Shown here: positions 1 through 64,000 of the stretch, piece by piece | How positions within the stretch are numbered: the stretch's first letter is position 1 | How the letters are laid out: the number at the start of each line of letters is the position of its first letter | Assembly: GCF_026283965.1 (NCBI RefSeq) | Contig: NZ_JAPDPD010000002.1 | Location: forward strand, 186,001 to 250,000 | Length of the DNA stretch: 64,000 nt | Direction of reading: 5' to 3' | Origin: Dyella subtropica | GTDB lineage: Bacteria; Pseudomonadota; Gammaproteobacteria; Xanthomonadales; Rhodanobacteraceae | The notes under the pieces: generated by a model | What the model was told of the DNA's origin: nothing | Databases searched by the model: none | Seen by the model: the letters and a program-made list of their open reading frames with translations, nothing else | Made by a program: the position numbers and the translations under genes

Positions 1-1410
1 TGTGGATTTCAATTGCACGCGCGTATCCAGCAGCTCCGCCAGGCGCTGCACCGTCGCCAGGCCCAGGCCCAGGCCGCGGCGTGGGCCGGAGCTGTGCTCG
101 CCGGTGCCGTTGCGGTCAACCCGGTAGAACTCGTCGAATACGCGCGCCTGGTGCTCGGGCTCGATGCCGCTGCCGGTGTCCCATACGTCTACCCGCACGG
201 TGTTGTCCAGGCGACGGCGCGCCACCACCAGCACGCCGCCCTGGAGGGTATAGCGCAGCGCGTTGCTGACCAGGTTGTTGAGGATGCGCGCCAGCATGGT
301 GCGGTCGCTGCGCACCCACAGATGCGTGGCGCGCATGATCAGCCGCAGGCCATGCTGCTCGGCGATCATGCGGAAGTTCCGGCTGACCTCCTCGAATACC
401 TGGTCGAGCGAGAACTCGCTGATATCGATCTGCATGGCGCCGGTCTCCAGTCGCGACAGGTCGAGCAGTTCGCTGAAGAGATGATCCAGCGCCGCCACGC
501 ATTCCTGGATGTGGGCGATGCGTTCGAGTCGTACCGGATCGCGCTCGTCCACCGCCAGCGAGGAGGAGAACAGGGTGAGCGCGTAGAGCGGCTGGCGAAG
601 GTCGTGCGAGGCCGCGGCGAGGAAGCGGGCTTTGGCTACGCTGGCCGCCTCCAGTGCCGCGTTCTTGCGCGCCAGCTCCACGGTGGCATGTTCGATCTCC
701 TGTTCCATGCCTCGCTGCACGTCATAAAGCGTTGCGGCGGCGGCATTGAAGCCGCGTTGCAGCTCGCCGATTTCCCTCTGATCCGTCACCTCCACTTCCA
801 CTCGGCGGTCGCCGCGGCCGAGCCGTTGCATGGCGCTGGCGAGGTGGCGCAGCGGGGCGCTGATCCAGTGCGCGGCCCGCCAGCCGATCACGCCCGTGAT
901 AAACAACGCGAGTGCGAGCGCGATCAGCGCATTGCGCAGACTGGCGCGCTCTGTGGCGATGGCCTCCCGCATGCTGACGTCGACCACCACCGAGCCCAGC
1001 GTGGGCTGCAACGGTTGATCGCTACCCTTTACATCGCGTACCACCGTCAGTACGTCGTTCGGGCGCCCGCTGCCATTACCTTTGCTCTCGGCGAGGATCT
1101 CGCCGTCGCTGGCGCGAATCTGCACATGCGTTACGTGCGGCAGCTGGCCGATCGATTCGGCGATGCGCTTGAGGTCGCGCCGCTGCATATTGCGAATGGG
1201 GTCGGCCGAGATGGACGCCGCCTGGATGGCGATGGTGTCGGCGGTAATCTGCGCCAGGCTGCGCAGGTTGATCAGTTGGTACCGGGTGAGCATCACCACC
1301 AGTAGCACGGCGGTGACCAGGGTGGGCACGAGGGCGATGAAGGCAAGTCGCTGCATCAGCGACGTATGCCCCCACAAACGTACCGCCCAGGAGTTTGCCC
1401 CCGTACTCAT
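1..1410 (-). CDS. Membrane sensor histidine kinase, C-terminus cut by window edge
   Basis: Sensor kinase of a two-component system, cut at its 3' end by the window; 470 residues are visible. Membrane segments lie at about residues 22-43 and 158-177 around a periplasmic sensing region of roughly 115 residues. A HAMP linker follows (about 178-230), then the phospho-acceptor region with His269 in AASHDLRQPLYAL, the N box NNLVSNALRYT near 379-388, G1 box DTGSGI near 411 and G2 box GLGLGLA near 446. The HDLRQPL form of the H box is common in kinases that carry or pair with a receiver domain; any such domain would lie beyond base 1. The ATG at 1410 gives the full first membrane segment. Stimulus and regulator are not visible. 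Confidence 0.9.
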   Translation of the reverse strand, partial: MSTGANSWAVRLWGHTSLMQRLAFIALVPTLVTAVLLVVMLTRYQLINLRSLAQITADTIAIQAASISADPIRNMQRRDLKRIAESIGQLPHVTHVQIRASDGEILAESKGNGSGRPNDVLTVVRDVKGSDQPLQPTLGSVVVDVSMREAIATERASLRNALIALALALFITGVIGWRAAHWISAPLRHLASAMQRLGRGDRRVEVEVTDQREIGELQRGFNAAAATLYDVQRGMEQEIEHATVELARKNAALEAASVAKARFLAAASHDLRQPLYALTLFSSSLAVDERDPVRLERIAHIQECVAALDHLFSELLDLSRLETGAMQIDISEFSLDQVFEEVSRNFRMIAEQHGLRLIMRATHLWVRSDRTMLARILNNLVSNALRYTLQGGVLVVARRRLDNTVRVDVWDTGSGIEPEHQARVFDEFYRVDRNGTGEHSSGPRRGLGLGLATVQRLAELLDTRVQLKST

Positions 1411-1578
1411 CGGCCGAGTCCCCGTGCGGCGCGTCTCGCGCCTGCAGCGCGAGCCTAGCGCGAAAACGGATGGGTGGCAGCTAGGCCATAAGGTGATGGG
1501 GTTGTGATGGCGTGTTCGCGTTCTTGCTGTTTTGTTTTGGTCGTTAGTGCTGCGCGCAAGAACGCGCTGCGCTTTCTG

Positions 1579-2034
1579 CTCCCTCTCCCCTCAGGGGAGA
1601 GGGTTGAGGTGAGAGGCGGGTGCTCGCGATAACCTCACACTGTCGTCACCCCGGCGTAGGCCGGGGTCCAGTGTCTTTGCGCTTCGATTGTCGCGTCTGC
1701 GTGTTCGGGCTCGCCTGCCGCGGGCTTTCGAACCGCTGCCGCGGTCCGAGTCACTTTTCTCTGTTTGGCCAGAGAAAAGTAACCAAAAGAGAAGCCACCC
1801 CGGTTACGCGCCCTCCGGCTTCGCCTGCGGGTTCGTGAGGACTGGCCGGGCTTTTCGACACGACGTCCCTGTCGTGTCGAAAAGGCATCGACGTCCTGTC
1901 GATGCCCCCTTCGGGGCCTGATCGTCCAGCCCTCACCGCTGCACAGGGGACCCTTCACGGGCTCGCTTACGCATCGCCGCTGCATTGCTCCCTCTCCCCT
2001 CCGGGGAGAGGGTTGGGGTGAGGGGTGGGTGCTC
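1579..2034 (+). repeat. Composite multi-hairpin intergenic element, copy A
   Basis: This fills most of the 649-base gap between the kinase and the TVP38 gene. In order it holds a CCCTCTCC/GGGGAGAGGG hairpin at 1579-1603, a TCACCCCGGC/GCCGGGGT repeat near 1645, a stem with TGCC loop at 1732-1745, an 11-bp stem with a 6-base loop at 1753-1780, a 14-bp stem with TCCC loop at 1851-1884, a second TCC-loop stem at 1884-1906, a short CCCC-TTCG-GGGG hairpin and the tail CCCTCACCGCTGCACAGGGG near 1930-1950. A second CCCTCTCC/GGGGAGAGGG hairpin closes it at 1989-2034. Other copies lie at 37367-37740, 47434-47850 and 57063-57480. The apparent reading frames across it are by-products. Function unknown. 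Confidence 0.9.
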
Positions 2035-2059
2035 GGTACGACGCTGCTATGCAGCGCCC

Positions 2060-2779
2060 TTATCTCGCTGCGTTGCCACCCGACCTGCGACGGCGGGTGA
2101 TTCGCTCGATCACGATGGGGAGTAGTGCCAGCAGGCCGATGGCGCCCAGCGGCAGCAGGATTTCGCGCTGCATCAGCAGGGAGGCTTCGAAGTGGCCGCT
2201 GGTGCGGGCCAGGGCGTTGCTGAGGCCGGCGCCGATGGAGGTTTCGAAGAGCAGGGCTACGGTGCCGCCGAGCCAGCTGGCGCCAAGGAACAGCCATAGC
2301 GGGCAGCGTAGCCAGGCCAGGCAGATGGTGATGAGGCCGAACGGCGCCACCGGCACGAAGCGCAGGAACAGGGTGTAGCTGACGGGGTGGCGCTCGAAGC
2401 CGTGGTGCAGGCGTTTGACGAAGGCGGGCGGGTGTTTGCTGCCTGCGCCGAAGGCGTAGCGGCTGGCAAGGAACAGGATCAACGTACCCAGGGTCAGGCC
2501 GATCGAGGCATAGGCCGTGCCCTCGACGACGCCAAAGGCGAAGCCGCCGGCCAGGATAATCACCACGGTGCCGGGGATGCCGGTGGACATCGCCAGGGTG
2601 AGCAGGCCGATGTACGCGGCGCGGCTGAGCCAGGGGTAATCGGTGATTTGCGTGTGCAGCTGAGATTGATGCCGCACCAGCTGCTCGGGATGCAGCTGGT
2701 CGAGTGCGCCCGAGGCGAACAGTGCGATGCCGGCGAGTACCAGCAGCACCAGTGGCAGCACGGCGCGCAGGCGGCTCAA
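2060..2779 (-). CDS. TVP38/TMEM64 (VTT, DedA-like) family membrane protein
   Basis: Integral inner-membrane protein of 239 residues in the TVP38/TMEM64 (SNARE-associated/VTT) family. Bacterial members are tied to envelope homeostasis and lipid scrambling, but the role of this one is not known. Hydrophobic segments lie near residues 8-25, 52-75, 80-107, 145-175 and 205-222. The family signature is visible as PGTVVIILAGGFAFG near 70 and FLRFVPVAPFG near 140. Translation appears to start at a TTG whose last two bases overlap the TGA of the upstream deaminase gene (TTGA), an arrangement that suggests translational coupling; the next in-frame ATG lies inside a membrane segment. It is the last gene of a unit glnS, deaminase, TVP38. 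Confidence 0.85.
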   Translation of the reverse strand: MSRLRAVLPLVLLVLAGIALFASGALDQLHPEQLVRHQSQLHTQITDYPWLSRAAYIGLLTLAMSTGIPGTVVIILAGGFAFGVVEGTAYASIGLTLGTLILFLASRYAFGAGSKHPPAFVKRLHHGFERHPVSYTLFLRFVPVAPFGLITICLAWLRCPLWLFLGASWLGGTVALLFETSIGAGLSNALARTSGHFEASLLMQREILLPLGAIGLLALLPIVIERITRRRRSGGNAAR

Positions 2780-3336
2780 TAGCTTTGTCCGCGTGCGCCA
2801 TAGGTGGCCAGTACGCCGCGTGCCTGCTCACGCAGGATGTCCCTGCGCACAGCGATGCCGCGGCGTTCCAGCTCACCAATCCAGTCGGCCGGCAGTGGGC
2901 CTTCGTCGAACTCGGTGAGTTCCTCCACATCCTCGGCACGGGCGCCGATCAGCAGTTCGTCCACGCCGGCCCACACGGTGGCGCCGTAGCACTGGCAGCA
3001 CGGCTGCGCGCTGGTGGCGAGCGTGTAACGGCCGCCGTCGGCGTTGATGCGGTAGCTGGCCAGGCGCTGCTGCGCGCTCATGTAAGCCATCATTTCCGCG
3101 TGGGCCACCGAGCACGTTTGCGGAACCACCCGATTCACGCCGACCGAAACGAGGCGCCCTTCGGCATTGAATACCGCCGCGCCGAACGGGCCGCCATGGC
3201 CGTGTTCGATGTTGTGACTGGATAGCGTGATGGCGAGGCCCACACGCTCTTCGTCAGTGACATAGCGCTTGCTGGTGTCGACGATCTCACCCAGCCACGG
3301 CGGCAGGGTGAGATGGATCTGCAGCGGCAGCAACAT
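2776..3336 (-). CDS. Zinc-dependent nucleoside/nucleobase deaminase (CMP/dCMP deaminase fold)
   Basis: A 186-residue cytosolic protein of the cytidine/deoxycytidylate deaminase superfamily, which hydrolyses an amino group on a base using a zinc-activated water. The zinc ligands and general base are clear: HAE near residue 79 and PCCQC near 112. A TSAQPC-type segment and the GG.YTLATS strand before it resemble the guanine deaminase/TadA-like branch, so guanine, cytosine derivatives or tRNA adenosine are all possible substrates; I cannot choose. The ATG at 3336 starts 4 bases after the glnS stop. An upstream in-frame extension exists but lies inside glnS and is not protein-like. It overlaps the TVP38 gene by 4 bases. 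Confidence 0.85.
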   Translation of the reverse strand: MLLPLQIHLTLPPWLGEIVDTSKRYVTDEERVGLAITLSSHNIEHGHGGPFGAAVFNAEGRLVSVGVNRVVPQTCSVAHAEMMAYMSAQQRLASYRINADGGRYTLATSAQPCCQCYGATVWAGVDELLIGARAEDVEELTEFDEGPLPADWIGELERRGIAVRRDILREQARGVLATYGARGQSY

Positions 3337-3340
3337 ATGG

Positions 3341-5104
<1,764 letters not shown>

Positions 5105-5188
5105 CGGACGGGGCTCGCAAACGGTGGCTGAAACAGCCGAGTTTACCCTGTCGCCGCCCGCCGTCGCTGCAAGGCCGCTTGGGGCCTT

Positions 5189-6268
5189 TCAAACCGGCGT
5201 GGGTCGCTTGGCAGGGCCGCCGCGCCCGGACGCCACGCTGACCCGGTTGCGGCCTTGCGACTTGGCCCGGTACAGGGCCAGGTCGGCTTGATGCATCCAG
5301 GCCCGCACGTCCTGAATACCTTCGTCCACGGCGGCTACGCCCAGACTCACCGTCCACGGGATGCGCTGGCCGGAATGTTGGGGCTGGCTGTTCTCGGCCA
5401 ACAGACGGATGCGTTCGGCCACCGCGCTGGCGCGTTCGAGGTCGGTTTCCGGCAGCACGATGCCGAATTCGTCGCCGCCGAGACGGCCTGGCGTATCCAT
5501 CTCGCGCAGGCCGCGCTGCAGCAGGCGGGCGAGATCGCTCAGCAGCTGATCGCCAGCGGCGTGGCCGTAGCGGTCGTTGATCAGTTTGAAGCCATCGATA
5601 TCGAGCATGATCAGTGCAGCCGGACGCTGGTTGCGCTGGTAGCGCGACCACTCGTTGTCGGCGGCTTCCAGCCAGTGGCTGCGGTTGCACAGGCCGGTCA
5701 GCACGTCGGTGCGGTTGAGCTGGTCGAGTTGACGGTTTTGCTGGCGCACGCGCTGGGCGAGCGCGTAGTTCACCAGGCTTAGCCACACCGGATAAATCGC
5801 CAGCATCGGCACGCAGGCGATCACGTTGAGCATGGTGGTGGTGGGTTGCAGGCGGAAGCCATTGAGCCACCAGGTGGCGAGGCATACGGCGATCAGCAGT
5901 GCGAGCGACTTGCTCATCAGTCGCCAGCCGCCAGCGCTGTTGCGGTCCATCGCCAACATCGCGATCAGCAGGGTGCTGGGCAGGAGGTTGAACTGCATCA
6001 ACGCGACCCACATGCCGCCCAGAGCGGCATCGACGGCCAGGTTCACGTATTCCGTTTGGATGGGCTTGGCCGAGCGCATGGATTGGAGGTAAGCGACATG
6101 CGGCCATACGAAGGCGTTGAGGAGCAGTACCGCCCATAGCCACAGCCCTGCGTGCACCTGATACAGCACGCTGGCCACGGGCAAGGCGCCCAGTGCCAGT
6201 CCCAGCATGCGCAGGCGATAGACCCGCGTCACGAATCTCAGGTGTCCTTCCCGATCTTTCGTCGCCAT
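5189..6268 (-). CDS. MASE2-GGDEF diguanylate cyclase
   Basis: Membrane-bound diguanylate cyclase of 359 residues that condenses two GTP into c-di-GMP. The N-terminal half (about 20-170) is hydrophobic and fits a MASE2 sensory membrane domain as in AdrA-type cyclases. The GGDEF domain runs from about 180 to 340, with the intact catalytic motif RLGGDEFGI (GGDEF at 264-268). An RxxD inhibitory site, REMD at 255-258, lies exactly five residues before it, so product inhibition is expected. I place the start at the ATG at 6268; a longer frame reaches 6325, but its extra 19 residues (MGRALWSCRRTAL...) look non-native before the membrane domain. It is divergent from the DUF2007 gene. No EAL domain is present. 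Confidence 0.92.
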   Translation of the reverse strand: MATKDREGHLRFVTRVYRLRMLGLALGALPVASVLYQVHAGLWLWAVLLLNAFVWPHVAYLQSMRSAKPIQTEYVNLAVDAALGGMWVALMQFNLLPSTLLIAMLAMDRNSAGGWRLMSKSLALLIAVCLATWWLNGFRLQPTTTMLNVIACVPMLAIYPVWLSLVNYALAQRVRQQNRQLDQLNRTDVLTGLCNRSHWLEAADNEWSRYQRNQRPAALIMLDIDGFKLINDRYGHAAGDQLLSDLARLLQRGLREMDTPGRLGGDEFGIVLPETDLERASAVAERIRLLAENSQPQHSGQRIPWTVSLGVAAVDEGIQDVRAWMHQADLALYRAKSQGRNRVSVASGRGGPAKRPTPV

Positions 6269-6384
6269 CCCCGCCCCATCCCCAAGGAGAGCCGTTCTCC
6301 GGCAAGACCATAGTGCACGGCCCACAGGCTTGCCACTGCCTGCAACTACTTGCGGCGCACCTGGGGTGGGATTAGCGTGCAGCT

Positions 6385-6663
6385 ATGCGCATCGTCTACC
6401 GTGCAGAAACCCTGATCGACGCCCATCTGATGAAGGATGCGCTGGAGCGCGTCGAGATTCCCGCCTTCATCTCCGGCGAATACCTCACTGGCGCCGTAGG
6501 CAACCTGCCGGCGCTGGACTATGTGGCCGTGTTGGTGCCCGAGGCGAGCCTCGCCACGGCCGAAGGCGTCGTGCGCGGCGTCGAGCGGCAATTGGCCGAT
6601 GCGCGCCAGGCCATGGGCGAACTGGACGACGGCCCGGACACACCGGCCTTCATCTACGGCTGA
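6385..6663 (+). CDS. DUF2007-type small signal-transducing protein
   Basis: A 92-residue cytosolic protein of the DUF2007 family (putative signal-transducing domain, fold similar to PII/GlnB-like proteins). It opens with the typical MRIVYRAETLIDAHLMKDAL pattern, in which a beta strand is followed by a helix carrying the family's A.L..E.L..A.I.A.I type repeat, then the GEYL.GA.G and V.V segments. No catalytic residues are known for the family and its role is undefined. The start ATG at 6385 is the only sensible one. It precedes apt in the same direction with a 74-base gap, so the two may be co-transcribed. Confidence 0.75.
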   Translation: MRIVYRAETLIDAHLMKDALERVEIPAFISGEYLTGAVGNLPALDYVAVLVPEASLATAEGVVRGVERQLADARQAMGELDDGPDTPAFIYG

Positions 6664-6737
6664 CTTCGCCGCGACATGGGGCGCTATCCTGCCCAACCTG
6701 CCGCGGTATGCGCGGCGATCCCGAGTTGTCTCCGCCG

Positions 6738-7268
6738 ATGGAATCCACGATGAAACAGATCGCGGCGCTGATCCGCGCCGTACCGGACTTCCCCAAGCCC
6801 GGCGTCGTCTTTCGCGACATCACCCCGTTGCTGGCCGATGCCGGCGGTTTCGCGCGCTGCATCGATGCGTTGGCCGAGCCGTGGCAGGGCAGCGGCGTGC
6901 AGGCGGTTTGCGGTATCGAGTCGCGCGGTTTCATTTTCGGCGCGGCGCTGGCGCAGAAGCTGCACGCCGGCTTTGTACCGCTGCGCAAGCCGAACAAACT
7001 GCCGCCACCGGTGGTGTCGGTGGATTATGCGCTGGAATACGGCAACGACCGGCTGGAAGCACGTAACGACGCGCTGCGCCCAGGCGAAAGGGTGTTGATC
7101 GTCGACGACGTGCTCGCCACTGGGGGCACCCTGGATGCCGCCTGCCGGCTCATCGACACACTGGGTGCCCTGCGGGTGGGCGCCAGCGTGGTGATCGAGC
7201 TGGAGGCCCTGCAAGGCCGTCATCGCTTGCCCACCGGCACGCCGCTGCACGCCTTGTTGCGCTATTGA
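6738..7268 (+). CDS. apt: Adenine phosphoribosyltransferase
   Basis: Purine salvage enzyme that converts adenine and PRPP to AMP. The protein has about 176 residues, the normal size. The N-terminal signature IPDFPKPG-like AVPDFPKPGVVFRDITPLL is present, as is the PRPP-binding motif VLIVDDVLATGGTL near residues 120-133. The ESRGFIFGAALA segment that shapes the adenine pocket lies near residue 60. Two ATGs are possible at 6738 and 6750; the second has a GGA 7 bases upstream and would give MKQIAALIR, close to the usual N-terminus, so the start is uncertain by four residues. It lies between DUF2007 and msrA. Confidence 0.95.
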   Translation: MESTMKQIAALIRAVPDFPKPGVVFRDITPLLADAGGFARCIDALAEPWQGSGVQAVCGIESRGFIFGAALAQKLHAGFVPLRKPNKLPPPVVSVDYALEYGNDRLEARNDALRPGERVLIVDDVLATGGTLDAACRLIDTLGALRVGASVVIELEALQGRHRLPTGTPLHALLRY

Positions 7269-7359
7269 GGCCCCGGGTTCCAGGTCGACTGACGTTGACA
7301 AGGCAGCCACCCGGCGCCATGTCAGTCACCCATAGACAGCACACAGCAGGAGATAGGCC

Positions 7360-8016
7360 ATGCTCGGTATTGGTGCCTGGAAACAACGTATGCCGCGTCG
7401 CGAAGATGCCTTGCCGGGACGCGAGCAGGCGATTGCGCCGGCCCATGCCCACCATGTGCATGGCCGTCCCTTGCAGGCGGAAGCGTTCCCCGGCAGCGAA
7501 GTGCTGCTGCTGGGTATGGGCTGCTTCTGGGGCGCGGAGCGCAAGTTCTGGAATCTACCCGGTGTACTGACCACCGCCGTCGGTTACGCCGGTGGCTACA
7601 CGCCCAATCCCAGCTATCGCGAGGTGTGCTCCGGTCAGACGGGACACGCCGAAGTGGTGCAAGTGGTCTACGACCCGAAGCAGATCGATGTGGATGCCTT
7701 GCTGCGAACCTTCTGGGAAAGTCACGACCCGACCCAGGGCATGCGTCAGGGCAACGATGCCGGCACGCAATACCGTTCGGCCATCTATACGTCCCATAAC
7801 GGACAGTTGGATGCGGCCAAGGCTACCGCGCGCCACTACCAGGCCGAACTCGACCGCGCCGGCTACGGCGCGATCACCACCGAGATCGCCGCAACGGGGC
7901 CGTTCTATTTCGCCGAGGACGAGCACCAGCAGTACCTCTCCAAACATCCGGATGGATACTGTGGCCTGGGCGGTACTGGCGTGAGTTGCCCGATCGGGCT
8001 CGGTTCGTCGAACTGA
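7360..8016 (+). CDS. msrA: Peptide-methionine (S)-S-oxide reductase MsrA
   Basis: Repairs the S-epimer of methionine sulfoxide in proteins. The catalytic motif GCFWGAE is intact with the nucleophile Cys55. The substrate-pocket motif is present as [22 protein letters not shown] written in two parts (GYAGG near 75, SGQTGHAE near 92). The C-terminal segment [13 protein letters not shown] supplies two further cysteines for recycling through thioredoxin. At 218 residues it is the longer MsrA form with an N-terminal extension of about 45 residues. The ATG at 7360 has a good AGGAGA ribosome site 6-11 bases upstream. It converges with oxyR, which links the pair to peroxide stress by location; no OxyR site is seen directly before msrA. 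Confidence 0.96.
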
Positions 8017-8049
8017 CGGAAGGCGCTTTCGCAGCGCCTGTCTGCCGAA

Positions 8050-9000
8050 TCAGGTCGTCGTGCGCTGGCGCGTTGCGGGTTTCGGCTCCGCGATGTCCGG
8101 GTGCAGCAGGTCGGCCGGCATGCTGCGGATCACCTCGGCGAAGCGCTTGAGGAAGTTGCCCATCGACGAACTCTTGCGCCACACCAGCGCAATGCGGCGG
8201 CTGGGCGCGTGGCCGGCGAATTCGATCAAGTGCACGTTGTCGGTGCGCGATACCGGCGGCTTGATCGCCAGTGTCGGCAGCAAAGTGATACCGACATTGG
8301 CCGCCACCATCTGCCGTAGCGTTTCCAGGCTGGTGGCGCGAAAGCCGGATCGCTCCCCGGCGCCGGCCAGATGGCAGACTTCCAGCGCCTGGTCGCGCAT
8401 GCAGTGGCCGTCTTCCAGCAGCAACAGGCTTTCGTCCACGAGGTCGCTGAGCTTCAGCCGGCTTTTCTTGCGCGCGAGCGGGTGAGCCTCCGGCACGGCC
8501 AGCACGAAAGGCTCCTCGAACAGGAACTCGGCGTGCAGGCTGTCTTCGTGCAGAGGCAGGGCGAGCACGCCGACATCCAGCGAACCCTCACGCAGCATCC
8601 TGATGACCTGTTCGGTTTTCTCTTCGACCAACAGCAGCTCCAGTCGTGGAAACCGCTGACGCACCAGCGGCACCAGATGCGGCAACAGGTAGGGGCCGAG
8701 GGTGGGGAAAATGCCCAGGCGTAGCGTGCCCGATTCCGGGTCGCGGGTGCGTTGGGCGATCGCCTTGATCTCGTCGATCTCGGCCAGCACTCCGCGTGCG
8801 CGGCGAGCGATCTCGCGGCCGGTTTCGGTGAGCAGTACTTTGCGCGGCGTGCGTTCCACCAAGGGCACGCCCAGCTCGTCTTCCAGCTTCTTGATTTGGG
8901 TCGAAAGGGTGGGCTGGCTGACGAAGCTGGCTTCGGCCGCCCTGCCGAAGTGGCGGTGCTCAGCCAGGGCCACCAGGTATTGCAGGTCGCGCAGATTCAT
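8050..9000 (-). CDS. oxyR: Hydrogen peroxide-sensing LysR regulator OxyR
   Basis: LysR-family transcription factor of 316 residues that senses peroxide by forming a disulfide. An N-terminal winged helix-turn-helix occupies residues 1-60 (NLRDLQYLVALAEHRHFGRA). The regulatory domain carries the diagnostic OxyR block LEDGHCMRDQALEVC, with the redox pair Cys200 and Cys209 spaced as in E. coli OxyR (Cys199/Cys208). The C-terminal tail PKPATRQRTTT is a short lineage extension. The promoter side (9001-9060) holds an OxyR-type tetra-box operator, which fits autoregulation. It converges with msrA, and a possible small RNA reads away from it. Confidence 0.96.
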   Translation of the reverse strand: MNLRDLQYLVALAEHRHFGRAAEASFVSQPTLSTQIKKLEDELGVPLVERTPRKVLLTETGREIARRARGVLAEIDEIKAIAQRTRDPESGTLRLGIFPTLGPYLLPHLVPLVRQRFPRLELLLVEEKTEQVIRMLREGSLDVGVLALPLHEDSLHAEFLFEEPFVLAVPEAHPLARKKSRLKLSDLVDESLLLLEDGHCMRDQALEVCHLAGAGERSGFRATSLETLRQMVAANVGITLLPTLAIKPPVSRTDNVHLIEFAGHAPSRRIALVWRKSSSMGNFLKRFAEVIRSMPADLLHPDIAEPKPATRQRTTT

Positions 9001-9022
9001 AGCGGGCGTCCAGGCACAATTG

Positions 9023-9059
9023 ATAGTTACTATCTATGATTCCGATGATAACAATCAAT
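9023..9059. promoter_or_regulatory. OxyR operator, four tetranucleotide boxes
   Basis: The sequence reads ATAG, 7 bases, CTAT, 7 bases, ATGA, 7 bases, CAAT, with boxes at 9023-9026, 9034-9037, 9045-9048 and 9056-9059. The published OxyR consensus is ATAG-N7-CTAT-N7-ATAG-N7-CTAT, so the spacing matches exactly, the first two boxes are perfect and the last two are one or two bases off. It ends 23 bases upstream of the oxyR ATG side and overlaps a plausible leftward oxyR promoter (TTGATT, 16 bases, TAGATA). Expected effects are oxyR autorepression and activation of a rightward transcript. Confidence 0.8.
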
Positions 9060-9192
9060 TGGAGCAATCTTGTGGCGCGGCGTAGCCTCCTCGTCTGACA
9101 CCTGATTGCACGAACCGCGCGCCATTGCCCCTCCCCCCGCCGGCGCGCGGTATTCCCAACGGTGGCGAAGCCCGCTTCGCCACCGTTTTTTT
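9060..9192 (+). ncRNA. Candidate small RNA divergent from oxyR (OxyS-like position)
   Basis: No protein gene lies here, yet the stretch ends in a textbook intrinsic terminator at 9158-9192. Before it is a perfect 10-bp stem ACCGCGCGCC (9114-9123) with GGCGCGCGGT (9142-9151) enclosing an 18-base C-rich loop that contains CCCCTCCCCCC. C-rich apical loops are used by several bacterial small RNAs to pair with ribosome-binding sites. The position, just beyond the OxyR operator and divergent from oxyR, is that of E. coli oxyS, although I see no sequence similarity to OxyS. A weak point is the promoter: only GATAAC at 9047-9052 resembles a -10 box and it overlaps the operator. The 5' end given here is a guess. 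It could instead be part of an aminopeptidase leader. Confidence 0.4.
9158..9192 (+). terminator. Strong rho-independent terminator
   Basis: A perfect 13-bp stem, AACGGTGGCGAAG pairing with CTTCGCCACCGTT, with loop CCCG is followed by seven T on the plus strand. It precedes the aminopeptidase gene by about 107 bases and has no plus-strand protein gene before it, so it must end a short non-coding transcript or attenuate readthrough into the peptidase gene. Confidence 0.9.
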
Positions 9193-9299
9193 GTCTGCGA
9201 CAACAGGAGGCGGCGAGCCCTGTATGCCTTCTGGCACTGTGACCAATGTCACGGCTCCGCCTAGGTTGGCTGCTCTATTTGTCCCCCGGGGAACTTTTC

Positions 9300-11984
9300 A
9301 TGCGTCGTCTCGTCCGTCCGCTCGTGCTTACCGCGCTTGCCGCTTGCTGCAGTGCAGCCCTGGCTGTCACCCCCGCCTCCGATCAGCCGCAAGGCAAGCT
9401 GCCGCGCTGGGCGATGCCCGAGTCCTACCAGCTGGCTTTCAAGGTGGACCCGAAGCAGCAGGACTTCTCCGGCACCACCACCATCAAGCTGAAGCTGACC
9501 CAGGCCTCTGATCACATCTGGCTGCACGGTCGCGAGCTGAAGGTGTCGAAGGTGACCGTCACCGACGCCAAGGGCAAGGTGCACGCCGGCAAGTACGAGG
9601 ATGTGGCGCCGAAGGAAGGCGTGGTGCGCATCGATTTCGGTGGCACGCTGCAGCCGCAGGAACTGAGCGTGGCGATCGACTACACGGCGCCGCTCAACCA
9701 GCAGCTGCAGGGTCTGTACAAGGTCAGCCACGAAGGCCAGCCGTATGCGATGACGCAGATGGAGCCGATCAGCGCGCGCTTCGCGTTCCCCGGCTTCGAC
9801 GAGCCGTCGTTCAAGACGCCGTTCGACCTCACGCTGACCATCCCCAGCGATGAAGTCGGCATCGCCAACACCAAGCAGGTGAAGGAAGAAAAGGCCGGTG
9901 CTGGCTGGAAGACGCTGACCTTCGACACCACGCAGCCGCTGCCGACCTACCTGGTCGCGTTCGGCGTGGGTCCGTGGGATGTGGTGAATGGACCGACCAT
10001 CCCGGCCTCGGAATACCGCGCACAGGCCACCGAGCTGCGCGGCATCGCCGCCAAGGGCGAAGGCCATCGCATGCAGCACGTGCTGAGCGAGACGCCGACC
10101 ATCATCAAGACGCTCGAGGACTACTACGGCTTCGGCTATCCGTTCGGCAAGCTCGACCTGCTCGCCGCGCCGGACTTCTCCGCCGGTGCTATGGAGAACC
10201 CGGGCCTGGTCACCTTCCGCGATTGGCTGTTGCTGCTCGACAAGGATTCCGCGGCGCAGTACGTGCGCGGCTCGTTCAACGTCACCGCGCATGAGTTGGC
10301 CCACCAGTGGACCGGCGATACCGTGACCATGGGCTGGTGGGACGACCTGTGGCTCAACGAAGCATTTGCCACCTGGATGCAGCAGAAGGTGACGCAGAAG
10401 GTGCACCCGGAATACCGCGCCGATCTCGATCGCGTGCGCGGTGCGCAGGGCGCGATGAACGGCGACAGCCTGGTCACCACGCGCAAGATCCGCCAGCCGA
10501 TCACCGGCAACGGCGACATCGAAACGGCGTTCGACGGCATCACCTATCAGAAGGGTGCGGCCGTGCTGGGCATGTTCGAAGGCTACGTGACCGAGCCGGT
10601 GTTCCAGAAGGGCATGCGCGCGTACATCCAGGATCACAAGTTCGGCAACGCCACCGCGGATGACCTGGTCGATTCCATCGCCAAGGCCGCCGACAAGGGC
10701 GCCGACTTCAAGGAGGCCTTCAAGAGCTTCCTCAATCAGCCGGGCGTTCCCTACCTGCAGACCAAGCTGGTGCAGGAAGGCGGCAAGACCGTGCTGCATC
10801 TGAGCCAGAGCCGCTACCTGCCGATCGGCAGCACCGGTGACGCGAACCATCTGTGGGGCGTGCCGGTATGCGTGCGTTATGGCACCGCCGACGGCAGCAA
10901 GGTCAGCTGCGAACTGTTGAACAAGGCGCAGGGCACCATGGTGCTGCCGGGCGCTACCGCACAGAGCTGGGTGATGCCGAATGCCAATGGCAGCGGCTAC
11001 TACCGCTTCAGCATGGAGAAGGCCGACCTGGGCAATCTCGGCAAGCAGATCGGCAAGCTCGACGATGCCGAGCAGTTGGCCTACGCCGACGCGATCAACG
11101 CGTCGTTCAAGCGTGGCGATGTCGATGCCAGCACCGCGCTTGCCGCGTTGAAGCCGCTCACCGGTTCCAAAACCCGCGAAGTGTCGACCGCGCCGCTGGG
11201 CACGTTCAACTGGATCTACCACCACCTCGCCGACAACGATGCGCAGCGCGCGAAGCTGGTGGCTTGGGCGAAGTCGTCGTATCTGCCAAGCCTGCAGCAG
11301 CTGGGTTATCACCGTAAGGAAGGTGAGCCCGATGGCGATTCTCTGCAGCGCGCCACCTTGGCCGGCTTCCTGGGCACGGATGTGAAACTGCCGGAGGTCC
11401 GTGCCGAACTGCTCAAGCAGGGCGATGCCGTACTCAAGCCGAACGCCGATGGCCGCCTCAACTTCGCCGCCGCCGACTCCAACCTGCTCGGCGCCGCGCT
11501 CGGTGTGGCGGTGCAGGAGCGTGGGAAGGCCGCCGTCGACGCGCTGACCGCCGAGTTGCCCAAGACCAGCGATCCGGCGCAGCGCAACGCGATCCTGGCC
11601 GGCCTGTCGGAGACCGAGGATCAGGCATTGGCCGAGCAAGTGCGCAACCTCTCGCTGGACAAGCAGGTGAAGGTGGGTGAGATGGCCGCACTGCTGATGG
11701 GCAACCGCGATACCCAGGCCGGTCGTGACGCGGTGTGGAAGTGGTCGGTGGCGAACTACGACAAGATCGTGGCGCGTACCGGCAGCTTCTCCGGCGGCCG
11801 TCTGCCAAGCCTGATGGGTGGTGGCGGCTGCTCGCAGGCGGAAGCCGATCGTCTGCAGGCGTTCTTCAAAACGCACGCCAAAGACGTGACCGGCGCGGAG
11901 CGTGGTCTGGCTCAGACCAGCGAGTCGACCTTGCTGTGCTCCGCGCTCAAAGCCAAGCAGGGCTCGGCTGCGATCCTGCGCTGA
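9300..11984 (+). CDS. Exported M1-family zinc aminopeptidase
   Basis: Peptidase of 894 residues that removes N-terminal residues from peptides. The exopeptidase motif GAMEN is at 296-300 and the zinc site HELAH at 331-335 is followed by the downstream glutamate in WLNEAFATWM. An ERAP1/APN-like C-terminal helical domain occupies the last 350 residues. The N-terminus MRRLVRPLVLTALAACCSAALAV is a signal peptide, so the enzyme works in the periplasm or outside; the two cysteines near the cleavage site leave a lipoprotein form possible but no proper lipobox is seen. The ATG at 9300 has GGGGAA upstream. A clean terminator follows. The oxyR-divergent candidate RNA lies just before it. Confidence 0.92.
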   Translation: MRRLVRPLVLTALAACCSAALAVTPASDQPQGKLPRWAMPESYQLAFKVDPKQQDFSGTTTIKLKLTQASDHIWLHGRELKVSKVTVTDAKGKVHAGKYEDVAPKEGVVRIDFGGTLQPQELSVAIDYTAPLNQQLQGLYKVSHEGQPYAMTQMEPISARFAFPGFDEPSFKTPFDLTLTIPSDEVGIANTKQVKEEKAGAGWKTLTFDTTQPLPTYLVAFGVGPWDVVNGPTIPASEYRAQATELRGIAAKGEGHRMQHVLSETPTIIKTLEDYYGFGYPFGKLDLLAAPDFSAGAMENPGLVTFRDWLLLLDKDSAAQYVRGSFNVTAHELAHQWTGDTVTMGWWDDLWLNEAFATWMQQKVTQKVHPEYRADLDRVRGAQGAMNGDSLVTTRKIRQPITGNGDIETAFDGITYQKGAAVLGMFEGYVTEPVFQKGMRAYIQDHKFGNATADDLVDSIAKAADKGADFKEAFKSFLNQPGVPYLQTKLVQEGGKTVLHLSQSRYLPIGSTGDANHLWGVPVCVRYGTADGSKVSCELLNKAQGTMVLPGATAQSWVMPNANGSGYYRFSMEKADLGNLGKQIGKLDDAEQLAYADAINASFKRGDVDASTALAALKPLTGSKTREVSTAPLGTFNWIYHHLADNDAQRAKLVAWAKSSYLPSLQQLGYHRKEGEPDGDSLQRATLAGFLGTDVKLPEVRAELLKQGDAVLKPNADGRLNFAAADSNLLGAALGVAVQERGKAAVDALTAELPKTSDPAQRNAILAGLSETEDQALAEQVRNLSLDKQVKVGEMAALLMGNRDTQAGRDAVWKWSVANYDKIVARTGSFSGGRLPSLMGGGGCSQAEADRLQAFFKTHAKDVTGAERGLAQTSESTLLCSALKAKQGSAAILR

Positions 11985-12007
11985 TTGCATAAGCTGTTGT
12001 GATGAGA

Positions 12008-12038
12008 GCCGGGCGGTGCGAACCGCCCGGCTTTTTTT
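12008..12038 (+). terminator. Terminator of the M1 aminopeptidase gene
   Basis: The stem GCCGGGCGGT with ACCGCCCGGC and a short GCGA loop (12008-12031) is followed by seven T, 24 bases after the aminopeptidase stop codon. Confidence 0.92.
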
Positions 12039-12063
12039 GTGCTTCGCCTGTGTGGCGTTGTCG

Positions 12064-12203
12064 CAAGGGCTTACCCTCCTCCCAGCCTCCCCCTGTCCCA
12101 CGGGACTAGCTTCGCGTCGCAAGCAAGGGGAGGAGCTAAAAGCTTGCGACACCGTGCCCCCTCCCTTGCTTGCAGGGGAGGGTTGGGGAGGGGTAAGCCC
12201 TTG
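12064..12203. repeat. 140-bp intergenic inverted repeat with nested stems
   Basis: The 361-base gap between the aminopeptidase and the large envelope protein holds, after the terminator, an inverted repeat with perfect 13-bp ends CAAGGGCTTACCC (12064-12076) and GGGTAAGCCCTTG (12191-12203). The arms continue imperfectly as C-rich and G-rich tracts, and a nested stem GTCGCAAGC/GCTTGCGAC sits inside. It could be a non-autonomous mobile remnant or a folded leader. No coding capacity is apparent. Confidence 0.7.
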
Positions 12204-12345
12204 AGCAAACCTTTCCAACCTCAAAGCTCTTTTCAACCCCATTCGCCTTCATACCCCGTTGCATCACCCAGCAGTGCCTTTTTCTAGAACCCGCCGATTC
12301 CACCTACACTGCATGGCGGCCACAGATGGCTACGGGGAGACAGGT

Positions 12346-15300
12346 ATGCGTCGATGGGGATGGTTGTTCGGTCTGTTGCTTGCCGCCACACCGTTATGGG
12401 CGCAGGACGTGCCGCCGCCACTGCGCGATTGGAAGGACTGGGTGCTGCACGACGTGCCGCAACATGCCTGTCCCTTCTTCGCCAATCAGGGGCCGAACGC
12501 CGGCAGCTATCAATGCATTTGGCCCGGCCGGCTGACACTGGACGCCGGAAAGGATGGTGGCCGTTTCGGTCTGGACGTGCATGTCGATGCCCCCAGCTGG
12601 GTGAGTCTGCCCGGGGACGAGCGTAGCTGGCCGCAGCAGGTCACTGCGGGCGGCAAGCAACTGACTGTGCTTCATCGCAACGGGCAACCCATGTTGTGGC
12701 TAGAGCCCGGCGATTACGCCCTGCATGGCGTGCTGCCTTGGGAGACACGGCCGGCGCGTGTGCGTGTGCCGAATACCATCGGCCTGGTTTCGCTGAGCCT
12801 TGATGGTGCCGCCGTCAGCCGCGTAGAGCGCAACGGCGAACAACTGACGTTGGGTGAAGCGGCTGCCGCGCAGCGCGCCGCCGATGCCTTGTCGCTGCGG
12901 GTGTATCGCCGCCTGGAGGATGGCCAGCCGGCCACGTTGGAAACGCGATTGCAGTTGAACGTTACCGGCAGCGCGCGCGAACAGCTGCTCGGGCCGGCCT
13001 TGCCGAAGGGTTTTGTGGCGACGTCGCTGAGCAGCGATCTGCCGGCGCGCCTGGAAAGCGACGGACAGTTGCGCATTCAGCTGCGCCCCGGACAGTGGAC
13101 CTTGAATCTGGCGTCGCGCAGCACCGATACCTTGCAGCAAGTCGCCCTCAAGCTGCCGGCCGAACCTTGGCCGCGCCAGGAAATCTGGAGCTATGCCGAC
13201 GCGCCTGGTTTCCGCAGCACGCGTGTGCAAGGACGCGCGACGGACGCCGCTCAGGTGGGCGTACCTTCCGACTGGCAGGCATTGCCGGCCTTCGCACTGG
13301 ACGACAACGATGGCCTGGCTATCGAGCAGGGCACGCGCGGCGGTGAAGGCGGGCAAGGCGATCAGGTGCAGGTACAGCGTCAGATCTGGCTGGATTTCGA
13401 CGGTGCCGGCCTCAACGTCAGCGATCATCTGAGCGGCACGCTGCGGCAGCGCCAGCGTCTGGACGTCACGGCGCCGTGGTTACTGCAGCGCGCGGCGCAA
13501 GGCGATACGCCGCTGCTAGTCACCACAGCCGGCGATGGTCGCAGCGGTGTGGAACTGCGCGAGTCGGAGCTGGATCTGCAAGCGGGCCTGCGTCTTCCCA
13601 CCCATGGCGGGCGCTTGCCGAGCGGCGGATGGCAAATGCCATTGGAAGGCATCGATGCCACCTTGCATCTTCCTTATGGCTATCGCCTGATCGGCGCCAG
13701 CGGTGCGGATCGCTCGCCGGATTCGTGGATCGCGCGCTGGAGTCTGCTCGATCTCTTTGTGGTGGCCTTGATTGCGCTGCTCGCCGGCCGTTTGCTGGGC
13801 TGGCCGTGGGCGTTGCTTGCTGTTGGTTTTCTCGCTTTGTCGCAACACGAACTCGGTGCGCCGCGCTGGACGCTGGGTATGGCGTTGGCGTTGGGTCTGC
13901 TGGCGCGTGCGTTGCCGGAGGGGCGGTTGCGTCTTGGTGCGCGGATCGGTGCCGGTGGTCTGCTTGCACTGGCCGTGTTGTGGTCGCTGCCGTTCGCTGC
14001 GACGCAGATGGACTATGCCTTGCATCCGCAGTTGGAAGGTCGGGAGATTGGCGCGATGCAAGTTGACGTCGTCGGCGGTCTGCGACAGCGCCAAGCAAAG
14101 AAGTCGATGGAAGCGGCAGAGACGGCCGGCGCCAACGCACCGACGCCAGCTGTTGAGGAGGCCTCGACCAATCCGATTTCCGAGCTTGCCAAGCAGCCGC
14201 CGCCAAAGATCATCGCGACAATGGCGCCGTCCCCCGCACCGCCTGCGCCACCGGCAGATATCGATAGCGCTAGTAGTGACGCCAACCGTTCACCACAGCT
14301 GCAAAGCGTCACCGTTACCGCAGCCGCGTTGCCGCCCAGCAACCGCTTCGCCCATGAAGCGGACAGCCATAGCGTGATCCAGGCGGGCCGCGGCGAACCT
14401 TCCTGGGATGTCGGCAACAACTATCGGCTTGGCTGGTCCGGTCCAATCACGGCGGAGCAGTTCACGCGACTGGTGATCGCGCCCGCGTGGCTGGTGCGTG
14501 TGCTGCGTGTGTTGATGCTTGGTCTGCTGGTGGCCTTGCTCGGCAAGATTGTGTTGCGCTTATTCCCACAGCCGGGTGGTGCATGGCGCAGCTGGCCGTT
14601 TGCTCGTGCTGGCGCGGCGCTGTTGTTGTTCGCGCTGCTGCCACACGTGGCACAGGCGCAGTCACTACCCAGCGACACGCTGCTGCAGCAGCTGCGGGGA
14701 AGACTTACCGAAGCGCCCAAGTGTGTGCCGGATTGCGCGGTGGTTGCGTCCGCGACGCTGCAAGCGAATGGCGAGCAGGTTGAGCTGGACATAGAGATTC
14801 ATGCCGGCGCGCCAGTGGCCGTGCCGCTGCCACGCCCGGATGCAGCCCTGCAGTTGCTTAGCGCGAGTGTGGATGGCCATGCCGATGCGCCGGTGGCGCA
14901 GCGCGGTGAGCAGTCGATGGTGCGGCTGGATCGCGGTGTGCATCACGTGGCACTGCGCTATCGCATCGAAGCAGCCGACACGGCCAGCCTGCGCTTTACG
15001 CTGCGCGCTCAACGCGTCGCTTTCAGCGGGCAGGGTTGGGCGCTCGATGGTGTCGATGAAGGGCGTGCGCTGGGCGACAGCCTCGCCTTGCATCGCGTTC
15101 GCGCCGGCGCGGACGGCAAGGACGTGGCCACCAGCACGCAAGCGTTCCCGCCGTATGTGCGAGTGATTCGCGTGCTGGTGCTCGGTGTGGACTGGACGGT
15201 GGAAAACACGGTGGAGCGACTCGCGCCACACGACGGCGGTTTCAGTCTCGACCTGCCTTTGTTGCCCGGCGAACATCCTCTTGGCGACGACGCTCGTGTG

Positions 15301-16536
15301 CATGACGGCCGCATCGGCGTGACTTTCAACGCCGGGCAACAGCAAGTCAGCTGGACCAGCCGCCTCGACCGCGCCGACACGCTGGAGTTGAAGGCTCCGG
15401 CCCTCGGCGAACGGGCCGAGCAATGGCAGCTGCAGGCTGCGCCAACCTGGCATGTGGACAGCAGCGGCGTGCCTGTGACACAGAACGACGGCGGACAGCT
15501 GTTCCAGCCGCTGCCCGGCGAAACCTTGAAGCTGAGCTTGAGTCAACCCAAGGCGGCGGAGGGCGACAGCCTGGCTTTCGATGGCGTGCAGGTAAGTAGT
15601 GCGGTCGGCGATCGTGCCACCGAAACCACGCTGAGCTTGCTCGCACGCAGCACGCGTGGCGGTGAGCACGCGATTTCCTTGCCTGCCGGTGTCGAGTTGT
15701 TGGGTGCCGCGCGCGATGGAGAGACCCTGAGTCTGGCCGTGCGCGACGGCAAGCTCGGTCTGCCGATGTTGCCCGGGCAGCATCGCTTCGAACTGCGTCT
15801 GCGCGAGCCGCATGGCGTGTCCATGGGGACGCGCACTTCGGTACTCGCGCTGCAGGCGCCTGCGGCCAACATCGCGCTCGATCTGAACCTGCCGGAAGAT
15901 CGCTGGGTGCTGTGGACCTGGGGACCGACTGCGGGTCCCGCGGTGTTGTACTGGTCGCAACTGGTCGTGCTGCTGCTTGCCGCGTTGCTGCTGGCACGCT
16001 TCGCACCGACGCCGCTGCGCTTCCATCATTGGCTGTTGCTGGGGCTGGGCTTCTCGGCCTTTGCATGGAGTGCGTATGCGCTGGTGGTGACGTGGCTGAT
16101 CCTGCTGGGTCTGCGTGCGCGGCTTATGCCCTCGGCGCGTCTCGGTAACACCGGCTTCAATGTGCTGCAGGCCGGTCTGGCCGGATTTACGCTGGTGGCG
16201 CTGGCGGTGTTGATCTCGGCGGTGCCGAAGGGGTTGCTTGGCTTGCCTGACATGCATGTCGCAGGCAACGGCTCCACCGCATGGCAGTTGCGCTGGTTCG
16301 CCGATCAGGCGATGGATGTGTTGCCGCGCGCAGGTGTGTTCAGCGTGTCGCTATGGGTTTACAAGATCGCCATGCTGGTTTGGGCGCTGTGGCTGGCGAA
16401 TGCCCTGATCGGTTGGCTGCGCTGGGGCTTCGAGGCGTGGACCCAAGGCGGCTACTGGCGCAAGCGCGAAGCGAAGCCGAGTGCGCCGCCGGAACTGCCA
16501 CCACAAACGGCTGTGGAGCCTTCTCGCGATGTCTGA
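12346..16536 (+). CDS. Very large envelope protein of unknown function, 1396 residues
   Basis: I do not recognise a characterised family. A signal peptide (MRRWGWLFGLLLAATPLWAQ) precedes a beta-rich region of about 440 residues. Membrane helices follow near 467-555, then a low-complexity linker, a helix pair near 709-742, and at about 751-773 a hydrophobic stretch ending AQAQ that looks like a second, internal signal peptide. A second beta-rich domain reaches about 1190 and the C-terminus has roughly six more helices (1196-1362). The two halves thus repeat the order of exported domain then membrane block. A motif NYRLGWSGPI near residue 698 recurs, to my memory, in uncharacterised proteins of related bacteria. 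The ATG at 12346 has GGGGAGACAGG before it. Its last 8 bases overlap prmC. Confidence 0.85.
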   Translation: MRRWGWLFGLLLAATPLWAQDVPPPLRDWKDWVLHDVPQHACPFFANQGPNAGSYQCIWPGRLTLDAGKDGGRFGLDVHVDAPSWVSLPGDERSWPQQVTAGGKQLTVLHRNGQPMLWLEPGDYALHGVLPWETRPARVRVPNTIGLVSLSLDGAAVSRVERNGEQLTLGEAAAAQRAADALSLRVYRRLEDGQPATLETRLQLNVTGSAREQLLGPALPKGFVATSLSSDLPARLESDGQLRIQLRPGQWTLNLASRSTDTLQQVALKLPAEPWPRQEIWSYADAPGFRSTRVQGRATDAAQVGVPSDWQALPAFALDDNDGLAIEQGTRGGEGGQGDQVQVQRQIWLDFDGAGLNVSDHLSGTLRQRQRLDVTAPWLLQRAAQGDTPLLVTTAGDGRSGVELRESELDLQAGLRLPTHGGRLPSGGWQMPLEGIDATLHLPYGYRLIGASGADRSPDSWIARWSLLDLFVVALIALLAGRLLGWPWALLAVGFLALSQHELGAPRWTLGMALALGLLARALPEGRLRLGARIGAGGLLALAVLWSLPFAATQMDYALHPQLEGREIGAMQVDVVGGLRQRQAKKSMEAAETAGANAPTPAVEEASTNPISELAKQPPPKIIATMAPSPAPPAPPADIDSASSDANRSPQLQSVTVTAAALPPSNRFAHEADSHSVIQAGRGEPSWDVGNNYRLGWSGPITAEQFTRLVIAPAWLVRVLRVLMLGLLVALLGKIVLRLFPQPGGAWRSWPFARAGAALLLFALLPHVAQAQSLPSDTLLQQLRGRLTEAPKCVPDCAVVASATLQANGEQVELDIEIHAGAPVAVPLPRPDAALQLLSASVDGHADAPVAQRGEQSMVRLDRGVHHVALRYRIEAADTASLRFTLRAQRVAFSGQGWALDGVDEGRALGDSLALHRVRAGADGKDVATSTQAFPPYVRVIRVLVLGVDWTVENTVERLAPHDGGFSLDLPLLPGEHPLGDDARVHDGRIGVTFNAGQQQVSWTSRLDRADTLELKAPALGERAEQWQLQAAPTWHVDSSGVPVTQNDGGQLFQPLPGETLKLSLSQPKAAEGDSLAFDGVQVSSAVGDRATETTLSLLARSTRGGEHAISLPAGVELLGAARDGETLSLAVRDGKLGLPMLPGQHRFELRLREPHGVSMGTRTSVLALQAPAANIALDLNLPEDRWVLWTWGPTAGPAVLYWSQLVVLLLAALLLARFAPTPLRFHHWLLLGLGFSAFAWSAYALVVTWLILLGLRARLMPSARLGNTGFNVLQAGLAGFTLVALAVLISAVPKGLLGLPDMHVAGNGSTAWQLRWFADQAMDVLPRAGVFSVSLWVYKIAMLVWALWLANALIGWLRWGFEAWTQGGYWRKREAKPSAPPELPPQTAVEPSRDV

Positions 16537-17371
16537 TGTTCGTGGCTTGTTGGCCGCTGCCACGCAGCGCCTCGGTGAACGTGTCGATGCCGAGGCGCTG
16601 TTGCTGCATGTGTTGGAGAAGCCGCGCAGCTGGCTGATTGCCCACGACACCGACAGTCTCGATGCCGATATCGTCGCCAGCTTCGAAGCGCTGGTCGCGC
16701 GCCGCGCAGCGGGCGAGCCGGTGGCCTACATCACCGGTCATCGCGGCTTCTGGTCGCTGGATCTGCACGTGACGCCGGCCACGCTGATTCCGCGGCCGGA
16801 AACCGAATTGCTGGTCGAGTTGGCGTTGCAGCACCTGCCGGTCGGCCAGCGGCTCAAGGTGGCCGATCTGGGCACCGGTAGCGGTGCCATCGCCCTGGCC
16901 ATTGCGCATGAGCGGCCCCAGGCGCAGGTGAGCGCGGTCGACGTCAGCACCGAGGCTTTGCAGGTGGCGCGCGGCAACGCGCACCGGCTCGGTATTGGCA
17001 ACGTAAGGTTCCTAGAGGGGAACTGGATGACACCGTTGTCTGGCGAGCGCTTTGCCGTGATTGTTTCCAACCCACCCTATATCGAAGCCGGCGATCCACA
17101 CCTGGCCCGGGGCGATCTGCGTTTCGAGCCGGCCGGTGCATTGGCCTCCGGCGACGACGGTCTTGATGCCATCCGCCACATTGTGAGTACGGCGCCGGGA
17201 TACCTGGAACCGGGCGGCTGGCTGCTGATGGAGCATGGCTGGGATCAGGGGCCGGCAGTGCGCGCACTGCTGATAACGGCGGGCTATCTCGACGCCAGCA
17301 CTGCGCAGGATCTGGAAGGCCGCGACCGCGTCAGCGGTGGCCGCCACCCCGGTCTGATCTTTCCCGGCTGA
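16529..17371 (+). CDS. prmC: Release factor glutamine methyltransferase PrmC
   Basis: Methylates the glutamine of the GGQ motif in peptide-chain release factors, using S-adenosylmethionine. The catalytic NPPY is at residues 181-184, the SAM-binding loop DLGTGSGAIALA near 112, and the PRPETELLVE segment typical of the family near 90. Length (280 residues) is normal. The start at 16529 (MSDVRGLL) overlaps the end of the large envelope gene by 8 bases. A longer frame begins at 16481, but its extra residues MRRRNCHHKRLWSL are encoded within the upstream gene and do not fit the family. The overlap suggests the two genes are translated together. Confidence 0.95.
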   Translation: MSDVRGLLAAATQRLGERVDAEALLLHVLEKPRSWLIAHDTDSLDADIVASFEALVARRAAGEPVAYITGHRGFWSLDLHVTPATLIPRPETELLVELALQHLPVGQRLKVADLGTGSGAIALAIAHERPQAQVSAVDVSTEALQVARGNAHRLGIGNVRFLEGNWMTPLSGERFAVIVSNPPYIEAGDPHLARGDLRFEPAGALASGDDGLDAIRHIVSTAPGYLEPGGWLLMEHGWDQGPAVRALLITAGYLDASTAQDLEGRDRVSGGRHPGLIFPG

Positions 17372-17456
17372 TCGTTCTTCTCTCGATCCAATTCACGGAT
17401 GCCGGGGGGCCACGGTGCCCTGAATGTGTTCGTGCGCGCAGCCTTCAAAACGTCTG

Positions 17457-17474
17457 ATTGACAACGTTGTCAAT
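17457..17474. promoter_or_regulatory. 18-bp palindrome upstream of chitinase (LacI-type operator candidate)
   Basis: ATTGACAACGTTGTCAAT is a perfect palindrome with a central CG, the usual form of operators bound by LacI-family repressors. It contains a TTGACA that could serve as a -35 box, so a bound repressor would block it. It is 237 bases upstream of the chitinase start. Control of chitin and N-acetylglucosamine genes by LacI-family regulators is known in Xanthomonadales; that this site belongs to that network is inference. Confidence 0.55.
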
Positions 17475-17710
17475 CGAGAGTCAAGTGACGCGGCTGGCGC
17501 CGGGGGAAGCGCTGGCGGGAGCTGGGGAAGGGCGTCACATCGTTGGGGGAGGGCTCGGCAGGCCGTACCGGTGGGGACCGGAGCCGGGCGGTAGGGCAGG
17601 GATGTTCGAACCATGCGATCCAGATCCGGGTTGCATGGTGCAGGTGTATCCAGCGACTGCGTCGCGTCATCCGGCGGTTCGAAGTCTCATTCGATCACTG
17701 GAGTCATGTC
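17475..17710 (+). other. Long untranslated leader before the chitinase gene
   Basis: These 236 bases carry no credible gene. GTGACGC and GCGTCAC near 17486 and 17533 can close a G-rich region into a stem, and a purine-rich stretch follows. I do not recognise a riboswitch; in particular the c-di-GMP type was looked for and not seen. The region may simply be the leader of a transcript starting at the palindrome. Confidence 0.35.
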
Positions 17711-19771
17711 ATGCGCATCCTATTGAGAATGCTATTGCTGCTGGCCGTGGTGCCTGCAGTCCTGTGGGGCGGATCGGCTCAGGCGCAGAGCGCTACCTGT
17801 ACCGGTGTGGCGGCCTGGAATGCCGCAACGATCTACAACGCGGGTGACCGCATGGTTTACAACAACCACCTGTATCAGGCGCTCACCCAGATATGGAACG
17901 CGGCACCCGATTACTGCCCTAGCTGTGGCTGGTATCAGGACCTTGGGCAGTGCGGCGCCGGCCCCAACCAACCGCCGACAGCCACGCTCACCGCACCGGC
18001 CAATGGCGCCACGTTTACCGCTGGCGCGAACATCGCGCTGACCGCTACGGCCGCCGACAGCGACGGCACGGTCACCAAGGTGGAATTCTTCAACGGCTCG
18101 ACCTCGTTGGGTGTGGCGACGGCATCGCCTTACTCGGTGACCTGGAGCAACGTGCCAGCGGGCAGCTACACGTTGAAAGCCGTGGCCACGGATAACGGTG
18201 GCCTCACCGGCACCTCGGCGACGGCGAGCATCACGGTGAATGCCAGTGGTGGCGGCGACACGACGCCACCGAGCGTGCCCACGGGCCTCGCTTCCACCTC
18301 GCAAACGGCGACCACCATCTCGTTGTCGTGGACCGCTTCGACCGACGAAGCCGGCGGCAGTGGCATGGCGGGCTATGACGTGTATCGCGGCGGCACCCTG
18401 GTCGGCTCGACCAGCGCCACCAGCTACACCGACACCGGTCTCACCGCCAACACCAGCTACAGCTACACCGTGCGTGCGCGCGACAACGCCGGCAACGCGT
18501 CGGCGCAGAGCACAGCGATCAGTGTGAAGACAGCCGCCAGCGGCGGTGGTGGCGGTGGCAAGCGCGTGCTCGGTTACTTCACGCAGTGGGGTATCTATGG
18601 CCGCAACTATCAGGTGAAGAACATCGACACCAGCGGTTCCGCCGCGGTACTCACGCACATCAACTACGCATTCGGCAATGTGCGCAACAACATCTGCGAA
18701 GTGGGCGTGACGCAGGCATCCGATCCGAACACTGGCGTGGGCGGCGATGCCTATGCGGATTACACCAAGTCGTACGACGCCTCCAGCAGTGTGAGTGGCG
18801 TGGCCGACGTCTGGAACCAGCCGCTACGCGGCAACTGGAACCAGTTGAAGGAACTCAAGGCCAAGTACCCGGGCCTGAAGGTCATCATCTCGCTGGGCGG
18901 CTGGACCTGGTCGCGCGGTTTCGCCAGTGCGGCGACAGCCGCCAATCGCCAGTCCTTCGTGGCTTCCTGCATCGACGCCTATATCAAGGGCAACCTGCCG
19001 GTGACCGACAGTGCCGGTGGTCCGGGTGCGGCGGCCGGTGTGTTCGATGGCATCGACATCGATTGGGAGTATCCGGCGGCTTGCGGTCTGACCTGCGGCA
19101 CCAGCGCCGACACGGCCAACTTCACCGCGCTGCTTGCCGAGTTCCGGCGCCAGCTGGATGCGGTGCGTCCGGGCCTGCTGCTGACCATTGCGGGCGGTGC
19201 GGGTGTCGACAAGATCCGTGTCACGCAGCCGAATCAGTACGCGCAGTACATCGACTTCGTGAACCTGATGACTTACGACTTCCACGGTGCGTGGGAAAGC
19301 CCGACCAATTTCCACTCCGCGTTGTACGCACCGTTCGGCGATCCCTCGACCGGCGATGCGGCGAAGTACAACACCAACGACGCCATCCAGGCATTGATCG
19401 CGGCGGGCATGCCCGCGGCCAAGATCAACCTTGGTATCGGCTTCTACGGCCGCGGCTGGACCAACGTGCCCAACGTCAATCACGGTCTGTTCCAGGCCAG
19501 CACCACCGCCGCGCCCGGCACCTACGAGGCCGGCATCGAGGATTACAAAGTGCTGAGTACCTTGGGCTATCCGGCCTATGACGACACCACCGCCGGTGCC
19601 CACTGGATCTTCAACGGCACCACCTTCTGGAGCTTCGACGATCCGGCCAACATCCAGCGCAAGATGACTTACGTGAAGTCGCAGTCGCTGGGCGGGGCTT
19701 TCTCGTGGGAGTTCAGTGGCGATGACGCCAGCGGCACGCTGATGAAGGCGATGGCGAATGGGCTGAAATAA
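17711..19771 (+). CDS. Secreted multidomain GH18 chitinase
   Basis: Endo-acting chitin hydrolase of 686 residues. A signal peptide ends near ...SAQAQ26. A CBM5/12 chitin-binding module follows (about 29-75, with AWNAATIYNAGDRM and its aromatic residues and paired cysteines), then an Ig-like domain (about 80-172), a fibronectin type III domain (about 182-268), a glycine-rich linker and the GH18 barrel (about 275-680). The catalytic motif DGIDIDWEYP starts at Asp446, with Glu453 as proton donor. SLGGWTWSRGF and the MTYDFHG strand also match the family. The ATG at 17711 is the one that starts the signal peptide. The nearby palindrome suggests repression in the absence of chitin sugars. Confidence 0.96.
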   Translation: MRILLRMLLLLAVVPAVLWGGSAQAQSATCTGVAAWNAATIYNAGDRMVYNNHLYQALTQIWNAAPDYCPSCGWYQDLGQCGAGPNQPPTATLTAPANGATFTAGANIALTATAADSDGTVTKVEFFNGSTSLGVATASPYSVTWSNVPAGSYTLKAVATDNGGLTGTSATASITVNASGGGDTTPPSVPTGLASTSQTATTISLSWTASTDEAGGSGMAGYDVYRGGTLVGSTSATSYTDTGLTANTSYSYTVRARDNAGNASAQSTAISVKTAASGGGGGGKRVLGYFTQWGIYGRNYQVKNIDTSGSAAVLTHINYAFGNVRNNICEVGVTQASDPNTGVGGDAYADYTKSYDASSSVSGVADVWNQPLRGNWNQLKELKAKYPGLKVIISLGGWTWSRGFASAATAANRQSFVASCIDAYIKGNLPVTDSAGGPGAAAGVFDGIDIDWEYPAACGLTCGTSADTANFTALLAEFRRQLDAVRPGLLLTIAGGAGVDKIRVTQPNQYAQYIDFVNLMTYDFHGAWESPTNFHSALYAPFGDPSTGDAAKYNTNDAIQALIAAGMPAAKINLGIGFYGRGWTNVPNVNHGLFQASTTAAPGTYEAGIEDYKVLSTLGYPAYDDTTAGAHWIFNGTTFWSFDDPANIQRKMTYVKSQSLGGAFSWEFSGDDASGTLMKAMANGLK

Positions 19772-19778
19772 AACAGCA

Positions 19779-19806
19779 AGGCCGCCCCGAATTCCGGGGC
19801 GGCCTT
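19779..19806 (+). terminator. Terminator of the chitinase gene
   Basis: A GC-rich stem GGCCGCCCCG with CGGGGCGGCC around an AATTC loop, flanked by AA and TTT, lies 8 bases after the chitinase stop. The T tract is short (TTTCATT). Confidence 0.8.
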
Positions 19807-19814
19807 TCATTCTT

Positions 19815-19892
19815 GTAGGAGCGCACCCTGTGCGCGATGGGTGCTCGTAGATACGTTCCGCCAAAAGCATCGCGCACAGGGTGCGCTCCTAC
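19815..19892. repeat. REP pair, GTAG type, inverted (BIME 1)
   Basis: GTAGGAGCGCACCCTGTGCGC at 19815 and its inverse GCGCACAGGGTGCGCTCCTAC ending at 19892 form an inverted pair in the gap between the convergent chitinase and dxs genes. Each unit has a GTAG head and a GCGCAC/GTGCGC stem, the layout of REP sequences handled by RAYT transposases. Related units occur at 23628-23774 and 30075-30317. Confidence 0.85.
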
Positions 19893-19901
19893 AGGGCAGC
19901 G

Positions 19902-21785
19902 TCAGCCGGTGGCGATAGATGCCAGTTGCGGAAACCGCGCGCGGATCGCGTTACGAATGCTTGGCAGATCGAGCCCCGCCATGGTCAGCACTTCCTCGCG
20001 ACTGCCGTGTTCCAGATAGACGTCTGGAAGGCCGAGGTGAAGGATGGGCAAGGTCACGCCATGCGCGGCCAGGGATTCGGCGACACCGGAGCCGGCACCA
20101 CCGGCGACGGCGTTGTCTTCCAGCGTGACGAAGGCTTCGTGCGTCTTCGCCAGTTCGAGGATCATCGCCTCGTCCAGCGGCTTCACGAAACGCATGTTGA
20201 CCAGCGTTGCGTCCATTTCGGCGGCGATCTCGGCGGCTGGTGCCAGCATGGCGCCGAAGCTCAATAGGGCGAGGCGGCGACCGCGGCGGCGTAGTTCCGC
20301 TTTACCGATCGGGAACGTCGCCAGTTCCTTGCGCAGCGGCGCACCGGGGCCTGTGCCGCGTGGATAACGCACGGCGGCAGGGCCGTTATAGGCGAAGCCG
20401 GTGCTGAGCATGGTGCGGCATTCGTTCTCATCGGCCGGCGCCATGATCACCATGTTCGGCAAACAGCGCAGGAAGCTCAGATCGAAACTGCCTGAGTGCG
20501 TCGCGCCGTCCGGGCCGACCACGCCAGCGCGGTCGATGGCGAAGGTGACGTCCAGGTTCTGCAGCGCCACGTCGTGGATGGCCTGGTCGTAGGCGCGCTG
20601 CAGAAAGGTGGAGTAGATCGCCACCACCGGCTTGGCGCCCTCGCAGGCCATGCCCGCGGCCAGCGTCACGGCGTGCTGCTCGGCGATCGCCACATCGAAG
20701 TAGCGTTGCGGGTATTCCTTGGAGAAGCGCACCAGGCCCGAGCCTTCGCGCATCGCGGGCGTGATGGCAAGCAAGCGTTCGTCGGCGGCGGCTTGATCGC
20801 ACAGCCAGTCGCCGAAGATGTCGGTGTAGCTCGGCTTGGCCGGGCCGGCCTTCTTCACCAGGCCGGCTTCCGGGTCGAACGGGCCGACGGCGTGGTACTC
20901 GATCTGTGCCTGTTCGGCTGGTGCGTAGCCCTTGCCCTTGGTGGTGATGACGTGCAGCAGCTGTGGGCCGGGTAAGCCCTTCACCGTGCGCAGCGCGGCG
21001 AGCAGCTGGTGGATGTTGTGGCCGTCGATCGGGCCGGTGTAGTGGAAGCCCAGCTCCTCGAACAGCGTGCTCGGCACGAACATGCCCTTGGCATGCTCTT
21101 CCCAGCGCTTGAAGAAGCGGCCGAAGAACGACTGCTTCGGGATCGCCCGCTTGGCGCGCTCGCGCCACACATTGAGCGTGTGGCTGGCCATGGCGCGGGC
21201 CATCATCTTGGTCAGTGCGCCGACGTTCTCGCTGATCGACATGCCGTTGTCGTTGAACACCACCAGCATGTTCGGCTCGACGTCGCCGCCATGGTTCAAC
21301 GCTTCGAACGCCATGCCGGCGGTCATCGCGCCGTCACCGATCACCGCGACCACCTTGCGGTTGTCGCCTCTACGCTGCGCGGCGATGGCCATGCCCAGCG
21401 CGGCCGAAATCGAGGTGGAGGAGTGGCCGACGCCGAAGGTGTCGTACTCGCTTTCCTCGCGGCGCGGGAACGGCGCCAGGCCGTCCTTCTTCTTGATGCT
21501 GGTGATGCGGTCGCGGCGGCCGGTAAGAATCTTGTGCGGGTAGCACTGGTGCCCGACGTCCCAGACCAGACGGTCAGTGGGCGTGTCGAACACGTGATGC
21601 AGCGCCACGGTCAGTTCCACTACACCCAGGCCCGCGCCGAAGTGGCCGCCAGAGCTGGCGACGGCTTCGATCAGATAGCGGCGCAGCTCGTCGGCGACGG
21701 CGGGTAGCTGATCGTCGGGCACGCGGCGCAGGTCGGCCGGCGTCTCGATGGTCGCCAGATGAGGGTAGTGGGACAGATCATTCAT
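19902..21785 (-). CDS. dxs: 1-Deoxy-D-xylulose-5-phosphate synthase
   Basis: First enzyme of the MEP isoprenoid pathway; joins pyruvate and glyceraldehyde 3-phosphate using thiamine diphosphate. The protein is 627 residues, the usual length. Recognisable parts are [16 protein letters not shown] near 45, the thiamine-binding [15 protein letters not shown] near 150, the pyrimidine-domain segment [16 protein letters not shown] near 365 and the C-terminal transketolase domain with ITLEDN-like [15 protein letters not shown]. It lies downstream of the HNH nuclease gene on the same strand with a 149-base gap and converges on the chitinase gene, the two being separated by a REP pair. Confidence 0.97.
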
Positions 21786-21934
21786 CTGCGTATTGTTGAA
21801 CCAGCGGCAGGGCGGAGCAAGGGCGAAACCATGAAAGGGCGATGTCCGATCCTGTTCAACGTCGCCACGCAGCCCTGGCAGGGCAGGCTGCAGGCCGATT
21901 CGCTTTGTTCGCTACAGGTGCAGGACCAGGGCGC

Positions 21935-22558
21935 TCAGGCCATCAGCGCCCGGCGGTCGCGGGGCAGGTGGCTGACCAGGAATTCCATCTGGTCGGCCAG
22001 GATGTTGCGGTTGGACAGGATCAGATGTTCCACCCAGCTCGGCCGATAAGGCACGGCCAGCAGCGGCATGTTGGCCTGCTGCGGCGTGCGATTGCTCTTC
22101 TTTAGGTTGCAGGCCAGGCAAGCGCTGACCACGTTCTCCCATTCGTCCTTGCCGCGTTTGGAAATCGGCAGCACGTGGTCACGGGTGAGCTCGCCACGGC
22201 TGAAATGCTCGCCGCAATACATGCACAGGTAGCGGTCCCGGCCGAACAGGGCGGTGTTGGTCAGGGCCGGCGCCGGGTCGATGGCGTGATCGCGGCAGTG
22301 CCCGGTGCTGGCGACGATGGGGTGCAGTTGAAGCTGGCTTTGCTGCCCCAGTGCGCGATTGTGGCCGCCATGCACGGTGAGGCAGGGATCGCCCAGGGTC
22401 CAGGCGACGACCTCGCGGACATAGAGACAGACCGCCTCCTGCCAGCTGATCCAATCGAGAATGCGGCCGGCGGCATCGAGCGATAGCACGCGGGTCGAGT
22501 GCAGGTCACCGACCCGGTTTGGCACGTCGATCAGCCGGACTGGGGCTTCCATCGGCAT
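21935..22558 (-). CDS. HNH endonuclease family protein
   Basis: A 207-residue protein with a C-terminal HNH domain. Zinc-binding pairs CMYC and CLAC frame the motif TRDHVLPISKRGKDEWENVV, where the DH and the following N form the metal site. The N-terminal half (residues 1-110) has no recognised domain. Stand-alone proteins of this kind are widespread in Proteobacteria next to housekeeping genes, and their substrate is not established; nothing around it suggests a restriction or phage system. Two ATGs (22558 and 22552) are possible. It precedes dxs. Confidence 0.8.
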   Translation of the reverse strand: MPMEAPVRLIDVPNRVGDLHSTRVLSLDAAGRILDWISWQEAVCLYVREVVAWTLGDPCLTVHGGHNRALGQQSQLQLHPIVASTGHCRDHAIDPAPALTNTALFGRDRYLCMYCGEHFSRGELTRDHVLPISKRGKDEWENVVSACLACNLKKSNRTPQQANMPLLAVPYRPSWVEHLILSNRNILADQMEFLVSHLPRDRRALMA

Positions 22559-22718
22559 GTAGTCGTCCTTCAGGCGTAAGCGAAAGAGCGTTCAGACAAT
22601 GCAGCGGCGCACGTAGTTTGACCCAGCATAGACCAAGATCGTTGCAGAACGCATGCAACTGCTTGTCAGGACTGAAAGATAGCCTTCCCCAGGGTGGCTC
22701 CCGCGATTGCCCGGGCGC

Positions 22719-22727
22719 TGATATAGT
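22719..22727 (+). promoter_or_regulatory. Possible extended -10 promoter before sapC
   Basis: TGATATAGT has the TGn-TATAnT form of an extended -10 box. No good -35 is seen 17 bases upstream. A transcript from here would have a leader of about 80 bases that can form two GC-rich stems (GACGCCGGGT and CGACCCCGG regions). Weak evidence. Confidence 0.35.
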
Positions 22728-22812
22728 GGTTGTTCATCTGTAGACCCGACGCCGGGTTTGGGAGGGGAAGCCTGGGTGGCGACCCCGGCACGGCGGGGCA
22801 GAGGTAAGTGAC

Positions 22813-23568
22813 GTGGCTGAAGTTCTTTTCTACGAGCGCCCTGTGCCGCTCAACCGTACCCAACACAAGGATCTGCGCCTCAAGGGCATTCCTAGCCTGA
22901 AGTTCGCCGCTGGCGTGCATTCGGTGCCGCTGACCGGCGTGGAATTCCCGGCCGCCGCGCGCGATCTGCCGATCCTGTTCGCTGGCCAGAGCATGGAAGA
23001 CGCCGGCCCGATGGCTTTGCTTGGCCTGCGCCAGAACGAAAACCTGTTCGTCGACGCCAACGGCCAGTGGGCTGCCAACACCTATGTGCCGGCCTTCGTG
23101 CGCCGCTATCCGTTCGTGCTGGCTGAGAAGCCGGCCGATCAGGTAGAGGGCGACGACTTCACCGTGTTCCTCGACGAAGCCTATGAAGGTTTCGGCAGCG
23201 ACGAAGGTGAGCGTTTGTTCAAGGAGGACGGCACGGACAGCGAGATGCTCTCCAACGCTGTGAACTTCCTCGGCGAATTCCAGCAGCACGTGGGCCGCAC
23301 GCAGTGGTTCATGCAGCAGCTGCGCAAGCACGACCTTCTCGAGCCGCGCAACATCCGCCTCGAGAAGGACGGCAAGTCGATCAACCTCAATGGCCTGTAC
23401 GTGGTCAGCGAAGAGAAGCTGCGCAACCTCGACGAGAAGACCTCGCATGAATTCCTGAAGGAAGGCGTGTTCGGTTGGATCTACGCGCACCTGCTGTCGC
23501 TCGCGAACATCGATCGCGTCGCCCAGCGCCTGGACTTGGTCGAGCAGGCCGAAGTCACCAAGAACTAA
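22813..23568 (+). CDS. SapC family protein
   Basis: A 251-residue protein of the SapC family, named after a Campylobacter fetus surface-array operon gene. In Xanthomonadales, Caulobacter and marine gammaproteobacteria family members usually stand near TonB-dependent receptors and carbohydrate genes, and their function is unknown. No signal peptide or membrane segment is visible. It begins MAEVLFYERPVPLNRTQHKDL and contains the family blocks PLTGVEFPAAARDLPILFA and NENLFVDANGQW. Translation starts at a GTG with GAGGTAAG upstream. Here it stands alone, with no halogenase or receptor beside it. Confidence 0.82.
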   Translation: MAEVLFYERPVPLNRTQHKDLRLKGIPSLKFAAGVHSVPLTGVEFPAAARDLPILFAGQSMEDAGPMALLGLRQNENLFVDANGQWAANTYVPAFVRRYPFVLAEKPADQVEGDDFTVFLDEAYEGFGSDEGERLFKEDGTDSEMLSNAVNFLGEFQQHVGRTQWFMQQLRKHDLLEPRNIRLEKDGKSINLNGLYVVSEEKLRNLDEKTSHEFLKEGVFGWIYAHLLSLANIDRVAQRLDLVEQAEVTKN

Positions 23569-23578
23569 GTCGTTTCAA

Positions 23579-23610
23579 GCGGGATGGCATCTGCATCGAT
23601 GCCATCCCGC
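23579..23610 (+). terminator. Hairpin after sapC, probable terminator
   Basis: A 13-bp perfect stem GCGGGATGGCATC with GATGCCATCCCGC and loop TGCATC lies 10 bases after the sapC stop. There is no T run, so termination is likely but not assured. Confidence 0.6.
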
Positions 23611-23627
23611 CTCATGACGCGCCCTAT

Positions 23628-23774
23628 GTGGGAGCCCACCCTGTGGGTGACTGGGCACACGTCACCGCTTCGTAGGTTTGTCATTCGGGCCATCCCTGGC
23701 CCTCACCCTGCGGGCGGCTTACGCCGTGCAAACCGGCAGTCCTGCCGGTTTGTCGCGCACAGGGTGCGCTCCTA
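23628..23774. repeat. REP cluster (BIME 2) with internal TCC-loop hairpins
   Basis: Between the convergent sapC and RidA genes. The left unit GTGGGAGCCCACCCTGTGGGT has a stem altered on both sides relative to the common GCGCAC/GTGCGC form, so pairing is kept. The right unit is the inverse CGCGCACAGGGTGCGCTCCT. Between them are GGGCCATCCCTGGCCC and AACCGGCAGTCCTGCCGGTT, two perfect hairpins with TCC in the loop. The internal block recurs twice in the cluster at 30075-30317. Confidence 0.8.
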
Positions 23775-23786
23775 TCGACGGTCGGC

Positions 23787-24284
23787 TTACGGCCGGACCG
23801 CCATCACTTCGATTTCCACCCGATAACCCGGGTTGCCCAGCGCGGCGATCTGGAACGCCGAGCGCGCCGGCAGTTTCGGCTGCTCCTTGGTACCGAAGAA
23901 CTGCGTGTAGCCCGCCATGAAACCGGCGAAGTCCATGCGGCCGCCCTGGCTTTCGTCGCCCACCAGGAACGCCTGCATCTTCACCACGTCGCCCATGCCC
24001 AGGTGCATGCTCTTGAGCTGCTTTTCGATAGCGATGAGCACGCCGATGGTTTGGGTCTTGGTGTCGCCATAGGCTGCCACGGAATCGTTGGGCGCCTTCG
24101 GATCGACCACCGGCGGCACGTTGCCGCTCACATAAACCATGGCCTTGCCGGCTGGCACCTCGACGGCCGCCGAGATGGGAAAGTCGCTATCGGGAATCTT
24201 GTAGCGCACTACGTCCTGCGCCGATGCCGCCGAAGCGACGGCGAGCAATACGAGTGGCAGGGCCTTGCGGACGATCTGGCGCAT
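23787..24284 (-). CDS. Exported RidA/YjgF-family protein
   Basis: A 165-residue protein with a signal peptide (MRQIVRKALPLVLLAVASAASAQ) and a RidA-like domain, seen in VYVSGNVPP, TIGVLIAIEKQL, the VVKMQAFLV strand and the C-terminal RSAFQIAALGNPGYRVEIEVMAV. Cytosolic RidA hydrolyses reactive enamine/imine intermediates. In this protein the catalytic arginine position is occupied in SAFQIAAL-type context rather than the canonical RxxV..LP, so enzymatic activity is uncertain. The start at 24284 is chosen because it begins the signal peptide; a frame reaching 24446 adds arginine-rich non-native sequence. It is divergent from the efflux operon. Confidence 0.8.
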   Translation of the reverse strand: MRQIVRKALPLVLLAVASAASAQDVVRYKIPDSDFPISAAVEVPAGKAMVYVSGNVPPVVDPKAPNDSVAAYGDTKTQTIGVLIAIEKQLKSMHLGMGDVVKMQAFLVGDESQGGRMDFAGFMAGYTQFFGTKEQPKLPARSAFQIAALGNPGYRVEIEVMAVRP

Positions 24285-24513
24285 GTAGCGTTCCTCTGTG
24301 CGGATGGGTGAATAGCCGGTTCCCAAGGTCTGCAGAGCCCGCGCTGGGTTGCAATGGGCGCCAGGTGCTGGGGCGCGGCTTGGTCTGGCGCCGGGGTCCA
24401 GGCCAGGCCGTAACACCGCTGTATGACGCGTTCTGCGGTCCAGCACGGGCTATGTGGAGATCGTGAACAGACATCTAAAGGATGTCCTAAGCGCATCCGG
24501 TCACGATGGCAGC

Positions 24514-25947
24514 ATGCGCCCTTCCTCCCCATTCCGACCGACGCCCCGATGGAGCGCACTGCTGTGCGCCTTGCTCGCCGGTTGCGCCAGCTATCAGCCC
24601 ACGCCCATCGACACCGCCGCGACCAACACGCAGTGGCAGGCACGCCGACTCGACGATCCGGTGGTGGCCGAGCGCGTGCGATCCGCGCTTCCCCCCAGTG
24701 ATCATGGGCAATGGCCGCCAGCAACGTATGGCCGCGCCGAATTGCTGCTTGCCGCCTTAGCGCTGAATCCCGATCTGGCCGAAGCGCGAGCGCATATGGC
24801 GGAATCGGATGCGGCGGTGCGAACGGCCAAGGCGTTGCCGAATCCCACCGTCAGTTTTGCCCTGGAGCGCTATACGCAATCGCAGGCGAACAGCAGCCCT
24901 TGGTTGTGGGGCATCACCACGGACATGCTGGTCGACACCATGCTTCGCCGCCACCTGCGTGCGGATCTGGCCGATGCGGGCGTGCGCGGTGCGCGCTTGG
25001 ACTACGCCGAAAAGGTATGGGAAGTCCGTCGCAGCCTGCGCGCGGCGATGGCGGATTTGCTGCTGGGGCAGCGGCAACAGCAGCTGGCCGAACAATCCGT
25101 CACCGCGGCGACGGCGTTGCAGGCTGCACTGCAGCAGCGTCATGCCTTAGGCGAGTCCCTGCCGGCAGAAGCATTGCAGGCTGCGCAGACGCTGGCGCAG
25201 GCCCGCAACGAATCGGCGGCTGCCGCGCAACGCGTCGCCGACGCAAGAGCTCGGCTGGCGCGCGCCATCGGTGTGCCGGCGCAAGCGCTCGATGGCATCA
25301 AGCTCCAGTGGGATTCGCTCGACGCACCCGCGTTCGAATCCGCGCGGCTTGCCGATCTCAGCGATCGGGCGCGCTTGTCGCGCCCGGACCTTGAGCGCGC
25401 GCTGGTCGACTACAGCAGCCGCGAAACCGAACTGCATCAACAGGTGCGCGCGCAGTATCCGCAGATCTCGCTGGGCCCGGGCTACACCTACGATCATGGC
25501 GTGCGTAAGTTGCAGTTCAACCTGGGCACCACGCTACCCATCTTCAATCAGAACCAGGGGCCGATCGCCGAGGCCGAGGCACGTCGCGAAGCCGCCGGCA
25601 AGCATGTGGAAGCGGTGCAGGCGACGATCGACAGCGAGATCACCGGCGCCGGCGCAAAGCTCGACGCGGCGCGTCATGCGCTGGATGCGGCACGCAGCGG
25701 ACAGCAAGCATCGCAGCGCCTGCAAAAGCAGACCGAGCTGGGCCATGCGCACGGAGAGGATGATCGAGTAGCTGTGTTGAATGCACAGCTCGCCGCCCTG
25801 ACCTCCGCACAAACCGAACTCACCGCGCTGGATCAGGCGCAACTGGCTTTGGGCGCACTGGAAGATGCTGTGCGCGCGCCGCTAGAAGGCAACGAGGCCG
25901 AGTTGCTCCGTCCCAACGCCGACAAGACTTCTGGAGATTCCAAGTGA
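24514..25947 (+). CDS. TolC-family outer membrane lipoprotein of an RND efflux system
   Basis: Outer-membrane channel subunit, 477 residues, of the CzcC-like branch of TolC proteins. The N-terminus has a lipoprotein signal with lipobox LLAGC, and two outer-membrane efflux repeats follow, rich in heptad Ala/Gln/Leu (AEARAHMAESDAAVRTAKALPNPTV starts the first, in part). A histidine-containing stretch GHAHGEDD near residue 415 could touch metal. The start at 24514 (MRPSSPFRP) is preferred over an upstream frame at 24454, because it sits close before the lipoprotein signal. It is the first gene of a three-gene operon; its stop overlaps the adaptor start (GTGA). Confidence 0.88.
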   Translation: MRPSSPFRPTPRWSALLCALLAGCASYQPTPIDTAATNTQWQARRLDDPVVAERVRSALPPSDHGQWPPATYGRAELLLAALALNPDLAEARAHMAESDAAVRTAKALPNPTVSFALERYTQSQANSSPWLWGITTDMLVDTMLRRHLRADLADAGVRGARLDYAEKVWEVRRSLRAAMADLLLGQRQQQLAEQSVTAATALQAALQQRHALGESLPAEALQAAQTLAQARNESAAAAQRVADARARLARAIGVPAQALDGIKLQWDSLDAPAFESARLADLSDRARLSRPDLERALVDYSSRETELHQQVRAQYPQISLGPGYTYDHGVRKLQFNLGTTLPIFNQNQGPIAEAEARREAAGKHVEAVQATIDSEITGAGAKLDAARHALDAARSGQQASQRLQKQTELGHAHGEDDRVAVLNAQLAALTSAQTELTALDQAQLALGALEDAVRAPLEGNEAELLRPNADKTSGDSK

Positions 25948-26885
25948 TCGATCGCCTTCCGATGCGCACTCTAGTGCGATGCCTTGCCGCCATGCTGTTG
26001 GCCAGTACCGCAGTGAGTGCCGCGGCGACCGAGCTCGATGCTGACGGACAATCCAAGCTTGGGTTGACCACTGCTGTACTGCAAAGCACGCAGGCACCAT
26101 CGTCGTTGACCGCCACCGCCGAGGTGCTCGATCCATCGACGCTGGCCAAATCGGTCGACGACATAGTGGCGGCGCAAGCGGCAGCGGATGCATCCAGTGC
26201 CGAGTACAAGCGCGTCCAGGCTTTGCTCGCAGCCGATGGCAACATGTCGCGCAAAGCGCTGGAAGCGGCACGCGCGCAAGCGCTCGCCGACCAGGCGAAG
26301 CTGCGTCAGCAGCAGGCGCAGTTGCGGGTGGAGTGGGGCAGCAGCATCGCTTCGCTCGATAGCGGTGCGTTGCGCACACGCGTGGATGCGTTGCTTGAGG
26401 GGCGCGATGTGTTGCTCAAGGCTGAGCCGTTGACGCAGCCACCCGCTGGTTTCACAGCCGGCACAGCAGCCCTGCGGTTGTCGGCGAAGCAAACGATCGA
26501 CGCGCGTGTGCTGGGGCCGCTGCCGCGCAGCAGTGCCGGGCTCGCTGGCGGCTGGCTGCTGCAGGCACCGGCGTCTGGATTGGTTCCTGGCATGACGCTC
26601 ACTGCACAGTTGCAAGGCAAGGGGCCGGCCGAGGCCGGTGTGTTGCTGCCGCGTAGCGCGGTGGTGCGTTGGAACGGTGTGGCCTGGGCCTACGTGGTCA
26701 CCGATGCCACGCATTTCGAGCGCCGCGTAGTGCAGGTGTTGAACATGACGCCTGCGGGCTGGCTGGTCGGCGAGCCCTTCAAGGCGGGGGAGAAGGTGGT
26801 GACCCGTGGGGTCGAGGCGCTGATCGTGCTCGATGCCGCGCCGGTGCCGGCCGAGGCCGACAGCGCACCCAAGGGCGACGACTGA
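25944..26885 (+). CDS. Short periplasmic adaptor subunit of the RND efflux system
   Basis: Membrane-fusion protein of 313 residues joining the RND pump to the outer-membrane channel. A signal peptide ends near STAVSAAA. A single helical hairpin (about 65-135) and a C-terminal beta-barrel with membrane-proximal part (about 205-300, LVPGMTLTAQL and VLLPRSAVVRWNGVAWAYVV) are visible. The two lipoyl half-motifs that normally flank the hairpin are not apparent, so it is a reduced adaptor. It begins with a GTG that overlaps the upstream stop and has GGAG eight bases before. The pump gene starts 3 bases after its stop. Confidence 0.82.
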   Translation: MIDRLPMRTLVRCLAAMLLASTAVSAAATELDADGQSKLGLTTAVLQSTQAPSSLTATAEVLDPSTLAKSVDDIVAAQAAADASSAEYKRVQALLAADGNMSRKALEAARAQALADQAKLRQQQAQLRVEWGSSIASLDSGALRTRVDALLEGRDVLLKAEPLTQPPAGFTAGTAALRLSAKQTIDARVLGPLPRSSAGLAGGWLLQAPASGLVPGMTLTAQLQGKGPAEAGVLLPRSAVVRWNGVAWAYVVTDATHFERRVVQVLNMTPAGWLVGEPFKAGEKVVTRGVEALIVLDAAPVPAEADSAPKGDD

Positions 26886-26888
26886 GCC

Positions 26889-29800
26889 ATGCTTGCCACC
26901 ATCATTCGCACCGCGCTGCGTCATCCCTATTGGGTGGCGCTGCTCGCCACCTTGCTGCTGGTTTTCGGCGTGCAGCACTTGCGCGTCGCCAGCTACGACG
27001 TGTTCCCCGAGTTCGTGCCGGCGCAGGTCACCATTCAGGTGGAATCGCCCGGCTTCACCGCGCTGCAGGTCGAGCAGCGCGTGACGCAACCGATCGAGAA
27101 CGCCGTGAACGGCGGCACCGATGTGGATGTGGTGCGCTCGCAATCCATCCAGGGCCTGGCCGTGATCACCGCGGTGTTCAAGGAGGGCAGCGATCCGTTT
27201 CGTGATCGCCAATTGCTTGCCGAGCGTGTGACCGAGGCGGCCACGCGCCTGCCGCAAGGCGTGCAAACGCCAACGCTGAGTCCGATGGTTTCGTCGACCA
27301 TGGATCTGCTGAAGATGGGTCTGGTCAGCGACAAGCTCGACCCGATCGCGCTGCGCTCGCTGGCCGACTGGACCATCAAACCGCGTCTGCTCGCCGTGCC
27401 AGGCGTGGCCGACGCCACCATCTTCGGCGGTGGCGTGCGCGAATGGCAGGTGCGTGTGCATCCCGACCGCCTCGCAGCCTTCGGTTTGACCTTGGAAGAC
27501 GTGCGCCTTGCTGCCGCATCGGCCAGCGGTGTGCGCGGCGCCGGCTACATCGACACGCCCGCACAACGCGTGGTGCTCGAAGCCGACGGCACCTTGACCG
27601 ACCCGGCGCAGCTGGGGCGCGCGATCATCACCCAGCACGCTGGTCGCAACGTTACGCTCGCCGATGTCGCGGATGTCGCCGAGCGCGCTGCTCCTGCCTT
27701 CGGCGATTCACGCATCATGGGCAAACCCGGTGTGCTGGTGGCGTTGAACAGCCAGTACGGCGCCAACACGCTGGAAGTCACCCATGCGGTGGAGGCTGCA
27801 TTGGAAGACTTGAAGCCGATGCTGAAAGAGCAGGGCGTGACCCTGGTGCCTTCGCTGCATCGGCCCGCCACCTTCGTCGAGGTGGCGTTGAACAACATGC
27901 GCGATGCGCTGCTGCTCGGTGCCGCGCTGGTGTTGGTGGTGCTGGTGCTGTTTTTGCGCGACTGGCGCACCGCGCTGATCTCCTTCCTCAGCATCCCGCT
28001 GTCGCTCGCGGTGGCGGTGATGGCCTTCCAGTGGCTGGGCTGGACCATCAATACGATGACGCTCGGCGGCTTGGCAGTGGCGTTGGGCGTGGTGGTGGAC
28101 GACGCCATCATTGACGTCGAGAACATCATGCGGCGCCTGCGTAGGGCAGGTCATGCCGCACCCCGCTTGCCGGTGGTTCTCGCCGCGTCGATCGAAGTGC
28201 GCCGGCCGGTGGTGCTGGCCACGCTGGTGGTGGGCCTGGTGTTTCTGCCGATCCTGCTGCTGCCGGGTCTGCAAGGCAGTTTCTTTGCGCCGTTGGCGGG
28301 CGCTTTCCTGCTTGCCACCTTCGCCTCGCTGTTGGTCGCACTGACGGTGACGCCAGCGTTGTGTCTGTTGCTGTTGCGCCCCGATCGGCATCATCGTGAG
28401 CCGCGTTGGCTGAAGCGCATGAAGCTCGCACAGCATCGCCTGCTGGAGCGCTCGCTGCCGCACGGCCGCGCGCTGCTGATCGGCGCGCTGCTGTTGGGCG
28501 CGCTGGCCGTGGCCGCGCTGCCGTTCTTCGGTGCTTCGCTGCTGCCGGAATTCCGCGAGGGGCATTTCGTCCTGCAGGTGATCGGGCCAACCGGCACGTC
28601 CATTGAGGAAATGACCCGTCTCGGCGAGCGCATCAGCAAGGACGTGCTGGCGATCCCGGGCGTGGCGACCGTATCGCAGCAGGTTGGTCGCGCGGAGGCG
28701 GTGCAGGACACCTGGCCGCCCAATCAGAGCGAGTTCCATGTCGAGCTCAAATCCGGTCTTGCCGCGAAGGATCAGATCCGTATCGAAAAAGCGTTGAAGA
28801 GCACGTTGGATGGTTATCCCGGCCTCAGTTCGGAAGTGGTGACCTTTCTCGGCGACCGCATTGGCGAATCGCTTTCCGGCGAAACCGCGCCGGTTTCGGT
28901 CAGCGTCTACGGCAGCGATCTGGAGACGCTGGACGACCTGGCTGCTCAAGTGAAGCAGACGCTTCAGCAGGTACCGGGCTCGGGCAACGTGCGTTTGTCC
29001 GAAGCGCCGACCGTGCCCACCTTGCGCATGGCGCCCAACCCCGATCGACTGGCGGCTTACGGCCTGCGCATGGCCGACGTGCTCGACACCGTCGCCGCAG
29101 CGCATCAGGGTGTCGTCGCGGGTCAAGTGTTCAGTGGCGTGCAGCCTATCCCCATTCGCGTCCAGCTCGATCCTGCCGCACAGCAGGACCCCGAAGCGGT
29201 GGGGCAGTTGCTGTTGCGCAATCCGGCAGGACGCAATGTGTTGCTCTCCTCCGTTGCAGAGACCGACCTGCTCGACGGTCGCGCCAACGTGTCGCATGAA
29301 AGCGGCCGGCGTCGCCTGGTGCTGGCGGTGAATCCCACTGCGACGGATGTGGTCGGTTTCGTCGCGCAGGCCCAGGCCGCGTTGGCGAAGAGCGTCAAGC
29401 TGCCTGCCGGTTACTACGTGGAATTCGGTGGTGCGGCCGAAGGTGCCGTACAAGCGCGGCACGATTTGATGTTGCATGGCGGCCTTGCCGGTGTCGGCAT
29501 CCTTGCGCTGCTGATGATGGCCTTCCCCGATCGACGCAGCGTTGCGCTCATCCTCGCCAATGTGCCGTTCGCTCTGGTCGGTGGTGTCATCGCCGCGGCC
29601 GTTGCGGGCGGTGTGTTGTCGATCGGCGCGCTGGTCGGCTTCGTCACCCTGTTCGGTATTTCCGCCCGCAACACCATCATGCTGATCTCGCATTACGAGC
29701 ATCTGGTGGAAGAAGAAGGTGTGCGCTGGAATCGCTTCACCGTGCTGCGCGGTGCGCGCGAACGCCTCACGCCGATCCTGATGACGGCCTTGGTGACCGC

Positions 29801-29990
29801 ACTCGGCCTGCTGCCGCTGGCGTTGGGCAATGGCGAGCCGGGGCGCGAGGTGGAAGGGCCGATGGCTATCGTGATCCTTGGCGGCCTCGCGACGTCAACG
29901 CTGCTCAACCTGCTGGTGATGCCGGCGTTGGCGGGGCGGTATCTGCGCTTTACCGCAAGGACCGGTGCGGTGGAGCATCCTCTCGTTTGA
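26889..29990 (+). CDS. RND efflux pump, heavy-metal (CzcA/CusA-like) type
   Basis: Inner-membrane proton-driven exporter of 1033 residues with the full RND plan of 12 membrane helices and two large periplasmic loops. The N-terminus MLATIIRTALRHPYWVALLA and the segment DVFPEFVPAQVTIQVESPGF match the heavy-metal group rather than the drug group. Membrane helix 4 carries VVVDDAIIDVENI, with acidic residues in the proton path. The exact metal is not readable; the sequence is not close to CusA, since the CusA methionine signature is not seen. It is the third gene of the operon, spaced 3 bases from the adaptor. The REP cluster at 30075 follows. Confidence 0.9.
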   Translation: MLATIIRTALRHPYWVALLATLLLVFGVQHLRVASYDVFPEFVPAQVTIQVESPGFTALQVEQRVTQPIENAVNGGTDVDVVRSQSIQGLAVITAVFKEGSDPFRDRQLLAERVTEAATRLPQGVQTPTLSPMVSSTMDLLKMGLVSDKLDPIALRSLADWTIKPRLLAVPGVADATIFGGGVREWQVRVHPDRLAAFGLTLEDVRLAAASASGVRGAGYIDTPAQRVVLEADGTLTDPAQLGRAIITQHAGRNVTLADVADVAERAAPAFGDSRIMGKPGVLVALNSQYGANTLEVTHAVEAALEDLKPMLKEQGVTLVPSLHRPATFVEVALNNMRDALLLGAALVLVVLVLFLRDWRTALISFLSIPLSLAVAVMAFQWLGWTINTMTLGGLAVALGVVVDDAIIDVENIMRRLRRAGHAAPRLPVVLAASIEVRRPVVLATLVVGLVFLPILLLPGLQGSFFAPLAGAFLLATFASLLVALTVTPALCLLLLRPDRHHREPRWLKRMKLAQHRLLERSLPHGRALLIGALLLGALAVAALPFFGASLLPEFREGHFVLQVIGPTGTSIEEMTRLGERISKDVLAIPGVATVSQQVGRAEAVQDTWPPNQSEFHVELKSGLAAKDQIRIEKALKSTLDGYPGLSSEVVTFLGDRIGESLSGETAPVSVSVYGSDLETLDDLAAQVKQTLQQVPGSGNVRLSEAPTVPTLRMAPNPDRLAAYGLRMADVLDTVAAAHQGVVAGQVFSGVQPIPIRVQLDPAAQQDPEAVGQLLLRNPAGRNVLLSSVAETDLLDGRANVSHESGRRRLVLAVNPTATDVVGFVAQAQAALAKSVKLPAGYYVEFGGAAEGAVQARHDLMLHGGLAGVGILALLMMAFPDRRSVALILANVPFALVGGVIAAAVAGGVLSIGALVGFVTLFGISARNTIMLISHYEHLVEEEGVRWNRFTVLRGARERLTPILMTALVTALGLLPLALGNGEPGREVEGPMAIVILGGLATSTLLNLLVMPALAGRYLRFTARTGAVEHPLV

Positions 29991-30074
29991 GGTGACGCTT
30001 GGAATCCGTCTGCGTTGTCCGAGGGCAACGCAACGCTGCCTAAGAGTCTGTTCAAAGTCTCCGCGTAGCTCGTT

Positions 30075-30317
30075 GTAGGAGCGCACCCTGTGCGCGAAAC
30101 GGCCCGCAAGGGTCGCGCTCTACAAAACACCGGCTCTGCTATGTAGTGCTCTCACTCGGGCTATCCATGGCCTTGCTCAGCGGGCGGTTTGCGTCGTGCA
30201 AACCGGCAGTCTTGCCGGTTTGTCATTCGGGCCATCCCTGGCCCTCACCCTGCGGGCGGCTTGCGCCGTGCAAATCGGCAATCCTGCCGGTTTGTCGCGC
30301 ACAGGGTGCGCTCCTGC
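30075..30317. repeat. REP cluster (BIME 3) with tandem internal modules
   Basis: This occupies the 490-base gap after the efflux operon. GTAGGAGCGCACCCTGTGCGC at 30075 and its inverse ending at about 30315 bound the cluster. Inside is the same module as in the cluster at 23628 (GGCCATCCCTGGCC hairpin, GCGGGCGGCTT, AACCGGCA-loop-TGCCGGTT hairpin), here present twice in a row with about 85% visible agreement. No gene is seen in 29991-30480. Confidence 0.8.
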
Positions 30318-30480
30318 AAGCGTCTGCACGGCGCATCACCTTGGGAGACTTTGAACAGGCTTCTAGTGCACCTGCTGCCCCGGGCCTTCATGCAAGTCGG
30401 CAGATACAAGACGTGCACACGAAGTGCACGAGCCGATAGAGAGAATGCTTGCGCACGTCCATCATGGGGGAGGTATTTCT

Positions 30481-31779
30481 ATGTGCACGAACATCCTGCT
30501 TAACGCGCCTGTCACGCCTGGCAAGGAAGAGCCTCGTCTGCACGTAAGCGCGCGTGTCATGGAGCTTCCAGGTTATCCGACATCCATGATCTACCAGGTT
30601 CCGAGAGGGCAGCAATTTCCACTGGCTCCCCCGCCTCTGAGAAATCCACTGATATGGAAGAACACATATGGCTTCGTCGGCATCGCCAAGACACGTCCGG
30701 AATTTGACGTGTTTCCTATCTTCGCGGATGGACTAAACGAAGAGGGTATGTCCTGTGGGGCACTGTGGTTAGCCGGAGCGGTGTACCCCAAGGACGAAGC
30801 AGGTGCTGCCATCAACCTTTTCTATTCTGATTTCGTCGCCTGGGTGCTTGGCAATTTCGCCAGCGTCATTGAACTGGAAGCTGCGCTCGATCTGGGGAGG
30901 ATTCACGTCGTCAATCCTCTCCCGTCGAAAGACGATCCGCTGTATTTGCCGCTGCACTTCATCGCCATTGATAAGACCGGCGCAAGCCTGGTCGTGGAAT
31001 TCATTGACGGAATCATGCGGAAGTATGGTCCCTCCTACGACAGCGCGCACAAGAACGGTTTGGGTGCCAGCGCCAACGGTGTGCTCACCAACGGCCCCGG
31101 TTATGACTGGCAACGTACCAACCTGGAGATTTACAGTAACCTCACGCCAACAGGCACCAAAACCTCAACCAGTTCGGTTTATCCCTTCGTCGGCAGCGGG
31201 TTGGTCGGGATGCCCGGTGATTCGACGCCGCCCGCGCGCTTTGTTCGCGGCGCGATGATCCAGCACAGCTTGAGCATGCTTGAAAAGAACGGCGACGGCT
31301 GGCTTCCCGCGCCGTGGCATCACACCTTGCCGGGGCGCGCCCACGGTTATGCCGACTCCGTGCAGGCCTTGGTGAACATTGCCTTGCAAGCGGTTCAGGT
31401 CGTCATGGCCACTCCATATGGCACGTTGCTGACACCGTCGTCGGCGAAGGGGGCCGGTGCGACGAAAGAGACATTGCACGTTGGCGATTATTCCGACTGG
31501 ACGGTGGTGCGAGACCACACCCATGGCGTGCTGTACTACGTGAGTGCGTTCAACAACATCCCGCAGTCCATCGATCTGGCTGCGCTGGACTTCGCCAATG
31601 ATGGTGACGCGCAGCACTTCCCGCATTTCCCGTCCATCGCTCTGCTCCCGCCACCGCCCGAACTGGGCTGGCATCAGGATGCGACGAAGTCCTTTACGCC
31701 ACCAGCCTATCCTGGGAGTCCACTGACTCAGGCGCGTCAAGGTGCTGAAGCGGCGTCCAGGCCTGCTTCTCGGCAATAG
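30481..31779 (+). CDS. Choloylglycine hydrolase/linear amide C-N hydrolase family enzyme
   Basis: Ntn-hydrolase of 432 residues. The start MCTN puts Cys2 at the N-terminus after methionine removal, as required for the self-processing or directly exposed nucleophile of bile salt hydrolases, penicillin V acylases and acyl-homoserine lactone acylases of this fold. The conserved NGVLTNGPGYDWQ block near 202 and a conserved arginine downstream (ARFVRGA) fit. No signal peptide is present, so the enzyme should be cytosolic. The ATG at 30481 has a strong GGGGGAGG 7 bases upstream; a frame starting at 30424 would bury the cysteine and is rejected. The natural substrate is unknown. Confidence 0.85.
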   Translation: MCTNILLNAPVTPGKEEPRLHVSARVMELPGYPTSMIYQVPRGQQFPLAPPPLRNPLIWKNTYGFVGIAKTRPEFDVFPIFADGLNEEGMSCGALWLAGAVYPKDEAGAAINLFYSDFVAWVLGNFASVIELEAALDLGRIHVVNPLPSKDDPLYLPLHFIAIDKTGASLVVEFIDGIMRKYGPSYDSAHKNGLGASANGVLTNGPGYDWQRTNLEIYSNLTPTGTKTSTSSVYPFVGSGLVGMPGDSTPPARFVRGAMIQHSLSMLEKNGDGWLPAPWHHTLPGRAHGYADSVQALVNIALQAVQVVMATPYGTLLTPSSAKGAGATKETLHVGDYSDWTVVRDHTHGVLYYVSAFNNIPQSIDLAALDFANDGDAQHFPHFPSIALLPPPPELGWHQDATKSFTPPAYPGSPLTQARQGAEAASRPASRQ

Positions 31780-31920
31780 CGAGTAGGGATGCCAGTATCG
31801 GGTAGGCAGCGGGTTTTCCTCGCTGTCCCGGTCGCGCCGTCCGTTCCCGCGGTAGTTTCAAGACTTTGTCTTGGGGCTTCCTGGCTAGTGTTGAAGCCCA
31901 GCTTGGCCGTCCAGTTATGG

Positions 31921-31967
31921 CTCGTCATTCCGGCGAAAGCGCCTCCGGCTTTCGCCGGAATGACGAG
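31921..31967. repeat. Perfect 20-bp inverted repeat in gene-free stretch
   Basis: CTCGTCATTCCGGCGAAAGC (31921-31940) is mirrored perfectly at 31948-31967 with a 7-base loop. The half-sequence GTCATTCCGGCGAAAGCCGGAAT is a repeat type common in Xanthomonadales and related to the TCACCCCGGC repeat inside the composite elements. The gene-free stretch 31780-32314 otherwise shows nothing I can identify. Confidence 0.8.
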
Positions 31968-32314
31968 TGCGGTGAGTTCTTCGAGTCCCCCTGTTGTGTG
32001 ATGCGCCGGGGTTTTCGTGCATGGTTCGCGGGCAATGCGGATTACGGAGACCGATGGTGAAGCATCACCATGTTTTCACGCTGGCGCAGCGAAGCTGATG
32101 AGGCAATGGGGGCGTGGGATAGCGCGGCTGCTCCATAAGCCCTTTTGGCCGCGCTTTTGGCCCTTGTCACACCAGGAGTTCGCGCCCCAGGCACTCATCG
32201 GGTATAGCCGGTATTTGGATCGATGCGGCTGGCTTCGCAAGCCATGCTCCGACCTTGCCGATTCGGGTAGTGACTCGATGGGTTTTTCGAGGTTACCAAC
32301 AGGGGAGAACGAAA

Positions 32315-33058
32315 ATGCCGACCGATCCTTATGGCACTCAGTCGCCTTCCACCTCGCCGTCCACCACTGCACAGGCCGTCGCCGCGCAAGCGGTCATGCC
32401 ACTCCCTGGTACGGTGTGCAGCGCCCCGTCGGGTTTGCGCGGCTTCGATAGCGATACCGTGATATCCCACCGGACGGCCGGGCAATTCGTCGGTGAGGGC
32501 TACCGCTTCTGCTTGCGTTATCTGCCACACGCGGGAGGGGGTACCGCGGGGTGTCTGACGGCACAGGAAGCGAACGACATCCTCACGGCGGGGCTTGCCC
32601 TCATGCCGGTGCAGCACGTGCGGAAAGCGCCCTGGTCGCCGGACGGCCCGCTGGGGCAAAGCGATGGAGCCTATGCGGCAGCCTATGCGCGGAGCGTTGG
32701 CTTTCCAGTCGGGGTCAACGTGTGGTGCGATCTGGAAGGTGTCGACGGTCAGTCGAGCGCTCAGGATGTGATCGACTACTGCAACGAGTGGTACGACGCG
32801 GTGTCGCAGGCTGGCTACGTGCCTGGGCTGTATGTGGGCGCGAATGCCGGGTTGTCCGGGCAGCAGCTGTACTCGAACCTGCAGTTTCAGCACTATTGGA
32901 AGTCCTGCAGCGCAGTACCTGCGTTACCAGAACGTGGCTACCAGATGGTGCAGACACTGGTTCCGGGAACCGTGAACGGTATCGGCATAGATCGCGACAT
33001 CACTCAGACGGACGGCGCGGGTGGGAAGGCACAGTGGCTTGCTGTCTCGGGCAGTTGA
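32315..33058 (+). CDS. DUF1906 (Rv2525c-like) glycoside-hydrolase-like protein
   Basis: A 247-residue protein with a DUF1906 barrel, the family of Mycobacterium Rv2525c, structurally like glycoside hydrolases and lysozyme-type enzymes. The domain opens with LRGFDSDTVISHRTAGQFV near residue 40 and has the acidic strand-end VNVWCDLEGVDG near 135, where Asp/Glu would be catalytic. The C-terminus GIGIDRDITQTD is also typical. No signal peptide is seen; the first 35 residues are Ser/Thr/Pro-rich. The ATG at 32315 has AGGGGAG upstream. Peptidoglycan or glycan is a plausible substrate, but this is inference. Confidence 0.78.
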   Translation: MPTDPYGTQSPSTSPSTTAQAVAAQAVMPLPGTVCSAPSGLRGFDSDTVISHRTAGQFVGEGYRFCLRYLPHAGGGTAGCLTAQEANDILTAGLALMPVQHVRKAPWSPDGPLGQSDGAYAAAYARSVGFPVGVNVWCDLEGVDGQSSAQDVIDYCNEWYDAVSQAGYVPGLYVGANAGLSGQQLYSNLQFQHYWKSCSAVPALPERGYQMVQTLVPGTVNGIGIDRDITQTDGAGGKAQWLAVSGS

Positions 33059-33100
33059 CCTCGTCGTGATGTTTGTCCGTCACTACCGGCGCCAGAAACG

Positions 33101-33127
33101 ACGAAGGAGCGCCATGCGCTCCTTCGT
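33101..33127. terminator. Hairpin between convergent genes, probable bidirectional terminator
   Basis: A perfect 12-bp stem ACGAAGGAGCGC with GCGCTCCTTCGT and loop CAT lies between the DUF1906 gene and the small exported protein gene. T runs are short on both sides. Confidence 0.6.
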
Positions 33128-33152
33128 TGCTAGCTAAGAGTAGGTGCTGGGC

Positions 33153-33485
33153 TTACTTGCCGATGCTCTTGCTGACTTGGTTTTCCTGCTGGTTGAGGGT
33201 CTTCTGTTCTTGCTTGGTGATATGGCCGCCGTTCTGGCTCGCCATGTCGTGCTCTTCCTGGCGGATCTGGCGGTCGTCCTTGTGCAGCTGCGCCGCCTGG
33301 CCTTTGCTCAAGTCACCTTCCTTCACTTCCTGGTGGATGCGCTTGTTCTGGTTGTGCAGGCGGTTATTGACCTGCTCGCGGCGCGGATGATTCTTTTCCC
33401 ACTTGGTATCCGTCGCCTGGGCCGTGCAGACGCCCGCACTGGCGACAATCAACGCACCGGCAATCATCATCGACTTGATCTTCAT
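33153..33485 (-). CDS. Small, highly charged exported protein of unknown function
   Basis: A 110-residue protein with a clear signal peptide (MKIKSMMIAGALIVASAGVCTAQA). The mature part is short, strongly hydrophilic and helix-prone, rich in Gln, Asn, His, Lys and Glu (HPRREQVNNRLHNQNKRI, LHKDDRQIRQEEHDMAS, QNGGHITKQEQKTLNQQEN). I recall similar uncharacterised proteins in Burkholderia and Xanthomonadales, some in many copies, but know no function. The charge pattern would suit a periplasmic chaperone-like or metal-buffering role; this is speculation. The ATG has GGGGAGTC 6 bases upstream. It converges with the DUF1906 gene. Confidence 0.8.
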   Translation of the reverse strand: MKIKSMMIAGALIVASAGVCTAQATDTKWEKNHPRREQVNNRLHNQNKRIHQEVKEGDLSKGQAAQLHKDDRQIRQEEHDMASQNGGHITKQEQKTLNQQENQVSKSIGK

Positions 33486-33733
33486 GGTGGACTCCCCGTT
33501 GTGGATGGTGGTGTGGCGAACAGTGCAAAAGTGCGCCGTCCGTGGTGCGCATCCTACGCAGACCCTTCGTCGTGGGAAGAGGGGGCGAAGAACGATTCAG
33601 GTGTGCGGTTCAGGTCTCCATCGCGCGAGTAAACGCAAGAAAAAATCCGCTGCTTCGGCGGTCAACCGAAGTACGGCCGATGCGTATGTCTTCCCCTTTG
33701 CGGGATCTCGAAACACGGGGCGAAACCATCGCC

Positions 33734-34207
33734 TCAACGCACCGGTTTCGCCAGGCGCAACAGATCCGCGCTGTACCCAGTGGCTTCGTACAGCGTCCGT
33801 GCCCGCTCGTTGTCTGGAAAGACGGCCAGCGTGATCAACTGGCAGCGATGCTCACGCGCCCAGTCCTCCGCATGCGCCAGCAGCGCCTTGCCCACGCCTT
33901 GCCCCTCATGCGATTGCGCCACCGCCAGATCGGAGATGTGACAGTTGGCGCGGCCGGTGAAGTAGTCCTGCGTTTTCTGCAGGTGGATGAAACCCACGCG
34001 AGCACCCTCGTCGTCCTCGGCCACGAACAGGAAGCTGTTGGCCGGCTGCTCCTCAAGGTGGCGTGACAAGTCTTTGCGGATGCCTTCGATGCACTCGTGG
34101 CGTCGTCGCCAGGGCGGCAGGGCGAAGTCCACGAAGCGGGGAACCAGGCCGAGAATGAAATCGTCGTCGTCTTCGGCCAGACGGATCAGGAAGCTCATGT
34201 CGTTCAT
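33734..34207 (-). CDS. GNAT-family N-acetyltransferase
   Basis: A 157-residue acetyltransferase. The acetyl-CoA-binding motif A is visible as VAQSHEGQGVGKALLAHAEDWA near 97-118 (R/QxxGxG/A form), preceded by strand ISDLAV and followed by ITLAVFPDNERARTLYEATGY, the usual GNAT C-terminal strand and helix. Substrate is unknown; the N-terminus IRLAEDDDDFILGLVPRF is typical of small-molecule or peptide GNATs of the RimI-like shape. It stands alone, downstream of the acyl-CoA dehydrogenase gene and separated from it by a terminator. Confidence 0.85.
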   Translation of the reverse strand: MNDMSFLIRLAEDDDDFILGLVPRFVDFALPPWRRRHECIEGIRKDLSRHLEEQPANSFLFVAEDDEGARVGFIHLQKTQDYFTGRANCHISDLAVAQSHEGQGVGKALLAHAEDWAREHRCQLITLAVFPDNERARTLYEATGYSADLLRLAKPVR

Positions 34208-34282
34208 GCGCTTGGCATTGGTGGAGAGGTGTTGCAGGTTCTACACCCGAGCGGCCCGTCGGCGGAAGTCCCAAACCTGCAC

Positions 34283-34319
34283 ATAACAAAAAGCCCGGCA
34301 TCGCCGGGCTTCTTGTTAT
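34283..34319 (-). terminator. Terminator of the acyl-CoA dehydrogenase gene
   Basis: The stem AAGCCCGGC with GCCGGGCTT and a 3-base loop is followed on the minus strand by TTTTTGTTAT, 17 bases after the dehydrogenase stop codon. Confidence 0.88.
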
Positions 34320-34335
34320 CCAGATGAGGATGGAC

Positions 34336-36111
34336 TCAGGCAATCGCCGGCAACGTCTCCACGCCGGCTTCGATCGCCGCCTTGTGCATCAGGCAGCGTG
34401 GCAGGATGCGGGCGAAGTAGAAGCTGGCGGTGTCGCGCTTGGCCTGCTTGAAGGCGGCGGATTGGCTGCTGGTTTCGGCGGCGGCCACGCTGCGTGCCCA
34501 CATATAGGCGAGGGTGACGTAGCCGGAGTAGTAGAGGTAATCCGTGGCGGCGGCACCGAGTTCCTCCGGGTTGGCCATTACGCGGGCGACCAGTTTCTGG
34601 GTGAGTTCGCTCCACTCCTTGGTGGCGGTGGAGAGCGGGCCGATCAGCGAGCGCAGCGAGGCATCCTGTGCGTGGCTCTGGCAGAACGCGCCGATCTCTT
34701 CGAGGAAATGCTTCGCGCCCGCGCCTTGCAGCTGGAGGATTTTGCGGCCGAGCAGGTCGGCGGCCTGGATGCCGGTGGTGCCTTCGTACAAGGTGATGAT
34801 GCGGGCGTCGCGCACGAACTGCTCGATGCCGTTCTCGCCGATGTAGCCGTGGCCGCCGTAGACCTGCAGTGCTTCCTTGGTGCTTTCCTGCGCCAGCTCG
34901 GTGACTACGCCCTTGGCGATCGGGATCAGGAACGCGACCACGTCGCTGGCCTTCTTGCGAGCGGCTTCATCGGCGCCGCGCGCTTCGATGTCGGTTTGCA
35001 GCGAGGTGTACAGCAGCAGCGTGCGCGAGCCTTCGACGATGGCGCGCTGGGTCAGCAGCATGCGGCGCACGTCCGGCTGCACCAGCAGGTTGTCAGCCGC
35101 CTTATCCGGGAATTTCGGACCCGAGAGCGAACGCGACTGCAGTCGCTCGCGTGCGTAGTTGAGGCTGTTCTGCAGCGCGCGTTCGGACAGGGCCAGGCCC
35201 TGCACGCCGACGGCGAGGCGCGCGGCATTCATCATGGTGAACATCGCGGCCAGGCCCTTGTTCGGCTGGCCGATCAGGAAGCCTTCCGCCGCGTCGAAAT
35301 TCATCACGCAGGTGGCCGAGCCCTTGATGCCCATCTTGTGTTCGATGGCGCCGGCGGCCACGGCGTTGCGGGCGCCTAGCGAGTCGTCAGCGTTCACCTT
35401 GAACTTGGGCACGATGAACATCGAAATGCCGCGGCTGCCGGTGGGCGCGTCGGGCAGGCGGGCCAACACCAGGTGCACGATGTTCTCAGCCAGGTCGTGG
35501 TCGCCCGCGCTGATGAAGATCTTGGTGCCGGTGATTTTGTAGCTGCCGTTGTCATTCGGCTCGGCGCGCGTCTTCAGCAGGCCGAGGTCGGAGCCGGCCT
35601 GCGGTTCGGTGAGGCACATGGTGCCGGTCCAGCGGCCTTCCACGATGGGCTTGAGGTAGGTGTGCTGCTGAGCCTCGGTGCCATGCAGCTCCAGCGCGTG
35701 GCAGGCGCCTTCGGACAGCAACGGGTACAGGCTCCACGACAGGTTGCCGGACTGGAACAGTTCCGTGGTGGCCGTGCCGAGCACCGCCGGCAGCGCCTGT
35801 CCACCGAACTCTTCGGCCATGGTCAGGCCAGCCCAACCGCCTTCGGCGAACTGCTTGAAGGCTTCCTTGAAACCCTTCGGCGTGGTCACCGTCTGGGTGG
35901 CCTTGTCGTAGTGGCAACCTTCCTCGTCGCCCGGACCATTGGTGGGCGCCAGCACCTGCTCACTGAGCTTGCCGGCTTCTTCCAGCACAGCGTCGAGCAA
36001 GTCGCGCGTATGGCCTTCGCCGCCCTGCAAAGCGGTCAGGGTCTTCTCCGCGCCCAGCACGTCATAGAGAGCGAAGCGCAGATCGTCGAGCGGAGCCTTG
36101 TAGATGGTCAT
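34336..36111 (-). CDS. Acyl-CoA dehydrogenase, long (DmdC-like) form
   Basis: FAD-dependent enzyme of 591 residues that introduces the alpha-beta double bond in an acyl-CoA. An N-terminal extension precedes the usual domains. CLTEPQAGSDLGLLKT (near 165) is the FAD and substrate signature, and YEGTTGIQAADLLGRK near 430 carries the catalytic-base glutamate. A C-terminal helical domain of about 120 residues (FCQSHAQDASL onward) marks the long subgroup that includes 3-methylmercaptopropionyl-CoA dehydrogenase and fatty acyl dehydrogenases. Which chain it uses cannot be told. The enzyme is cytosolic. The gene is 69 bases downstream of a lipoprotein gene on the same strand, and its own terminator follows. 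Confidence 0.92.
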   Translation of the reverse strand: MTIYKAPLDDLRFALYDVLGAEKTLTALQGGEGHTRDLLDAVLEEAGKLSEQVLAPTNGPGDEEGCHYDKATQTVTTPKGFKEAFKQFAEGGWAGLTMAEEFGGQALPAVLGTATTELFQSGNLSWSLYPLLSEGACHALELHGTEAQQHTYLKPIVEGRWTGTMCLTEPQAGSDLGLLKTRAEPNDNGSYKITGTKIFISAGDHDLAENIVHLVLARLPDAPTGSRGISMFIVPKFKVNADDSLGARNAVAAGAIEHKMGIKGSATCVMNFDAAEGFLIGQPNKGLAAMFTMMNAARLAVGVQGLALSERALQNSLNYARERLQSRSLSGPKFPDKAADNLLVQPDVRRMLLTQRAIVEGSRTLLLYTSLQTDIEARGADEAARKKASDVVAFLIPIAKGVVTELAQESTKEALQVYGGHGYIGENGIEQFVRDARIITLYEGTTGIQAADLLGRKILQLQGAGAKHFLEEIGAFCQSHAQDASLRSLIGPLSTATKEWSELTQKLVARVMANPEELGAAATDYLYYSGYVTLAYMWARSVAAAETSSQSAAFKQAKRDTASFYFARILPRCLMHKAAIEAGVETLPAIA

Positions 36112-36180
36112 GGCGAAGTTCCTACGGGGTGAAGGGGCGGACGGATAAAAGAGACGGATAAAAGAGAATGGGCGCGTCGA

Positions 36181-36663
36181 TCAGCGCCAGGTGTTGGGAA
36201 TGCCCGGCACCGGCGACAGCCAGTTGTTGCCGCGGAATTCGAAATCGCGCGCTTTGTCTTCCTGCTCAGGCTTGGCGCTGGCGCGGCCAGTGACGCTATA
36301 GGGCACGGAGCCGCTGCTGCCCTTGGTGGCAGCGGTCTTGAGCGCCTGGCTCATCTCGGCGGTGGGCAGCACGTTGATGCGGGTGATGTCGCCGGCGAAG
36401 GCGGGGATATCGAGATCGAAGCGGCTGTGCAGCCGCACCGGCACCAGCTCGGCCACCGTCAGCTCGCCGTCGACCGAGCGGAAATTCATGCCGCCGTAGC
36501 TGTTGTTCTGGATGCGCACGGTGAGCTGCCACTGACCGTCCGGCTGCACCGTCATTTCCTGGATGCTGATGGCGGGCGGGAACACGCTCTTGCGCGGCGG
36601 GCCGCAGGCGACCAAGCCAGTTGCCAAGGCACCCAAGGCGATACAGCGAAGCAGTCGTCTCAT
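36181..36663 (-). CDS. Uncharacterised lipoprotein
   Basis: A 160-residue lipoprotein with signal MRRLLRCIALGALATGLVAC, the lipobox being LVAC with the acylated cysteine at 20. The mature part is a beta-sandwich-like sequence (WQLTVRIQNNSYGGMNFRSVDGELTV, in part) that resembles late-embryogenesis-abundant type 2 folds, such as small periplasmic lipoproteins of Xanthomonadales and Pseudomonas. No catalytic residues stand out. It precedes the acyl-CoA dehydrogenase gene on the same strand, which may be coincidence. Confidence 0.8.
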   Translation of the reverse strand: MRRLLRCIALGALATGLVACGPPRKSVFPPAISIQEMTVQPDGQWQLTVRIQNNSYGGMNFRSVDGELTVAELVPVRLHSRFDLDIPAFAGDITRINVLPTAEMSQALKTAATKGSSGSVPYSVTGRASAKPEQEDKARDFEFRGNNWLSPVPGIPNTWR

Positions 36664-36838
36664 GGAATTCCCTCAAACGATTGTTTGAATATAGCAGGCG
36701 GTAAGGAGCGGGGAATAGGGAGTGGAGAACAGGGCCGGCAAGACAAGGCTGCGACGTTCCCCGTGCCCTAAAAACGATTCCCAATGCCACGCCAAGCAGG
36801 CATCATCGCGAGTTCCCTGCCGCTAGCCCTTGAAGCCC

Positions 36839-37312
36839 ATGACTCGACGCATCATCGCCCGCCGCTCGCCGATCCACGGTAACGGTGTATTCGCTGCCGC
36901 CCCGATCAAGAAGGGCGAAGAAATCATCGAGTACAAGGGCACGCTGATGACCCATGCCGAAGCCGACGTGATGTACGGCGACGGCGGCGAAACGGGTCAT
37001 ACCTTCCTGTTTACGCTCAATGACGAATATCTGATCGACGCCAACCGCAAGGGCAATACGGCGCGCTGGATCAATCACAGCTGCGACCCGAACTGCCAGG
37101 CGCTGGTGGAAGAGAGCGAAAGCGGCAATCCGCGCAAGGACAGGGTGCTCATCGAGGCGATCCGCAACATCAAGCCGGGTGAGGAGCTCACTTACGATTA
37201 CGGGATCACGCTGGATGTTCCGCATACGGCGCGGTTGAAGAAGTTGTGGGCCTGTTTGTGCGGGTCGCCGAAGTGCTGTGGGACTTTGCTCAAGCCTAAG
37301 CGCGGGCGTTGA
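36839..37312 (+). CDS. SET-domain protein-lysine methyltransferase
   Basis: A 157-residue protein made almost wholly of a SET domain. It has the SAM-binding GNGVFA strand near 14, RWINHSCDPNC near 79, where NHS...C forms the knot and cofactor contact, and GEELTYDYG near 119 with the catalytic tyrosine. A post-SET zinc segment CLCGSPKCCGTLL ends the protein. All three cysteines expected for post-SET zinc binding are present with the one in DPNC. The layout is the same as in eukaryotic histone methyltransferases; bacterial members are patchy and their targets are mostly unknown. The ATG at 36839 is used because the codon at 36830 is TTG. Confidence 0.88.
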   Translation: MTRRIIARRSPIHGNGVFAAAPIKKGEEIIEYKGTLMTHAEADVMYGDGGETGHTFLFTLNDEYLIDANRKGNTARWINHSCDPNCQALVEESESGNPRKDRVLIEAIRNIKPGEELTYDYGITLDVPHTARLKKLWACLCGSPKCCGTLLKPKRGR

Positions 37313-37366
37313 GTTGGTTGGTTAGGTGGGTGACTCCAGCCTTGTGATGACGCTTCATCACTGATG

Positions 37367-37740
37367 CTTCCTTTCCCCTTCGGGGAGAGGATTGGGTGCT
37401 CGCGACATCGCCTCTACTTCGTCACCCCGGCGCAGGCCGGGGTCCAGTGTCTTTGCGCTTCGATTGTCGCGTCTGCGTGTTCTGGCTCGCCTGTCGCGGG
37501 CTTTCGAACCGCTGCCGCGGTCCGAGTCACTTTTCTCTGTTTGGCCAGAGAAAAGTAACCAAAAGAGAGGCCACCCCGGTTACGCGCCCTCCGGCTTCGC
37601 CTGCGGGTACGTGAGGTCTGGCCGGGCTTTTCGACACGACGTCCCTGTCGTGTCGAAAAGGCATCGACGTCCTGTCGATGCCCCCTTCGGGGCCTTGTCG
37701 TCCAGCCCTCACCGCTGCACAGGGGGCCCGGAGATCAAGA
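37367..37740 (+). repeat. Composite multi-hairpin intergenic element, copy B
   Basis: This accounts for most of the 524-base gap between the SET gene and the convergent Gre-factor gene, starting 55 bases after the SET stop. It is the most similar copy to the one at 1579-2034. Its hairpins lie at 37529-37556 (6-base loop), 37627-37660 (TCCC loop) and 37660-37682 (TCC loop), with the TGCC-loop stem near 37508-37521. It lacks the long loop of copy C and the second flanking G-rich hairpin of copy A. Confidence 0.9.
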
Positions 37741-37836
37741 GCAACATCTAGAGCAAGAGCATGCGGGCTTCGCCCGCAATGGCGCTCATTTCGTGAAGGC
37801 AGTCTTCTCCCCGCTTCCGTTTCCTTTGATAGGCCG

Positions 37837-38340
37837 CTACGTGTCGTCGCCGTAGTCGATGGCGATGACCTCCACGGTCAGATCGCCGGCCGGGCGGTGC
37901 CAGATCACTTCCTCGCCGATGCGTGCGCCGATCAAGGCGCGGGCCAGGGGGGAGACGTAGCTGACCAGGCCGTGTTCGGCGTCGGCTTCGTCTTCGCCGA
38001 CGATGCGGTAGCTCCGCTCGCCCTCGGCGGAATCCACGATGACGTGGGCGCCAAAGGCGACCCGGTCGCGTGGTTGCTGGGCGAGGTCGATTTCGATGGC
38101 GCTGGAGGTGCGCGTGGTCAGCCAGCGCAGTGCGCGTTCGACGGCGGCGAGTTCGCTTTGCTGGGACAAGGCGTCTTCGCCGGCTTTGAGTTCGTCTCGT
38201 CGCGCCTGCGCCGCGGCCAGCCGTTGTCGCAGCAGCTCAAGGCCATGCGGGGTGACGTAGTTGGGGTGCTCGCTCAGCGGGATCTCCGGCAAGGCGTTGC
38301 CGGGGTTCTCGTCCGCGTCCTTCACGAAGGCACGGCTCAT
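37837..38340 (-). CDS. GreA/GreB-family transcription factor
   Basis: A 167-residue protein with the two-part Gre plan: an N-terminal coiled-coil (about 30-85, LELLRQRLAAAQARRDELKAG in part) that reaches into the RNA polymerase secondary channel, and a C-terminal FKBP-like domain (about 92-160, with VSYVSPLARALIGARIGEEV). GreB rescues backtracked polymerase by stimulating RNA cleavage. The acidic tip residues that hold magnesium are not obvious, since the tip reads KAGEDALSQQSE, so it may be an anti-cleavage or regulatory paralogue. The start MSRAFVKD is typical of GreB-like proteins in this group. It lies 150 bases after the EF-G-like gene. Confidence 0.82.
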   Translation of the reverse strand: MSRAFVKDADENPGNALPEIPLSEHPNYVTPHGLELLRQRLAAAQARRDELKAGEDALSQQSELAAVERALRWLTTRTSSAIEIDLAQQPRDRVAFGAHVIVDSAEGERSYRIVGEDEADAEHGLVSYVSPLARALIGARIGEEVIWHRPAGDLTVEVIAIDYGDDT

Positions 38341-38490
38341 GGATGTCCTCCTGCGTCATGGAAATTGACGCACGCTCTATCGGTGACATGGCGGTGTCGC
38401 GGGCCTGCATCAAGCGGCGCGACACCGGCTGGACGAGGCCGACGCGGAGGTGGAGAGCCGCATCGGCCAGAGGTATTCGGCAAGGGGTGT

Positions 38491-40530
38491 TCAATCTTCC
38501 TCGATCTTGGGTTTCCAGGCTTCGCTGAGTTGCTTCTGCACCGGCAGCGGTACCGGTTCGTAGTGGCTTAGATCCAGGCTGTAGCGGCCACGTCCGCCGG
38601 TCATGGCCTTCAGTTCGGTGGGGTAGTCGGTGAGTTCGGCCAACGGGGCCTGTGCTTTGATCACCAGCTCACCGCCACGATGGGTGTCGGTACCGAGAAT
38701 GCGCGCCCGCTTGCCGGCGAGACCACCGGTGACATCGCCCACGTTCGATTCGGGAATGGCTACCTCGACGTCGACGATCGGTTCCAGCACGATCGGCCGC
38801 GCCTTACCCACCGCATCGAGAAACGCTTTCTTGCCGGCGCTGACGAAAGCCACCTCCTTGGAATCGACCGGGTGGTACTTGCCGTCGTACACGGTCACAC
38901 GCAGGTCCTGCAGCGGGTAGCCGGCCACCGCGCCGCTCTCCATCGCCTGACGCACACCTTTCTCGATGGCCGGCAGGAACTGGCCGGGAATCACGCCACC
39001 CTTTACCGCATCGACAAACTCAAAACCGCTGCCACGCTCCAGCGGCTCCACCCGCAGGAATACCTCACCGAACTGGCCGGCACCGCCGGTCTGCTTCTTG
39101 TGCCGGTGATGGCCTTCGGCGCGGCCGGAGATGGTTTCGCGGTAAGCGATACGTGGCGGGTGGGTAATCACTTCAACGCCATAGCGTTCCTTCATGCGTT
39201 CCAGCATCACCTTCAGATGCAGGTCGGAGAGGCCGCGGATCACCGTTTCGTTGAGTTCCTTGTGGTGTTCCATGCGGAAGCAGGGATCTTCCTCGGATAA
39301 ACGGGCGAGTGCCTGCGAGAGTTTCTGCTCCTGTCCCTTGTGCTTGGGCTCCAATGCCAGGCCAAACATCGGCTGCGGAAAATGCACCGGGTCGAGGTGG
39401 ATGTGGTCTTCGTCGTGCGAGTCATGCAGCACGGCGTCGAAGTGGATTTCCTCCACCTTCGCGATGGCGGCAATGTCGCCCGGTACGACCTGCTCGATCT
39501 CCACATGCGTCTTTGCATTGAGTCGGAACAAGTGCCCGACCTTGAACGGTTTGCGTCCGTCGTCGATCAGCAGCTGTGTATCGCGGCGGATGGTGCCTTG
39601 CCACACGCGGAACACACCGAGCTTGCCCACGAACGGATCGTTGACGATCTTGAACACGTCGGCGATCACATGTTTCGACGAATCGGGGCTGACAGCAATC
39701 GGCTCGTTTTTCGCGTTGCGGAACGGCGGCGGGTTGCCTTCGGCCGGGTTGGGCAGCAGTTTGTCCATGACCTCCAGCAGTTCATTCACGCCGACGCCAG
39801 TGCGTGCGCTGACGAAGCAGATCGGCACCAGGTGACCTTCGCGCAGGCATTGCTCGAAGGCGTCGTGCAGCTGTTCGGGTGTGAGTGAGCCTTCGCCCGC
39901 ATCGAGGTAGGAGTCCATCACCGTTTCGTTGATCTCCACCACCTGGTCGAGGATGCGCTGGTGCGCTTCCGCCAGGGAGGAGAAATCGGTGGTGCCTTCG
40001 CGATGGAAGAAACAGTCGAGCACCAATTTGCCGCCTTGGGCGGGCAGGTTCACCGGCAGACATTCGTTGCCGAACTCCTCGCGCAGCGCATTGACCAGCA
40101 TGCCGAGCCGGGCACCTTCGAAGTCGATTTTGTTGACGATCAGCAGACGTGCCAGGCCGCGTTCTTTCGCGCGCTCCATCATGCGGCGGGTGGCGTGTTC
40201 GATGCCGTTGATGGCGTTCACCACTACGGCCACGGTTTCCACCGCGGCAAATGCGGACAGCGCGCCGCCGCGAAATTCCGCATAACCGGCGGTGTCGACC
40301 AGGTTGATATGGCAGTGGGGACGATCGATGCCGGCGATGCAGCTGTCGATGGAGTGGCCGCGCGCCTTTTCCTGGGTGTCGGTATCCGATTGCGTGGTGC
40401 CGCGCTCCACCGAGCCTTGGCTCTGGATGACGCCGCCAGCATGCAGCAAGGCCTCGAACAAAGTGGTCTTGCCGGAACCGGCGTGGCCGGCGAGCGCGAT
40501 GTTGCGGATGTTTTCCGTGTTGTACGACAC
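38491..40530 (-). CDS. Elongation factor G-like GTPase (second EF-G type)
   Basis: A 679-residue translational GTPase with all EF-G domains. The P-loop GHAGSGKT is at about residues 14-21, the switch II region is DTAGYAEF, and the specificity motif is NKID. Domains IV and V are intact (YHPVDSKEVAF, VPESNVGDVTGGLAGKR-type IPESNVGDVTGGL). The chromosomal main EF-G normally lies in the str operon and has AHIDAGKT, so this is a divergent paralogue (EF-G II type), whose role in translocation or recycling varies between lineages. The GTG at 40530 is chosen because GAGGAGGG lies 7-14 bases upstream; the ATG frame at 40590 adds 20 basic residues. Confidence 0.9.
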   Translation of the reverse strand: MSYNTENIRNIALAGHAGSGKTTLFEALLHAGGVIQSQGSVERGTTQSDTDTQEKARGHSIDSCIAGIDRPHCHINLVDTAGYAEFRGGALSAFAAVETVAVVVNAINGIEHATRRMMERAKERGLARLLIVNKIDFEGARLGMLVNALREEFGNECLPVNLPAQGGKLVLDCFFHREGTTDFSSLAEAHQRILDQVVEINETVMDSYLDAGEGSLTPEQLHDAFEQCLREGHLVPICFVSARTGVGVNELLEVMDKLLPNPAEGNPPPFRNAKNEPIAVSPDSSKHVIADVFKIVNDPFVGKLGVFRVWQGTIRRDTQLLIDDGRKPFKVGHLFRLNAKTHVEIEQVVPGDIAAIAKVEEIHFDAVLHDSHDEDHIHLDPVHFPQPMFGLALEPKHKGQEQKLSQALARLSEEDPCFRMEHHKELNETVIRGLSDLHLKVMLERMKERYGVEVITHPPRIAYRETISGRAEGHHRHKKQTGGAGQFGEVFLRVEPLERGSGFEFVDAVKGGVIPGQFLPAIEKGVRQAMESGAVAGYPLQDLRVTVYDGKYHPVDSKEVAFVSAGKKAFLDAVGKARPIVLEPIVDVEVAIPESNVGDVTGGLAGKRARILGTDTHRGGELVIKAQAPLAELTDYPTELKAMTGGRGRYSLDLSHYEPVPLPVQKQLSEAWKPKIEED

Positions 40531-40771
40531 GATGCGACCCTCCTCTGCAGAGGCGCGGGATCGTGCCGGCGATGACCTGCGGCACCGCACGACGCCGCGC
40601 GAAACGGCTGACGATGGCGGGCCGTCATGGTCGTCCAGGCGTGCGGGACGCGGGGGCGGTCATGGCGGGGTGCGGCGCGTGGCGCCGTTTGCATAGACTT
40701 GAGCGATCGCGGGGCGGGGTCAAGCTGCACTGCGGGGCAGGGGAACCCCAGGGGCTTCGGACTTGTCTTGG

Positions 40772-41806
40772 ATGGCTGACCCCGCGTGCTGCCAGGTAGG
40801 GCACACGCTTCCTCGCATCGAAGAATTCCCCATCGAACACGTATCGCAGGTCGAACATCACCGCTGGATCGCGCCCGCCCCCACGGAGCACGCTCGCGGC
40901 CTGACACCGCTGGACGGCCCCACCCGTGCCCTGCTGCACCAGTTGCGCTGGCGCAAGCCGCCGCGCGATCGTCGGCGGCTGTGGGTCGGTCTCGCGATCG
41001 CGCTCCTGCTGCACGTGATGTTCGTGGGCATCACCTGGTGGGAGATGCGTCCGCAACCGGTGCGCGAGGAGGTGCATGCACGATCCGGCGATGCGCTGCA
41101 GGTGCGGCTGATTCCGCGGCAGCGGGTAGCGCAGGCGCCGCCATTGCCAGAAGCGCCACCACCACCACCGACGCCTGCCGCGCCGCGCCCGGCGCCCGTG
41201 CATGAGGCTCCCTCGAAAAATGCTATGACGGCGAGCCTGCCGGCTTCAGCCGCGAGCAGCACCCCGCCGCCGCGACTGTTCGATCTCAACGGCCGGCCGC
41301 TGTTGCCGAACGAAACTCCGCCGCCGGCGCCGGAGACGTCGGGCTATGTGCAACGCGCGCCGCAGGGCGATACGCGCATGATGCAGCACGGCAGCCCAGT
41401 GAAGTACCAGGCAACGCGCTTCGACAAAGACTGGGACAAGAGCAAAGACATTGTCGACGGTGCTTTGCACAAGGCCGTCGAAAAGACCACGGTGAAGCAC
41501 ACCTTCCACCTCGCTCCGGGGTTGCGCATTCATTGCGCCATATCGTTCGCCGCACTGGCGGGCGGTTGCCTCGGCGACCCACCTTCGCCGCCGTCGGCCA
41601 AGGATGGCGACGAGCGCCTCAACATGGCGCCGTCCGCCTCGCTGGCACCGATGCCCAGCCTGCCCAAGCCACCCAGCGAGGCGGAATGCATCGCCATCTA
41701 TCGTGATGGCAAGCCGCTGCCGCACGGGTGTCCGGTCGACACGCCGAACCGTGCAGTGGATGCCGAACTGCGCGAGCGCGAGAGTGCCGGCGTCGCTGGC
41801 AAGTGA
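40772..41806 (+). CDS. TonB-like proline-rich envelope protein, shorter paralogue
   Basis: A 344-residue protein, N-terminus in the cytoplasm, one membrane helix (about 70-88) with an internal histidine (LLLHVMF), then a proline-rich periplasmic stretch (about 116-177) and a C-terminal domain from about 190. The histidine in the helix and the Pro-rich spacer recall TonB, but the C-terminal domain is not TonB-like. It has QHG, YQATRFDKDWD, VEKTTVKHTF and four cysteines (near 255, 266, 306, 320). The same domain is found in the protein at 42742. I do not recognise it. The start is the ATG at 40772; no strong ribosome site is visible. It is divergent from the EF-G-like gene. Confidence 0.75.
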   Translation: MADPACCQVGHTLPRIEEFPIEHVSQVEHHRWIAPAPTEHARGLTPLDGPTRALLHQLRWRKPPRDRRRLWVGLAIALLLHVMFVGITWWEMRPQPVREEVHARSGDALQVRLIPRQRVAQAPPLPEAPPPPPTPAAPRPAPVHEAPSKNAMTASLPASAASSTPPPRLFDLNGRPLLPNETPPPAPETSGYVQRAPQGDTRMMQHGSPVKYQATRFDKDWDKSKDIVDGALHKAVEKTTVKHTFHLAPGLRIHCAISFAALAGGCLGDPPSPPSAKDGDERLNMAPSASLAPMPSLPKPPSEAECIAIYRDGKPLPHGCPVDTPNRAVDAELRERESAGVAGK

Positions 41807-41915
41807 AGCGTCGCTTCGCACGGCAGTGACGCCGTGTTCACCTGGCAGCTGTTCGGATCAAGGATCAGGTCAGGAGAGCGAAGATGCTGTTCAAGTGCGT
41901 CTGGAGTATGCCCCG

Positions 41916-42653
41916 GTGAGCCGGATACTTGCCTTGCTGTACGGCGCGGCATGCTATGTCGTTTTCCTCGCGACCTTTCTCTACGCGATAGGGTTCGTTG
42001 GGAACGTGATTGTGCCCAAGACGATCGATTCGGCAACATCCACGTCGCCCGCCATGGCGTTATTGATAGACGCGTTGCTGCTGGCGGTCTTCGCCATACA
42101 GCACAGCGTGATGGCGCGACCGGCTTTTAAGCGCTGGTGGACTCGGCTGGTGCCGCAGGCGGTCGAGCGCAGCACCTATGTTTTGTATGCGAGCCTGGCG
42201 TTGATATTGCTTTTCTGGCAATGGCGACAGCTGCCCGGCGTGCTATGGCAGGTCGAGGACGCTGTGGCGCTCCAAGTGGTATGGGCGATCTTTGCCTTGG
42301 GCTGGTTGCTGGTGCTTGCCAGCACCTTTTTCATCAATCATTTCGATTTGTTCGGTGTGCGCCAGGTCTATCTGAATTTCAAGCAAAAGATGGATGCGCC
42401 CGGGGAATTCAAAACGACCTGGCTTTACCGATTTGTGCGGCACCCGATCATGCTTGGCTTCATCATTGCCTTCTGGGCAACCCCGCGGATGACCGTGGGG
42501 CATCTGGTGTTCTCGGTGGGCACGACGGTTTATATCCTGATCGCCTTGCGGTTCGAGGAGCATGACCTCTCGGTGCAATACGGCAGTGTTTACGACGCCT
42601 ATCGAAAGAGGGTTCCGATGTTGCTGCCGCGATTGAAGTCGCAGAAGGAATAA
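41916..42653 (+). CDS. mddA: NnrU-fold membrane methyltransferase, MddA-like
   Basis: A 245-residue membrane protein with about five helices. The sequence FLYAIGFVGNVIVPKTIDSA near residue 18 is the signature I associate with MddA, the methanethiol S-methyltransferase that makes dimethyl sulfide using SAM. The C-terminal RHPIMLGFIIAFWATPRMT and FEEHDLSVQYGSVYDAYR are the cofactor-binding parts shared with NnrU and isoprenylcysteine methyltransferases. The start is a GTG at 41916 with GGAG nine bases before; a GTG at 41895 is also possible. The gene lies between the two TonB-like paralogues, in the same direction. MddA assignment is by motif and could be a related NnrU protein. Confidence 0.75.
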   Translation: MSRILALLYGAACYVVFLATFLYAIGFVGNVIVPKTIDSATSTSPAMALLIDALLLAVFAIQHSVMARPAFKRWWTRLVPQAVERSTYVLYASLALILLFWQWRQLPGVLWQVEDAVALQVVWAIFALGWLLVLASTFFINHFDLFGVRQVYLNFKQKMDAPGEFKTTWLYRFVRHPIMLGFIIAFWATPRMTVGHLVFSVGTTVYILIALRFEEHDLSVQYGSVYDAYRKRVPMLLPRLKSQKE

Positions 42654-42741
42654 CCCGTTGTGGTGGCAGGACGGCAGCGCCCGAACAACCGGGAGCCGCC
42701 ACCTCGCTGCAGCATAAGCATGTGCCGCTACACTTGCGCGC

Positions 42742-44712
42742 ATGCCCTTGCCGCCCACGGATCCCGCCCGCGTAGCCCGCACGCCCGTATCGCTGCCCTC
42801 ACCGCGTGAGGCGGCGTTGAAGGCGGCCGTCTATCGGCGGCGCCGGCAGCAGAAGCCGCACGAACGCTGGTTGCGCATCCTCGGCATGGCCGGCGCCTTG
42901 CTGGTGCATTTGATGTTCCTGTTCGGCGTGATCCTCGGGCCGGCCTATGAACTGGAAGAGTTGCCCGAGTCGAGTGGCCCGGCACTGCAGGTGCGGTTGA
43001 TCGAGAAGAAGCAGGAAGAGCCGCCACCGCCTCCGCCGGTGCGCGGCACGCCGCCGAAGGAAGTCGGCCCGGTCCATCGCGGCAGCAGCGCGCCCACCGT
43101 GGTGCGAACCACCCGCTCCAGCACCAGCTCGACGCGCACCGATGCTGAACTGGCTCCGGTGCCCGTTCCGGCTTTGGAAACCCCCGTGGTGGTCGTGAAG
43201 GCACATCCGAGCGCACCCGCGCCGGAAGCGGTTGCCGCGCCCCAGCCCAAGGTGGCCCTGCCCAAGCCAGCACCCGCGCCTGAATTGCAGCCGGTGCCCA
43301 CCGCCACCGAACCGCCGCAAGTGACCCTGCAGACGCCGCCCGCACCGGTGCCGGTGCCGCCAAAATTCCAGCCTGAGCCTGTACGCAAGCTGCAGGTCGA
43401 AGGCAATCAGCCGGTGCCGCCGCCCGCTTCGCTGGCGATGCCCGAGGTACCACTCCAATCCGCACCCACCGTCACCGCGCCTACCATCGCGATGGAACGC
43501 GCCGTACCCAAACCCGCCACACCCAGCCTGCCGCAGTTAACGCATGCGGACGTGGCGGCCGCGCCGTCCGAGCCGGAAATGCAGGCCGTGCCGCTGCCTG
43601 CACAGGCGGCACCGACGGTGAACCTGCAAATCACCGCCAGCACGACGACGCCCGTGGTTCCGCGCGAGCAGCCGCGCATTCAAGCGCCGTCGATCCGCGT
43701 GGCCGAAGCGCAACTGGAAGCCGTGCCGTTGCCGGAGAACGCGCAGCCGAGTCTGGAGAAACCGCAGGCGCCGCGCCTGGAAACGGTGGCGCCCAAAGCG
43801 ATCGCGCTGGATCGCAAACCCACGCTCGAACGTCCGCAGATCCAAGTCGAACCCGCGAGCGCGGAAGCCACCAAGTCGGCCAGTGCCGAAGCCGCGCAGA
43901 CCGCAGCCGAGAGCAAGGCTGCCAGTGCCGCTGCCGGCCCGAAGAGCAGCGCCCCTTCCAGCGAAACGGCGCAGAGTTCCACCGATACCGGTAAGAGCAC
44001 TGCACCCAACGCCACGCCGCAAGGCAGTGAAACGGGTACACCCGGCGTGCCCAACGGCGTGGCTTCCTCACCCAGCAACAGCGGCAAGAGCGGAGGCTTG
44101 AACCTCGCGCTGCCGCCGGGCCAGGGCAACGGTCAGAGCAGCGGGCAGGGTGGTGGCGCGCAAGGCGGCGAGAGCGGCCCCACCGGCACCTATGTGCAAC
44201 TGCAGCCGCGCGGCAACACCGAGATCATGTCGCACGGCAGGCCCAACATCGGCTACAAGGCCACGCGTTTCGAGCAGGACTGGACACCGGAAGGCGAGAG
44301 TTCGATCGACACCGCCCTGCGTCGTGCGGTCGAGAAAACCACCGTGCGTCACACCTTCCATCTGCCGCGAGGCGTGCGCGTCGAATGCGTAGTGATGCCG
44401 TTGTTCCCGATGGGCCTGCTCGGCTGCGGCAACGGCGATCCGCCACCCAAGCCAGTGGACGACAAAGTCTACGAGCGGATGAAGCTGGCGCCGGCCAACC
44501 CGCTGGTGCCCCCGCCGCCAGCAAGCTCCACCGCACCCGTCGCCAGCGCGATCAAACTCGACAACAGCGCGCAGTGCGCCACCGCACGCGTATCCGGTGG
44601 ACCCTTGCCGCCCGGCTGCGTGGACGACCGTCTGCCAGCGGGTCGCGACCAACCGGCCAAAGCCACCTCCGCACCTACGTCATGGGTGCCGGCCAGCGAT
44701 CAGTTCCACTAA
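42742..44712 (+). CDS. TonB-like proline-rich envelope protein, longer paralogue
   Basis: A 656-residue protein with a basic cytoplasmic start, one membrane helix (about 44-66, with His56 in LLVHLMFLFG) and the short strand LQVRLIEKK, as in its paralogue at 40772. A very long Pro/Ala/Val/Gln-rich periplasmic arm (about 90-490) follows, ending in a Gly/Gln/Ser stretch. The C-terminal domain (about 495-640) repeats the paralogue: SHG, YKATRFEQDW, VEKTTVRHTF and four cysteines. The arm is long enough to cross the periplasm. No ExbB/ExbD genes are nearby. It lies 243 bases before a TonB-dependent receptor gene, but its C-terminus is not a TonB domain, so a direct partnership is only a guess. Confidence 0.75.
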   Translation: MPLPPTDPARVARTPVSLPSPREAALKAAVYRRRRQQKPHERWLRILGMAGALLVHLMFLFGVILGPAYELEELPESSGPALQVRLIEKKQEEPPPPPPVRGTPPKEVGPVHRGSSAPTVVRTTRSSTSSTRTDAELAPVPVPALETPVVVVKAHPSAPAPEAVAAPQPKVALPKPAPAPELQPVPTATEPPQVTLQTPPAPVPVPPKFQPEPVRKLQVEGNQPVPPPASLAMPEVPLQSAPTVTAPTIAMERAVPKPATPSLPQLTHADVAAAPSEPEMQAVPLPAQAAPTVNLQITASTTTPVVPREQPRIQAPSIRVAEAQLEAVPLPENAQPSLEKPQAPRLETVAPKAIALDRKPTLERPQIQVEPASAEATKSASAEAAQTAAESKAASAAAGPKSSAPSSETAQSSTDTGKSTAPNATPQGSETGTPGVPNGVASSPSNSGKSGGLNLALPPGQGNGQSSGQGGGAQGGESGPTGTYVQLQPRGNTEIMSHGRPNIGYKATRFEQDWTPEGESSIDTALRRAVEKTTVRHTFHLPRGVRVECVVMPLFPMGLLGCGNGDPPPKPVDDKVYERMKLAPANPLVPPPPASSTAPVASAIKLDNSAQCATARVSGGPLPPGCVDDRLPAGRDQPAKATSAPTSWVPASDQFH

Positions 44713-44955
44713 GGCTTTCAGAGAAACGAGTTGAGAGGAGTGAGAGAGGGCTGGCCCCCTCGTTTCTTGCGCCTCAACGCGCGCTCCTCATAGAGATATG
44801 TCCAGGTGCCCATCCGGCCAGCCCATCAGTCACCCAGCCTGTGAAAGGCTGCATTGACGCTACCGACCGGTTTCAATAGCGTTACCTCCGGGGGATGTAT
44901 CCGGCGACCGCGTGTCAACGCGTAGCCGATTCGTTGTACTTGGGGAGAAAATTTG

Positions 44956-47406
44956 ATGAGTAAGCGTAGCCTGCGCCGCAGGGCGCCCTTGCCGTACCTG
45001 TATCTGGTGGGCAGTTCACTTGCGTTGGCCTGCCAGGTCGCCCTCGCGCAAAACGCGCCGGCCGACCAGGCGCCTTCCGCCAGCAATGCCAAGCAGCTGC
45101 AGTCGGTGGTGGTTACCGGTACCCATGCGAGCAATCGCACCGAGGCCGAGTCGCTGTCACCGATCGACGTGCTGAGCCCGGCCGATCTGCAATCCAGCGG
45201 CAATACCGACATCGCCAGCGCGCTGAACCGGCTGCTGCCTTCGCTCGATTTCCCGCGCCCGGCGATCAATGACGGCAACGATGCATTGCGCCCGGCCACG
45301 CTGCGCGGCCTTTCGCCCGACCAAGTGCTAGTGCTGGTGGACGGCAAGCGCTATCACACCAGCGCGCTAGTCAACTACAACCCCTCGGTGGGCCGCGGCT
45401 CCGCGCCGGTGGATCTCAATTCGATCCCACTCGCCGCCATCGACCATATCGAAGTGCTGCGCGATGGCGCGGCTGCGCAATACGGCTCCGACGCCATCGC
45501 CGGCGTGATCAACATCGTGCTGAAGAAGGGCGGTACCGGCGGTCACGTGCTCGCCAGCGGCGGCATCATGGACAAGGGCGACGGCGCGCAGAACGGCGTG
45601 GAAAGTTCGCTGGGCGTGCCGTTCGGCAAAGACGGCTCGCTGGGCTGGGGACGCATCTCGCTGAACTACCAGAGTGCGATGAAGACCGACCGCGCTTCCT
45701 TCGGCAAGCAGGATCCGGCCAGCAACGGCGGCCCGGAATACCAGCGCTACGGCGACCCCGGCGTGAAGACGCTGCAGGCGCTGACCAATTTCGACATAAC
45801 GCTGGCGCCCAAAATCGATCTGTACGGCTATCTCAACTTGAGCCGTCGCAACGTGGATTCGAACGGCTATTACCGTACCGCCGGCTCCGCCCGCAACGTG
45901 ATGGAGATCTATCCGTACGGGTTCCTGCCGCACATCGTCAACCACACCAATGACGTGGCTGCGGTGCTTGGCGTGAAAGGTGTCACCGACGGCGGCTGGC
46001 ATTGGGACTTCTCGGGCAACTACGGCACCAACGTGCTGGACTTCGACGTGCGCAACAGCCTCAACGTAGCGCTGTATCGCACACTGGGTTACACGCCCAC
46101 CAGCTTCCACGTCGGCAAATTCGGCACGCGGCAAAACGTTTTCAATTTCGACGCCAGCAAGGAAGTGGAAGGCTGGCTGCCGAATGCGCTCAACGTCGCG
46201 TTTGGCGCGGAATACCGCAAGGACGGCTACGACATCTTCCCGGGTGAGCCCGCGTCTTATTACGGCGACCCGGCCGGTGCCTACCCGACCGGCTCGCAGG
46301 TGTATCCGGGCCTGACGCCGTCGGTCAGCGGCAAGTTCAACCGCCACAGCGAGGCGGCTTACGTCGACCTCGAGAACGACATCACCAGCAAGCTTTCCGC
46401 AGGCGTCGCCGCGCGCTACGAGCACTACAGCGATGCCGGCTCCACCCGCTCGGGCAAGGTGTCGGCGCGCTACCAGTTCACCGACACGTTCGCGCTACGC
46501 GGTACGGTTTCCAACGGGTTCCGCGCACCTTCGCTGGCGCAGCAGAACTACGAATCGGTGGTGTCGATCATCCAGAACCAGCAGCTGGTGCAGGTCGGTA
46601 CCTATCGCACGTCTTCGCCGGAAGCGCGTGCGTTGGGCGCCAAGCCGCTGACGCCGGAGAAGTCCGTCAACTACAGCATCGGCGCGGTGTGGCAGCCCAC
46701 CAATGATTTCAACGCCGTGCTCGACGTGTATCAGATCCGCATCTTGCACCAGATCCTGTACTCCGACCAGATCGACCTGATCGACAACCCGGCGCTCTTC
46801 AATTACTTCAACTCGGTGGTGCCGAATTCGCAGGTGAGCGCGGCGCAGTACTTCGCCAACGCAGCTACTACGCGCACGCGCGGCGCGGACCTGATCGCCA
46901 ACTATCGCCACGACCTCGGCGACTATGGCTCGGTGCGCTTCAACTTGGGCGCGAACTACAACCAGACGAGTGTGCTCAACGTGATTGCGTCGCCGTCGCA
47001 GCTGACCAGTCACGTACCGGGGCTGCAGCTGTTCGGCCGCGCCAGCAAGGGCATCCTCACGGCGGCGACGCCGCGCACCAAGTACATCCTTGGCGGCGAC
47101 TGGCTGTATCGCGGTTTCGATCTGCACGCCAACATGACCCGCTATGGCGCGGTCACCCGCCTGGGCGACACACCGGACGGTGATCAGCACTTCTCCGCAC
47201 GCTGGCTGCTGGACATGTCGGCCAGCTACAACTGGGATCGCTGGACCTTCACCACGGGTGTCGACAACCTGACCAATCAGTATCCGACCCGCGTTGCGCC
47301 GAATAATGCGTACGACTACTACAACGACGAAATTCCGTATTCGCCGTTGTCGCCGTTTGGCTTCAATGGGCGGTATTGGTACGCGAAGGTGGGGTATCGC
47401 TGGTAA
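44956..47406 (+). CDS. TonB-dependent outer membrane receptor
   Basis: An 816-residue outer-membrane transporter. A signal peptide ends near ...VALAQ31. A TonB-box-like VVVTG at about residues 50-54 precedes the plug domain (about 60-180, with PATLRGLSPDQVLVLVDGKR and VLRDGAAAQYGSDAIAGVIN). A 22-strand barrel fills the rest and ends in YWYAKVGYRW, with the C-terminal aromatic residue needed for assembly. The plug motifs resemble receptors for sugars, nucleobases or thiamine-type ligands in Xanthomonadales; the ligand cannot be read from sequence. The ATG at 44956 has GGGGAG 9 bases upstream. No FecI-type regulators or periplasmic binding genes are adjacent. Confidence 0.93.
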   Translation: MSKRSLRRRAPLPYLYLVGSSLALACQVALAQNAPADQAPSASNAKQLQSVVVTGTHASNRTEAESLSPIDVLSPADLQSSGNTDIASALNRLLPSLDFPRPAINDGNDALRPATLRGLSPDQVLVLVDGKRYHTSALVNYNPSVGRGSAPVDLNSIPLAAIDHIEVLRDGAAAQYGSDAIAGVINIVLKKGGTGGHVLASGGIMDKGDGAQNGVESSLGVPFGKDGSLGWGRISLNYQSAMKTDRASFGKQDPASNGGPEYQRYGDPGVKTLQALTNFDITLAPKIDLYGYLNLSRRNVDSNGYYRTAGSARNVMEIYPYGFLPHIVNHTNDVAAVLGVKGVTDGGWHWDFSGNYGTNVLDFDVRNSLNVALYRTLGYTPTSFHVGKFGTRQNVFNFDASKEVEGWLPNALNVAFGAEYRKDGYDIFPGEPASYYGDPAGAYPTGSQVYPGLTPSVSGKFNRHSEAAYVDLENDITSKLSAGVAARYEHYSDAGSTRSGKVSARYQFTDTFALRGTVSNGFRAPSLAQQNYESVVSIIQNQQLVQVGTYRTSSPEARALGAKPLTPEKSVNYSIGAVWQPTNDFNAVLDVYQIRILHQILYSDQIDLIDNPALFNYFNSVVPNSQVSAAQYFANAATTRTRGADLIANYRHDLGDYGSVRFNLGANYNQTSVLNVIASPSQLTSHVPGLQLFGRASKGILTAATPRTKYILGGDWLYRGFDLHANMTRYGAVTRLGDTPDGDQHFSARWLLDMSASYNWDRWTFTTGVDNLTNQYPTRVAPNNAYDYYNDEIPYSPLSPFGFNGRYWYAKVGYRW

Positions 47407-47433
47407 GTCGAAGGTGGGTTGTTTGCCTTTTGC

Positions 47434-47850
47434 CTCCTCTCCCCCGTGTACAAATCGGTGAACGGGGGAGAGGATTGAGGTGAGGGGCGGGTGCTCGCGA
47501 CAACCTCTCGCTGTCGTCACCCCGGCGTAGGCCGGGGTCCAGTGGCGTCGACGCTTCGATGTTCGCGGTATCGCGACCTGGCCGCTTACGCAGCGGGCGT
47601 TCCGACTCGCTGCCGCGAGCCGGGTCACTTCTCTTTGTTTGGTCAAAGAGAAGTAACCAAGAGAAAGACCACCCCTCTTCCGCGCTCTCCGGGCTTCGCC
47701 CTCCGAGTCCGTGAGGTCTGGCCGGGCTTTTCGACACGACGTCCCTGTCGTGTCGAAAAGGCATGGGCATCCGTGCCCATGCCCCTGCGGGCCTTATCGT
47801 CCAGCCCTCACCGCTGCACAGGGGCCCCCAAGATCAAAAGCAAACTCTCG
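47434..47850 (+). repeat. Composite multi-hairpin intergenic element, copy C
   Basis: It starts 28 bases after the receptor stop, in the gap before the convergent molybdenum-hydroxylase gene. The opening G-rich hairpin has a 16-base loop at 47447-47462. Further hairpins lie at 47606-47619 (TGCC loop), 47627-47654 (6-base loop), 47727-47760 (TCCC loop) and 47760-47783 (TCCG loop). This copy is the most diverged in the stems, and nearly every stem change is matched on the other arm. Confidence 0.9.
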
Positions 47851-47865
47851 CTCATCTGAGAGGTG

Positions 47866-47979
47866 GCGCGTAGGTTGGGGTGAGCGTCAGCGAACCCCAA
47901 CACTGCATGGTCGCCATATCCAAATGGGTTGGAAAAGGAGCTCCATGCCACCGCGAGATGTGCACAAGAGATAGCTCCC
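47866..47979 (+). repeat. 114-bp dispersed repeat, direct copy
   Basis: It begins GCGCGTAGGTTGGGGTGAGC and ends ...GTGCACAAGAGATAGCTCC. It can form a GTTGGGGT/ACCCCAAC stem and a GGAGCT/AGCTCC stem. An inverted, diverged copy is at 52407-52520 after the permease and toxin genes. The 599-base gap 47407-48005 is thus filled by copy C of the composite element and this repeat. Confidence 0.85.
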
Positions 47980-48005
47980 CTTCGGGGAGGGGGCGGGGCG
48001 GCTGC

Positions 48006-50321
48006 TTAAAGCAACCGCCTCAATTCCTTCATTAGCGGCAACCGTCGCACGCGCACGGCGCTGACGCGGAATACCGCATTCGCCAGCGCGGGTGCGGCGG
48101 TGGGCATGGCGAGGAAGCTGGCGCCGGCGGGGTCGCGGTCGCTGGGGACGGTGATCACCTCGACGTTGTCGGGTAGTTGGGCGAGGGTGGCTAGCGGATA
48201 GTCTTTGTAGCTGCGCTGTTGCGGCTGGCCGTCTTTGAAGGTGATGGCGAGGTTGAGTGCGCTGGAAAGTGCGTCGAGGGTGGCGCCGGCGACCTGGCCT
48301 TCGAGGCCAGTGGGGTTGATCACGCGGCCGACGTCGACGGCGCAGACGACGCGCTCGATGTTGAGTTTCTCGCCTTGCATCGACGCTTCCACGGCGTGCG
48401 CTACGTAGGTGCCGTTGATGTGCCAGCAGGCGATGCCCAGGCCGTTCACGGTGCGCAACCAGTTCTTCCACTCGATGCGGTCGGCGACGAGCTTGAGCAC
48501 GTTGATGAGGCGGCCGGTGTCGAGCGAGCCGCCGCTTTGCAGCGGGATGGTGCGTGGCTCGCCGATCAGGCGCAGGCGCGTGGTTAGCGGATCTTCTTTC
48601 AGCGCGTGCGCGATCTCGTCGACGAAGCTCTCGACGGCGAATGCGTTGCTGACATGCGGCATGCCGCGATGCGGGCCGCGCGGGATGGCGGACTGCAGGC
48701 TATACCAGTCGCTGCGGTAGTTGGGCACGAGGCCGGCGGGTAGTTGATTGGCGTCGACTTCGGAGGTCCACAGCCGGCTGTCCGGCACGTGCCGCTGCGC
48801 CAGTGCGGAGGCGCTGGCCATGCGTTGGTCCCAACTCACGATCTGGCGCTTGCGGTCCAGCGTGGCGCTGAGTTTGTGCACGCTGGACGAACGGTAATAG
48901 TCGTGGCCGAAGTCTTCTTCGCGAGTCCACAGCAGACGCACCGGCTTGTCGGCCAACTTGGCCAGCATCACCGCTTCGGCGACGAAGTCATGATCGAGGC
49001 GGCGTCCGTAGCCGCCGCCAACACGCGGCACGCGGATATCGATCTGGTCCGGCTTGAAGCCGGTCAGCCGCTGCACCACGGCCCAGGCATGCTGCGGCGC
49101 TTGCGTTGGCACCACCAGCGTGGCGCGTTCCTTGTCGACGCGCGCCAGGCAGTTCATCGGCTCGGCGGTGGCGTGGGCCAGCCAGGGTTGCACGTAGACG
49201 GCTTCGACGCGGCGTGCGGCTTTCTTGCCGGCGGCATCGACGTCGCCGTCATTGCGCACGCGTGTGCTGGGCACGGCGTTCTTGTCGTTGACCAGGTCGT
49301 TGGCCTGCTGTTCGAGCGCAGCGCTGTTCTCGCCACCGCTAGGGCCGGCCTTCCATTCCAACTTGAGCTTGGCGCGACCCTGCAGCGCCGACCAGGTGTC
49401 TTCGGCCAGTACCGCCACGGAGGGGGCCAGCACGGTGTCGCCGGGAAGCAGGCCAGGCTCGGGCTTGAGCTCGACCACTTTCACCACGCCCTTCACCGCT
49501 TCGGCGTCCGTGAAGTCCTTGCTGACCAGGCTGCCATCGGCCCAGGGGCAATGCAGCAACACCGCGACCAGGGTGTCGCCGTACGTGCTGTCGATGGCGA
49601 AGGCGGCCTGGCCGGTGACGATGGCACGTGCATCGACGTCGCCGGCCGGCTGGCCGATTAGCGTGTAGCGATCCGGCGTTTTCACTGGCACGGCGTTTTG
49701 CGGTGGCGCCACCTTGGAGGCGGCGTCGGCGAGGCTGCCATAGTCGAAGCGGCGACCGTCGGGTGCGATCACCCAGCCGGCCTGCGTGCGCAGACGGTCG
49801 GCCGGGACGCCGAGGCGGCGGGCCGCGGCCTGCATCAGCAGCCAGCGCGCGAGTGCGCCGGCTTGGCGCAGATCGTTCCAGGCCGCGGGAATGGAGTCGC
49901 CAAGGCCGCCGGTCTGGTGGCCGTAGATCCAGCGCGGCTCACCGTTGCCGTTCTCCACACCCAGCCCGAGCTGGACCACGCTCACGCGCGCCCAGTCGGC
50001 ATCGAGTTCGTCGGCGATGATGCGCGGCAACGCCGTGGCCGTGCCGGTGCCGGTATCCGGGTCGCGTGCGCCGATCAGCACGTTGCCGTCAGCGTCGATG
50101 CGCACGTACGCGCCGAGACCGTACAAGGTGTCGCCGAGCAAGGCTGGCGGCACCGGCACGTCAGTGGCTTCGGCCAGGCGTATGCCGACGATCAGCGCGC
50201 CAGCGGTACCGGCCAGCACCTGCAGGAAGCGGCGGCGCGAGGGAAGGGCGGGGCGCACGGGCCCGATGTCATTAAGCCCGATGTCATTAAGCGTGACGTT
50301 GTCGTCGTGTCGGTGGCTCAC
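48006..50321 (-). CDS. Molybdopterin-binding subunit of a periplasmic aldehyde/isoquinoline-type hydroxylase
   Basis: A 771-residue large subunit of the xanthine dehydrogenase family, IorB/aldehyde-oxidase-type branch. A twin-arginine signal (SRRRFLQVLAGTAGALIVG near residue 31) shows export in folded form. The molybdopterin-domain motifs VPRVGGGYGRRLDHD near 450 and ANAVFRVSAVRVRRLP at the C-terminus are present. These enzymes hydroxylate aldehydes or N-heterocycles with water and pass electrons to a small 2Fe-2S subunit and then a cytochrome c. The GTG at 50321 overlaps the small-subunit stop (GTGA); a frame to 50486 is antisense-like extension. No cytochrome gene is in view. Confidence 0.9.
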   Translation of the reverse strand: MSHRHDDNVTLNDIGLNDIGPVRPALPSRRRFLQVLAGTAGALIVGIRLAEATDVPVPPALLGDTLYGLGAYVRIDADGNVLIGARDPDTGTGTATALPRIIADELDADWARVSVVQLGLGVENGNGEPRWIYGHQTGGLGDSIPAAWNDLRQAGALARWLLMQAAARRLGVPADRLRTQAGWVIAPDGRRFDYGSLADAASKVAPPQNAVPVKTPDRYTLIGQPAGDVDARAIVTGQAAFAIDSTYGDTLVAVLLHCPWADGSLVSKDFTDAEAVKGVVKVVELKPEPGLLPGDTVLAPSVAVLAEDTWSALQGRAKLKLEWKAGPSGGENSAALEQQANDLVNDKNAVPSTRVRNDGDVDAAGKKAARRVEAVYVQPWLAHATAEPMNCLARVDKERATLVVPTQAPQHAWAVVQRLTGFKPDQIDIRVPRVGGGYGRRLDHDFVAEAVMLAKLADKPVRLLWTREEDFGHDYYRSSSVHKLSATLDRKRQIVSWDQRMASASALAQRHVPDSRLWTSEVDANQLPAGLVPNYRSDWYSLQSAIPRGPHRGMPHVSNAFAVESFVDEIAHALKEDPLTTRLRLIGEPRTIPLQSGGSLDTGRLINVLKLVADRIEWKNWLRTVNGLGIACWHINGTYVAHAVEASMQGEKLNIERVVCAVDVGRVINPTGLEGQVAGATLDALSSALNLAITFKDGQPQQRSYKDYPLATLAQLPDNVEVITVPSDRDPAGASFLAMPTAAPALANAVFRVSAVRVRRLPLMKELRRLL

Positions 50322-50851
50322 GCGCGGCCTCCGTCGATGGCAGCCGCTGCACGCTTGATGGCGCGACGCACACGCGTCTGGCAACCGCAGCGGCACAGGT
50401 TGGGCAGTTGTTCGATCTCGTTGTCGCCCGGGTGTGGATGGCGGTTGAGCAAGTCGAGCGAAGCGATCAGCCAGCCGGGCGTGCAATAGCCGCAGCCGAT
50501 CGCATCCTCGTCCACGAACGCCTGCTGCAGCGGATGCAGCTTGCCGTCGACGGCGGCCAGGCCTTCGACGGTCGTGACCTTTTTGCCGGAGACCTGGTGC
50601 ATGGGCAGGGTGATCGCCGACACGGCCTTGTTGTTCACCAGCACCAGGTCGGCGCCCCCCAGCCCGTGTTCGCCGCCGTACTTGGTGCCGGTCAGGCGCA
50701 GCACGTCGCGCAGATACCAGAGCAGCGGCATGTCGGCGTCACCGGTGTGGCGGAATTGCCGGCCGTTGATCTCCAGTTCGATGCCTTCACGCACCTTTTC
50801 GGGGGTGATATTGCTAGTCGGGTGGGTGGCCAGGGCCTGGGCTTGCGCCAT
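50318..50851 (-). CDS. Small (2Fe-2S) subunit of the molybdenum hydroxylase, N-terminal cluster ligands lost
   Basis: A 177-residue electron-transfer subunit of the IorA type. The C-terminal cluster motif is intact: Cys120 and Cys123 in GCGYCTPG, Cys153 and Cys155 in NLCRCG. The N-terminal plant-ferredoxin motif, normally KYGCGxGxCGAC with a fourth cysteine about 12 residues on, reads TKYGGEHGLGGADLV, so the four ligand positions are Gly60, Gly65, Asp68 and about Ile80. The surrounding fold (LRDVLRLTGTKYG, VTTVEGL) is preserved. The subunit should therefore carry one cluster instead of two, or depend on another redox partner. It overlaps the large-subunit gene by 4 bases. Confidence 0.88.
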   Translation of the reverse strand: MAQAQALATHPTSNITPEKVREGIELEINGRQFRHTGDADMPLLWYLRDVLRLTGTKYGGEHGLGGADLVLVNNKAVSAITLPMHQVSGKKVTTVEGLAAVDGKLHPLQQAFVDEDAIGCGYCTPGWLIASLDLLNRHPHPGDNEIEQLPNLCRCGCQTRVRRAIKRAAAAIDGGRA

Positions 50852-50986
50852 CGTGGAACTCTCCTTGCGTATCCGCGCATTGTGGCATTCCGGCGGCCCG
50901 CATTGGGAATGCGAAGGGCCGCCGGCGGGCGCTGCGGTTCATGCAGCGACCCACGCTGGTGCGTGAAGCTAAGGAGCTTGTTTGTC

Positions 50987-52324
50987 TTATTCGACGTGCG
51001 TCGCCGGCTGGCCGGGAAACATTCGCCGCCACGCGTAATACACCGGTACACCGGCCGCCATGATCAGCAGGCCCATGCCGGCATTGCGCGGGTTGTCCAG
51101 CATGGTCTGCACCACCACCCACGCGATCACGCCGACAAAGATCAGCGGAAGCAGGGGATAGCCCGGCACCTGGAAACTGGCCTGCGCTCCTTGCCGGCGG
51201 CGATACCAGAACAGCGTGGCCACACCCAGCGCGCAGGCCAGCCAGTCGCCGAAAGTGGCGTAATCCAGCAGCTGGCCGTAACTGCCCGAGACGGCCAGCA
51301 ACACGGCCCAGCCCGAAAGCAGCAGCAGAGCGACATTCGGCGTGCGGTGCTTCGGATGCAGCCGGGCCACGCTACGGAAGAACAGCCCGTCCTCGCCCAT
51401 CACCTGCAGCACGCGCGCGCCGGCCACCAGGGTGATGTTGCAGAAGCCCAGTGTGGAAATCGCGATGCCGACGGCGATCAGCTTGGCGCCGATCGGTCCG
51501 AACACACGGTTCATCACATCGGCGGCTGGCGTGCTGCTCGCCGCGAGGCCGTCATGGCCCAGCACGGCCAGATAGGCCACGTTGACCAGCGCATAGGCGG
51601 CGATCACCAGCAGCATGCCCAGCAACAGCGCGCGCGGCAGCGTGCGTTGCGGCTCGCGCACTTCGCCCGCCAAGTTATTGAGGTAGGTGAAGCCCGAGTA
51701 TGCGAATAGCACCGGCAGCGCCGCGCCCATGAAACCCACGTCCGCTCGCGAGGCGTCTGCCGCCAGCACCCCCGAGCTGCCCGCACCCGCGAGAAAGAGA
51801 CCGCATACCACCAGCACCGCCACCGCCAGCAGCTTGAGCAGCGTGAACAGGTTCTGCACCTGCGCGCCCACGCGCAGACCGAACAGATTGATCCCCGCCA
51901 CAAACACCAGCGCGCCCGCCGCCAGCGGCTTGATGGCTGTTGGCGGCAGGCCGAACACCGAAGAGGCGTAGCTGGCGAAAATGGTCGCCACCGCCGCGCT
52001 GGAGCCGGAATAAATCACCAACAACATGGTCCAGCCGAATAGAAAGCCCGCCAGTGAGCCGAACGCCTCGCGCAGATAGACATAGCTGCCGCCCGCATGC
52101 GGCCGCCGCGCGCCAAGTTCCGCGTAGCACAGCGCGCCGATCAACGTGAGCAAGCCGGCGCCGACCCATATCAACAACAGCGCGAGCCCCGACTCCGTGC
52201 GCTGCGCAGCGATACCGGGGTTCAAAAAGATACCGCCGCCGATGATTCCGCCGACCACGATCATCGCGGCATCCCACGGACTCAATCGCCGCACATAACC
52301 GCTGGTCGTGGGAGAGTCGCTCAT
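50987..52324 (-). CDS. APC-superfamily amino acid permease
   Basis: An inner-membrane transporter of 445 residues with 12 predicted helices. The first helix carries the APC substrate motif VVGGIIGGGIFLNPG near 22-37. The next loop, YAELGARRPHAGGSYVYLREAFG, is typical of the amino acid/polyamine/organocation family, closest in feel to the LAT/YjeH-like groups. The substrate is not readable. The C-terminal helices are intact. It lies 135 bases upstream of the hydroxylase small subunit on the same strand; no link between them is evident. Confidence 0.9.
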   Translation of the reverse strand: MSDSPTTSGYVRRLSPWDAAMIVVGGIIGGGIFLNPGIAAQRTESGLALLLIWVGAGLLTLIGALCYAELGARRPHAGGSYVYLREAFGSLAGFLFGWTMLLVIYSGSSAAVATIFASYASSVFGLPPTAIKPLAAGALVFVAGINLFGLRVGAQVQNLFTLLKLLAVAVLVVCGLFLAGAGSSGVLAADASRADVGFMGAALPVLFAYSGFTYLNNLAGEVREPQRTLPRALLLGMLLVIAAYALVNVAYLAVLGHDGLAASSTPAADVMNRVFGPIGAKLIAVGIAISTLGFCNITLVAGARVLQVMGEDGLFFRSVARLHPKHRTPNVALLLLSGWAVLLAVSGSYGQLLDYATFGDWLACALGVATLFWYRRRQGAQASFQVPGYPLLPLIFVGVIAWVVVQTMLDNPRNAGMGLLIMAAGVPVYYAWRRMFPGQPATHVE

Positions 52325-52406
52325 GGATGGTTCGCCCTATGAAAGTTGCAGGCGAGCATGGCGGCTGGGCCTGTTTGCAGCAAGTCCCTCACTCCAGCCC
52401 CATTGT

Positions 52407-52520
52407 GGAGCTGTCTCTTGTGCACATCTCGCGTCGGCAAGGAGCTCTTTTTCCGACCTATGTGGATTTTGCGACCATGCAGTGCTGGGGTTCGCTGACG
52501 CTCACTCCCAACCTACGCGC
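52407..52520 (-). repeat. 114-bp dispersed repeat, inverted copy
   Basis: This is the reverse-complement partner of 47866-47979. It shares GCGCGTAGGTTGGG, GAGCGTCAGCGAACCCC, CACTGCATGGTCGC and CGCGAGATGTGCACAAGAGA with it, and differs in the middle third. It sits between the permease start and the yoeB stop, the two copies thus bracketing the hydroxylase-permease block. Confidence 0.85.
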
Positions 52521-52787
52521 TTAGTGATCACCGTAGTGGAGCTTGCAGCTGATAATGGAGATGCACTCATCATCGAAGGCGTAGACCAGGCGATCCTTCT
52601 TGTTGATGGACCTGGACCAAAAGCCGGCTAGATCACCGCTCAACTCGTGAGGATCGCCCAATCCGTCGTTCGGAGTCCTCTGCGCGTCCTTGATGAGGGA
52701 ATTGATCTTCTTCAGGGTCTTCTTATCTTCGGCCCCATCCTGGTAATCCTTCCAGGCTTCGTCCGTGAACTTGATACTTCGTGCCAT
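52521..52787 (-). CDS. yoeB: YoeB/Txe-family mRNA interferase toxin
   Basis: An 88-residue toxin that, in E. coli, binds the ribosome and cleaves mRNA at the start of translation. Matching features are DEAWKDYQDGAEDKKTLKKI at the start, LIKDAQRTPNDGLGDPHEL, and the catalytic end GFWSRSINKKDRLVYAF with the C-terminal KLHYGDH holding His and Tyr. The ATG at 52787 shares one base with the antitoxin stop (TGATG), the normal coupling for such pairs. The nearby repeat and AT-richer codons suggest acquisition. Confidence 0.93.
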   Translation of the reverse strand: MARSIKFTDEAWKDYQDGAEDKKTLKKINSLIKDAQRTPNDGLGDPHELSGDLAGFWSRSINKKDRLVYAFDDECISIISCKLHYGDH

Positions 52788-53059
52788 CAAGTGGTCTCCT
52801 CTTCCTCCCCCTCGATCAACTCTCGTTTCTTAGCCTTGCCCGCCTTGAACTGAGCGATGGACTTGGCGAGGTGATCGCGGTTTGCTTTGTTGCTGAGCAG
52901 GTGAATGGTGTCTGCCATCGAGTTGTAGTCCGCAAGGGACATGACTACTGCGTCCTCGTGGTCGCGGCGATGGATGACCGTGATTGAGCAGTCGCTCGCT
53001 ACGGTATCCAACACATCCTTGAGGTTGTTACGGGCGTCGGAAAAGCTGACAACTCGCAT
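52787..53059 (-). CDS. yefM: YefM-family antitoxin
   Basis: A 90-residue antitoxin of the Phd/YefM family that neutralises YoeB and binds its own operator. The N-terminal DNA-binding part has MRVVSFSDARNNLKDVLDTV and VVMSLADYNSMADT, as in YefM, and the C-terminus is acidic (EGEEEETT) with KRELIEG for toxin binding. Translation begins at 53059 with AGGAGAACCC just upstream. A 30-bp palindrome lies 48-78 bases further upstream and is the likely autoregulatory operator. Confidence 0.93.
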   Translation of the reverse strand: MRVVSFSDARNNLKDVLDTVASDCSITVIHRRDHEDAVVMSLADYNSMADTIHLLSNKANRDHLAKSIAQFKAGKAKKRELIEGEEEETT

Positions 53060-53107
53060 TGGGTTCTCCTGTCTGTCTTACCTTTCTATGTGTTTCTGAT
53101 GTCTTTC

Positions 53108-53137
53108 TTAACTTGTGCAAGTTGTTGCACAAGTTAA
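53108..53137. promoter_or_regulatory. Palindromic operator candidate of yefM-yoeB
   Basis: TTAACTTGTGCAA and TTGCACAAGTTAA are perfect 13-bp arms around GTTG. The sequence is AT-rich relative to its surroundings and lies upstream of yefM on the minus strand, as expected for a conditional-cooperativity operator. It differs from the TGTACA core of the E. coli YefM site. Confidence 0.55.
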
Positions 53138-53204
53138 GTTTAGGGCATGTCCTGAGGGGCAACAAGTGTTTAGTGCAACAGCTACCGTTTAGCGCCTCAG
53201 ATGC

Positions 53205-53236
53205 AAAAAAAAGCCGGCACCCTCGCGGGTGCCGGC
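53205..53236 (-). terminator. Terminator of the sedolisin gene
   Basis: The stem GCCGGCACCC with GGGTGCCGGC and a 4-base loop is followed on the minus strand by eight T, 28 bases after the protease stop codon. Confidence 0.93.
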
Positions 53237-53263
53237 CGGTCAAAACGTCATCGCAAGGAAACT

Positions 53264-55171
53264 TCAAAAGCTTTGCAGGAACAGATCCAGATTGGTCACA
53301 TTGAGCGTGCCGATGCCGGAACCAGGCTGATACCCCGGCTTGCCGGCATAGAACCAGTTGTCGCCGTGGCGGATGTCGTTGAACCCCGACCACGGTCCAT
53401 AGCCGAAGATGTTCTGCAGCAAGTACACCTGCGGATTCCAGAAGCCGACGCGGTGCCCGGCGCTCTGCGTGAGCAGCGCGCTGATACCGTTGAGCTGCGG
53501 TGCCACGAAACTGGTGCCACCTTCGCCGGTCACTGCGCCGCCGTCCGTGGTGGAGACCAGGAAATAGCCAGTCTCCGGGTCTGCATTCAACGAGATGTCC
53601 GGCAGATTTCGGCCATGGAAATGGCTGGGTAGTTTCAACAGTACCGTAGGGCCAGCCTGGGGATCGTTGAAGGTCAGCGTCTGATCCTTCTCGCTCTTGC
53701 GGATGCCATCCGTGAACCGCTGATAGAACGGTCGTTTCCAGTACACGCTGACGCCGCCGCCGCCGCCGACCGAGAACAGGTTGATCAGGCCCTTGCCGAC
53801 ATAGGTGTCGAAGTAGTTCTGGATATAGTCCCAGCCCCACACGCTTTCCTTCGTGATCGACTGCGTCGGACCGCCGTGGAAGTGATAGCTGAAAGGTAGC
53901 GTCGTGCCGCCGGCGGCCGTGATGTAGGGGTCGGAAGCCGGCGAGTCGACGGTCAACGGCGCGTTGAACGTGCCGGGGCCGGTTCCGGTGCCGAGCCCGC
54001 GCACCGTGTCATACGCGCCGGAGTCGCCGGTAGCGGCGAACACCGACTGTCCTTGCACCGCGGCCTCCAGAAGTATCTGGTGGAACAGCTGCAAGTCGCC
54101 GGCATCGGAGGTGTCGGTATTGCTGGCGCCGGCGACGTTCAGTGCGGCGAAGTTGAAGATCTCAGGTGTGCCCCAGCTGGTGGAGATGCTGTCGGCCTTG
54201 TTGTCGGAGACCGCCTGCATGAACGCATCGGTGAAGCCGTTGCCGGCGTTGGGGGCGTCATACACGAGCATGTCGGCGAACGGAGCCAGGCCGCCCGACT
54301 GTTCCACGTCAAGCGCGGTTTCGCCGCTGCCGCCATCGAACGCGCCACCGCCGTCGACGTGGATCTGCGTGATGCGGTTCGGCTTGGTGGTCAGGCCAAC
54401 CGTGGACCAATACGTCTCGGCATCCGACGGGTAGAAATTCGACAGCGTCACGATGGCGATCGTCGAGCCCTGGCCGTTGATCCCCTGCGAGTACAGCGGA
54501 TTGATGTTGTAGAAGTTGGCGACGTCCTTGACGGTGTACGTGCCGGGTTTGCCGAGGGTGAGGTTGGGCGTCGCGGCGCTTGCCTTCACCTGCAGCGTGG
54601 TTTGCGGCTGGCCGGCGAGGGAGGTTGAATGGATGCGATGCGACAGATACTGCTTTTCATTGCTGAGGCCGGTGGCGGACAGCACGGTGTTGGCGATGGA
54701 CGGCGGCAGCACCAGCGGCTGAGTCGGTCCATGCAGCGACTGTCCAGACTCCTTCGACACATAGGCATGTATAGGCGTCTGGAAGGCTGCGCTGAATTGG
54801 CCCAGCGTGCCGCTTGCGCGAATCGCCATATGATTCGGAAGCACCGTGCTGGTCAGGCCCTGCGTCTGCAGGAACGCCTGCACCTGTGCGATTTCCGCAT
54901 CGGTGGCGCCGTACCTGCTCGCGAACTGGCTGGTGGTAAGGAACTGGTGGAAGTGAGCGCTGCCGGGAGTGACGGTGTCCTGGATGTAGGACTCCAGCTC
55001 GGCCTGATTATGTAGTTTCAACACCAGGGTCACGTTGGCGGGCTGGCTGGCCGTTGCCAAGCCCATGTCGGTATTCGGTCGCGCGTTGTCCGCCATGGCG
55101 GGGGCTGCGAGGCAGGCCAGCCATAGCGTCAGGGATGCGGCAAGGGTTTTGCGGTGCAGATTCGCGAGCAT
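53264..55171 (-). CDS. Secreted sedolisin (S53) serine-carboxyl protease, xanthomonalisin-like
   Basis: An exported acid-active endopeptidase of 635 residues. A signal peptide ends near MADN. A pro-kumamolisin activation domain (about 35-185, with VTPGSAHFHQFLTTSQFASRY in part) acts as inhibitor and chaperone. The peptidase domain holds the catalytic set Glu284 and Asp288 in GETALD, Asp383 in ATGDSG and Ser554 in GGTSFVAPQ. A calcium site near the C-terminus is suggested by NDIRHGDN. Closest in type to pepstatin-insensitive xanthomonalisin and pseudomonalisin. The ATG at 55171 has GGAGGAAC upstream; a frame to 55399 adds unrelated residues. A strong terminator follows. Confidence 0.94.
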   Translation of the reverse strand: MLANLHRKTLAASLTLWLACLAAPAMADNARPNTDMGLATASQPANVTLVLKLHNQAELESYIQDTVTPGSAHFHQFLTTSQFASRYGATDAEIAQVQAFLQTQGLTSTVLPNHMAIRASGTLGQFSAAFQTPIHAYVSKESGQSLHGPTQPLVLPPSIANTVLSATGLSNEKQYLSHRIHSTSLAGQPQTTLQVKASAATPNLTLGKPGTYTVKDVANFYNINPLYSQGINGQGSTIAIVTLSNFYPSDAETYWSTVGLTTKPNRITQIHVDGGGAFDGGSGETALDVEQSGGLAPFADMLVYDAPNAGNGFTDAFMQAVSDNKADSISTSWGTPEIFNFAALNVAGASNTDTSDAGDLQLFHQILLEAAVQGQSVFAATGDSGAYDTVRGLGTGTGPGTFNAPLTVDSPASDPYITAAGGTTLPFSYHFHGGPTQSITKESVWGWDYIQNYFDTYVGKGLINLFSVGGGGGVSVYWKRPFYQRFTDGIRKSEKDQTLTFNDPQAGPTVLLKLPSHFHGRNLPDISLNADPETGYFLVSTTDGGAVTGEGGTSFVAPQLNGISALLTQSAGHRVGFWNPQVYLLQNIFGYGPWSGFNDIRHGDNWFYAGKPGYQPGSGIGTLNVTNLDLFLQSF

Positions 55172-55539
55172 GCTGAGAGTTCCTCCGTGGATGGGACTCT
55201 GGCGCCAAGCAGAACAGCAGCGGTGTGTCATAGGTACGTCGCTGCTCCGCTTTCCAGCCAGGCCGTCAAAGCGTTTCAACAAACCGTGTGATTTCTTACC
55301 CCGCCGACAGACGTACCCCCTGAAGATCGCGCCGTGCCGGTTGCGCAACGCTAGCGCGGAACGGGTGCAAGTTCTTGCGGCCTTGGGGCGCTGTGCCATG
55401 ACCCGGTTTCTGCCGCTTCGCCAGGGCGTCGCGGCATGGGCCGCTCTTCAGGGGCAGCCCGCTTGCGGCACAATAGGCCGGTTGTGCGCCGCGAACAGCT
55501 CCCCGCGGCGCGGGTCCCCCTCCAGTCCAAGCCGCCGCC
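55172..55539. other. Gene-free divergent interval, nothing identified
   Basis: This is the 368-base space between the divergent sedolisin and fumarase genes. It must carry both promoters, but I cannot name a convincing -10/-35 pair. One GC hairpin, CCCGCG/CGCGGG, lies near 55502-55513 just before the fumarase gene. No repeat of the families listed here is present. Confidence 0.4.
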
Positions 55540-57054
55540 ATGACCATCATCAAGCAAGACGATCTGATCCAGTCCGTCGCCGACGCCCTGCAGTACATCA
55601 GCTACTACCACCCGGTCGACTACATCACCAACCTCGCCGCCGCCTACGAGCGCGAAGAGTCGCCGGCCGCCAAGGACGCGATGGCGCAAATCCTGATCAA
55701 TTCGCGCATGGCCGCCGAAGGCCATCGCCCGCTGTGTCAGGACACTGGCATCGTCACCGTCTTCCTCAAAGTGGGCATGAACGTGCGCTGGGACGCCACG
55801 ATGTCGCTGGAAGACATGGTCAACGAAGGCGTGCGCCGCGCCTACAACGACCCGGACAACAAGCTGCGCGCCAGCGTGCTGGCCGATCCGGCCGGCAAAC
55901 GCACCAACACCAAAGACAACACGCCGGCAGTGATCAACGTCTCCATCGTGCCGGGCGACACCGTCGACGTGATCGTCGCGGCCAAGGGCGGCGGTTCGGA
56001 GGCCAAGTCCAAGTTCGCCATGCTCAATCCGTCCGATTCCATCGTCGATTGGGTGCTCAAGACCGTGCCGACCATGGGCGCCGGCTGGTGCCCGCCGGGC
56101 ATGCTTGGCATCGGCATCGGCGGCACCGCCGAAAAGGCGATGCTGCTGGCGAAAGAAGCGTTGATGGAGCCGATCGACATCCAGGATTTGATCGCACGCG
56201 GTCCGCAGAATCGCGCCGAAGAACTGCGCATCGAGCTGTATGAAAAGGTCAACGCGCTCGGCATCGGCGCGCAGGGCCTGGGCGGCCTCACCACCGTGCT
56301 CGACATCAAGGTGAAGGATTACCCGACCCACGCCGCCAACCTGCCGGTGGCGCTGATCCCGAACTGCGCCGCCACGCGCCATGCGCATTTCACGCTCGAT
56401 GGCTCCGGCCCGGTGATGCTCGATCCGCCGTCGCTGAAAGACTGGCCCAAACTCACCTATGACTCGTCCAAGGGCCGTCGGGTGAATCTCGACACGGTGA
56501 CGCAGGAAGACGTCGCCAGTTGGAAGCCCGGCGAAGTGCTGCTGCTCAACGGCAAGTTGCTCACTGGCCGCGACGCCGCGCACAAGCGCATGGTCGACAT
56601 GCTCAACAAGGGCGAGCCGCTGCCGGTCGATTTCAAGGGCCGCTTTATCTATTACGTCGGTCCGGTCGATCCGGTGCGCGACGAAGTGGTCGGCCCGGCC
56701 GGTCCCACCACCGCCACGCGCATGGACAAGTTCACCGAGCAGGTACTGGCGCAGACCGGCCTGCTCGGCATGGTCGGCAAGGCCGAACGCGGTCCGGCTG
56801 CGATCGAGGCGATCAAGAAGCACCAGTCGGTGTATCTGATGGCTGTGGGCGGTGCGGCTTATCTGGTGTCGAAGGCGATCAAGGCTTCGCGCGTGGTTGG
56901 CTTTGCCGATCTCGGGATGGAAGCGATTTACGAGTTTGAAGTGCAGGACATGCCGGTGACTGTCGCGGTGGATTCCGCCGGCACGTCAGTGCACCAGACC
57001 GGGCCCAAAGAATGGCAGGCGCGCATTGGCAAAATCCCGGTAGTCGTCGCCTAA
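55540..57054 (+). CDS. Fumarate hydratase, class I (iron-sulfur)
   Basis: A 504-residue oxygen-sensitive fumarase that interconverts fumarate and malate with a 4Fe-4S cluster. The cluster cysteines are expected in PLCQDTG (near 66), VALIPNCAATRH (near 282) and the GAGWCPPGMLG region (near 186). The C-terminal domain has YYVGPVDPVRDEVVGPAGPTTATRMD. It belongs to the one-chain E. coli FumA/FumB type. The ATG at 55540 is the only start compatible with the family. The composite repeat element starts 9 bases after its stop and provides a G-rich hairpin that could act as its 3' end. Confidence 0.95.
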   Translation: MTIIKQDDLIQSVADALQYISYYHPVDYITNLAAAYEREESPAAKDAMAQILINSRMAAEGHRPLCQDTGIVTVFLKVGMNVRWDATMSLEDMVNEGVRRAYNDPDNKLRASVLADPAGKRTNTKDNTPAVINVSIVPGDTVDVIVAAKGGGSEAKSKFAMLNPSDSIVDWVLKTVPTMGAGWCPPGMLGIGIGGTAEKAMLLAKEALMEPIDIQDLIARGPQNRAEELRIELYEKVNALGIGAQGLGGLTTVLDIKVKDYPTHAANLPVALIPNCAATRHAHFTLDGSGPVMLDPPSLKDWPKLTYDSSKGRRVNLDTVTQEDVASWKPGEVLLLNGKLLTGRDAAHKRMVDMLNKGEPLPVDFKGRFIYYVGPVDPVRDEVVGPAGPTTATRMDKFTEQVLAQTGLLGMVGKAERGPAAIEAIKKHQSVYLMAVGGAAYLVSKAIKASRVVGFADLGMEAIYEFEVQDMPVTVAVDSAGTSVHQTGPKEWQARIGKIPVVVA

Positions 57055-57062
57055 CGCCTTTA

Positions 57063-57480
57063 CTCCCTCTCCCTCGTTCACCGATTTGTGCACGGGGGAG
57101 AGGGTTGGGGTGAGGGGCGGGTGCTCGCGATAACACTCCTACTTCGTCACCCCGGCGAAGGCCGGAATCCAGTGGCGTTGCCGTTCGATGTTTGCGTTAT
57201 CGCGACCGGGCTCGCCTGCCGCGGGCTTCCGTCCTCCTGCCGGAGGTCGGGTCACTTTTCTCTGCTTGCCCAGAGAAAAGTAACCAAAAGAGAGGGCACC
57301 CCGGTTGCGCGCCCTCCGGCTTCGCCTGCGGGTTCGTGAGGGTTGGCCGGGCTTTTCGACAAGACATCCATGTCTTGTCGAAAAGGCGCAGGCGTCCATG
57401 CCTGCGCCCCCTGCGGGGCTTTTTCGTCCAACCCTCACCGCTCCACAGGGGGCTGGAACTCAAAGGCCAAGATCAAAAGC
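57063..57480 (+). repeat. Composite multi-hairpin intergenic element, copy D
   Basis: It fills the 568-base gap between fumarase and the lysine gene. The first hairpin has its 16-base loop at 57077-57092, which is the reverse complement of the loop in copy C apart from one base. Further hairpins lie at 57233-57246 (TGCC loop), 57254-57281 (6-base loop), 57352-57385 (TCCA loop) and 57385-57408 (TCCA loop). The remaining 140 bases before the lysine gene show no lysine riboswitch or recognised motif. Confidence 0.9.
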
Positions 57481-57622
57481 TCATCATTAGGAGACGGTGG
57501 GAGTTGTTGATGGACATACGCCACCGTTTAGCCATCCAAACCCCATCCCATTGCATTCCAGCTGTTGCGGCGCAACACTGGCCGAATTGTTTTCCCCGCA
57601 ACCAACGCAACTGAAGGTAACC

Positions 57623-60235
57623 GTGAACCCGCAAAGCCCCGCGTCGCTTCCTGCCGACGCATCCTGGATCGTGATGAAGTTTGGCGGCACCAGTGTCGCT
57701 ACCCTGCCGCGCTGGCAGAACATTCTGGAGCTGGTAGCCACTCGTCGTGCCGAAGGCGCGCGCGTGCTGGTTGTCGTTTCGGCACTCTCCGGCATCACCG
57801 ACGCACTCAAACAACTGTGCGCGCAGGAAGACAAGGGCAAACGCATCGAGGCTGCCAAGGCGATCGCACAGCGTCACTACGACCTGCTCGATCACATGCA
57901 GCTGGCGGTTCCGGATGCACTCGGCACGAAGCTTGGCGAACTGGCGAAGCTGGCGGACGAAGGTCCGGCGGCGCTGGGCGAATTGGCTTGGGCGGCCTTG
58001 ATACAGGCGCACGGCGAGTTGTTGAGCAGCACGCTGGGCGCGGCCTTTCTCAGTCACAGCGGCCTGCCCACGCAGTGGGTGGATGCGCGCGAGTGTCTCG
58101 CCGCTGTGGCGCTGCCGAACCAGAATGAGCGCACCAAGTTGCTCTCGGCGATGGTCGAGGCCAAGCCCGATCCGGCGCTCAACCTGCGTCTCGCGAAGCA
58201 GGGCGATGTTTTCATCACCCAGGGCTTCATCGCACGCGAGTCGCAGGGTCGCACGGTGCTGCTCGGTCGTGGCGGTTCGGATACGTCCGCTTCGTATTTC
58301 GGTGCGCTGCTGAAAGCGCAGCGCGTAGAAATTTGGACTGACGTGGCCGGCATGTTCACTGCCAATCCGCGCCAGGTGCCGGGCGCACGCCTGCTGCAGC
58401 GTCTCGATTACGAAGAGGCCCAGGAAATCGCTTCCACCGGCGCCAAGGTGCTGCACCCACGCTGCCTTTCGCCGCTGCGCGAGCCGCGCGTGCCGATGCT
58501 GATCAAGGACACCAACCGGCCCGAGCTGGAAGGCACCGTCATCGGTCCCGAGGTGCGCGAGCACGCGCCGAGCGTGAAAGCGATCAGCGCACGCAAGGGC
58601 CTCACCCTGGTGTCGATGGAGTCGGTCGGCATGTGGCAGCAGGTCGGCTTCCTCGCCGACGTGTTCGCGCAGTTCAAGCAGCACGGCTTGTCGGTGGACC
58701 TGATCGGCTCAGCCGAGACCAACGTCACCGTGTCGCTGGATCCCACCGAGAACCTGCTCGATTCCGACGCCATCGCGGCGCTTGCCAGCGACCTCGCCAA
58801 GGTCTGTCGCGTGAAGGTGATCGCGCCGTGTGCGGCGATCACCCTGGTTGGCCGCGGTATGCGTTCGATGTTGCATACGCTGTCCGGCGTGCTGGCCGAG
58901 TTCGGTCAGCTACGTGTGCACATGATTTCGCAGTCGTCCAACAACCTCAACCTGACCTTCGTGGTGGATGAGAACGTGGTGGACGACCTGCTGCCGCTTC
59001 TGCACGAGCTGCTGATCGCCGCCGGTGCGCTGCGCACCGACGACAGCGCGCTGTTCGGGCCAAGCTGGCAGGCGCTGTACGGCAGCGGCGAAGTGCCAGT
59101 GCCGGCGGCTTCGTGGTGGCGCACCACAGAGCGTCAGCGCTTGCTCGAACTCGGCGCGAAGGCTACGCCTCGCTACGTCTACCACCTGCCCACCGTGCGC
59201 CAGCAGGCGCGCGATCTGAAAACGCTGGCTGCGGTCGATCGCCTGCATTACGCGGTCAAGGCGAACACGCACCCGGCCATTCTGAAAGCGCTGGCCGAAG
59301 AAGGCTTCGGTTTCGAGTGCGTATCGCCGGGCGAAATGAAGGCGGTGATGGCGGCGGTGCCGGAATCCGCACCGCTGCTGTTCACGCCCAACTTCGCGCC
59401 GCGCGAGGACTACGCCTGGGCGTTGACCACGCGCGCCACCGTCTCGCTCGATTCGCTCTATCCGCTGGAGCACTGGGGCGAGCTGTTCCGTGGCCGCGAG
59501 ATCGTGCTTCGCGTGGACCTTGGCCGCGGTCTTGGCCATCACGAGAAAGTGCGCACCGGCGGCAGCGGCAGCAAGTTCGGCTTGCCGGTCGAGTTAGTGG
59601 ATACGTTCCTCAAGCTGGCCGATGGGCATGGCGTGATCGTACGAGGCCTGCACGCGCATCTTGGCTCCGGCATCCTCGACGACAGTCATTGGGGCGAGGT
59701 CTATAGCCAGCTGGCTAGCCTGGCCGAGCGCATCGGCAGCGTCGCCTTCATCGACATCGGTGGCGGGCTCGGTGTGCCGTCGCATCCAGGCGAGGCGCGG
59801 CTGGACATCGCCGCACTCGATCGCGTGCTGCGCGAGGTCAAGGCCGCCTACCCGCATTACAAACTGTGGATGGAGCCTGGCCGTTACCTTGTCGCCGATG
59901 CCGGCGTGCTGCTCACCCGCGTCACCCAGCAGAAAGGCAAGAGCGCGTTGCGTTATCTCGGCGTGGACACCGGCATGAACAGCCTGATCCGCCCCGCGCT
60001 GTACGAGGCCTGGCACGAGATCGTCAACCTCAGTCGCCTGGACGAACCGGCCACCGGCCTGTTCCAGGTGGTCGGCCCCATCTGCGAAAGCGGCGACGTG
60101 CTCGGCACCGACCGCCGCCTACCGGAGCCGCAGGAAGGCGACGTGATGCTGATCGCCCAGGCTGGCGCCTATGGCAAGGTGATGTCGTCGCCGTACAACA
60201 TGCGCGACGAAGCGGAAGAGATCATCATTGAGTAA
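57623..60235 (+). CDS. Bifunctional aspartate kinase/diaminopimelate decarboxylase
   Basis: A fusion of 870 residues joining the first and last steps of lysine synthesis. The N-terminal half is LysC: MKFGGTSVA near 17 binds ATP, GRGGSDTSAS near 215 binds substrate, and two ACT domains (about 305-455) should give feedback control. The C-terminal half (about 470-870) is LysA, a fold-type III PLP enzyme with the PLP lysine in YAVKANTHPAIL, HLGSGI for phosphate, EPGRYLVADAG and CESGDVLG at the dimer active site. Such fusions are known in Xanthomonas and Xylella. The start is a GTG at 57623 with AAGG upstream; an upstream frame at 57497 adds sequence not found in the family. Confidence 0.93.
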   Translation: MNPQSPASLPADASWIVMKFGGTSVATLPRWQNILELVATRRAEGARVLVVVSALSGITDALKQLCAQEDKGKRIEAAKAIAQRHYDLLDHMQLAVPDALGTKLGELAKLADEGPAALGELAWAALIQAHGELLSSTLGAAFLSHSGLPTQWVDARECLAAVALPNQNERTKLLSAMVEAKPDPALNLRLAKQGDVFITQGFIARESQGRTVLLGRGGSDTSASYFGALLKAQRVEIWTDVAGMFTANPRQVPGARLLQRLDYEEAQEIASTGAKVLHPRCLSPLREPRVPMLIKDTNRPELEGTVIGPEVREHAPSVKAISARKGLTLVSMESVGMWQQVGFLADVFAQFKQHGLSVDLIGSAETNVTVSLDPTENLLDSDAIAALASDLAKVCRVKVIAPCAAITLVGRGMRSMLHTLSGVLAEFGQLRVHMISQSSNNLNLTFVVDENVVDDLLPLLHELLIAAGALRTDDSALFGPSWQALYGSGEVPVPAASWWRTTERQRLLELGAKATPRYVYHLPTVRQQARDLKTLAAVDRLHYAVKANTHPAILKALAEEGFGFECVSPGEMKAVMAAVPESAPLLFTPNFAPREDYAWALTTRATVSLDSLYPLEHWGELFRGREIVLRVDLGRGLGHHEKVRTGGSGSKFGLPVELVDTFLKLADGHGVIVRGLHAHLGSGILDDSHWGEVYSQLASLAERIGSVAFIDIGGGLGVPSHPGEARLDIAALDRVLREVKAAYPHYKLWMEPGRYLVADAGVLLTRVTQQKGKSALRYLGVDTGMNSLIRPALYEAWHEIVNLSRLDEPATGLFQVVGPICESGDVLGTDRRLPEPQEGDVMLIAQAGAYGKVMSSPYNMRDEAEEIIIE

Positions 60236-60370
60236 TGCCTCCCGCCCCGCCAGGGGCGAGGTAGCCCGCATGGCGCCCTCTTTCCTCCAGAAAGAGGGCG
60301 CGCGGTAATGCAAGAATGCGCTCCTTGCTCCGACCCGCATGTGGGGGCAGGGACCATACGGAGTGACCGA

Positions 60371-61714
60371 GTGACCACCACCATTCAACCTCGCCTGACC
60401 CAGGTATTTCGCTTCGTTCGCTGCAGCTACGCCAACGGTGTGGCCGAGCTGGTCTATGCGTTCGACCATGGCGAAGAGCTGATCGAAACAGTGCGTTTTC
60501 CGAACGCACCGGCATTACCCGCCTCACACAAGGCAGCCTTCGACCGGGCGCTTAAGCTGCTGCACCTGATCGCGGGCGTCAGCTACTACAAGGCCGGTGT
60601 GCCACCGAAGATCGACGTGGCCGATGGCCCGCTCGACAACGCCACCGCGGACCTGCTCGACGCGTTGTACCTGCATGGTCTGGCCGAGTTCGCGTATCGG
60701 AACGGCCTGGATTTGCGTGGCCGCGTAGCGTTCCCGCATGGTGGCGCAGCGCAGCCGCAGGCGTCGGCCTTGAATCTGCCCAGGCGCACGCTGGTTCCGA
60801 TCGGCGGCGGCAAGGATTCGCTAGTGGCGGTAGAGGCCATCAAGTCCATCGGCGGTGAAGCTACCGCCGTGTGGGTCGGCAACTCCAACCTGATCGCGTC
60901 CTGCGCTGAGCGCACCGGCTTGCCCACGCTCAATATCCAGCGCGAACTTGCGCCGCAGCTGTTCGATCTCAACCGTATCGGCGCATGGAACGGGCATATC
61001 CCGGTCACTGCTGTTAATTCGGCCATCCTCGCTGTCGCCGCCATCCTCTACGGCTACGACAGCATCGCCTTCGCCAACGAACGCTCCGCCTCGGCCGCTA
61101 CGCTGGAATACGAAGGCCAGCTGGTGAACCATCAGTGGAGCAAGGGCTACACGTTCGAGCAGCTGCTCGGCGACTGGCTGCATACGCAGGTCGCGGCGGA
61201 TCTCGACTACTGCTCGCTGTTGCGCCCGTACTCGGAGTTGGCGATCACGCGTACCTTCGCCAAGCTCACGCCGTACTTCGACGCATTCTCCAGCTGCAAC
61301 CGCAACTTCAAGATTCTCGGCCCCAAACCGGCGGATCGCTGGTGCGGCCAGTGCCCGAAGTGCCATTTCGTGTTCCTCGCGCTGGCACCGTTCCTGTCCA
61401 AGCCGCGCCTGCTGCAGATCTTCGGCCGCAACTTGCTGGACGACGACGGCCAGGCCGCCGGCTTCGATGCGTTGTTGGAATACCAGGACCACAAGCCCTT
61501 CGAATGTGTGGGCGAAGGTGCTGAGGCGCGTGCCGCCATGTACGCGCTGAGCCAGCGGCCGGAGTGGCAGGAAGATGCACTGATCGCGCGCTTCCGCAGC
61601 GAAATCCTGCCGCAGCTCAACGTTGCCGACTTGGCCTTGGAGCCGTGGCTTGAGCCTTCTGCTGAGCATCGCATTCCGGCGCGGCTGCAACACGCGCTGG
61701 CGTTCTTCGCCTGA
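60371..61714 (+). CDS. murL: UDP-MurNAc-L-Ala-L-Glu epimerase MurL
   Basis: A 447-residue enzyme of the alternative glutamate route in peptidoglycan synthesis described in Xanthomonas oryzae. MurL inverts the terminal L-Glu of UDP-MurNAc-L-Ala-L-Glu to D-Glu, using ATP and Mg. Visible features are the PP-loop-like nucleotide site VPIGGGKDSLVAVE (145-150 for GGGKDS), the motif WCGQCPKCHFVF near 344 with three cysteines, and FANERSASAATLEYEG near 240. Assignment is by recognition of the protein and by its neighbour murD2, 15 bases downstream. The GTG at 60371 has GGAG 8 bases before it. Confidence 0.88.
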   Translation: MTTTIQPRLTQVFRFVRCSYANGVAELVYAFDHGEELIETVRFPNAPALPASHKAAFDRALKLLHLIAGVSYYKAGVPPKIDVADGPLDNATADLLDALYLHGLAEFAYRNGLDLRGRVAFPHGGAAQPQASALNLPRRTLVPIGGGKDSLVAVEAIKSIGGEATAVWVGNSNLIASCAERTGLPTLNIQRELAPQLFDLNRIGAWNGHIPVTAVNSAILAVAAILYGYDSIAFANERSASAATLEYEGQLVNHQWSKGYTFEQLLGDWLHTQVAADLDYCSLLRPYSELAITRTFAKLTPYFDAFSSCNRNFKILGPKPADRWCGQCPKCHFVFLALAPFLSKPRLLQIFGRNLLDDDGQAAGFDALLEYQDHKPFECVGEGAEARAAMYALSQRPEWQEDALIARFRSEILPQLNVADLALEPWLEPSAEHRIPARLQHALAFFA

Positions 61715-61729
61715 TACCCAAGGTTCGTC

Positions 61730-63088
61730 ATGCGCATCGTTGATCTGGCGTTTAAGCGCGTCGCCGTTTGGGGTTTCGGCCGGGAAGGGCGCGCGGCGAT
61801 CACCGCATGGCGCAAGCGTCTCCCAGAACAACCGCTGACGTTGTTCTGCAGTGAAGCGGAAATCGCGGCGGCGCAAGCCTTCGATGCCGCATTGACCATT
61901 CATGGCCACGAGCCCGATGCCATTGCGTTGGCACCGTTCGACGTCGTGGTGAAGTCGCCTGGCATTTCCGCGTACAAGCCCGCGCTGCTGGCGGCAAAGG
62001 AGGCTGGCATCCAGATCACCTCCGGCACCGCGCTGTGGTTTGGCGAAAATCCGCAGGCCAAGGTGATTGCCGTCACCGGCACCAAAGGCAAAAGCACCAC
62101 CACCGCCTTGATAGCGCATCTCGCACGCGCGCTTGGGGTGCGCACGGCGCTGGCCGGCAACATCGGCCTGCCACTGCTGGAATTGCTGGATCAGTCCGCC
62201 GATCTATGGGCGATCGAACTGTCCAGCTTCCAGACCGGCGAAGCGGGCCCGCTCTCGCTCGGCGTCATCACCAGCCTGTACGAAGAGCACCTCGACTGGC
62301 ACGGCTCACGCGAGCGTTATGTCGCCGACAAGCTCATGCTGACCCACAGCTCCCGTCAGTTGCTGGTCAACGCGCTACAGCCGACTTTGCTGGAAAAAAC
62401 ATCCAGCCATCCACATCGCCTCCTGTTCGGTGAATCCGATGGCTGGCATGTGGCGGATGGCTTCATTCGCCGCGGCACGCGAAGCGTATTCGAAGTCGCC
62501 AAGCTTTCCGTTCCGGGCCAGCACAATGCGCTCAATGCCTGCGCCGCACTCGCCGCGCTGGAGGCGATGGGCCATGACGCGATGGCCGCCGCGCCCGCGC
62601 TGACCAACTTCATTCCGCTCCCACATCGCCTGCAACCCCTGGGCGAGCGCGACGGCGTGTTCTGGATCAACGATTCCATCAGTACCACTCCGCAAGCCAC
62701 ACTTGCCGCACTCGAAAGCTTGCGTGGCCGCGCCGTAACCGTGCTGGCCGGCGGCCATGACCGCGGCCTCGACTGGTCGGAATTCGTCGCCGCCGTTTCG
62801 GCCACGCCACCGCATGCCATCGTATGCAGCGGCACCAACGGCCCGCGCATCGCCACTGCTTTGCGCGAAACCGGGGTGTCCACCCAGATCGTCGAAGCCA
62901 GCGGGCTGGACGCCGCCGTCGCCGCCGCACGCGAACTGACGCCTCGCGACGGCTGCATCCTGCTTTCTCCCGGCGCGCCCAGCTTTGATCAGTTCCACGA
63001 CTACGCCGAGCGCGGCCGCCATTTCGCCGATCTGGCAGGGTTTGATGGGCGTGAGATCACGGGGATCGAGGGCTTGGGGATCGCTTGA
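61730..63088 (+). CDS. murD2: UDP-MurNAc-L-alanine:L-glutamate ligase MurD2
   Basis: A 452-residue Mur ligase that adds L-glutamate rather than D-glutamate to UDP-MurNAc-L-Ala, the partner of MurL. The nucleotide-binding motif GTKGKSTTT is at 117-125, the second ATP motif region is ELSSFQ near 165, and the C-terminal domain has NDSISTTPQATLAALES near 308 and VLAGGHDRGLD near 330. The NDS and GGHDRG blocks are those of MurD-type ligases. L-Glu specificity is inferred from the operon with murL. The stop of murL is only 15 bases upstream. A regular murD and murI are expected elsewhere in the genome. Confidence 0.88.
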   Translation: MRIVDLAFKRVAVWGFGREGRAAITAWRKRLPEQPLTLFCSEAEIAAAQAFDAALTIHGHEPDAIALAPFDVVVKSPGISAYKPALLAAKEAGIQITSGTALWFGENPQAKVIAVTGTKGKSTTTALIAHLARALGVRTALAGNIGLPLLELLDQSADLWAIELSSFQTGEAGPLSLGVITSLYEEHLDWHGSRERYVADKLMLTHSSRQLLVNALQPTLLEKTSSHPHRLLFGESDGWHVADGFIRRGTRSVFEVAKLSVPGQHNALNACAALAALEAMGHDAMAAAPALTNFIPLPHRLQPLGERDGVFWINDSISTTPQATLAALESLRGRAVTVLAGGHDRGLDWSEFVAAVSATPPHAIVCSGTNGPRIATALRETGVSTQIVEASGLDAAVAAARELTPRDGCILLSPGAPSFDQFHDYAERGRHFADLAGFDGREITGIEGLGIA

Positions 63089-63159
63089 CACTTTCGGGTA
63101 AGACGGCAGTCGTGAGGTTTGTATAGGATCACGATGATTGCAGCCCGGAGCCAAACGTC

Positions 63160-63567
63160 ATGTCACGCCTTTCCTCCGCCACCGTCGTATCCACCGACGC
63201 GGACTACCTGCATCACATCCGTGCCGGCCACTACTCGCTGGATGCCGACGAGCCGAAGGCGCTGGGTGGGCAGGGGGCTGGCCCGGCACCGTTCGATCTC
63301 TACATTGCCTCGCTCGCGGCCTGCACCGCGATCACCCTGCGCATGTATGCGCAGCGCAAGGGTTGGAACCTCGGCGAGTTTCGCGCCGAGTTGAACCTTA
63401 CGCGCGATGACGAAGGCAAGATCCATATCCACCGCATCCTGCATTCGGATCAACCGCTGAGCGATGAGCAGTGGCAGCGACTGCTGGAAATCGTCGCCAA
63501 CACACCGGTGACCAAGGCCATGCGCGAAGGGGCGGAAATCACCAGTGCGCGGGGTGATGTTGTCTAG
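63160..63567 (+). CDS. OsmC-family protein with one redox cysteine
   Basis: A 135-residue OsmC/Ohr-fold protein. The first family cysteine is present in SLAACTAITLRMYAQRKGW (Cys55), and the core AP-FDLYIASLAAC segment matches organic peroxide reductases. The position of the second cysteine, normally in a CPV motif, reads NTPVTKAM, so it is Thr115. Without the resolving cysteine a peroxidase cycle through lipoyl partners is doubtful; I recall other family members with TPV here, so this may be a normal subgroup. The ATG at 63160 has GGAG 10 bases upstream. Confidence 0.85.
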   Translation: MSRLSSATVVSTDADYLHHIRAGHYSLDADEPKALGGQGAGPAPFDLYIASLAACTAITLRMYAQRKGWNLGEFRAELNLTRDDEGKIHIHRILHSDQPLSDEQWQRLLEIVANTPVTKAMREGAEITSARGDVV

Positions 63568-63588
63568 CGCGCTTGTAGCGGGTTTCTT

Positions 63589-64000
63589 CTACGGCGCCCG
63601 CGTTCCACCCAGCTGAAGGGCCAACGCGTACAGCACGCGAAGATCATCCGCGTCGAGGGTGTCGCCTCCGATACCCCGGAAGTGATGGTGGAACGAGCGC
63701 ACCGCCGCGCTGCGGTCGTCCAATGGATAGCCGATGAGGCCCAGCGCCATCCATGGATCGAATCCGGGCGGGGGATCGACCAAGGTTCCTTGCGGCCAAA
63801 GGCCAAAGCCGGCATCGGCCAGTTGCTTCCAGGGAAACAACCGGCCGGGGTCGACTTTGCGACTGGGAGCAAGATCCTCATGCCCGATGATCTGGGTACG
63901 GGGAATGCGTAACCGATCGGTGAGGTCGGTCAGCAAGCGCAACAGGCTATCGATTTGCGCGGACGCAAATGGCGACTTGCCGTCGTTGTCCAACTCGATG
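63589..64000 (-). CDS. N-acetylmuramoyl-L-alanine amidase (amidase_2), N-terminus beyond window
   Basis: Partial zinc amidase; 136 residues are visible and the 5' part lies beyond base 64000. IELDNDG at the cut edge, IGHEDLAPSRKVDPG near 50 and FPWKQLADAG are the amidase_2 signature, with the zinc histidine in GHED and the catalytic lysine in RKVDPG. The C-terminal region (about 80-130, RSFHHHFRG) is typical of AmiD-like enzymes that trim muropeptides. Whether it has a lipoprotein signal cannot be seen. It converges with the OsmC gene. Confidence 0.88.
   Translation of the reverse strand, partial: IELDNDGKSPFASAQIDSLLRLLTDLTDRLRIPRTQIIGHEDLAPSRKVDPGRLFPWKQLADAGFGLWPQGTLVDPPPGFDPWMALGLIGYPLDDRSAAVRSFHHHFRGIGGDTLDADDLRVLYALALQLGGTRAP

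Follow-up and report, generated by a model that had tools for sequence, protein, structure and literature searches.

The genome of Dyella subtropica contains at least 60 copies of an intergenic element, which is probably a non-coding RNA repeat, dispersed and in part mobile, whose transcripts bind CsrA. A transcript running through the element would fold over ~235 nt into three parts: (i) a closed multi-branch domain, in which the loops of two hairpins (P4 and P3) would present CANGGANG-type sites for a single CsrA (RsmA) dimer, (ii) an H-type pseudoknot with an 11-bp stem, whose major groove would hold the loop UCUCUUUU as eight U.A-U / C+.G-C triples, and (iii) a short terminal hairpin.

Four copies, A to D, lie in the window, i.e., the whole stretch of 64,000 nucleotides that was analysed (Table 1). 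All four are present and alignable where the original prediction had placed them, and the stem alleles described there proved correct. The TGCC-loop stem reads ACCGC/GCGGT in copies A and B, CTCGC/GCGAG in copy C and CCTCC/GGAGG in copy D; the long stem with the 6-base loop is ACTTTTCTCTG/CAGAGAAAAGT in copies A, B and D and ACTTCTCTTTG/CAAAGAGAAGT in copy C; and the last stem is GGCATCGAC in copies A and B, GGCATGGGC in copy C and GGCGCAGGC in copy D, each with its complement. The loops had also been taken as constant, but the 6-base loop is TTTGGC in copies A and B, TTTGGT in copy C and CTTGCC in copy D. The loop changes have their counterparts in a segment beyond a mirror tract, the two forming a pseudoknot. 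Nor is the element restricted to the four copies first recognised: a 23-base core matched 60 places in the 4.95-Mb genome with at most three mismatches (38 forward and 22 reverse), while the reversed core, used as a control, matched none in the whole genome. A genome search with copy A, in which the best 40 of 159 first-look candidates were scored, gave at least 42 matches among those listed (40 long and 2 short).

Table 1. Positions of the element copies and their parts in the window.
Feature	Position	Strand	Remarks
Copy A, whole, with flanking BoxC-type repeats and small REP-like palindrome	1579..2034	-	
BoxC-type repeat matches flanking copy A	1581-1610 and 1990-2019		
Small REP-like palindrome in copy A	1645-1673		
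Copy A, TGCC-loop hairpin	1732..1745	-	GGCA loop on the minus strand
Copy A, predicted triple-helix pseudoknot, whole	1753..1797	-	
Copy A, stem S2	1753-1763 with 1770-1780	-	
Copy A, predicted third strand	1785-1792	-	
Copy A, pseudoknot helix S1	1766-1769 with 1794-1797	-	
Copy A, hairpin P3	1852..1883	-	minus-strand loop AGGGAC (CsrA-like)
Copy A, hairpin P4	1884..1906	-	minus-strand loop AGGAC (CsrA-like)
Copy B	37367..37740	-	pseudoknot 37529-37573; P3 37628-37659; P4 37660-37682
Copy C	47434..47850	-	pseudoknot 47627-47671, all three strands with a different allele; P3 47728-47759; P4 47760-47783
Copy D	57063..57480	-	pseudoknot 57254-57298; P3 57353-57384, minus-strand loop ATGGAT; P4 57385-57408
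BoxC-type repeat match in copy D	57065-57111		
Rfam TwoAYGGAY (RF01731) match in copy D	57317..57458	-	47.6 bits, gathering score 43

The element is modular. Its core spans ~235 bp and terminates at CACAGGGG; an outer CCCTCTCCCC..GGGGAGAGGG repeat, detected with a relaxed BoxC-like pattern, adjoins 31 of 62 copies, and a palindrome, GTCACCCCGGCG..GGTCCAGTG, adjoins 41 of the 62. Two different triplex motifs would stand side by side here, as G/C-rich repeats of the BoxC/TM(ECO) type flank the element. The long stem occurs in four main alleles in this genome, and by eye the alleles of separate stems are freely combined among copies. Nine of the 60 copies (L050, L078, L080, L081 and L083-L087) have lost half of stem S2, whose usual partner is absent, and show an identical junction in the middle of that stem followed by other hairpin-rich sequence. 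Ten copies (L020, L048, L050, L065, L068, L083, L085, L086, L091 and L098) carry an identical CCCATGTCATCTAAGAGC-like replacement or insert in the 3' arm of P3.

Read on the minus strand, the core comprises, in order, a closing stem made up of GUGAGG/CCUCAC and CUGG/CCAG, a small hairpin (CCC/GGG), P4, P3, the pseudoknot and the GGCA-loop hairpin. In an alignment of the 60 own copies, this structure of 55 pairs in 8 helices was paired in 93.1% of 3281 cells, while only 36.6-50.7% of cells were paired when the partners were slid by 1-3 columns (six versions). Cells changed on both sides numbered 214, against 72 +/- 6 in shuffles, pairs with both-side changes 20 against 12.7, and the covariation score was 0.196 against 0.089; none of 500 shuffles reached any of these observed values. 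Of the five measures used, one, the number of further pair types, was no higher than in shuffles (39 against 40.3, a count reached by 435 of 500 shuffles). Hairpin P4 had both-side changes in five of its nine pairs and no unpaired lettered cell. The order of hairpins, pseudoknot and terminal hairpin recurs, judged by eye, from Xanthomonadales to Azotobacter and Methylobacter. At the level of sequence, the comparison demonstrates the pairing, and the proposal that the folded form is under selection is borne out by pairing and both-side changes above the slid and shuffled controls in the 60 own copies.

The stem with the 6-base loop is, on comparative grounds, part of an H-type pseudoknot. In each of the four main alleles of the own genome, the tract after AAGTAACC mirrors the purine strand of the stem. 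We then searched 308 sequences with two requirements only, the hairpin and an AAGTNACC[AC]A anchor, leaving the rest of the tract free, which yielded 193 distinct sequences; the mirror was perfect in 170 of them, with one mismatch in 19, two in three and five in a single case. From the third position on, the tract in these 193 sequences carries A (851 cells) rather than G (8) beside T-A pairs, and G (275) rather than A (3) beside C-G pairs, with 15 further cells at G-C or mismatched pairs. After deduplication into 42 combinations, 236 of 256 positions agreed, against 167 +/- 8 in 2000 shuffles (maximum 196), and 28 combinations were perfect, against a shuffle maximum of 14. Many of the loci had been fetched with a purine-tract pattern, so that copies without a purine tract are omitted; the pattern is blind to A versus G and therefore cannot create the mirror agreement. 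The second helix is formed by the last four bases of the loop, which pair with four bases starting one base after the tract, perfectly in 143 of the 193 sequences. Nineteen different 4-bp helices were found, and 19 of 60 distinct pairs were perfect, compared with at most six in shuffles; the alternative registers 0 and 2 gave only 7 of 70 and 2 of 74 perfect pairings. In the alignment of the 60 own copies, this loop-formed helix (helix 6) was 95.4% paired, and the site of copy D in a second genome, G001, carries a different stem allele with the pairing kept. The comparison thus demonstrates covariation of three strands, from which a U.A-U / C+.G-C triple helix is predicted on the minus strand, its topology being that of telomerase RNA. 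Mirror tracts are not a product of DNA copying. To our knowledge, base-triple covariation across many taxa is rare.

The folded strand appears, with moderate support, to be the minus strand in all four window copies. This strand is favoured by the GGA loops described below, by the fold energy of copy A (-128.7 with z -7.1 on the minus strand, -115.2 with z -5.6 on the plus strand) and, in one count but not in a second, by G.U mismatches outnumbering A.C ones: among 401 distinct hairpins, the single mismatches comprised 34 G.U, 15 A.C, 35 T.T and 24 C.T, while G.U and A.C cells were equal in the own alignment (35 each), 32 of the 35 A.C cells being confined to two columns with rearranged alleles. 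Deviations in stem S2, read on the plus strand as five T.G against no C.A, lean to the other strand. Placing a U.A-U / C+.G-C third strand in the major groove, parallel to the purine strand, requires the minus strand; only there would the tract be loop 1 of an H-type pseudoknot and cross the groove of the stem after it, as in telomerase RNA. Pyrimidine triplexes form in RNA and purine-motif ones do not, and T.A-T and C+.G-C triplexes form in DNA also, as treated in PMC4666352. A purine-motif triplex on the plus strand, which we considered as a candidate, is disfavoured for RNA on the account given there, though possible for DNA (PMC4666352).

The minus-strand loops of P4 read AGGAC, ATGGAT, ACGGAT, AAGGAT and similar, with GGA in 59 of the 60 own copies, and GGA is also present in the P3 loops of 51 of the 60, seven of the nine exceptions having another 5' arm. 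The consensus motif of CsrA/RsmA is CANGGANG in a hairpin loop. Among these copies the GGA loops are kept while the stems change, and the two GGA are spaced 25 nt apart in copy A; at the D site of G001, the P4 loop is ATGAAT on the minus strand and lacks GGA. When a fixed rule was applied to 176 element readings (L162 to L307, three of the readings being of the own genome), 183 GGA-loop hairpins were counted against 19 TCC-loop hairpins; the most frequent of ten other loop triplets in the same readings were AGG (99, overlapping AGGA), GCA (30) and GAA (29).

The own genome possesses one csrA. Taking a PF02599 match as presence of csrA, we found, in a first set of 24 genomes, that 9 of the 12 csrA-bearing and 1 of the 12 csrA-less ones had GGA hairpins; the corresponding figures were 38 of 57 and none of 7 in a second set of 64 genomes, whose hairpins were scored ahead of the csrA search. 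Both sets together give 47 of 69 against 1 of 19 (Fisher's test, 6e-7), a difference that persists when Desulfobacterota, Bacteroidota and one Gastranaerophilales bin are left out (47 of 69 against 1 of 11, 3e-4) and when one locus per genome is counted (43 of 69 against 1 of 19, 1e-5); csrA is present in 47 of the 48 tested genomes with GGA hairpins. No GGA hairpin was found in 22 of the 69 csrA-bearing genomes, including Stenotrophomonas (1-5 loci read in each), a share that does not represent prevalence, as zero-score genomes were deliberately entered first in the second set. Some of the 19 csrA-negative genomes may hold a csrA that was missed, as 16 are metagenome bins and another is only 73% complete; they also cluster in a few clades, so that kinship enters into the test. 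Of these 19 genomes, 18 have the mirror tract with no more than one mismatch and 11 have S1 in its usual register, one of the 11 showing GGA hairpins. The Bacteroidota loci (L201, L222 and L245) and the Gastranaerophilales locus L268, which lack S1 in the usual register, may be chance matches in A/T-rich DNA. Examples of csrA-less genomes such as Thiobacillus (L193 and L195), Rubrivivax (L192) and Pelomonas (L263) have the mirror tract and the S1 pseudoknot and no GGA hairpins. In the genomes compared, GGA loops are thus shown to be conserved and to be associated with csrA. This association favours RNA and is the main support for the element acting as such; binding of CsrA by the element transcript is putative.

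No Rfam 15 family covers the whole element in the window, in eight own-genome loci or in 16 loci of other taxa, and no description of its architecture was found in the open-access literature searched. The statement that no described element of this architecture was known thus holds for the architecture as a whole in the sequences scanned, but parts of it are of known kinds, the domain with two hairpins being similar to TwoAYGGAY and the outer repeat to BoxC. TwoAYGGAY (RF01731) likewise has two adjacent hairpins with AYGGAY-like loops on the same strand, and these loops have been predicted as CsrA sites, fitting the CsrA motif (PMC4333381). Scores at or above its gathering score of 43 were obtained for copy D (47.6 bits), L010 (43.4) and Pseudomonas L202 (45.9). 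One of the four window copies reached this score; among the eight own-genome loci one lay above and one below it, and two of the 16 loci of other taxa had a match, one of them at the anchored element. The match in Pseudomonas L214 (43.6) lies on the opposite strand, ~310 bp away from the anchored copy, and is perhaps an inverted neighbour. Unlike TwoAYGGAY, most scanned copies fall below the score, and the matched part includes neither pseudoknot, triplex nor terminal hairpin. CsrB and RsmX/Y/Z are single or few sRNA genes with their own promoters and many GGA sites; the element shares GGA in hairpin loops in a CANGGANG context, but is repeated through the genome, each copy having two sites.

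Telomerase RNA and SAM-II contain an H-type pseudoknot, the first loop of which forms U.A-U triples within the second stem's major groove. The SAM-V riboswitch is another pseudoknot with a major-groove triplex (PMC6061858). The element would share this topology and the U.A-U triples of the first loop, but here eight consecutive triples, C+.G-C included, are predicted, and in a bacterial dispersed repeat. The BoxC/PIT/TM(ECO) repeats are dispersed, intergenic and triplex-forming, and the outer CCCTCTCCCC..GGGGAGAGGG repeat appears to belong with them (PMC4666352); by eye, the BoxC pattern CCCTCNCCC N3-6 GGGNGAGGG N3 GGGNGAGGG corresponds to the outer repeat of several copies. BoxC is G/C-rich, ~36 nt long and treated as a purine-motif DNA triplex in PMC4666352, which deals with A/T-rich triplexes only in general and whose main text does not contain the terms 'pseudoknot', 'CsrA' or 'covariation'. 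The element core, in contrast, is A/T-rich with a covarying pseudoknot, and is not of the BoxC kind. The element resembles REP, BIME and REPIN sequences in its many intergenic copies, inverted pairs and structured single strand, but is much longer, and the own genome has no match to the RAYT family (PF01797).

Relatives of the element were found in other Xanthomonadales, Pseudomonas, Azotobacter, Methylobacter and others. Counting the own genome in each case, 36 of 61 genomes, representing 24 of 44 genera, had the core of copy D; the intact pattern was detected in 33 genomes of a sample of 200 from the order and in 15 of a sample of 274 from the class. A wider scan of named carriers gave at least 116 stretches. 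Together with the kept CsrA-like hairpins and pseudoknot, this spread suggests a widespread, putatively regulatory RNA element. Both the own genome and G001 carry the element at the D site, whereas G002-G005 lack it, three of the four element-less sites holding a BoxC-like repeat. Partial matches to one half of the element only were found in G001 and G004.

According to a simple gene caller, 25 of 57 own copies lie between convergent genes, 28 between co-directional and 4 between divergent ones, compared with 5, 19 and 7 of the 31 window gaps longer than 80 bp. These orientations revealed no preferred strand among the 57 copies, only avoidance of promoters. The element would be transcribed, perhaps by read-through, since 25 of the copies are between convergent genes and only 4 between divergent ones. 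In other taxa, inverted pairs of elements 370-600 bp apart occur at 16 of 116 listed loci, and the other order within 330 bp at three. Such pairs (L136, L186, L193, L195, L237 and others) often have different alleles on the two sides, and in G112 five of the seven inverted pairs among those listed join the identical two stem alleles.

Ends of the sequence CTGTCTCTTGTGCACA, which we take to resemble the Tn5/IS50 mosaic end, are found at 32 places in the genome (one match for the reversed control) and near 17 of 62 copies, six of which have both ends, 517-600 bp apart. They enclose or touch L091, L098, L048, L066, L083, L088 and 11 further copies. No clear 9-bp target duplication was seen by eye at these ends, and we rejected a Tn5-like MITE as the general carrier, as the ends adjoin only 17 of the 62 copies. 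A RAYT-driven REP was likewise rejected: the RAYT (Y1) transposase profile PF01797 had no match in the own genome, while it matched in 5 of 14 control genomes. In an all-against-all comparison of open frames of at least 100 aa around the 116 listed loci, protein clusters were either the element's own frames or at scattered distances, the largest of the latter comprising 14 loci, and an autonomous element with an adjacent gene was rejected accordingly.

The chief rival to the RNA reading is a role of single-stranded DNA in mobility, which may coexist with a role as RNA. The element would then be a REP- or MITE-like repeat whose fold matters in replication or excision, with the GGA loops as contacts between DNA and protein. 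The high copy number, the modular association with BoxC-like repeats and a REP-like palindrome, the presence or absence at the D site between species, the inverted pairs (16 of 116 listed loci) and the Tn5-like ends (near 17 of 62 copies, both in six) would all suit such an element, although those ends lack clear 9-bp target duplications by eye, the own genome has no Y1/RAYT transposase match, and nearby protein clusters are the element's own frames (distance 0) or scattered (at most 14 of the 116 listed loci). Intrastrand triplex repeats such as BoxC provide a parallel, and DNA is likewise able to form T.A-T and C+.G-C triplexes (PMC4666352). As strand evidence alone cannot separate RNA from DNA, it is the csrA association, pointing to an RNA-binding protein, that leads us to regard the DNA reading as unlikely. 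The original prediction had proposed selection 'as RNA or as cruciform DNA'; a folded single strand stands, with RNA favoured by the csrA association and DNA possible, but a simple cruciform is insufficient, because the covariation of the third strand and the loop demands a pseudoknotted single strand.

Two further readings deserve consideration. The element may consist of two independent parts without joint function, a mobile triplex-pseudoknot repeat and TwoAYGGAY-type CsrA hairpins found only in CsrA-bearing lineages; the pseudoknots lacking GGA hairpins in csrA-less Thiobacillus, Rubrivivax and Pelomonas and the half-element matches in G001 and G004 can be read this way, but the order of hairpins, pseudoknot and terminal hairpin recurs by eye across taxa, and we judge such independence quite improbable. 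Least credible, to the point that we give it hardly any weight, is that the copies are inert selfish palindromes, with compensatory changes produced by gene conversion or cruciform template switching and no selection on the fold. Inverted repeats are correctable by template switching, and free combination of stem alleles among copies, as seen by eye, is what gene conversion would produce. Template switching, however, yields inverted rather than mirror repeats and does not link a hairpin loop to a segment beyond a third strand, and the GGA loops persist as the stems change; this reading is already largely refuted by the mirror tract.

If the favoured RNA reading is correct, the triple helix may shield the RNA or serve the element's own upkeep, and the 60 or more copies might act together by titrating CsrA or by marking the transcripts in which they lie. 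It is attractive, as a tentative extension, to speculate on a new class of mobile non-coding RNA in Proteobacteria, in which the triple-helix pseudoknot core spreads, copies in csrA-bearing hosts carry a two-site docking domain for CsrA, dozens of copies rewire or buffer the Csr/Rsm system, and insertions tag transcripts. Should CsrA bind, a global regulator would gain scores of extra sites that are mobile and differ between sister species, which bears on strain differences in Csr/Rsm regulons. The predicted eight-layer triple helix is readable from sequence alone in a repeat carried by a wide range of sequenced Proteobacteria, and the element offers a ready system for RNA triple-helix function in bacteria as well as a candidate RNA family for annotation.

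Open frames running through the element formed a false 'protein family' in 44 of the 116 listed loci, and are a possible source of spurious annotated proteins. The Pseudomonas sRNA P11 of Rfam was found at positions 2035-2173 of L211, in the same 8-kb stretch as the element and distant from it. Finally, GCTGTT/TTGCTG-like simple-repeat runs were noticed on the RNA 5' side of the element in several Xanthomonadales (L164, L179, L218 and L240).
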